From a virus, in the IMG/VR virus record IMGVR_UViG_3300046010_005021, positions 1 to 21,087 of that record: DNA of 21,087 nt. One strand, given 5' to 3'. Of the stretch, positions 1 to 21,087 are shown piece after piece. The notes beneath the pieces were generated by a model. It ran no database searches and was not told the origin of the DNA. It was given only the letters and a program-made list of their open reading frames with translations. How positions within the stretch are numbered: the first letter of the stretch is position 1; the number at the start of each line of letters is the position of its first letter. The position numbers and the translations under genes were made by a program.

Positions 1-180
1 CAGGGGTTCTACAACTTGATCAAGAACAACCCCAATCTGGCGCGCCAGTATCAGGGTGGCTTAAAGGGCTACCTTGGCAAGTCGATGTACCAAATGCTGA
101 TTGGCAATATGCCCCAGACGTCTTTTGTTAGCAGTCTACTCAAAAATGGCAGCGGCGTTCTCAAGGGCTCTTCCTCTTGA
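1..180 (+). CDS. C-terminal end of an unidentified, probably virion-associated protein (5' truncated by window edge)
   Basis: The frame is open from base 1 and ends at TGA 178-180, giving 59 residues without a start codon. The tail is rich in Gly, Asn and Ser and finishes in a Leu-Lys-Gly-Ser-rich segment. I recognise no domain. It reads rightward and is followed by a tiny ORF and a terminator, so it is probably the last large gene of the late operon. In a circular or circularly permuted phage map, that operon would continue from the right edge of this window. A structural or internal virion role is an inference from position only. Confidence 0.7.
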   Translation, partial: QGFYNLIKNNPNLARQYQGGLKGYLGKSMYQMLIGNMPQTSFVSSLLKNGSGVLKGSSS

Positions 181-197
181 CAACAATTCCAGCAAGC

Positions 198-209
198 AAA
201 GGAGGTGAT
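198..209 (+). promoter_or_regulatory. near-perfect extended Shine-Dalgarno
   Basis: AAAGGAGGTGAT is complementary over 12 nt to the conserved 3' end of bacterial 16S rRNA. Its GGAGG core lies 8 nt before the ATG at 214. It is the strongest ribosome site I see in the window, and it serves only a 15-codon ORF. Confidence 0.8.
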
Positions 210-213
210 TAAA

Positions 214-261
214 ATGAAGTGCGGAACGAAAAAGGGTTCGGGCAAAAAGCGCCCGCGCTGA
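214..261 (+). CDS. 15-residue basic peptide, unknown function
   Basis: ATG at 214 and TGA at 259-261 encode MKCGTKKGSGKKRPR, with seven Lys or Arg residues, one Cys and no acidic residue. It starts 33 nt after the stop of the preceding gene and just before the operon terminator. The case that it is translated rests on the extended Shine-Dalgarno at 198-209. The peptide is highly cationic and could bind nucleic acid or rRNA, or be a structural peptide, but nothing in the sequence decides. The alternative is that the Shine-Dalgarno-like tract has another use, such as titrating ribosomes or protecting the mRNA end. Confidence 0.6.
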   Translation: MKCGTKKGSGKKRPR

Positions 262-263
262 TA

Positions 264-281
264 GGCTGACAGCTCTCAGCC
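264..281 (+). other. small hairpin before the terminator
   Basis: GGCTGA (264-269) and TCAGCC (276-281) form a 6-bp stem with a 6-nt loop. A second short stem, GCCTG/CAGGC, lies at 300-312. Both follow the 15-codon ORF and precede the main terminator, so they may extend the 3' end structure of the late transcript. Confidence 0.35.
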
Positions 282-312
282 TCTGCCAGTCAGGCACCAG
301 CCTGCGGCAGGC

Positions 313-348
313 AACGCCAGCACCGTCACAGGGCTGGCGTTTGTCTTT
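313..348 (+). terminator. rho-independent terminator of the rightward late operon
   Basis: AACGCCAGC (313-321) pairs perfectly with GCTGGCGTT (333-341) across an 11-nt loop and is followed by the T-rich run TGTCTTT. It lies between the end of the rightward genes and the stop codon of the convergent leftward gene. Confidence 0.75.
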
Positions 349-724
349 AGCTCGTTTGCTCTTTGGCCGTCCAAGCTCTAAGGAATACATCAAACGACAG
401 CTCAACTGTCTTGATGCGCCACTTGTTCTTGTGCTTGTCCCATCCGTGTACCTCGATCAAGCCTCCGCACCTGTACCACATCTCTGCTTCTGGCTGGGCA
501 GTGATCTTGTTGATGCGTGCTGACATGTTCGAGCGAGATGTCACTTGAACAGCCAGCGGATGCATTGCATGCCCAGATTCCTGAGCAGGCAATGCAAGCA
601 GATCAAAGACGTTAAACAGGTCCTGCCTGATCCGTGCGTGCGGATTCCATTTCTCGACTACAGCGACCGTGTAGCCTTCCTCGCGCAGGTACTTCAGGCT
701 TCGCTGCGTGGGGCTGGATGCCAT
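347..724 (-). CDS. PD-(D/E)XK-like nuclease fold protein, possible Holliday-junction resolvase-type
   Basis: The 125-aa product starts at ATG 724, one base after the TGA of the upstream gene (726-728), which suggests translational coupling. An in-frame ATG at 784 would add 20 Ser/Pro-rich residues and overlap the neighbour by 59 nt, so I prefer 724. Visible features are an N-terminal helix, E24, a run around R33-D35-F37 and D41, then a beta strand ending Q60-V61-T62, and a C-terminal Gly-Trp strand. This E...D...QxT layout resembles small phage and bacterial restriction-endonuclease-fold proteins. From memory, QxT rather than ExK is usual in that family. Cleavage of branched DNA or defence-related nicking is inferred. 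Confidence is good that it is a gene and moderate on the fold. Confidence 0.6.
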   Translation of the reverse strand: MASSPTQRSLKYLREEGYTVAVVEKWNPHARIRQDLFNVFDLLALPAQESGHAMHPLAVQVTSRSNMSARINKITAQPEAEMWYRCGGLIEVHGWDKHKNKWRIKTVELSFDVFLRAWTAKEQTS

Positions 725-725
725 A

Positions 726-974
726 TCAGGGGCCGGGGAAGAATGTGTGGGGCTTGATGATTGTGATGGCCTGCTCGCAGGCATCGTGCATCTTGCCCTT
801 CATAGCAACGTTTGCCTTGATCTTGACGGACTCCAGCTTCTCGACAACAGCCTGCATCATCGCACGCATGCGGGCTTCTTCGCGCGCATCGACTAGCTGC
901 AACTGCTGCACAAGATCCTTACGACGTTCTTCGGCACTGCGCACACGGCGCTTAGGTTTGATTTGGGGTTCCAT
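726..974 (-). CDS. small basic helical (coiled-coil-like) protein, unknown
   Basis: The 82-aa product starts at ATG 974. A Lys/Arg-rich N-terminus (residues 6-19) is followed by a long predicted helix rich in Glu, Arg, Gln and Met (about residues 14-55), then a short hydrophobic C-terminal stretch. No conserved domain is recognised. It is the first gene of a two-gene leftward unit, with the nuclease-like gene starting one base after its stop. No clear Shine-Dalgarno precedes the ATG. The start lies only 12 nt from the shared 13-bp motif at 986-998 and 38 nt from a leftward terminator-like hairpin, so its expression may be regulated there. Confidence 0.6.
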   Translation of the reverse strand: MEPQIKPKRRVRSAEERRKDLVQQLQLVDAREEARMRAMMQAVVEKLESVKIKANVAMKGKMHDACEQAITIIKPHTFFPGP

Positions 975-985
975 GGGGCCGAACT

Positions 986-998
986 CTACCGCAATCCA
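986..998 (+). promoter_or_regulatory. copy 1 of shared motif CTACCRNNRTCCA
   Basis: CTACCGCAATCCA. It sits just upstream of the leftward gene that starts at 974 but reads in the + direction like the other three copies. Either it is an operator overlapping the leftward promoter, or it starts a + strand transcript into the hairpin at 1012-1043. Confidence 0.45.
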
Positions 999-1043
999 AG
1001 AGTAAAAGAAAGAGCAGGCTGAGTGAGAGATCCCAGCCTGCTC
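999..1043 (-). terminator. leftward terminator or attenuator hairpin upstream of the 974 gene
   Basis: GAGCAGGCTG (1012-1021) and CAGCCTGCTC (1034-1043) form a perfect 10-bp stem with a 12-nt loop. On the minus strand it is followed by TTTCTTTTACTC. The orientation would stop leftward transcription 25-40 nt before the ATG at 974. It could be an attenuator in the leader of the 974 unit, or it could block antisense transcription leaving the dnaB side. The + strand side has no T run. Confidence 0.55.
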
Positions 1044-1161
1044 CGCCCCTACCCAATGACAAGGGGCTTCCCTCTTGACCTAGAGGGCGGATCGAGTCCT
1101 AGTCCTCGACCTATGACCGCGCGAAATGTAGTTCGATTCGCAAGAACCGTCAAGCCGAAAG
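1044..1161. other. intergenic stretch with a weak promoter-like pair
   Basis: No credible gene is seen. TTGACC (1075-1080) and CCTAGT (1098-1103) are 17 bp apart and point rightward. The -10 is poor, but its TAGT ending echoes the better pair just downstream at 1162-1190. A short CCCCT/AGGGG stem also occurs near 1046-1066. Confidence 0.3.
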
Positions 1162-1190
1162 TTGACTTTTGTTGTCGGCGCTACCATAGT
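1162..1190 (+). promoter_or_regulatory. sigma70-like promoter for dnaB
   Basis: TTGACT (1162-1167) and CATAGT (1185-1190) are separated by 17 bp. The expected start point, about 7 nt downstream, coincides with the ATG at 1198. The -10 half overlaps motif copy 2. Confidence 0.5.
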
Positions 1191-1193
1191 CCA
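1181..1193 (+). promoter_or_regulatory. copy 2 of shared motif CTACCRNNRTCCA
   Basis: CTACCATAGTCCA, ending 4 nt before the dnaB ATG. It overlaps the proposed -10 and start region, a position suited to a promoter core or to a repressor site. Confidence 0.5.
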
Positions 1194-1197
1194 CGGC

Positions 1198-2598
1198 ATG
1201 ACCAAGAGAGTACACGGTGATCCGGGAACGGAGAAGGACTTCTTATGCCTCGTCATGACATCGCCGCACCTAGTGGCGGAAGCGTCGGAACTTGTTCCGG
1301 TTGACGCACTTACGGGAGAGCGGGCCAAGCTCCTGTACGGTGCGGTGCTAGCGCTGTCGGCCCGGAGCCAAGTCGTGGACATTGGAACGGTGTCGGACGA
1401 GCTTCAGGCGTCTGGCTCGCTCAAGAAGGTTGGTGGCCGGGTCGCCATTGCCGAGATCCTCGGTCGGGGCGTCAACGACGCATACTTCAACCACCTGTGC
1501 CAGAGGATCCGCCTCCATGCCGCGCTCAGGGACATGGCTGCGGTGGCGACGGAGGTCCTTAGCGAGAGCGAGAACCTTCGGCCCGAAGAGTCCGTTGTCT
1601 ACGACGCCATCGACAAGATGCAGGGCAAGCTGTCCGACATCGTAAGCCGTGGCCGGAGCGACGACGTCGGGTACGCCAACCCAGAAGCGCTGTCTACCGC
1701 AGACAGACTGGTTCAGCCGGTTGAGACCAAGGGCCAAGGCGTCATGTCCGGGTTCCCGGATCTCGATGACGTGCTTCGCGGGTTCAGGGCCGGTCAGCTC
1801 ATCTTGCTTGCCGCGCGCTCTCGTGTAGGCAAGACGAGCATGGCGTGCGACCTGATTCGGCAGGTGGCCGCTCAGGGCTATACCGTGGTGTTCTTCTCGC
1901 TTGAGATGACCCGTGGTGAGATCTGGGAGCGGATGATCTGCGGGAGCGCAGGTGTCAGCCTGCACGCGCTCAAGTCTCGTCAGGCCACGACACAGGAAGC
2001 CACGCGCATCCGGGACGCGGCCAAGGAGATTGCCGGTGCCAACATCATCGTCAAGGACAGCCCGGACGTAACGCCCCTGTCTATGCGCGGGTTCTGCCGC
2101 AAGGTCCAGCACAAGCAAGGTCTGGGCTTGGTGGTCGTTGACTACCTGCAGTGCATCAAGTCCGGCAAGGACAAGCACAACCGGTACGAGGCGGTGTCTG
2201 AGGTCAGCCGCCAACTGAAGGTGATGGCGCGAACGCTGAACTGCCCCGTGATCGCGCTAGCCCAGCTGAACCGCACAGCAGAAGACGAGTCTCCCCGCCT
2301 CAACCATCTTCGGGAGTCTGGCTCTCTCGAACAGGACGCTGACGTGGTGCTGTTGCTCAACCGGCCCCACCTGTTCCGTGACGACGAAGACCCGACACTG
2401 GCAACGCTTGACATTGCCAAGCACCGGAACGGGCCGTGTCAGGTTGTGAACATGACGTTCGACGCTGACGTGGTGAGCTTCAAGACCCGATTGCCTCAGG
2501 TCGAAGACTTCACCAAGGTGTCCCAGCAATCCCCGGTCGCTCCTCCGGCACGCAAGAAGCGCGGTGGCGATTGGTGGGACAACAACGCCTACGACTAA
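1198..2598 (+). CDS. dnaB: replicative DNA helicase, DnaB family
   Basis: The 466-aa product is the expected length for a hexameric replicative helicase that unwinds DNA ahead of the phage replisome. The N-terminal domain is followed by the RecA-like ATPase core. Walker A is A206-R-S-R-V-G-K212-T213, the catalytic Glu is in SLEM (E236), Walker B is LVVVD (D315), and the downstream SGSLEQDADVV motif is typical of DnaB. A C-terminal basic and Trp-rich tail follows. The frame is open upstream to TTG 1162, but that region is the promoter, so ATG 1198 is chosen. No Shine-Dalgarno precedes it and the predicted transcript begins at or near the ATG. No primase or polymerase gene is in this window. 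It ends 8 nt before a strong hairpin and converges with the leftward recombination operon. Confidence 0.93.
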   Translation: MTKRVHGDPGTEKDFLCLVMTSPHLVAEASELVPVDALTGERAKLLYGAVLALSARSQVVDIGTVSDELQASGSLKKVGGRVAIAEILGRGVNDAYFNHLCQRIRLHAALRDMAAVATEVLSESENLRPEESVVYDAIDKMQGKLSDIVSRGRSDDVGYANPEALSTADRLVQPVETKGQGVMSGFPDLDDVLRGFRAGQLILLAARSRVGKTSMACDLIRQVAAQGYTVVFFSLEMTRGEIWERMICGSAGVSLHALKSRQATTQEATRIRDAAKEIAGANIIVKDSPDVTPLSMRGFCRKVQHKQGLGLVVVDYLQCIKSGKDKHNRYEAVSEVSRQLKVMARTLNCPVIALAQLNRTAEDESPRLNHLRESGSLEQDADVVLLLNRPHLFRDDEDPTLATLDIAKHRNGPCQVVNMTFDADVVSFKTRLPQVEDFTKVSQQSPVAPPARKKRGGDWWDNNAYD

Positions 2599-2640
2599 AA
2601 AGACCGGGGGAGCAGCCGTCTTATATCCAGCTGCTCCCCC
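2597..2640 (-). terminator. hairpin terminator between dnaB and the leftward operon
   Basis: GGGGGAGCAGC (2606-2616) pairs with GCTGCTCCCCC (2630-2640), an 11-bp stem with a 13-nt loop. On the minus strand it is followed by GGTCTTTTTAG, so it is an intrinsic terminator for the leftward operon. Its stem could also protect or stop the dnaB transcript, but there is no T run on the + side. Confidence 0.75.
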
Positions 2641-2686
2641 GAGACGCGATTGGCCATGTGCGATACAGGCCCAAGCCAACCTTTGC

Positions 2687-2968
2687 CTACAGCAGTGTAA
2701 CGTCGATACGCGGTCCGTCAAACTTGTCTTCGTCCATAATCTTGTTGCAGATCTCAGCGTTCTGCTTCATCCACTCTTTTGTGGTGCCGCCCTTGCTGAT
2801 CTGGCACAGGTCCGGTCGGTTGTCGTAGATACGGCACCTGCTGTCTTCTCCTAGGAAGACACAAGACCCATCGTCGCGCATGAACTGACGGGGCCAAGCA
2901 GGCTGCCGCCATACGCGACGGCAGCAGCCTCCACAGCTCGTACAAGGGAACTTAGCTGACTCGCTCAC
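2687..2968 (-). CDS. YkgJ-type CxxCxxCC cysteine-cluster protein
   Basis: The 93-aa product starts at GTG 2968 with AAAGG about 8 nt upstream. The N-terminal cluster C9-x2-C12-x2-C15-C16 is followed by C36, C45 and C55 in the arrangement GSCVFL...RCRIYDNRPDLC, matching the YkgJ family (PF03692) of putative zinc- or iron-chelating proteins. It is about the minimum size for one domain. It is the last gene of the operon with the Rad52-like protein and exonuclease, 22 nt after the 55-aa peptide gene, and ends before the hairpin at 2606-2640. Its molecular role is unknown. The operon suggests DNA processing or host modulation, which is an inference. Confidence 0.8.
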   Translation of the reverse strand: MSESAKFPCTSCGGCCRRVWRQPAWPRQFMRDDGSCVFLGEDSRCRIYDNRPDLCQISKGGTTKEWMKQNAEICNKIMDEDKFDGPRIDVTLL

Positions 2969-2990
2969 TTCGGTGCCTTTGTGCGCCTAG

Positions 2991-3158
2991 TTACTTAGCA
3001 AAGGTTTCGTTTTGCTTTTTCAGCTCAGAGTGGATTCCGTCAAGCTTCACAAAGAAGGCCAACGACCACCAATAGGCTAGCACCGCAGCAGAACCACCAA
3101 ATGATGATGCTGCAATGGTCCCGGCCACAGACAACAACGCTAGTAAAAGAGACTTCAT
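2991..3158 (-). CDS. 55-aa small membrane protein, unknown
   Basis: ATG 3158 to TAA 2991-2993. The sequence opens MKSLLLALLSVAG and continues with a largely hydrophobic stretch through about residue 37, including a Tyr-Trp-Trp patch at 29-31. A charged amphipathic tail (residues 38-55, Lys/Glu/Asp-rich) follows. This is consistent with one long or two short membrane segments, or a signal-anchor. It starts 7 nt after the exonuclease stop, with a weak AAGAAG ribosome site overlapping the end of that gene, and is followed closely by the YkgJ-type gene. It fills an otherwise unexplained gap in the operon and keeps its frame intact. Function is unknown: a superinfection-exclusion or lysis-modulating peptide would fit, but so would a non-essential small protein. 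Confidence 0.65.
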   Translation of the reverse strand: MKSLLLALLSVAGTIAASSFGGSAAVLAYWWSLAFFVKLDGIHSELKKQNETFAK

Positions 3159-3165
3159 TGCTCGA

Positions 3166-4095
3166 TCACTTCTTTAGCTGGCGAAAAACACGGAACGTGC
3201 TGGTGCTAGCCTCGCGCGCCGGGGTCTTGCGGGTCTGGGGCAGATAGCTAAAGCCGTCTCCTTCCTCGAACCGACCGACCTCTGCGTCGCCCATCGCCTC
3301 TAGGATCTTGGCTCGGGCATGACGCTGCATCTCTTCTCCGGCATCGGCCATGGCCTTGCCTTCGTCTAGCATCTCGCCGTACATGCGAAGACTTGCGTCC
3401 AAGGATACTTCCTTGTTCTCGGCCCGCACAACGTCTTTGAGTGCTTCAAGGTCCTTGGCGTACTGTGCCGGGGGCGGCACGCGCTTCACGATGTGGTCGT
3501 TCCAGAAGTTGACCAGCATCGTCGTAGCCCAGTCCTCCCACGCTAAATCGCGGTCGAACTTGTACACGTTGACAGACGGAGGAATCAGCGCGGACACCAT
3601 GCCGTAGTCAGCGTTGGCCATCATCGCGTACAAACGGGCCTGAGTCTGCGGACCAATCGGGCACTCGTCGCCCCACGGGTCGTGAAACACAGGCGCCTTC
3701 AGCTCAATGACTGCTTTTTGCGGTGCCGTCTGTCCTTCTGCGTAGCCTGAGCAGAAAGCGTCAGGCGTGCCTACGATGAAGCTGTACTGGTCATGCACGA
3801 TCATGCGGTTGTTGGCCGCAATCAGGATGTCGGGGTACTTGTCCCCAAGGATTTCCAAGTGCAAGCGCTCGCTCTTGGTGCCCCAGTCAAACAGCTCTTG
3901 CAAGCTGTCGTCTACGTCCTCGGGCACGTCCTTGCCATCAAGCTCGTTCGTGATGCGGATGTACTCGCTGAGCGGAGTGCCGCGCACGCCTCGCATGCTC
4001 GGGTACAAGATGTTTGCAGCGGTGCTGCAGTTGATCTTGCCCTTGCGCGCTACTCGCCAATCAGGCGAGCCGTGAATGATGTCGGTCAGAATCAC
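3166..4095 (-). CDS. YqaJ-family viral exonuclease (lambda Exo-like)
   Basis: The 309-aa product starts at GTG 4095, overlapping the annealing-protein stop by 4 nt (GTGA). It is a PD-(D/E)XK exonuclease that would resect duplex ends 5'-3' to give single strands for annealing. Visible catalytic core: E76 in the helix after WGTKSER, G109-T-P-D112, and E131-L-K133, followed by Q150/Q152 in a PQTQARLY helix. These are the classic YqaJ/lambda Exo signatures. A helical region (about 215-275) and a C-terminal segment (280-309) follow. Translation is coupled to the Rad52-like partner, forming a two-component recombinase module like Red alpha/beta. It probably functions in replication-linked recombination, end repair and genome mosaicism. 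Confidence 0.88.
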   Translation of the reverse strand: MILTDIIHGSPDWRVARKGKINCSTAANILYPSMRGVRGTPLSEYIRITNELDGKDVPEDVDDSLQELFDWGTKSERLHLEILGDKYPDILIAANNRMIVHDQYSFIVGTPDAFCSGYAEGQTAPQKAVIELKAPVFHDPWGDECPIGPQTQARLYAMMANADYGMVSALIPPSVNVYKFDRDLAWEDWATTMLVNFWNDHIVKRVPPPAQYAKDLEALKDVVRAENKEVSLDASLRMYGEMLDEGKAMADAGEEMQRHARAKILEAMGDAEVGRFEEGDGFSYLPQTRKTPAREASTSTFRVFRQLKK

Positions 4096-4961
4096 AGCGC
4101 CCCCTTGCTCTGCAGGTCATGCACCACCATAAGCGCGTACTCTTCCATGGCGCTCGGTTGCTTGCCTTGCTTGAACTGCTCGGCAATCTTGTTACCGAGC
4201 CAACGCAGATAGCCTGAGCCCTCGTTGCTCGCGGCCAGCGCGCGCAGCGTCATGCCCTTGTGCTTGCCAAACGGGAGCGTCTGTGCGTACGCGGTCTCGG
4301 GGCTGTACGCATGCGTGATCGGAACGCCGTTGACCTCAGTCACGCCGACGACCTCGCCGGTCGCTGAATCAAAAGGGACCGTGTCTTCTTCCCCTTCAAA
4401 CTTGCTGACGAGACGGTCCATGAAGCCATCGTCCCCGGACTGAGGCTCCGGAACAGGCTGGGGCTTGGGGGCTAGCGCGCGCTCAATGCGCTGTGCCTTG
4501 ACCGGGGGCGCAGATGCCGCCGTGTTGCGCTCGGTCTTGGACCACAGCTCCAATGCCACGCCAAAGCGCATAGCCGCGTTGCGGAGCGCGTCACCGATCA
4601 ACTGCTTCTCTGCGTCAAAGGCGGTTGACTCCACGCTACCGTAGCCAAGGCGCGTCACCCCGCACACAGTGAGGCGGATCCACAGGCCGATAGGCTTGCC
4701 GCTCTTGTCGCGCTCAAACTCCGGCACGCCCTCGTGCCAGCGGCAGGGCTGCCAGTTCCATTCCGGGTCAATGTCAAGCAGGCGCTCAGTGATGTCGGCG
4801 TGCCCGACGTAGTCGAGCATCGCGCCGCCCTTGGGCTTGCGGCTGATCTTCTCGGGAGGGAACGGTGTACGAAGGGCCTGAAGCTTGGCTTGGCGTTCCA
4901 GTGCAGCGGCCTCGTTCGCGGCCACAGTAGCCTTGTCTTGGTCAAACATTTTGTTGGTCAT
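4092..4961 (-). CDS. Rad52-like single-strand annealing protein with ExoX-like C-terminal domain
   Basis: The 289-aa product starts at ATG 4961 (a second ATG at 4949 is possible). The N-terminal half (about 28-140), with LRTPFPPEKI, the LDYVGHADITERLLDIDPEW segment and a GDALRNAAMRFGVALELW helix, matches the Rad52/22-type annealing fold common in phages. A Pro-rich linker (about 160-190) leads to an acidic segment. The C-terminal domain at about 228-262, LPFGKHKGMTLRAL...GYLRWL, matches the small domain seen at the C-terminus of exodeoxyribonuclease X-like proteins. The protein should anneal complementary strands exposed by the neighbouring exonuclease, while the extra domain may bind DNA or recruit a partner. 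It is the first gene of the leftward operon. Confidence 0.82.
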   Translation of the reverse strand: MTNKMFDQDKATVAANEAAALERQAKLQALRTPFPPEKISRKPKGGAMLDYVGHADITERLLDIDPEWNWQPCRWHEGVPEFERDKSGKPIGLWIRLTVCGVTRLGYGSVESTAFDAEKQLIGDALRNAAMRFGVALELWSKTERNTAASAPPVKAQRIERALAPKPQPVPEPQSGDDGFMDRLVSKFEGEEDTVPFDSATGEVVGVTEVNGVPITHAYSPETAYAQTLPFGKHKGMTLRALAASNEGSGYLRWLGNKIAEQFKQGKQPSAMEEYALMVVHDLQSKGAL

Positions 4962-4991
4962 AGCCTAGTGTTGAGTGAAAGCCCCGGCACC

Positions 4992-5020
4992 TTGCCAAGG
5001 CGTGCGCGGGAGTGTACTCT
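4992..5020 (+). promoter_or_regulatory. sigma70-like promoter for the 5048 operon
   Basis: TTGCCA (4992-4997), a 17-bp spacer, then TACTCT (5015-5020) within the 86-bp divergent region. A start near 5027 would give a leader of about 20 nt carrying AAGGA at 5031-5035. I see no equally good promoter for the leftward operon in the same gap. Confidence 0.5.
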
Positions 5021-5031
5021 ACCGCCGTCCA
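5019..5031 (+). promoter_or_regulatory. copy 3 of shared motif CTACCRNNRTCCA
   Basis: CTACCGCCGTCCA, overlapping the end of the proposed -10 and the transcription start of the rightward operon. Confidence 0.5.
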
Positions 5032-5047
5032 AGGACAAGAACGAAAA

Positions 5048-5551
5048 ATGGAAGACGAAACGCTTTTTGAGTACCGCGACAACTGCTGCGTGACCGACGG
5101 CAGTGAGCGCTGTTCCCGGCCCGTGTTTATCCAGTCGTGCTCGGCATGGCTGAAGAGGCCGTTGTGCCGCATGCACCACGCCCGTGTCATTCGTCACGGA
5201 TCGCCCGGGGGCGTCGAGTCTAGGTGGCGTGCTCCCTCTCGCAAGAGGGACCGGCGAGGCAAGGACCTGCACAACCGGCTTTCCATGTGGGTCAAGAAGT
5301 ACGGTGACGAGTTCCGTATCCGCAAGATCACGCTCCCGATTGCCCCGATCAGGATCAAGACCGCGTGGATCGCGCAGCACAAGCAAGCCGACGGCCCTAG
5401 ACAAGGCGCTCATCTAGAGGCACAGCACGACAACACGGTCCGCGCGTGGCAAGAGCGAGGATGGGTTCAGCTGTTCCCGGTAGACGATGGCGACACATAC
5501 AAAGTCAGCGTCATGATGCGCTATACTCAGGACGGAGAACTTTATGGCTGA
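5048..5551 (+). CDS. zinc-binding protein of the phage HNH/zinc-ribbon type, function unknown
   Basis: The 167-aa product starts at ATG 5048. The upstream in-frame GTG at 5012 overlaps the promoter and is not used here. The N-terminal 55 residues carry C13/C14, C22, C31, C40 and H43/H44 in a pattern (C...C-R-P...LC-x-M-H-H-x-R...HGSPGG). It resembles the short zinc modules that precede HNH or AP2-like domains in phage proteins. A basic linker (58-72, Arg/Lys-rich) and a largely helical C-terminal part follow. I cannot see an HNH catalytic motif. A DNA-binding regulator or remnant endonuclease is plausible. It overlaps the next gene by 8 nt, so it is the promoter-proximal gene of the tail-fibre operon. 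Confidence 0.72.
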   Translation: MEDETLFEYRDNCCVTDGSERCSRPVFIQSCSAWLKRPLCRMHHARVIRHGSPGGVESRWRAPSRKRDRRGKDLHNRLSMWVKKYGDEFRIRKITLPIAPIRIKTAWIAQHKQADGPRQGAHLEAQHDNTVRAWQERGWVQLFPVDDGDTYKVSVMMRYTQDGELYG

Positions 5552-6911
5552 ACAGAAACCGCTGAAGCTCGTTGTTGGTTCGCCTAACACCATTGCCGAG
5601 ATGAACTCTGCCTCGGACACCATCCAAGAGGCGCTTCTCCCGGGCACCGTTGCAAAGCTGACCGCAACTCAAACGCTGGTTAACAAAACCATTAGTAGCC
5701 CGGCGATCAGCTTGATCGAGAGCAAGGGTGCAGCCAACGCCACCATTGTTCAGTTTTCAAGTACATTAGGATCCACCGTTGGATCTGCCTGTGACCACGT
5801 CAAGATCGTTAACGCCGCAAGTGGTACCGGCGGGACGCTGCAGGCCGAGAACTCTGGTGCGTCAAACGTAGACCTAAACCTTGCTGGAAAGGGCACGGGC
5901 AAAGTCAAGGTAGGCGGGTCCGAAATCGTCACTGCTACAAGCACGACGATTATGACCAACAAGACCTTGAACTCTCCGACCATTGTCACGCCGACGATTA
6001 GTTCATCTGGATTTGCAAGCGCCAATCACGGGCATATCGACACGGCTTCGGGCGGCAGGCTCTCCGGAGCCGCTATCAGCAGTTCTGTGCGCGGTGTTGC
6101 GCTGCACTCAAGCACGCCTTTTGCGTTGATGCCGACGGCGTCTTCGTACAAGACTGCAAGCGCTGGCGGGGCCGTTAACAACTGGACCGGAGCTATCCCA
6201 GCGCTGTCGGATTTTTCAGACAGCGAAACGTCGGGCGCGTTTGGTGGTCAGCCCTACATGACGACTCGCAGTCGTCTGTCTTACCTGAACTACATCAACA
6301 CAAACCTTAACACCGGCACCACCGGCTACATTAGCTTTGGCCCGCAATGGCGTATTTCGGGGCCTGCTAGCGGGGCTAACGCTCAAGAACAAGCCGGTCA
6401 CTACACTAACTGGCTTGGCCCAGCGGCTTCGGCTACAGCGGGCGCGGGGCCCTACGAAACTCAGTACTACACATGCACGACAGTGGGGTCGTCTTCGGTC
6501 CTCAACGCCTCCGGGGTCGGCAAGTGCTTTGAGATGCGCCTTTCCGGAAGACTTGTTACCACAGGCACGTCTACGGTGTGGAATATTGGCGTTGTCCCAC
6601 CAACCGGCACAACTACTCCAGCTACGCTTTTAAGCACCGCGGCGCTTGCCGCGGGAACGTATTCTGTTTTTGTTTCTGTTGTATGCACTATGGTTACTTC
6701 CAACACAATGTATCAAGCTGTTGCATCTGCGCAGGTTGTAAACTCTGCCGGAGCGCTTCAAGCGTTGATTGGAAGCTACTCTTCCCTTATCAACCCTGTT
6801 TCTCCGGACAGCACCGTGCGGTACTTGTCAATCGGCATTGGCAATAACACTGCAATGGCGACCGGCACTCCTAGTTTTTTTGGCGTCTTGACCGGCATGG
6901 AGCTGAACTGA
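5544..6911 (+). CDS. tail fibre or receptor-binding-type structural protein
   Basis: The 455-aa product starts at ATG 5544 with GGAG about 8 nt upstream, overlapping the previous stop. The N-terminal region has two TLxNKTIxSPxI-type segments (about residues 43-55 and 137-150), a repeat signature common in phage fibres. It also has beta-rich Gly/Ser/Thr/Ala sequence and a GKGTGKVKVGG turn. An HGHI motif (about 162-165) marks the change to a distal domain of about 290 residues, rich in aromatic and small residues and with few charges. It is likely trimeric and surface-exposed, contacting the host. Exact trimer position and receptor are unknown. Confidence 0.75.
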   Translation: MAEQKPLKLVVGSPNTIAEMNSASDTIQEALLPGTVAKLTATQTLVNKTISSPAISLIESKGAANATIVQFSSTLGSTVGSACDHVKIVNAASGTGGTLQAENSGASNVDLNLAGKGTGKVKVGGSEIVTATSTTIMTNKTLNSPTIVTPTISSSGFASANHGHIDTASGGRLSGAAISSSVRGVALHSSTPFALMPTASSYKTASAGGAVNNWTGAIPALSDFSDSETSGAFGGQPYMTTRSRLSYLNYINTNLNTGTTGYISFGPQWRISGPASGANAQEQAGHYTNWLGPAASATAGAGPYETQYYTCTTVGSSSVLNASGVGKCFEMRLSGRLVTTGTSTVWNIGVVPPTGTTTPATLLSTAALAAGTYSVFVSVVCTMVTSNTMYQAVASAQVVNSAGALQALIGSYSSLINPVSPDSTVRYLSIGIGNNTAMATGTPSFFGVLTGMELN

Positions 6912-7282
6912 TGCCCGGCAGCATCCAAGTTACGACTTACGCAAACAACAACGCGACCCAGCGCGAAGTGTTTACGGACTCGTCTGGCTCTATCTACGTC
7001 GTCAACAACGCTGGCTCGCAGATCGCGGTCGCCAACACTCCGGACACGGACCCCACACTCGGTGGCCAGTTGTTCTTGTTTGACGTGAACGGCACGTCTC
7101 GCCTCATTGGCTGGTACGCACTGACGCCGTTTGAGGCCACGTCGGAGATCTACTCGCTTGCGTACCAGATCTCTAGTGGCGGGCTGCTGGCGTGCATGAT
7201 CGCAACCAGTACGCTGGCGCCGTTCCAGTACCCAAATGGGCCTGACGTCATCCCCGGCAACGTGCATCAATGGAGTAGCTGA
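6911..7282 (+). CDS. small tail- or fibre-associated protein, unknown
   Basis: The 123-aa product starts at ATG 6911, sharing one base with the fibre stop (TGATG). The sequence is beta-rich, low in charge and without Cys except one, with an N-terminal VTTYANNNATQREVFTDSSG segment. No family is recognised. Tight coupling between the fibre and the next gene suggests a fibre accessory or baseplate component, an inference from position and composition. Confidence 0.7.
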   Translation: MPGSIQVTTYANNNATQREVFTDSSGSIYVVNNAGSQIAVANTPDTDPTLGGQLFLFDVNGTSRLIGWYALTPFEATSEIYSLAYQISSGGLLACMIATSTLAPFQYPNGPDVIPGNVHQWSS

Positions 7283-7710
7283 TGATCGCCCCCATGAGAG
7301 GTGAGTTCTACGAAGGCGCAGGCGTCTATCTCAAAGCACGCTTGTCCGGTGGCGACAACAACCTGATTTCGTCGAGCAGCTTTACGTCTGCGGTGTCGAG
7401 CAACATCGCTATTTCTGTGTTTGATAGCACAGATTTGACTGCATACGCTAGCGCAGGCACGAGCGGAACGTCATTGCCCGATACGCTAGTCCCGGTGTAC
7501 TCGGCCAGCGTTGCCTACACCAACATCATCATTCCCTTGACCTTGAACGGGTGGTCAGAGGACTTGATCGGGTACAACTTCACTTACACGTTCACGACCC
7601 AGTATGCGTTCCAAGGCGGCCACTCGTACCGTGTCGAGTTCAAGCTCAATACCATCAATGGCAATGTCTACGCGGTGTTCGAGCTTGCGTGCCGTTCTAC
7701 TGGCAGTTGA
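7282..7710 (+). CDS. small beta-rich virion protein, unknown
   Basis: The 142-aa product starts at ATG 7282, sharing one base with the previous stop (TGATG). An internal ATG at 7294 is a possible alternative. The sequence is Ser/Thr/Tyr-rich with alternating hydrophobic residues, typical of a beta-sandwich, for example YSASVAYTNIIIPLTLNGW. It closes the rightward tail operon. It runs 14 nt into the leftward gene at 7697-8002, and I see no terminator between them, so transcripts would overlap. Confidence 0.7.
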   Translation: MIAPMRGEFYEGAGVYLKARLSGGDNNLISSSSFTSAVSSNIAISVFDSTDLTAYASAGTSGTSLPDTLVPVYSASVAYTNIIIPLTLNGWSEDLIGYNFTYTFTTQYAFQGGHSYRVEFKLNTINGNVYAVFELACRSTGS

Positions 7711-8002
7711 CTGGCTCGACGTAATCAAGTCCACGGCTATGCTTCCATGTCGGCTTGTGCTGTTCATGGTCCCAGCAGTTTACGAGCATGGATGTACTGC
7801 CGTTCTTCATCAGCCTTACGTCGAGAACGCGGCCAGTACACTTCGTCGGCTTGACTCCCGTGTGCCGGGTGTAGGACACGACAACGCCGACCCAGTTGAG
7901 CGTGCTTCGGATGTACGGAAGAACTGACTTGGGGACGTAGACTAGCTGCCCGTTTTCTGGGGCTTGCTCGGACCTAGACTTCCTCGTCTCCTTGTTCGTC
8001 AT
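7697..8002 (-). CDS. 101-aa unknown protein
   Basis: The frame is open to ATG 8092, but the DNA from 8003 upward is better explained by the gene ending at 7974. ATG 8002 is therefore preferred, giving a 29-nt overlap with that gene. The product has a basic N-terminus, then GQLVYVPKSVLPYIRSTLNWVG and a beta-rich section with an RVLDVRLMKNGSTSMLVNCW strand pattern, and ends VEPVNCQ. No family is recognised. The end overlaps the convergent tail gene by 14 nt, and its last codons lie in copy 1 of the CAGTTGACTGGC repeat. Confidence 0.6.
   Translation of the reverse strand: MTNKETRKSRSEQAPENGQLVYVPKSVLPYIRSTLNWVGVVVSYTRHTGVKPTKCTGRVLDVRLMKNGSTSMLVNCWDHEQHKPTWKHSRGLDYVEPVNCQ
7704..7718 (+). repeat. 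15-bp repeat copy 1 (CAGTTGACTGGCTCG)
   Basis: Lies at the convergent stop codons of the 7282-7710 and 7697-8002 genes. On the minus strand it encodes EPVN near the end of the leftward gene. Confidence 0.75.
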
Positions 8003-8681
8003 CCGCAAGGAGTGTTTTTCTGTTCTCGTCTCTTCCGGGTCTGGGGAGATGGGCGTACCAGTGCTGTTCAGGTGGATCGTCTTCGTACTCATGATTTCTA
8101 TCGCAGTTGACTGGCTTGCCGCACGATGCGCAGGTGACTAGCTTACCCGAATCAGATTTTAGGTCAGTTGACTGGCTCGCCCGGGTTGGTTGGTTGGCCG
8201 GACCGGCCGCCTCGCGGCCCGGCGAGGCATCGACCCCTTGGCCCGGCCCCTGACCCCTTGACCCGGTCACCGGTCGGAGCCGGACCCCTTGACCGCGCAA
8301 CCGGGGACCGAACTCGTCACCAGCGGGGCGGCCTTCGCCCCGGACGTAGTCCAGTTCGGCCAGCAGCATCGGCACCCGGCCAGCGTCGCGAAGTACCCCG
8401 GTCGTCGTCAGCGCGTCCACGTCGCGCCGGGCTCGGCCGATGGCCTCGCGGATGGCGTCCCACTCGAGCTGCGCGTCCGCGCGCTCGGCGTTGTCCCCGT
8501 GCCGATAGGACCGCACAAGCCGCTCGCGCTCCGCCAGCGCGAGCGCCTCCAGCGTATCCCGGACGCCTGCCCAGTACGCTGCCGGGATCACCGGCGGCGG
8601 CTTGGGACCGATGCTCAAACGCGCCCAGCGCGCCCAGCGCACTGCGCAGCGTGCCGCGAACCCAAACGCCTTCCCGCGCAT
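7974..8681 (-). CDS. apparent fusion ORF: high-GC helical N-terminus joined to phage-type zinc-finger C-terminus
   Basis: 235 aa from ATG 8681 to TAG. Residues 30-130 are helical and charged, from GPKPPPVIPAAYW to LAELDYVRGEGRPAGDEF. Residues 130-172 are a low-complexity Gly/Gln/Arg linker encoded by the GACCCCTTG repeats. Residues from about 173 on are encoded by lower-GC DNA and contain C184-x2-C187, C193 and H198/H209 in a CASCGKPVNCDRNHE context, a plausible zinc site, then an acidic tail. The composition break falls at the 15-bp repeat at 8165-8179. The frame is continuous, so a real chimera, a gene truncated by insertion, or a readthrough artefact are all possible. No function assigned. 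Confidence 0.55.
   Translation of the reverse strand: MRGKAFGFAARCAVRWARWARLSIGPKPPPVIPAAYWAGVRDTLEALALAERERLVRSYRHGDNAERADAQLEWDAIREAIGRARRDVDALTTTGVLRDAGRVPMLLAELDYVRGEGRPAGDEFGPRLRGQGVRLRPVTGSRGQGPGQGVDASPGREAAGPANQPTRASQSTDLKSDSGKLVTCASCGKPVNCDRNHEYEDDPPEQHWYAHLPRPGRDENRKTLLADDEQGDEEV
8104..8118 (+). repeat. 15-bp repeat copy 2 (one mismatch)
   Basis: CAGTTGACTGGCTTG, in the zinc-finger-coding part of the leftward ORF. It encodes KPVNC in the same frame as copy 1, where it gives EPVNC. Confidence 0.7.
8165..8179 (+). repeat. 15-bp repeat copy 3, at the GC breakpoint
   Basis: Identical to copy 1 and located exactly where low-GC phage-type DNA gives way to the GC-rich block. It is read in a different frame from copies 1 and 2. 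Confidence 0.75.
8232..8291 (+). repeat. three copies of GACCCCTTG
   Basis: Copies at 8232-8240, 8252-8260 and 8283-8291, each followed by G/ACC. They encode the Gln-Gly-rich linker of the 7974-8681 ORF and sit just inside the left edge of the GC-rich block. Confidence 0.7.
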
Positions 8682-8788
8682 GCGTGCAGCCTAGCGGCCC
8701 TCAGCGCGCGCCACAACGCAGCGCGGGCGCCGCAGGCCCGAAGACCCGCGACGCCCGCAGCGTTTCTACCACCGGCCAGCCCGTGCGA

Positions 8789-9196
8789 TCAGGGCGACCA
8801 GTCGAGCCCGGTGACCTCGGTCGGCTTGCCGTCGGGGTCGATGCTGTAAACGCGCGGGGCAGCACCGGCGGCGGGGTAGTTCCGGATGATGGCGACGGCG
8901 ACGGCTTCGGGTAGGTCCACGTGACGGCCTTCTCGGTTGGTCGCCATCAGGAGCGCGTCGCCGTAGATCGGCACCTGCGCGAGCGCAGACGCGCGCGCGT
9001 TACCGGCCGGGTGATCGACAAGGGCGCCCTCGTCGTCGATCCATAGCGCGAAGTGCATGCCCCCGGGCGCGTCATGGACCCGGACCGTATCGCCGTAGGC
9101 AGCACCTACCGCGCGATTCAGCTGCTCGTACCCTGACGCGGTCACTGCGCCCAGCTCGGCGTTGCCGTCCGCCGGGATTCGGATACAGAGCGGCAT
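8789..9196 (-). CDS. DUF3846-like protein
   Basis: The 135-aa product starts at ATG 9196, sharing one base with the preceding stop (TGATG on the minus strand). The frame is open to 9343, but that part is the shadow of the neighbour. The sequence starts MPLCIRIPADG and has VGAAYGDTVRVHD, then ALWIDDEGALVDHPAGNAR, then a PIYGDALLM strand. This layout matches the DUF3846 type of small protein found in phages, plasmids and mobile elements: an N-terminal strand, a LWIDDEG turn, a PxNxxA helix, and a GDxL strand. The family has no established function. It is probably last in the tightly packed AAA+/vWA unit, with 107 nt without a gene before the next ORF. Confidence 0.65.
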   Translation of the reverse strand: MPLCIRIPADGNAELGAVTASGYEQLNRAVGAAYGDTVRVHDAPGGMHFALWIDDEGALVDHPAGNARASALAQVPIYGDALLMATNREGRHVDLPEAVAVAIIRNYPAAGAAPRVYSIDPDGKPTEVTGLDWSP

Positions 9197-9588
9197 CAGT
9201 TCAACCCCTCCCCGGGTCGGCGCGCCGCCGGTGCAATCGCGTCGCCGGTCCATGCGTGCAGGCTGAGGAAGCTGACCATCGCGTGCGCCATCCCGGCGCG
9301 CGCTTGCAGCTCGTCGGCTTCGGTGCCTTCGGTCTGCTCCCACTCAATCCGGGTGTCGAGGATCACGGTCCAAGCTTCGTGAGACGTACACATGGCCAGC
9401 GCCATCCAAAGGTTGACCCCGGTCGGTGACGAACGCACGACGCGGTCGCGCAGCGCGTGCAGCGCTTGGACGTCGGCCTGCGAACATGCATCGACCAGTG
9501 CGCGCGCGACTTCCGGCATCGGCACGCCGTCAACCTTGAGCCCCCAGAACTCTTGCACGCCCTCGTGCAATGTATGCGCCGGGATCAT
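9196..9588 (-). CDS. 130-aa unknown protein
   Basis: ATG 9588 overlaps the stop of the 88-aa gene by 4 nt (ATGA), and its own stop shares a base with the DUF3846-like start. It is mainly helical and mildly acidic, with GVQEFWGLKVDGVPMPEVARALVD near the start and a Trp/Met-rich segment NLWMALAMCTSHEAW in the middle. It ends in a Pro/Arg-rich tail. No family is recognised. Continuous overlaps with both neighbours imply co-expression and perhaps a shared complex. Confidence 0.68.
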   Translation of the reverse strand: MIPAHTLHEGVQEFWGLKVDGVPMPEVARALVDACSQADVQALHALRDRVVRSSPTGVNLWMALAMCTSHEAWTVILDTRIEWEQTEGTEADELQARAGMAHAMVSFLSLHAWTGDAIAPAARRPGEGLN

Positions 9589-9851
9589 GCGTCACCGCCT
9601 TCGGCGTCGCGCTCGGCGCGGTCTGCCGCGCGCATATCGCGGACGAGCCGCTCGAGCAGCTGCGCGGCTTCCGACGCGCGCGCTTGCGCGTTGCGCCACA
9701 TCGTGCGGGTCTCATTCTCCGCAGCCATTGCCGTGCGCTGGCTGCAGACCTCCAGCGCGTGCAGCGCGTGAGTGTGTGCCAACTGCGCTTGCACTTCCGC
9801 AGTGCGCCGGGCCATCGCTTCAGTCTTGTCAAGTTTTCTTGTCATGGTCAT
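9585..9851 (-). CDS. 88-aa helical protein, possible coiled coil
   Basis: Two in-frame ATGs, at 9851 and 9845, open the gene (MTMTRKLD). The rest is almost entirely helix-forming, rich in Ala, Glu, Arg and Gln with heptad-like leucines (HALHALEV, AAQLLERLVRDM). It ends in an acidic Gly tail. The coiled-coil composition resembles the middle region of the vWA protein upstream, which may reflect pairing; that is speculation. It follows the vWA stop after 87 nt of hairpin-rich DNA. Confidence 0.65.
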   Translation of the reverse strand: MTMTRKLDKTEAMARRTAEVQAQLAHTHALHALEVCSQRTAMAAENETRTMWRNAQARASEAAQLLERLVRDMRAADRAERDAEGGDA

Positions 9852-9869
9852 GGTCTCGTTTCGGTTCGC

Positions 9870-9926
9870 GCGGCGTCCCTGAACGCCGCAGGTATTGGGA
9901 CGCGCGCGCGGCGACCTGCCGCGTGC
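9870..9926 (-). other. two consecutive stem-loops between the vWA gene and the 88-aa gene
   Basis: GCGGCGT/ACGCCGC (9870-9876 with 9883-9889, 6-nt loop) and GCGCGCGGC/GCCGCGTGC (9904-9912 with 9918-9926, 5-nt loop, one G-U pair). There is no T run on either side, so they are not a simple terminator. They may set differential expression, by RNA processing or attenuation, between the large and small genes. Confidence 0.5.
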
Positions 9927-9938
9927 GCCGCTCAGGGC

Positions 9939-11642
9939 CTAACCCACTGGCTGACCAGCAGCGTCCATCAGCGCGACGAACTCGGCGCCGGTCAGCGCCT
10001 CGAGCAACCCGCCAGCCGACGTACGCAGCACGACGCGCCAGCCCTCGTCAGCGTCCGGGGCCAGCGCGTTGCTCTCGACGATGATGTACGCACAAGGGCA
10101 AGACGCCTTGCGCAGGAACGACTCGCGGTCGTCCCTGCGCGTCTCGCCGTCGGTGAGGACCACAACGAGCTGCCGCATGCCAACGCGCGCAGTCGATTGC
10201 AGTCGGCCCATGCGCGGCGCTGCGCTGTGCGTCAGGTCCGTGCCGCCGCTCGGCTTGCTCGGCGCGAAATCGCAGTCTAACGGCTGCGACCAGTTCAGCA
10301 CCGGCGGCTGCTCGTCGCTGCAGTTCTCGCCGTTCCATGCGTCCACGGCGGCGTCATGCCCGGCGGCGCGCAGCGCGCGCACAAGCTGCGCGGCTGCGAC
10401 ACCCAGCGACACGGACATTCCACCCGTGCTGCCACTCACGTCCACAAGCAACTGCACGGCTACCGGCTGGCGCCCGGCACGTCGCGTGCAGAGCGGCGTG
10501 CGCAGCGCGCCGACGGCCCAGCCAACGAGCGCGGGAGACGCTACGCGCGCGCCGAACTCATCCACGACGGTGTTGGCGTCGGCATCCACGCGCACGGCCT
10601 CGGCAAAGTCCTGCGCGCCCTGCGAGAGCGGCGAGCGCTCGAGCGCCTGCCACTTCCCGCACGAGTAAGCGCCGGAGTACCCGGCCCCGCCGGTCTTCCG
10701 CTCGTACCGCTCACCAGTCTGCTGCTCGACGGCGTCCAGCAACCGGCCTTCCCGGTACCAGTTCTGCGTTGTCGCGTCCAGCAAGTCACCGAACGACTGG
10801 ACGGCGCTGCCGTGAGTGTCGCCCTTCCGGTTGGCTGCGGCTTGCACCGCGCACCACGCGGTCATCGCAGCGCGGTGCTTCTGCTGCGCCTCGACAGACT
10901 CCAGCGCTGCGGCGTCGGCCTTGGCCATCACCTGAGCCTCCTCGGCGGTCAGCTCGGCAGCCTTCGCGCTTGCGTCCATGCGCTCACGCGCTTCCTGCAG
11001 GCGCTGCTCGGCCTTCACTGCTGCCGTCCGGGCCTCGTTCAGAGCGCGAGTGGCGCGGGACTTCTCGCCCCGGTTGCCGGTGCTGCCGTCGAGCATATCC
11101 CGTTGCGCCTGAGCCCGGGCCAGCTCGCAGCGCTTGGAGTCGTTCCACGCTTGTGCGTTTTGAAGCTCGGCCTCGGCGTGCTGGACCGCCGCCGCGCGAC
11201 GGCGAAGGGCTGACGCCTGGTGGGTTAGCTTCGAGCTTCGGGCGCTCGTCTCCGAACACACCTGGGCCGACTTCGCAACTTCGACGGCGGCATCCACTTC
11301 GCTGCGTTCGATCGCGAACAGCACGAGCCACTCGTCAACGCTCAAACGGTCGAGCACGGCGAGCGGAAGCTTACCGGCTTCAGCGATAACGTGCCGAGCC
11401 CCATGATGCTCACCGGCGGCGAACAGCTTGGCTGCAGCCTTGCCTCCGTAGTTCACCAGAAGGCGCGACGCAGTCAGGGCGGCGACGTTGTCCAGCAAGC
11501 TGGCGCCGTTGTCATTACCGGCGAGTCGCATGACGACGGCCTTGCCAACGCAGCTAGCGTGGTAGTCCCGCATCCGGTTCGGCGCGATGGTCATGCCGCC
11601 GAGCGTGTGCCCTTGGGGCGCGGTCAGGGTGAAGGCGCTCAC
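9939..11642 (-). CDS. vWA-domain protein with intact metal-binding site and central coiled coil (CobT/CoxE-like partner)
   Basis: The 567-aa product overlaps the AAA+ gene by 4 nt (ATGA at 11639-11642). The N-terminal ~110 residues are of unknown fold. Residues about 115-280 form a long Ala/Glu/Arg/Gln coiled coil. A middle section with GYSGAYSCGKW follows. The C-terminal vWA domain begins near 395 with LLVDVSGSTGG. The metal-ion-dependent adhesion site is complete: D401-x-S403-x-S405, T468 in SGGTDL, and D498 in VVVLTDGET. vWA proteins encoded next to MoxR/CobS ATPases usually hand substrates to the ATPase for metal insertion, complex assembly or remodelling. No CobT signature or cobalamin gene is seen, so a cobalt chelatase role is not supported. 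Confidence 0.82.
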   Translation of the reverse strand: MSAFTLTAPQGHTLGGMTIAPNRMRDYHASCVGKAVVMRLAGNDNGASLLDNVAALTASRLLVNYGGKAAAKLFAAGEHHGARHVIAEAGKLPLAVLDRLSVDEWLVLFAIERSEVDAAVEVAKSAQVCSETSARSSKLTHQASALRRRAAAVQHAEAELQNAQAWNDSKRCELARAQAQRDMLDGSTGNRGEKSRATRALNEARTAAVKAEQRLQEARERMDASAKAAELTAEEAQVMAKADAAALESVEAQQKHRAAMTAWCAVQAAANRKGDTHGSAVQSFGDLLDATTQNWYREGRLLDAVEQQTGERYERKTGGAGYSGAYSCGKWQALERSPLSQGAQDFAEAVRVDADANTVVDEFGARVASPALVGWAVGALRTPLCTRRAGRQPVAVQLLVDVSGSTGGMSVSLGVAAAQLVRALRAAGHDAAVDAWNGENCSDEQPPVLNWSQPLDCDFAPSKPSGGTDLTHSAAPRMGRLQSTARVGMRQLVVVLTDGETRRDDRESFLRKASCPCAYIIVESNALAPDADEGWRVVLRTSAGGLLEALTGAEFVALMDAAGQPVG

Positions 11643-12664
11643 AGCGTCACCCCCGTCGCCTTCAGCGCGGCGAAGCGCTCACGAACTTGGTCAGCCGCCT
11701 TCACCGGCAAGGCGTCGATGAGCGCGAGCCCCCAAGCTTGCTCCGGCTGCAGCCCGGCCTTGAGCGCCGCGAGCACGCGCAGGCCCATGCGCGGTGACGG
11801 CGGCACGTCGTGCGCGCCGCACTTGAACAATGCGCGGGCCTCGACCAAGTGAGCAAGCGCCCACCGGCTGCTCTTCTCGTCGTAGCCGTGAGCGGCGTAC
11901 AGCTTGACTTCCACGTCCTCCGGCAAGTAGTCCGCTGCGATGAACAGCGCGCGGCCCTTCAGCGCGGTGCTGATGGTCTGCACCGAGTAGTTGCCGCCAC
12001 TATCCCGGCGCAGCCCGTTGCACGTCAGCACGACGCGGAAAGCGGGGTGCGCCACTAGCTGCTCGCCCGACAACAGGCGCGCGCTTGCGTCCCGGTCGAG
12101 CACCGAGTGCAACGCACCGACGACGCTGGCGTGGACTAAGTCGAACTCATCCAGAATGAGCGTGCCGCCGTCGCGCATGGCGCGAGCCACTGCGCCCTCC
12201 ACAAACGCGAGGCGCCCGGCTTCCGTGCCGGTCCACGGCCGGTCAAGCAAGTCCTCCCGGGTTGTGGCAGCGCTACACTCCACGGTGTACACGGGACGCC
12301 CGCGACGCGCTGCAGCATGGCGCGCGGCGAACGTCTTCGAGCTGCCAGACGGGCCGCTCATAATGACGCAGCGCGTGCCGTCCACGTCCATCACCTTCAG
12401 CGCGGCGTCGAGCGCGTCGCACGTCGGCGTGCGGGTGTACTTGTCGCTTGCGCCCAGCGCGTCAGGGCGGGCGTGAGGTAGCACGTTGTCAAGAGCCCGG
12501 CGCGCGTCGGCGGTCAGGTCCTCGATCACGGCGCGGACCTCCGCGCGCACTGCGTCGCGATCGAGCGCCGGGGCGGTGGCTTCTGCCGCCATCAGCGCTG
12601 CCAGTTGTTCAACGGCGTGCAAGGCGGTCGCCCGGCGGACTTGGGAAGGGTTCACGTTGGTCAT
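11639..12664 (-). CDS. AAA+ ATPase, MoxR/CobS-like
   Basis: The 341-aa product starts at ATG 12664; an in-frame TTG two codons upstream is a weaker alternative. A helical N-terminal region (about 1-75) precedes the ATPase core. Walker A is G104-P-S-G-S-S-K110-T111, Walker B is LILDEFD (D172, E173), sensor 1 is N216 in VVLTCNG, and a PRMGLRVL segment (about 291-298) fits sensor 2. The REDLLDR segment after the first strand pair is typical of the MoxR/CobS clade. It would form a ring that remodels a client protein selected by the vWA partner encoded directly downstream. It is the first gene of the leftward unit. Confidence 0.85.
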   Translation of the reverse strand: MTNVNPSQVRRATALHAVEQLAALMAAEATAPALDRDAVRAEVRAVIEDLTADARRALDNVLPHARPDALGASDKYTRTPTCDALDAALKVMDVDGTRCVIMSGPSGSSKTFAARHAAARRGRPVYTVECSAATTREDLLDRPWTGTEAGRLAFVEGAVARAMRDGGTLILDEFDLVHASVVGALHSVLDRDASARLLSGEQLVAHPAFRVVLTCNGLRRDSGGNYSVQTISTALKGRALFIAADYLPEDVEVKLYAAHGYDEKSSRWALAHLVEARALFKCGAHDVPPSPRMGLRVLAALKAGLQPEQAWGLALIDALPVKAADQVRERFAALKATGVTL

Positions 12665-12670
12665 GGTCAA

Positions 12671-13180
12671 TGCTCTCGGTCATCCCGGCGCGGACCGGCC
12701 AACGCACCAACGCGGCGCGCTCGAACGGTCAACAATCCGGGTGCCATCTTCTACACCGTCCATCGTCACAATGCAATCGCGGCTTGCCAACAATCCCGGG
12801 AACGTCGTGCCGTCGTTGTAGGTCCGTCCCGGGCGCCGGGCCCCGGGCGGGACGCGGAGCGCTGCGCACGTCGCTGCACGCGCCGGGGTTGTGACGGGTT
12901 GGGCGAGTCTGGTTGGGCCGCCGGTCACGGGTCGCCGGTTGGGCCGGTTGGATCGTTCCCAGCCCGTCCACGGGCCGGGCCGGTCGGCCTTGGCTGCCGC
13001 CGTCCACGGTGCCCGGGGTGCCGTGCTCGAGGGGTGCGCGACGCGGGGCGCGAGGGGTGCGCATGGTGCGCATGATGCGCGCGGGGAGCGCGGGTGCCGA
13101 CCCCCACCCCCGACCCCCAGCGCGGGGGACCCAACGGGGGGCCGATATTATTTTACTCCCACTCACATCCACGGAAAGGG
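12671..13180. other. gene-poor GC-rich divergent region
   Basis: About 510 bp between the AAA+ gene and terS; open frames here look like GC-rich shadows. It contains a GC-only hairpin, GTCCCG/CGGGAC (12826-12831 with 12848-12853). GAGGGGTGCGC occurs as a direct repeat near 13029 and 13052, followed by GTGCGCATG-type repeats. CCCCC and GGGGG runs (13100-13143) stop at an ATATTATTTT tract. It may hold the leftward promoter, a packaging or origin site, or a degraded edge of the island. Nothing settles which. Confidence 0.5.
12748..12776 (-). promoter_or_regulatory. weak promoter candidate for the AAA+/vWA unit
   Basis: On the minus strand, TTGCAT (12776-12771), 17 bp, then TAGAAG (12753-12748), about 85 bp before the ATPase ATG. 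Only a partial match to sigma70 boxes, but it is the best pair I found in the region. Confidence 0.25.
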
Positions 13181-13185
13181 CGGTC

Positions 13186-13202
13186 TATGCTACCGTAGTC
13201 CA
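13186..13202 (+). promoter_or_regulatory. terS promoter element with copy 4 of shared motif
   Basis: TATGCT (13186-13191) is a good -10 box. It runs into CTACCGTAGTCCA (13190-13202), the fourth copy of the shared motif, which ends 1 nt before the ATG at 13204. I see no convincing -35. The leader would be at most about 6 nt. Confidence 0.45.
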
Positions 13203-13203
13203 C

Positions 13204-13764
13204 ATGCCGAGGAAGCTGAACCTTACGGACGTTGCAGAGACGGTATCAAAGTTCAAGCCTAAGAAGCCTAAACAGAAGCCCGAGTCGTCACCGGAGAGCC
13301 GGTTGGTTTCTAGGGCCAAGAAGGAGCTAGAGAAGCCTAGCAGTGAGCCCGTGAGCTTTAAGCTGTCCACGCTCCGCGAGCTGGTGATGAAGGAGCTTGA
13401 GGCTAACGAGGGACTGAATGCAAAGGCAGTAGCTAGGACCCTAGTAGAGAAGGCTATCGAGGGAGATGCCTATTGCATGAGACTGCTGATGGAACGTGTA
13501 GATGGCCTGTTGCCGAAGTCGGTGAGTGTCAATGGCCAGATCGCTGTCGGTCAGGTAGTGACGCTAGTGGATACTAGGTCTTTGAATGTAGACATGCCTG
13601 CATTTGTCCGTGATGTACAGTCAGTAACGACTGTAAGAGGGGAAGGGGTATCCCCTTCCCCGCTCCTATCGTCGCCCCCCATCCCCGTAGAACCGATTGT
13701 TACAGTAAAGGCTGTAGCTTTAGAAGCAGCTGTAGAGGTTCTTGGAAACGAATTACCTGCCTGA
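13204..13764 (+). CDS. terminase small subunit-like protein
   Basis: The 186-aa product starts at ATG 13204. The frame stays open upstream to 12913, but that part is GC-rich non-coding sequence. A Lys/Pro-rich N-terminus (1-45) leads to a helical domain at about 50-105. Its KAIEGDAYCMRLLMERVDGLLPK pattern recurs in small-terminase or DUF5681-type proteins encoded directly before terL. The C-terminal third is Val/Pro-rich and contains the codons of a strong hairpin (13639-13661). It would bind the packaging site and recruit TerL. No Shine-Dalgarno is visible. The assignment rests on this motif and on position, 68 nt before terL. Confidence 0.65.
   Translation: MPRKLNLTDVAETVSKFKPKKPKQKPESSPESRLVSRAKKELEKPSSEPVSFKLSTLRELVMKELEANEGLNAKAVARTLVEKAIEGDAYCMRLLMERVDGLLPKSVSVNGQIAVGQVVTLVDTRSLNVDMPAFVRDVQSVTTVRGEGVSPSPLLSSPPIPVEPIVTVKAVALEAAVEVLGNELPA
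13639..13661 (+). repeat. 10-bp perfect inverted repeat with 3-nt loop inside terS
   Basis: GGGGAAGGGG, TAT, CCCCTTCCCC, encoding residues about 145-153 (RGEGVSPSP). No T run follows. The exact symmetry inside a coding region, close to the terS-terL junction, suggests a DNA or RNA signal such as a packaging recognition site or mRNA control element. Confidence 0.65.
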
Positions 13765-13832
13765 ATAGCAACTAGAGAGAGTGCCCTCATCCCCCTTCCC
13801 CCTTCTCCCAAAGCATATCATCACCAGCAAGC

Positions 13833-15308
13833 GTGTCAAGTAACAACAGTGTAAAACCTAATCAACAGGTAGAGGTACGGGGGGCGCCAGCAACTCTATG
13901 GGACATGGTACAGAAGCCGGGCGTGGAGAGGTCCCGGGAAGTAGTGATTGCGGGCCCGGGCGGTACTGGCAAGAGCCGGGGGATTGGTCACTTCCTCTGG
14001 TGGGTGATGAACACCTACCCTTGGGTACGAATCCTTGTGGTCCGGAAGACGAGGGTGTCTTTGTCGGAAAGCTTCCTGAAGACATGGGAGCAGGACGTGA
14101 TCCCGGAGGGGAGTCAGATTCTGGAGGGCCCGCTACGCGCGCACCGGCAGAGCTACAAGCTGGAAGTGAACGGGGCCGAGATGGCCGTGGGTGGCTTGGA
14201 CAACCCGACTCGTCTCTACTCTACTGACTGGGACATCATCTACGTCCAAGAGTGTACGGAGCTAACGGAGGACGAGTGGGAGCGCCTGCGACGGGGTCTG
14301 CGTAACTGGAAGATGCCGATCCAGATGCTACTGGGTGACTGCAACCCCGAGAGCAACCGGCACTGGCTGTACCGCCGGTTCTTGGATAAGAGGACCGAGA
14401 GACTGGACTCCCGGCACCAAGACAACCCGAAATGGTTCAGTACCAAGATCAAGGACTGGACTCCCGAGGGCCTCGCGTACCTGCAGAACCTGTCTAGGCT
14501 GACCGGTGTCCGTAAGCGGAGACTCCTGTTCGGGGAATGGGTGTCGGCAGAGGGCGCTGTGTGGGAAGAGTGGGACGACACCCGGCACATCATCCAGAGG
14601 CCTCCCGGTGACGTGATGGCGGCACTGGGTATCCGGTGGGTATTTGGGTCTATGGACTGGGGCTATACGGCGGCTGGCGTGCTGCAGGTGTGGGCCGTGG
14701 ACCAAGAGAACCGGATGTACCTCCTGAAGGAGATCTACCGGACAGGCCAGCAACTAGAGTGGTGGGCAGACCGTGTCGTGAAGGTATGGCTAGAGTACAA
14801 GCTACAGGCAATCGTCGCTGACCCGTCTAGACCTGACGCGATCAAGCTTGTGAATGACCGGCTGAACGATGCCGGAGCGCCCCGGCTCGTGCGCGCGGCG
14901 AACAACCGGAGGACCACCATCGGTGGAGACCTAGGCGGACTAGACATGGTCAGGCAAAAACTCCGCGTGCAACCGGACGGGTCGTGCGGTCTGTATATGC
15001 TTGCGGACGCTCTGGACACGAGAGATGCCGAGCTACACGAAAAAGGCTTGCCGTGCAGCACGTCTGAGGAGATTCCTAGCTATGTTTACGTCAGCGTGGG
15101 CGAAGGAAAGCTAGATACCGAGCGCACGGACCCTGATTGCGCTGACCACGGTTGCGATGCTATGCGGTACGCAGTGACGTTCGTGTGGAGGCGTGACCTA
15201 TCACCGGAAAAGGATCACTCGCGCAAGCAAGTGTTGACTTGGGGACAGGTTTTAGGGCATGATGAAGTCTGGGAAGAATCTGGCGGTCGCCCAAAGCACC
15301 TGAAATAG
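13833..15308 (+). CDS. terL: terminase large subunit (packaging ATPase/nuclease)
   Basis: The 491-aa product starts at GTG 13833. No Shine-Dalgarno is seen and ATG 13902 is a later alternative, but residues before it fit the family length. The ATPase domain has Walker A G41-P-G-G-T-G-K47-S48 and Walker B IIYVQE (E140), powering DNA translocation into the prohead. The RNase H-like nuclease domain has D275 in SMDWGYT, D330 in IVADPS, and D438/D442 in DHGCDAMRY, the expected acidic set for cutting concatemers. It docks on the portal encoded 3 nt downstream. Confidence 0.92.
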   Translation: MSSNNSVKPNQQVEVRGAPATLWDMVQKPGVERSREVVIAGPGGTGKSRGIGHFLWWVMNTYPWVRILVVRKTRVSLSESFLKTWEQDVIPEGSQILEGPLRAHRQSYKLEVNGAEMAVGGLDNPTRLYSTDWDIIYVQECTELTEDEWERLRRGLRNWKMPIQMLLGDCNPESNRHWLYRRFLDKRTERLDSRHQDNPKWFSTKIKDWTPEGLAYLQNLSRLTGVRKRRLLFGEWVSAEGAVWEEWDDTRHIIQRPPGDVMAALGIRWVFGSMDWGYTAAGVLQVWAVDQENRMYLLKEIYRTGQQLEWWADRVVKVWLEYKLQAIVADPSRPDAIKLVNDRLNDAGAPRLVRAANNRRTTIGGDLGGLDMVRQKLRVQPDGSCGLYMLADALDTRDAELHEKGLPCSTSEEIPSYVYVSVGEGKLDTERTDPDCADHGCDAMRYAVTFVWRRDLSPEKDHSRKQVLTWGQVLGHDEVWEESGGRPKHLK

Positions 15309-15311
15309 CAA

Positions 15312-17327
15312 ATGCTCAACTGTGAACCTCAGAATCTACTAGCTGAAGTGCAGGCAGCGGAGCGGTACCGGGACGAGCACATGCGCTCGTATGACCGCAG
15401 GCGCCGTCGGTTCATGGGCCCGAGCTATACCGGTGACGAGCTTGAGGGCTACGAGCCGGAAAACCACGAGTTCGAGTACATTTCGCTATTGCTTCCCAAG
15501 ACCGTGTTCGACAACCCGCGCGTGAAGGTCATGTCTACGCGCATGGGACCGATTCAGGACATTGCGTCCGCTATCCAAGCCGGAATGAACCGTTGGATCC
15601 GCGACGTAAAGCTCCGCAAGACTTTGGTTCGCGTGGGCGTGGATACCTATATGTGCTGGGGCGCGACGGTCGTGCGTATGGAAGCCGACAATGCGCGCGT
15701 TCCGCCCATGTGGTCTGGCGTGTCTACGCCGTACCGGCCTATCGTAGAACGGATCAGCCCGAAGCGTGTGTTTTGGGACCCGCTTGCACTCGACATTTCC
15801 GAGGCACGGTTCATCGGGCACATGTGGGTCCGGGACAAAGAGGACCTAGTCAACGTCGCTAAAGCCCATCCCGAGGACGGGTGGGATTTGGACGCGGTGA
15901 TGTCGATTTCGGACGACTCAGGGATCGACAAGCTCGACCGGGACAACAAGTACGGGACCCCTACGCGCAAGGAAGTCGTCTGCTACGAGATGTACATCCC
16001 CGGGTACCAGATCGAGGGTGAGCCCGGCCCGGAAGACGGCTTTAACGGAGCGATTTTCACCATCGCTGTGAGCGGGTCTACGGAATCTGGTGGCAAGAAA
16101 GCCGCCGGGATCCGCAAGCCACGCATGTACTACGGGCCCCCGGAAGGCCCGTACACGATCTTCGGTATCTACCCGGTCCCGGACGAGACCGCGCCCCTCT
16201 CGCCTACGGTCGCTATTCAGGCTCAGGTCGAAACCCTGAACATGCACGCGAAAGCGGTCATGAAGGCCGCTAGCCAGCGCAAGCGCATCGCGTTTGTTTC
16301 GCGCGCGGAGCCCGACCTGCAGAAAAAGGTAAAGCGTGCAGAAGACGGCGACGTCGTCCCGGTCAACACGGAAGAGCTGAACAACAACCTGAAGGAAGTC
16401 GAGCTTGGCGGTGTGACACCCGCCGCGATCAACGCACTTCAGATCGAGCGCGAGCGCCGTGACCGCATCTCGGGCATGTCTGACGCTATGCGAGGCAATG
16501 TTGCCGGTGCCGGTACGGCTACCGAGAACGCGATTGCTGCCGAGGCTAGCACGGCTCGCATGGCGTTCATCAAGCAGCAGTTCACCGATGGCACGATGGA
16601 GATGCTCCGGAAGGTAGCGTGGTACATGTACCATGATGACCGGATCGTCTTCCCGGTAGGCGATGAACTGCAAGAGCAGAACATGGCCGCGGCTATGATG
16701 CAGGGTGGCGGGGTCGGCGCCGCTATGCCGGGCATGGGTCCTATGGGTGGTATGGGTATGCCGGGTATGGGTATGCCGGGCATGCAGCCCCAAGGCCCCC
16801 AGCAACCCAAGGACGCGGCCCCGAGCGAGGAAGTCTTTGTCCAGAAGGGCGAGCCTTGGTATCAGGGAGGGGTCCCGGCAGAAATGACCGGGTACAGCTT
16901 CCGGGACCTAGACCTAGACATCGAGCCGTACTCGATGGAGCGCACGTCCGAGATGCAGCAGTCCCGTCGGATGATGGAGCTGGTGCAGATCGTGACGCAG
17001 ATCCTGCCCGCAGCGCTTCAGGCCCCGGTCGATCTGCAAGCGATGATGAACGCGATTGGCAACATGGCCAACGTTCCCGAGCTTGCACGCATCATCGACA
17101 TCAAGGCCGCGCGCCAGCTTCAGGCACAAATGCTGCAGGGCGCGGTCACGGCAATCTCTAATCCCCCGGCAAAGCTTGCTAAGGACGTCGGCGGGTCCAA
17201 GGGCGTATCGCCCCCGGGCGGATCGCCTCCGAAGCCTAGCGGGTCCCCGGTGGCAAAGCCCAAAACGACTAGCCCGTCTATGGCTCGCGGGGTCCAACCA
17301 AACTACGGTGGAGGAATGGCGACGTAA
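15312..17327 (+). CDS. portal protein
   Basis: The 671-aa product starts at ATG 15312, 3 nt after the terL stop. It is a long portal of the podovirus-like size class. An N-terminal segment (about 12-70) precedes the core. The core includes WIRDVKLRKTLVRVGVDTYMCWGATVV, a RISPKRVFWDPLA segment, and a helical stretch where ISGMSDAMRGN and STARMAFIKQQFTDGTMEMLRKVAWY are recognisable. A Met/Gly/Pro-rich insertion (about 465-500) contains a duplicated 15-bp unit. The C-terminal 60 residues are Pro/Ser/Lys-rich and probably disordered. It forms the dodecameric vertex through which TerL pumps DNA. Position between terL and the scaffold confirms the role. Confidence 0.88.
   Translation: MLNCEPQNLLAEVQAAERYRDEHMRSYDRRRRRFMGPSYTGDELEGYEPENHEFEYISLLLPKTVFDNPRVKVMSTRMGPIQDIASAIQAGMNRWIRDVKLRKTLVRVGVDTYMCWGATVVRMEADNARVPPMWSGVSTPYRPIVERISPKRVFWDPLALDISEARFIGHMWVRDKEDLVNVAKAHPEDGWDLDAVMSISDDSGIDKLDRDNKYGTPTRKEVVCYEMYIPGYQIEGEPGPEDGFNGAIFTIAVSGSTESGGKKAAGIRKPRMYYGPPEGPYTIFGIYPVPDETAPLSPTVAIQAQVETLNMHAKAVMKAASQRKRIAFVSRAEPDLQKKVKRAEDGDVVPVNTEELNNNLKEVELGGVTPAAINALQIERERRDRISGMSDAMRGNVAGAGTATENAIAAEASTARMAFIKQQFTDGTMEMLRKVAWYMYHDDRIVFPVGDELQEQNMAAAMMQGGGVGAAMPGMGPMGGMGMPGMGMPGMQPQGPQQPKDAAPSEEVFVQKGEPWYQGGVPAEMTGYSFRDLDLDIEPYSMERTSEMQQSRRMMELVQIVTQILPAALQAPVDLQAMMNAIGNMANVPELARIIDIKAARQLQAQMLQGAVTAISNPPAKLAKDVGGSKGVSPPGGSPPKPSGSPVAKPKTTSPSMARGVQPNYGGGMAT
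16752..16781 (+). repeat. tandem 15-bp duplication in the portal gene
   Basis: ATGGGTATGCCGGGT is repeated at once with one change (final C), giving MGMPG twice inside the Met/Gly-rich portal segment. Probably recent slippage. Confidence 0.75.
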
Positions 17328-17635
17328 TGCTGTATCTGTTTCAGGACGTAGGCACAGGGAAAGTAGTTGAGCTGGACTACCCCATGGGCAAGGCGCCCAA
17401 GATCGGCTCGTCTATCTCTAAATCCGGAATGACGCTTGTTCGTATTCCCGTCATCCCGGAGGGCTTGGTAAGGCCGGACGCGAAGTTCGTATCTCATTCG
17501 CTTCCTCGTAACTGGCCACACGCCAAGGACCATGAGCCCGGCACGGGCAAGCCTCGGTTCAACAGTATTCACGAGGTCCGGGAGGCCGAGGCAAAGTCTA
17601 GGGATACGAAAGCTGACGCGGTGGCATATGACTGA
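17327..17635 (+). CDS. 102-aa unknown protein between portal and scaffold
   Basis: ATG 17327 shares one base with the portal stop (TAATG), and GGTGGAGGA lies upstream. The N-terminal 40 residues, with YLFQDVGTGKVVELDYPMGKAPKIGS, look like the beta-hairpin start of FmdB-type zinc-ribbon proteins. All zinc ligands are missing: the protein has no Cys. The rest is charged and ends in a Glu/Lys/Asp-rich helix. It overlaps the scaffold gene by 8 nt. A head-assembly accessory or degenerate zinc-ribbon adaptor fits the position; I do not claim more. Confidence 0.65.
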   Translation: MLYLFQDVGTGKVVELDYPMGKAPKIGSSISKSGMTLVRIPVIPEGLVRPDAKFVSHSLPRNWPHAKDHEPGTGKPRFNSIHEVREAEAKSRDTKADAVAYD

Positions 17636-18656
17636 GAACAAAGAACAAGTACAAGCACAGGTAACCGAACCGGCAGTGTACGGCACCGAGGCCGTAGAAA
17701 CGACGCAGGCGGAACAGGAGTTCCTCGACCGCGCGTTTCCTGTCGAAGGTTCCGCACCAGAGAAAACCGATCCCGTCCGGGCCGAAGACGGGAAGTTCGC
17801 CAAGCAAGAGTCGCAGCAACAGGAGGCTGAACAAGCCAAGCCCAAGGGCTACGACAAGGCCATTAAGGCATTAAAGCTTGACGGATGGACGGACGAAGAC
17901 GTTTCGAGCCTTAGCCCTGATCGAGTAATCGCGCTAGGCAAGAAGGCGAAAGAGCGTCATTCGGAAATCGGCAAGAAGCTTCAGTCTCAATCCAGTCAGG
18001 GCACAGAAGACGTTCAAGACGCTGGTGACGACAGCGTTGCGCAGTCATCTGATAGCCCGGTCAACGAGGATGCAGATGATGGGCCGCAAGAGACTACGCC
18101 GGAGCCCGGTTCAGCGGAACCAACAGGCCAACCGACGTATGACCTCAAGGCAATCATCAAGCCTGTATCCGATGCTATTGGCCTAGGAGATGAGGTTGGC
18201 GACGCCCTTTCGCGCGCGCTGGAACAGGCGCTATCCCCTCTGCAATCTGAACTGCATGCGTACCGTCAAGCGCATATGGAAATGATTGCGCAGCGTGGTG
18301 TAGAGCTAGGCGAGCGTGCAAGGCAATCGCTTCAGGCAGACTTTCCGGGCCTGAAGGATGAGGCGAAGTTCGAGAAGGTCGTTACGCGGATGACCGAGCT
18401 GGCCAAGGTCAAGCAATACGAATCTATGGATTCGTTGATGCGGGATGCAGCCAAGATCGAGTTGTTCGACGACGTAAAGACAACGCACTCCAAGAACCAC
18501 GCATCATCGCGGAAGAGCATGGGTCAACCCGTAACCCAGAGCCGAACCGCACCCGCTCAGTCTCTATCGGCCCAAGACCGCGAGGACTTGGCCCTAGACG
18601 CACTGCTAGCGGGCAAGGGGCGCGATGCCGCCAAGGCAGCGTACTTCGGGAACTAA
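17628..18656 (+). CDS. scaffolding protein
   Basis: The 342-aa product starts at ATG 17628, within the stop region of the previous gene. The frame is open to 17532, but those residues are the shadow of that gene. Highly acidic, Gln/Glu/Ser-rich, low-complexity halves (1-70 and 120-170) flank a lysine-rich helical segment. A long helix (about 190-290) leads to a basic C-terminus with GKGRDAAKAAYFGN. This composition, and the position just before the major capsid gene, is typical of scaffolding proteins. Such proteins co-assemble with the coat protein, bind it through the basic C-terminus and leave before packaging. Confidence 0.8.
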   Translation: MTENKEQVQAQVTEPAVYGTEAVETTQAEQEFLDRAFPVEGSAPEKTDPVRAEDGKFAKQESQQQEAEQAKPKGYDKAIKALKLDGWTDEDVSSLSPDRVIALGKKAKERHSEIGKKLQSQSSQGTEDVQDAGDDSVAQSSDSPVNEDADDGPQETTPEPGSAEPTGQPTYDLKAIIKPVSDAIGLGDEVGDALSRALEQALSPLQSELHAYRQAHMEMIAQRGVELGERARQSLQADFPGLKDEAKFEKVVTRMTELAKVKQYESMDSLMRDAAKIELFDDVKTTHSKNHASSRKSMGQPVTQSRTAPAQSLSAQDREDLALDALLAGKGRDAAKAAYFGN

Positions 18657-18684
18657 CAAACAACCACAAAACAAGGACTGAGAC

Positions 18685-19848
18685 ATGGGTTCCGCACTCT
18701 CTACGTTCTCGGACTTCGTGGCATCGACCGGCCCGTCGTACCTGACGTCGGCTGACTCGCTGATCAACGAAGTACAGAAGAACAGCTACATCATGCGCCG
18801 CTTCCTCAAGGGCGCAGAAAAAACCTTCGTGCTGCAAGGTGGCTCGAAGATCAAGGACGCGCTGATCCTCGACGAGGCCAGCACGTTCCAACAGTACCAA
18901 CCGAACGACACGTTCACTTGGTCTAACCCGCAAGTGATGACCGAGATGGAGCTGAACTGGCGCTTCTCGGTTGACCACATGTCGTGGACCGACCAAGAAA
19001 TCGAGCTGAACACGGGCGGCCTTTCCAACGAAGCACTTCGTGGCGTGTACAAGCGCCTGAAGCGCGAGAAGGAAATGCGCATGTGGACGAGCATGATCAA
19101 CGGCTGGGAAGACCTGTTGTGGCGATTGCCGAACAACAGCGAGATGGAATCCGCAGACGGCCTCTATCCGTACTCAATCCCGGCGCTGGTCAACGAGCAG
19201 ACCAACGGCCTGTACACGGGTTTCACCAACATCCACGGCATCCCGGCTGGCACCAAGACCCGTTGGCGCCCGCAACAGGAATCGTTTACCGGCGCCGACG
19301 CGGCAACTGTAGACAACGTTGGCAACGTCATTTCGGCGTTTGACAAGATGTTCTACAAGATCCGCTTTGAGGCCCCGCCGACGAAGCAAGAGTACTTCGA
19401 GACCCCGAAGTACCAGTCCCAGTTTATTGCTTGCTCGCGCAAGGCCTTGAACCTGTACCAGCGCCTCCTGCGCCATTCGCAAGACCGTTTTACGGGCATT
19501 GCGAACTATCAGGACCCGGCGTATTTGACGCCTCAGTACGGCGGCATCGACTTGCAGTACGTCGCGTCCTTGGACACGGCGGCACTGTACTCGAACGGCT
19601 CGGGCGGCTTTGTTGCCGAAGATGGCGCCGCCTCTTTTGTCGGCCCGCGCTACTACTGGCTCAACGGCCAGTACTTGAGCCCGGTCTTCCACACGAGTCG
19701 CTACATGGTCCAAAAGACCCCGATGACTCACCCGAACCAACCGTTTACGACTGTCGTGGTGACCGACTGCTGGTGGAACCTTGTGGTCCGCTCGCGTCGC
19801 CGTCAGGGCATCGTGTACCCGACCAGCTCTAGCACCAGCCCCTACTGA
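18685..19848 (+). CDS. major capsid protein
   Basis: The 387-aa product starts at ATG 18685 with AAGGA about 8 nt upstream. The coat-like features are an N-terminal arm, a helical segment (about 108-150), a long aromatic-rich core and an SRYMVQKTPMTHPNQPFTTVVVTDCWWNL strand pair near the C-terminus. Codon use is more uniform than in neighbours (GGC, GAC, CTG, AAG), as expected for the most highly expressed gene. No family signature was confirmed by search. The call rests on order (portal, unknown, scaffold, this, decoration) and size. It would form the HK97-fold shell. Confidence 0.85.
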   Translation: MGSALSTFSDFVASTGPSYLTSADSLINEVQKNSYIMRRFLKGAEKTFVLQGGSKIKDALILDEASTFQQYQPNDTFTWSNPQVMTEMELNWRFSVDHMSWTDQEIELNTGGLSNEALRGVYKRLKREKEMRMWTSMINGWEDLLWRLPNNSEMESADGLYPYSIPALVNEQTNGLYTGFTNIHGIPAGTKTRWRPQQESFTGADAATVDNVGNVISAFDKMFYKIRFEAPPTKQEYFETPKYQSQFIACSRKALNLYQRLLRHSQDRFTGIANYQDPAYLTPQYGGIDLQYVASLDTAALYSNGSGGFVAEDGAASFVGPRYYWLNGQYLSPVFHTSRYMVQKTPMTHPNQPFTTVVVTDCWWNLVVRSRRRQGIVYPTSSSTSPY

Positions 19849-19863
19849 TAGGAGATAGCAACA

Positions 19864-20394
19864 ATGTTTAACTTCCAAAGCATCAGTGTAAAAGGTCCGG
19901 CAACGTCTAGTGCTGGCGAAATCGCCAACATTGACCTTGTCTTGACTGCACCCGCGTCTGCCTTGACCGCTGGTCAAGTCGTGGCTTTGCCTGCCCCGAC
20001 AGTGGCTGGAACTGGCCAAGGTGTTTATGCCTACATCCCCACAACTGGCGTTGTTGCCTTGGCAACACAAGCCATGTGTGAAGTTGTAACGGCCCGTAGA
20101 GTGTTCGGGGTTGTGTTAGCCGACGCTGCGGCTAACGGACCCGTCACCGTGCGCGTCCGCGGCGCGTGCAAAGCCATGATGACGGCCAGCATGACCGACG
20201 TCAATTATGGCGGCGGTTCGTTGACTGTTGGCGGTACCAGCGGCGCGCTGACAAACTTGGCTGCTGGCGCTACAGGAGCGGACTTCCAACTGGCATTGGC
20301 TATTCCGTTGGAAGCGACGGGAGTCGCTGGCTCTGTTGTTAAGTCCGTCCTCTTTGACGGCATCAGCGCGTTTGGCGTGACCGGCGAAGCCTAA
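19864..20394 (+). CDS. head decoration or stabilising-like protein
   Basis: The 176-aa product starts at ATG 19864 with AGGAG about 9 nt upstream, 15 nt after the capsid stop. It is Ala/Gly/Thr/Val-rich and almost all beta, with an ALTAGQVVALPAPT strand pair and a GVVLADAAANGPVTVRVRGAC segment. This resembles the small capsid-cementing proteins (DUF2190-type) often found after major capsid genes. A head-binding role is inferred. A strong terminator follows at 20414-20457, so expression of capsid and decoration genes is uncoupled from the connector gene. Confidence 0.68.
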   Translation: MFNFQSISVKGPATSSAGEIANIDLVLTAPASALTAGQVVALPAPTVAGTGQGVYAYIPTTGVVALATQAMCEVVTARRVFGVVLADAAANGPVTVRVRGACKAMMTASMTDVNYGGGSLTVGGTSGALTNLAAGATGADFQLALAIPLEATGVAGSVVKSVLFDGISAFGVTGEA

Positions 20395-20413
20395 TACGCA
20401 ACTAGCTAGTAAC

Positions 20414-20457
20414 GCGCCGCCATCGGAGGCAACCCCTTCGGTGGCGGTGCTATTTTT
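20414..20457 (+). terminator. rho-independent terminator after the capsid/decoration genes
   Basis: Positions 20414-20425 and 20439-20450 form a 12-bp stem with two G-U pairs and a 13-nt loop, followed by TATTTTT. It lies 20 nt after the stop of the decoration-like gene and 15 nt before the next gene. Confidence 0.8.
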
Positions 20458-20459
20458 GG

Positions 20460-20465
20460 TATGCT
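20460..20465 (+). promoter_or_regulatory. -10-like box directly before the connector gene
   Basis: TATGCT, identical to the -10 before terS. The expected start lies at about 20472, the A of the ATG. No good -35 and no Shine-Dalgarno are seen. Transcription may restart here after the terminator. Confidence 0.35.
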
Positions 20466-20471
20466 GTAGCC

Positions 20472-21087
20472 ATGGCCCTGACCGTGCAATCAGTACTATC
20501 CCAAGTCGAGCACGCTCTTGGCGGCTCACTGTCAAGCCAGCTTGAGGAAATGTCCTTGCTCGATGAAGCAGGGCAGTACCTTGTGTCGATGCATAACTGG
20601 GCGTGGTTGGACCGGCCTAGCGTCCCGCTGAACGTGCGCAAGGACATTACGTTTACGGGCGCCTCTGCTACATGGGCTAACAATCACAAGCATTTGACTA
20701 AGACAGGTGCGTTTACGGATTACACCTACCTAGACGGAGACTCGCTTTTGATGACGGCTGGCTCCGGAGCGTGGGCCGCTGGCAAGTCGTACAAGGTTGC
20801 TAGCAAGCAAAACAACAACCAGATCTTCCTTGACCCGTCACTTGACACGACGGATTCGCCTACTGGTATGACCGCTACGTTGCAATGCACGGGCGTGGCG
20901 CTACCGGACGACTTTGCCGAGGTTATCGACATCCAGCCGACACAGGGCTTGGTCAACTCGTTTCAAATGGTTGATCCCGCGTTCCTGAACCAGCTCAGAA
21001 CAAATGAAGTCGCCGTTGGCAACTTCAGGATGTTCGGTGCCATTGTGCGCGGCGAGTCCATTCGCAAGATGAAGGGCCCGGGCTATC
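20472..21087 (+). CDS. head-tail connector or adaptor-like protein (3' truncated by window edge)
   Basis: Open from ATG 20472 to the edge (205 complete codons), with no in-frame stop. The start has a helical LSSQLEEMSLLDEAGQYLVSMHNWAWLDRP segment. A beta-rich middle and ALPDDFAEVIDIQP follow. This layout (aligned helix, HxWxWL, then LPxDF) recurs in small proteins that follow capsid and decoration genes in podovirus-like modules and join the portal to the tail. No search confirms it. No Shine-Dalgarno precedes the ATG; the -10-like box at 20460 lies 7 nt before it. Confidence 0.68.
   Translation, partial: MALTVQSVLSQVEHALGGSLSSQLEEMSLLDEAGQYLVSMHNWAWLDRPSVPLNVRKDITFTGASATWANNHKHLTKTGAFTDYTYLDGDSLLMTAGSGAWAAGKSYKVASKQNNNQIFLDPSLDTTDSPTGMTATLQCTGVALPDDFAEVIDIQPTQGLVNSFQMVDPAFLNQLRTNEVAVGNFRMFGAIVRGESIRKMKGPGY

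Follow-up and report, generated by a model that had tools for sequence, protein, structure and literature searches.

Pairs of an AAA+ gene and a vWA gene are widespread in tailed viruses, where they usually carry the label 'porphyrin biosynthesis' or 'CobS/CobT'. Described examples include the viral cobST clusters (PMC8651126), the AAA/vWA pair of the halovirus Hardycor1 (PMC7911831), the MoxR-vWA pairs with a metallopeptidase domain of jumbo phages (PMC7824862), and gp71-gp72 of the Gordonia phage Hanem. A viral MoxR AAA+ protein (p618) with a vWA partner (p892) is also known from Acidianus two-tailed virus (ATV; PMC4124505), an archaeal spindle virus with extracellular tail development. For NorQD, a mechanism has been published (PMC9976466), and MoxR-vWA ternary conflict systems (VMAP, iSTAND, FtsH, beta-propeller) are defined by a third conserved core component (PMC7159879). 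In the literature cited here, no client is established for the AAA+/vWA pair of any tailed phage.

The window (the whole stretch of 21,087 nucleotides analysed) carries such a pair on the minus strand, consisting of a putative motor gene for an AAA+ ATPase of the MoxR/NorQ/CbbQ/CobS class (343 aa, 11639..12670) and a gene for a vWA protein (567 aa, 9939..11642), which overlap by 4 nt, as already reported in the first-pass annotation. The AAA+ protein matches Pfam AAA_5 (1.9e-20) and phrog_249 (8e-27), and its best single-domain solved relatives in the profile search are NorQ (1.4e-21), CobS (9e-17) and CbbQ (1.6e-14). The P-loop lysine, the Walker B DE and the sensor residues that define the MoxR class are all present. 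The earlier description of the Walker motifs as intact is nearly, not exactly, right, because Walker B (LILDEFDL) and sensor-1 (CNG) are intact, whereas in Walker A (GPSGSSKT) a serine replaces the glycine of the sixth position. The closest relative has the same replacement, and the other relatives possess GPAGTGKT or GPSGSGKT; the serine could reduce the ATPase activity.

The vWA protein consists of a helical/coiled-coil N-terminal region (about 100-300) and a C-terminal vWA domain with the MIDAS (about 394-560). This metal site is complete, as first noted (D401-x-S403-x-S405, T468, D498), and its residues are invariant in five relatives. No vWA match was obtained in Pfam, PHROG or NCBIfam, nor any detectable match among 50,697 phage records, and no named phage was matched; the profile search found NorD as top match (0.0017). 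Concerning the predicted folds, the best PDB match is a chain of NorQ-NorD complexes for the AAA+ protein (1e-13; CbbQ 1.5e-12) and NorD of the NorQD complex for the vWA protein (1.3e-4). Since the structure models are moderate (mean pLDDT 62 and 50, respectively), these matches are interpreted for the AAA+ and vWA domains only. Together, the AAA_5 match, the fold and profile matches to NorQ/NorD and the complete MIDAS bear out the assignment as a MoxR-type remodelling pair.

A CobST-type metabolic helper, in which the pair together with host CobN would constitute a cobaltochelatase and raise cobalamin, has been hypothesized for viral cobST (PMC8651126). The AAA+ protein belongs to the phage 'porphyrin biosynthesis'/CobS group, and that of a sibling matches 531 phage records, many of them called CobS. 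Such a function is nevertheless very unlikely here: the AAA+ protein reaches 36.2 bits against the CobS model (cutoff 558.55) and matches NorQ better than CobS, no CobT model of Pfam or NCBIfam matches the partner, and neither CobN nor a ribonucleotide reductase is present in five related records, including a 42-kb contig. The initial opinion that a metabolic chelatase role is not supported is thus strengthened. A crude scan for MIDAS genes beside distant CobS-like viral genes yielded few partners, a figure that is unreliable because true pairs were missed. Two further candidates were rejected, namely the gas vesicle protein GvpN (47 bits, equivalog cutoff 266.8) and a NorQ/NorD pair of a nitric oxide reductase operon, the neighbours being phage replication and structural genes.

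The pair is situated in a block with a GC content of about 0.66-0.74, compared with 0.53-0.62 outside. Maximum likelihood places the change points at 8174 and 13145, essentially at the first-pass coordinates (8175 and 13145), and every plausible gene within the block lies on the minus strand, in agreement with that annotation. The excess reflects Ala-rich proteins plus about 0.10 of extra GC3. An assembly join at the edges is disfavoured: the IMG/VR contig 3300044910_000535 (possibly of the same sample series) shares 13,777 bp with the window at 0 mismatches, spans both GC edges and terminates elsewhere, and the gene order of the relatives is the same as that of the window, so that, as far as testable, the block is no assembly artefact.

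The left edge is situated inside p235 (7974..8681, minus strand), a gene shared with relatives, whose N-terminal part has a GC content of 0.74 and whose C-terminal part one of 0.53, with a 13-bp repeat adjoining the step. The encoded protein is 27-32% identical to the products of syntenic genes (GC 0.55-0.56) in two relatives, and the GC-rich part lies within the alignment. The right edge (13145) falls in a GC-rich intergenic region (12671..13203), flanked by the divergent genes for the AAA+ protein and the small terminase, at an element shared with the closest relative; over positions 13101-13141, the identity to the corresponding stretch of L003 is 78%. A hairpin at this edge was predicted no better than in shuffled sequences, no RNA family was matched, and a scan for promoters and terminators gave no excess over shuffles. 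On the plus strand follow the terminase genes (13204..15308; TerS 13204-13764, TerL 13833-15308), which were used for placing the relatives.

The group is known from five genomes only. Four phage contigs with 74-90% terminase identity extend sufficiently upstream for scoring, and each of them carries the AAA+/vWA pair at the same site, such that no empty site was found among them. TerL, AAA+ and vWA yield one and the same tree, in which the AAA+ and vWA proteins of the window group with those of L003, as TerL does. The codon usage of the block is the phage's own (RSCU r=0.947 with the rest of the phage; single core genes 0.76-0.95) and gives no sign of foreign origin. Judged from the sequences, the pair is therefore most likely a vertically inherited core module of this uncultivated tailed-phage lineage and not a recent pick-up.

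The first-pass annotation had considered the block an acquired accessory cassette. The GC steps are indeed abrupt, and the orientation of the pair differs between lineages; however, the synteny in the relatives, the congruent trees, the codon usage and the position of both edges within inherited sequence lead us to reject a foreign cassette, accessory or conflict-related, as most improbable and already largely refuted. A search for hosts with TerL and AAA+ in 84,980 genomes gave no match, so no relative appeared in the bacterial genomes searched. A defence function as a MoxR-vWA ternary conflict system was likewise rejected: the remaining proteins of the block measure 88-135 aa (with p235 at the edge), none of them is a third core component of such systems, and defence models gave weak matches only, those of PADLOC being trivial. 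Two observations had been named in advance as speaking against acquisition, a core position of the block in relatives and a GC content there like that of the rest; the former was found in every scorable relative, whereas in most of them the GC content is still highest in the block. A GC island with sharp edges in a phage genome is thus not necessarily foreign DNA.

A different origin, compatible with any function, would be that the lineage obtained the block by homologous exchange from a relative within this phage group whose GC content is higher, the breakpoints lying in p235 and upstream of TerS. The 13-bp repeat next to the step in p235 would fit such an event, as would the GC content of the window's block, which equals or exceeds that of the relatives' also elevated blocks. 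With the AAA+ and vWA proteins sharing the partner of TerL (L003), and no donor found, we consider this exchange rather unlikely.

The pair occurs in either orientation and with varying small neighbours, and is therefore not tied to one transcription unit. In the window, these neighbours (all minus strand) are open reading frames for a lineage-specific 88-aa protein rich in predicted-helix residues and lacking a convincing family match (9585..9851), for a 130-aa protein known from this virus only (9196..9588), for which the viral scan returned the identical contig alone, and for a 135-aa protein (8789..9196) matching Pfam DUF3846 (30 bits, cutoff 27.5). The DUF3846 identity and p235 at the left edge had not been mentioned in the first description. 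Homology among the small partners of different sub-lineages was undetected, except within the set G006/G008/G004; as they are not conserved between sub-lineages, the 88-, 130- and 135-aa proteins, which the first-pass annotation had suggested as possible clients or adaptors, are probably not indispensable to the machine.

The two components of the pair evolve at different rates. Between G006 and G008, dN amounts to 0.06 for TerL, 0.14 for the part of AAA+ compared and 0.61 for vWA, with dS near saturation, such that relaxed constraint and positive selection are indistinguishable for vWA. The divergence of the vWA protein is concentrated in its N-terminal half (15-38% identity, vWA domain 50-76%). 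With the motor conserved and the arm diverging fast, the client probably varies from host to host. The fibre-side genes evolve similarly fast (25-32% identity), and the fast evolution of vWA would also fit a tail-fibre client.

It is possible, if somewhat doubtful, that the same machine is a virion-assembly chaperone that folds or assembles tail-fibre or other virion proteins. Such a role has been proposed for the jumbo-phage pairs (PMC7824862), p618 of ATV binds p892 as well as virion proteins (PMC4124505), a weak fold match connects ATV ORF892 with the vWA protein, and in the long relatives the pair is situated between fibre-side genes and terminase/head genes. On the other hand, its transcription in the window lineage points away from the head genes, and the adaptor changes much faster than the conserved virion and packaging proteins, such as TerL (74-92% identity) and the major capsid protein MCP (75%), so that only a variable client such as the fibre would fit.

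We favour a remodelling machine of the MoxR type that belongs to the phage core and has an adaptor arm that evolves fast, the client of the machine most likely being a host complex, a proposal that we hold with about even confidence. By analogy with NorQD, the AAA+ protein would form a hexameric ring, onto which, and onto its pore, the vWA domain would dock; the N-terminal helical arm of the vWA protein would grip the client, and ATP hydrolysis by the AAA+ protein would remodel it. The most likely client, a host complex, would thereby be altered for takeover or counter-defence. Confidence is high for the gene pair, motifs, fold class, synteny, congruent trees and rate difference; for the host target taken alone, the chances appear roughly balanced. 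A more far-reaching and rather improbable proposal is that this compact (about 42 kb) phage lineage combines a required AAA+ motor and a fast-evolving vWA recognition arm into a retargetable host-remodelling machine. The arm would then change along with the phage's hosts, and the pair would be a phage counterpart of the MoxR-vWA machines of conflict systems.

The pair appears most similar to NorQ/NorD, which provides the best structural match for both predicted proteins and likewise has an AAA+ gene adjacent to a MIDAS-vWA gene; however, the pair described here belongs to a phage genome without nitric oxide reductase context, the N-terminal region of its vWA protein differs, and identity is low (20-24%). 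The rubisco activase CbbQ/CbbO resembles it in the AAA+ fold and profile, whereas a rubisco context and a CbbO match of the vWA partner are absent here. As in the viral cobST clusters and in Hardycor1, a tailed virus has an AAA+ gene linked to a gene for a vWA protein with MIDAS, and the AAA+ protein matches the CobS-type phage PHROG, whereas the vWA protein is unmatched among the 50,697 phage records, and family models do not identify it as CobT. With the jumbo phages and Hanem the locus shares the adjacent AAA+ and MIDAS-vWA genes; Hanem gp72, however, has HELCH and L014 a zincin-like ORF, whereas HExxH is absent from the five vWA proteins of the group. ATV p618/p892 equally combines a viral MoxR AAA+ protein with a vWA partner, differing in the type of virus and in the weakness of the fold match. 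Phages with AAA+/vWA pairs are thus already known, and the pair found here is a variant without CobT or HExxH features; because it is present in every scorable genome and joins a slow motor to a fast arm, this lineage is well suited to the question of which client such pairs bind.

Within the window, a 21,087-bp fragment of an IMG/VR virus, maximum-likelihood change points in GC content lie at 8174 and 13145, with a GC of about 0.70 between them vs. 0.53-0.62 outside, and all genes listed for this block are leftward, as the first-pass annotation had described: the AAA+ gene (11639-12670, 343 aa), the vWA gene (9939-11642, 567 aa), which overlaps the former by 4 nt, and genes of 88, 130 and 135 aa, the last encoding a DUF3846 protein (barely above the Pfam cutoff). 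Absent from that annotation's gene list was p235 (7974-8681, leftward), within which the left GC edge falls; two relatives have syntenic genes, with a GC of 0.55-0.56, to which its GC-rich N-terminal part can be aligned, and the right edge adjoins an intergenic stretch with 78% identity to the related phage contig L003. The rise in GC is chiefly one of amino-acid composition (Ala 18% vs. 9.5%), GC3 being higher by 0.10, and the related contig G008 exhibits the same pattern. A twin IMG/VR contig (3300044910_000535, 23.5 kb) has 13,777 bp in common with the window at 0 mismatches, covers both GC edges and ends elsewhere; since it is possibly from the same sample series, its support for the assembly is not independent.

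An exact repeat, CAGTTGACTGGCT, occurs three times in the window (7704-7716, 8104-8116, 8165-8177; 0.01 expected), its copies flanking p131 and the last one ending at the left GC edge. In G008 (L093), a 10-bp core, CAGTTGACTG, is present three times, clustered at 3645, 3659 and 3678 immediately upstream of the p235 homologue. These copies may be binding sites for a regulator, or they may serve recombination.

Six related contigs were found via the terminase and a seventh via an AAA+ profile. In all four with enough upstream sequence to be scored (identity of the terminase large subunit, TerL, to the window: G002/L003, 90%; G004/L005, 77%; G008/L012, 42.3 kb, 75%; G006/L007, 74%), the gene for the terminase small subunit is preceded by AAA+ and vWA, and none lacks the pair; its other flank in the two long relatives is p131/p235 and the fibre side. 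The pair is leftward in the window and L003, and rightward in the other three. TerL, AAA+ and vWA trees share the topology ((window,G002),G004,(G006,G008)), an agreement among five taxa only, which chance would produce with odds of 1 in 15. In synonymous codon usage, the block and the remaining window correlate at r 0.947 (AAA+ 0.933, vWA 0.943; single core genes 0.76-0.95), and scans of 84,980 cellular genomes with TerL and AAA+ yielded no relative. Because of this synteny, the concordant trees, the phage-like codon usage, the GC composition, the position of the edges in shared sequence and the lack of a cellular relative, the earlier proposal of an acquired cassette is not supported; the unusually GC-rich version in the window's lineage may have arisen in place, or a relative within the group that is richer still in GC may have supplied it by exchange.

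Where the window has its 88-, 130- and 135-aa genes, the GC-rich module of G006 and G008 contains a DUF7447-like gene (slightly under the Pfam cutoff) and a small conserved protein (L007 2918-3370, L093 7582-8133). G008 (L093-L095, 42,295 bp), with dnaB at one end and yqaJ at the other, seems to be an almost complete genome that is circularly permuted; it has a 3,423-aa ORF, matched in place by one of 2,925 aa in the twin contig. In the window, a YqaJ-type nuclease gene overlaps a gene that matches Rad52/22 very weakly (3166-4961; conserved in relatives), likely an exonuclease and annealing protein pair, and a small CxxCxxCC protein (2687-2968; zinc- or iron-chelating domain, Pfam 5.8e-8) lies beside dnaB. 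The nearest named relatives of the window's TerL (13833-15308), Streptomyces phage Dagobah and Thermobifida phage P1312, are 34-36% identical, so the group has no cultured close member in the searched collection. TerL is split into two overlapping pieces in L008 (1688-3111) and contains one TAG in L006 (271-1737), by frameshift, recoding or sequencing error.

The AAA+ protein matches Pfam AAA_5 (1.9e-20). In the window and its closest relative, the sixth residue of its Walker A, GPSGSSKT, is Ser, where every other relative whose gene is complete has Gly; the Walker motifs had been called intact, which does not hold for this position. The complete vWA metal site stands, every MIDAS residue being invariant across five relatives. 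Compared with single-domain solved proteins, an AAA+ profile of four relatives scores NorQ at 1.4e-21, CobS at 9e-17 and CbbQ at 1.6e-14, and the best PDB matches of the predicted fold are NorQ-NorD complex structures. The vWA gene matches no vWA family among Pfam, PHROG and NCBIfam models; NorD nevertheless ranks first in a profile search (0.0017) and is, within the NorQD complex, the best PDB match of the predicted fold (1.3e-4). Profiles and predicted folds thus agree in matching the two proteins to both halves of one solved complex.

The AAA+ protein belongs to phrog_249, labelled porphyrin biosynthesis, and viral cobST genes have been hypothesised to help a cobaltochelatase (PMC8651126); the window's pair, however, falls short of the CobS model and gives no CobT hit, and neither CobN nor ribonucleotide reductase was found in the relatives, in line with the annotators' doubt about a metabolic chelatase. 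A conflict-type MoxR-vWA system would need a third core component (PMC7159879), which is absent here, and PADLOC returned only trivial matches on the window.

Published work on NorQD (PMC9976466) describes a NorQ hexamer whose pore is plugged by the NorD vWA domain; the target is activated only if that domain is intact and ATP is hydrolysed. The overlapping genes, intact MIDAS and predicted helical N-terminal vWA region fit this scheme; AAA+ would be the motor, and the N-terminal arm of the vWA protein would grip the client. Between G006 and G008, dN is 0.06 for TerL, 0.14 for AAA+ (over just its C-terminal 198 codons) and 0.61 for vWA; with dS (about 0.8-1.4) near saturation, positive selection is not claimed. 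Identity is 15-38% in the N-terminal half of the vWA protein and 50-76% in its vWA domain. A conserved motor paired with a fast-evolving arm suggests that the client varies with the host, being either a host complex or a tail fibre; the variation of the small neighbouring genes and the free orientation favour the former, but only weakly. Service in assembly of the phage particle has the best published precedent among the alternatives, namely p618/p892 of Acidianus two-tailed virus (PMC4124505), and has been proposed for jumbo phages (PMC7824862).

AAA+/vWA pairs of tailed viruses are already known (PMC8651126, PMC7824862). Distinctive in the window's lineage is the vWA protein: it has no match among 50,697 named phage records, is not CobT, and lacks HExxH, in contrast to gp72, the vWA gene product of Gordonia phage Hanem, in which that motif is present.

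Follow-up and report, generated by a model that had tools for sequence, protein, structure and literature searches.

Gene organisation of the locus

The DNA analysed is a phage contig of 21,087 nt, referred to here as the window. A minus-strand operon within it encodes a MoxR-clade AAA+ ATPase, a vWA protein and a small helical protein (Table 1), and all three open reading frames lie where an earlier note on this DNA had placed them. Rfam and tRNA scans of the window returned no matches.

Table 1. Features of the AAA+–vWA locus and its downstream genes (window coordinates; residues refer to the vWA protein).
Feature	Position	Strand	Remarks
AAA+ ATPase, MoxR clade (CobS/NorQ/CbbQ group)	11639..12664	(-)	341 aa from ATG; first gene of the operon
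vWA protein, 567 aa	9939..11642	(-)	GTG start overlaps the AAA+ stop codon
N-terminal region, residues 1-114	11301..11642	(-)	No Pfam match; unclassified, without HExxH
Long helical hairpin, probably coiled coil, residues 115-272	10827..11300	(-)	Helices predicted by AF2
Variable linker, residues 273-340	10623..10826	(-)	0 invariant residues across 5 sequences
Pre-vWA segment, residues 341-390	10473..10622	(-)	5 invariant residues; position of the NorD pore finger
vWA domain with complete MIDAS, residues 391-567	9942..10472	(-)	Invariant residues and predicted fold
87-base gap, vWA gene to 88-aa gene	9852..9938	(-)	GC-rich; folding not beyond shuffles
Ala-rich helical protein, 88 aa	9585..9851	(-)	Without family match
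130-aa protein	9196..9588	(-)	Without family match
DUF3846 protein, 135 aa	8789..9196	(-)	Pfam DUF3846 at 6.3e-7

The ATPase and the vWA domain

The ATPase carries Walker motifs and belongs to the MoxR/CobS/NorQ group of AAA+ proteins. It matches Pfam AAA_5 (1.9e-20) and PHROG 249 (“porphyrin biosynthesis”; 8.2e-27), and its profile finds NorQ (1.2e-19), CobS (1.8e-15) and CbbQ (4e-14) in the PDB. The Walker A motif of the window and of a related phage, L008, reads GPSGSSKT, in which the last glycine is replaced by serine; judging from the sequence, this variant might lower ATPase activity.

The adjoining gene encodes a vWA protein with a complete MIDAS, whose residues D401, S403, S405, T468 and D498 are invariant in all five clade members. 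The full-length protein was missed by Pfam and had no matches in NCBIfam and padloc searches. The vWA domain alone matches VWA_CoxE at E=0.0019, under the curated cut-off, and the predicted fold of residues 389-563 matches vWA domains at Z 13-14, which together with the invariant MIDAS residues bears out the vWA domain claimed in the earlier note. The best PDB match of the vWA profile is NorD (0.0019) and, with the ATPase matches to NorQ, CobS and CbbQ, it upholds the proposed MoxR–vWA assignment. NorD is among the best matches of the vWA domain, with integrin and collagen vWA domains scoring alike. Because integrin-type vWA domains fill the VIA-align and Foldseek lists, the absence of CobT and CbbO from those lists is uninformative.

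The N-terminal region, helical hairpin and pre-vWA segment

The earlier note called the N-terminal domain unknown, and a search with the first 114 residues agrees, yielding nothing in Pfam at E<=5 and a single PDB match at E=0.71. Across the five clade sequences, the start methionine is the sole invariant residue of this region. HExxH is absent from the first 120 residues in the window (L003), L015, L016 and L017, and was not found elsewhere in the window's module. A candidate HExxH remnant at residues 78-90 (EHHGARHV, aligned to HELCHV by MAFFT) was rejected, as the N-terminal profiles of the window clade and the viral CobT-like partners fail to match in hhalign, a test of little power at a clade Neff of 2.5, in which the C-terminal sets were unevenly cut because some early matches had been taken as the MIDAS. 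In a further profile comparison with phage CobT-like partners, the match is confined to the MIDAS strand.

A long coiled coil had been described at about residues 115-280. The AF2 model does predict helices there (102-186 and 191-272), with a pLDDT of 64-84 for the block at residues 141-240 within a poor full-length model (mean 50), but heptad periodicity is marginal (shuffle p=0.11 and 0.05). Codon-position base composition is similar in the coiled-coil part and the remainder of the vWA gene. The hairpin is longer in the window than in any relative, and the long form is found in one virus only. The pre-vWA segment contains five residues (G364, W375, A376, G378 and P383) that are invariant in 5/5 sequences, and by position only it is a candidate equivalent of the NorD pore finger, as located in excerpts of PMC13036017.

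Conservation and divergence among relatives

The AAA+–vWA pair is real and conserved, because each of the five distinct phages in the group with sequence at this locus carries the two genes side by side, in the same order and near terS/terL. Its orientation is opposed to that of the terminase in the window and L008, and the same in the other three. Within the group, conservation is 74-92% for terminase, portal and capsid, whereas it is 20-32% for the arm formed by the N-terminal region of the vWA protein. Between L012 and L015, arm identity is 32%, against 87% for the AAA+ protein (a 198-residue fragment in L012) and 92% for the terminase, and DNA identity drops at the AAA+/vWA gene boundary. 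This divergence comparison rests on five clade members, and the fast divergence of the arm may reflect loose constraint instead of selection. The identity table included no more than 60 randomly drawn HExxH pairs.

Contig L002 is identical to the window across 9836 bases. A search of viral contigs for close relatives of the vWA protein returned only a window-identical contig, the vWA proteins of the window and L015 had no match in phage genomes, and the AAA+ and terminase alignments, used in two scans against bacterial and archaeal genomes, gave no match.

Comparison with known AAA+–vWA systems

Viral CobS/CobT-like pairs consist of a PHROG 249 ATPase with PHROG 459/5298 partners, examples being Ochrobactrum phage OC p013/p014, Gordonia phage Gray gp72/gp73 and Brevibacterium phage Cantare gp55/gp56. 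As in these pairs, the ATPase of the window, which is related to theirs (25-28% identical where the sequences match), lies beside a vWA protein with a C-terminal MIDAS, and the gene order in Gray and Cantare is the same as in the window. Of 84 loci that carry a related ATPase, 61 have a vWA partner within 4.5 kb, and 21 of the remaining 23 are incomplete contigs. A metallopeptidase-like HExxH near the N-terminus is found in 51/55 complete vWA partners, the four without it being the window clade (the 84 loci are not independent: 52 HExxH partners reduce to 21 once copies more than 85% identical are removed). The earlier note had allowed for homologues with an assigned function; phage pairs annotated as CobT-type do exist, but the window clade lacks their N-terminal HExxH. 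Literature searches found no published description of this clade. The pair is an unusual variant of the described phage CobS/CobT-like pairs, and NorQ/NorD are the nearest solved structures.

Paracoccus NorQ/NorD, which serve nitric oxide reductase maturation, are the best single-domain PDB matches besides midasin, integrins and collagen. The window protein has the NorD-like order of N-terminal domain, linker and vWA, and the vWA folds match at 22-24% identity. NorQ/NorD have finger and H2 insert motifs, of which any window equivalents would be putative, and nor genes are absent from the window's gene list. In phage N4, an AAA+ gene is likewise followed by a vWA gene (gp24/gp25, Schitoviridae core genes), but gp25, unlike the window protein, is a DUF2201 protein with HELWH, and the clade ATPase profile matches gp24 no better than E=0.1. 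The MoxR–vWA ternary conflict systems, as presented in excerpts of PMC7159879, share the MoxR and vWA core and have a proposed third component, whereas neither an effector domain nor a third component was recognised in the window.

Proposed function and alternatives

The pair is probably a phage-borne MoxR-clade AAA+ protein remodeller, in which the motor is kept while the target-facing arm changes quickly. This reading is supported by the MoxR-clade AAA+ profile and the invariant MIDAS in a vWA fold, by the conservation of the pair in the group and the vWA partners at most related ATPase loci, and by the NorD matches, the divergence of the arm relative to AAA+ protein and terminase, and the drop in identity at the gene boundary. 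The ATPase would assemble as a hexameric ring, to be plugged by the vWA domain together with the conserved segment that precedes it. The N-terminal arm would pick the target and the MIDAS metal would hold it; ATP turnover would then twist or pull the target into another conformation, as in the NorQD mechanism outlined in excerpts of PMC9976466 and PMC13036017. The predicted hairpin between arm and vWA domain would likely be a spacer in this virus. The target may be a host or a phage protein, a changing host protein being the first guess. It is a speculative and rather doubtful extension that the phage group swapped a protease-like front part for a quickly changing arm, giving a re-aimable remodeller of changing host proteins. 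AAA+–vWA pairs are widespread in tailed phages, where they often bear annotations as subunits of a cobalt chelatase or a peptidase. A clade with a retained motor, no HExxH and a varying arm suggests protein remodelling, not chelation, as the common function and provides natural variants for probing arm function.

A role in counter-defence or host takeover, with the arm recognising a host defence or regulatory protein that the motor unfolds or disarms, is unlikely. It would fit the observations that the arm and the small genes nearby diverge fast while the motor is conserved, and that adjacent small unclassified genes vary between sub-groups, but matches to defence families are limited to general AAA (4.9e-5) and a weak “Effector 4TM” in a neighbour of the L015 pair (0.0072). 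The proximity to terS/terL in all five phages could also be explained by a virion-assembly or packaging factor that remodels portal, capsid, scaffold or terminase. This too is unlikely: co-evolution of the arm with those proteins is not seen, given their disparate conservation, and the orientation of the pair is opposite to that of the terminase in two phages and the same in three.

That the helical hairpin and the 88-aa protein form a single unit, with the small protein as a true third component, is quite unlikely; both are Ala-rich, helical by composition and encoded on the same strand 87 bases apart, but neither was found in the tested relatives and their co-occurrence is therefore limited to one virus. 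A viral cobaltochelatase, in which the pair as CobS/CobT would insert cobalt with host CobN for cobalamin synthesis, a role proposed for viral cobST clusters in excerpts of PMC8651126, is very unlikely and cobalt chelation is not supported as the function: although the ATPase is related to CobS in its PDB and PHROG 249 matches, the CobS equivalog model scores 36.2 bits against a cut-off of 558.55 and is outscored by the GvpN model (47 bits vs 36), the arm lacks the conservation expected of a chelatase partner, and CobN (PF02514), which the proposal draws from the host, occurs in 0/8 group records, possibly fragments, against 5/14 control genomes.

Small downstream genes and the intergenic gap

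Pfam and PHROG give no match at or above cut-off for the 88-aa protein, whose heptad periodicity has a shuffle p of 0.08, and no family for the 130-aa protein. The 88-aa gene is absent from L010, L012 and L015, the three relatives in which the downstream region is covered, and none of them has a match to the 88-, 130- or 135-aa genes, so that the linkage raised in the earlier note does not hold there (L008 ends within its vWA gene and was left out). In the window the MIDAS lies 401 residues from the N-terminus, against 254-316 in four relatives. The proposed combination of a coiled coil and a small helical partner is not a family. Equivalence of the three genes to the relatives' own small genes was rejected on comparison, the DUF3846 protein ranking 18 of 1712 scored sequences (the others being its shuffles) against their 79-82-aa proteins, a likeness that is weak at best.

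Two GC-rich stem-loops had been reported between the vWA and 88-aa genes. The gap is indeed GC-rich, but the strand at 9845-9945 does not fold in any special way (z=-0.97; 30 of 200 shuffles fold equally well or better), and the stem-loops were discarded as a signal. The small unclassified genes beside the AAA+–vWA pair differ between sub-groups.

The AAA+–vWA pair and its operon

In the window, a virus record, a plus-strand block of terminase, portal and major capsid genes (Pfam, PHROG) is preceded by a minus-strand operon encoding an AAA+ ATPase, a vWA protein and three small proteins. Neighbouring genes share start/stop overlaps except at the junction of the vWA and 88-aa genes. A 23.5 kb IMG/VR contig is identical to the window across the 9836 bases compared, and is therefore counted as the same virus. 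The window also contains a YqaJ-type recombinase gene (Pfam, 3e-5), whose neighbour lacks a Pfam match and presumably encodes a single-strand annealing protein; both are matched in the phage relatives L010 and L015.

Coordinates of the AAA+–vWA operon and of other features in the window and compared loci
Feature	Record	Position	Strand	Remark
AAA+ ATPase gene	window	11639-12664	minus	first in operon order
vWA protein gene	window	9939-11642	minus	second in operon order
88-aa, 130-aa and DUF3846 (135-aa) genes	window		minus	in that order after the vWA gene
YqaJ-type gene and neighbour	window	within 3166-4961		
AAA+–vWA module	window	9196-12670		inverted relative to L010
AAA+–vWA module	L010	4305-6863		
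Related ATPase, ssb and bet-like gene	L006	4863-8425		Salmonella genomic island
Giant protein, 3423 aa	L094	8743-19011		HExxHD at residue 533
Giant protein, 3361 aa	L096	6985-17067		HExxHD at residue 467
Giant protein, 2955 aa	L097	4842-13706		HExxHD at residue 352

The ATPase matches Pfam AAA_5 (1.9e-20) and PHROG 249 (8.2e-27), and PDB matches of a four-member ATPase profile include NorQ (1.2e-19), CobS (1.8e-15), CbbQ (4e-14) and midasin. The Walker B DE pair is invariant across ATPases of the window clade, as are arginines at the sites where sensor 2 and the arginine finger usually lie. The Walker A sequence is GPSGSSKT for both the window and its relative L008, GPAGTGKT in L010 and GPSGSGKT in L015.

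No family was recognised for the full-length vWA protein in the Pfam, PHROG, padloc and NCBIfam libraries. The vWA domain claimed in the earlier note is nevertheless upheld, because the five metal-site (MIDAS) residues are invariant in the alignment of all five clade members, the domain searched alone scores with VWA_CoxE (0.0019), VWA (0.11) and CobT_C (0.11), all below cut-off, its profile has NorD as top PDB match (0.0019), and its predicted fold aligns with Z 13-14 to vWA domains that include NorD (22-24% identity). The domain-only model (mean pLDDT 67.6) matches integrin-type vWA domains, NorD and phage vWA proteins. Of the long coiled coil also claimed, the helices stand as a prediction: residues 102-272 are modelled as two long helices, but the heptad signal is marginal, so that the reading stops at a helical hairpin, probably a coiled coil.

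Conservation among phage relatives

Terminase searches recovered seven more phage contigs of the window's group; an eighth match, L099, is remote at 24%. L009, L011 and L013 have too little upstream sequence to reach the locus. In all five phages that reach it (the window, L008, L010, L012 and L015), the AAA+ gene is directly followed by the vWA gene. The pair is oriented opposite to the terminase gene in L008 and the window but points the same way as it in the other three, so that the module is inverted relative to the terminase between sub-groups. Identity of the relatives to the window is 74-90% for terminase, 41-51% for AAA+, 27-39% for the vWA domain and 20-30% for the N-terminal part.

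The proposed family of a coiled-coil vWA protein linked to a small helical partner and to the 130- and 135-aa genes does not extend to these relatives. The MIDAS is at residue 401 in the window versus 254 (L008), 302 (L010), 306 (L015) and 316 (L012), and none of the 88-, 130- and 135-aa genes has a match among the small genes that follow the pair in L010, L012 and L015. These encode a helical protein of 178-212 aa and a second protein of 79-82 aa, with a DUF7447-like gene, scoring below cut-off, also downstream in L012 and L015.

Between L012 and L015, protein identity is 92% for terminase, 87% for AAA+ (198 residues), 59% for the vWA domain and 32% for the N-terminal arm. For comparison, among HExxH-bearing pairs with AAA+ identity >0.8 (n=3), the means are 0.73 for the arm and 0.67 for the vWA domain. 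Returning to L012 and L015: At the DNA level, the identity of these two phages is mostly 0.75-0.95 in packaging and capsid genes, 0.73-0.79 in the AAA+ gene, and 0.52-0.61 in the first half and 0.63-0.69 at the end of the vWA gene. Judged from these comparisons, the arm of the window clade is diverging fast, a pattern in which relaxed constraint and diversifying selection would look alike.

Possible function of the pair

In NorQD, the vWA domain sits inside the ring, the pore takes up a finger that immediately precedes this domain, specificity is proposed to come from the N-terminal domain, and the linker is essential, with its twisting by ATP turnover proposed (PMC9976466, PMC13036017). The window pair has the same order of parts, and its vWA protein has a conserved segment that corresponds by position to the NorD finger. 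The pair is most likely a remodeller of a protein target. Viral cobST pairs have been proposed to act in cobalt chelation (PMC8651126); that function is not supported here, since the window ATPase scores low on the CobS model, CobN is absent from eight phage-group records (possibly fragments), and the arm is not conserved among clade members.

HExxH motifs across AAA+–vWA loci

An AAA+ alignment scan (80 of 83 relatives kept) and four annotated records gave 84 loci, 61 with a vWA-like ORF ≤4.5 kb from the ATPase, complete in 55. HExxH occurs among the first 120 residues of 51 of these 55 partners; the other four (the window, L015, L016 and L017) constitute the window clade, in whose module a motif check found no HExxH. 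N4 gp25, taken for comparison, also bears HELWH and is labelled by Pfam as putative metallopeptidase DUF2201_N. The 23 loci lacking a vWA match comprise 21 contigs that end next to the ATPase gene, L018, which encodes its HELGH and vWA proteins in separate genes, and L006, with no vWA partner within 4.5 kb; in the stretch examined, the L006 ATPase accompanies ssb and a bet-like recombination gene. N-terminal HExxH is present in nearly all CobT- or peptidase-annotated phage partners (L019-L092, L004, L005, L007, L018 and L100), and a chelatase label for the entire phage AAA+–vWA group looks doubtful.

The sole HExxH recurring in window-group phages lies outside the module, in a giant protein. 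As HExxHD, the motif has a similar sequence context in three phages of the group, L094, L096 and L097, whose giant proteins may be polyvalent proteins with a metallopeptidase-like segment; that of L094 matches LPD38 (1.4e-30).
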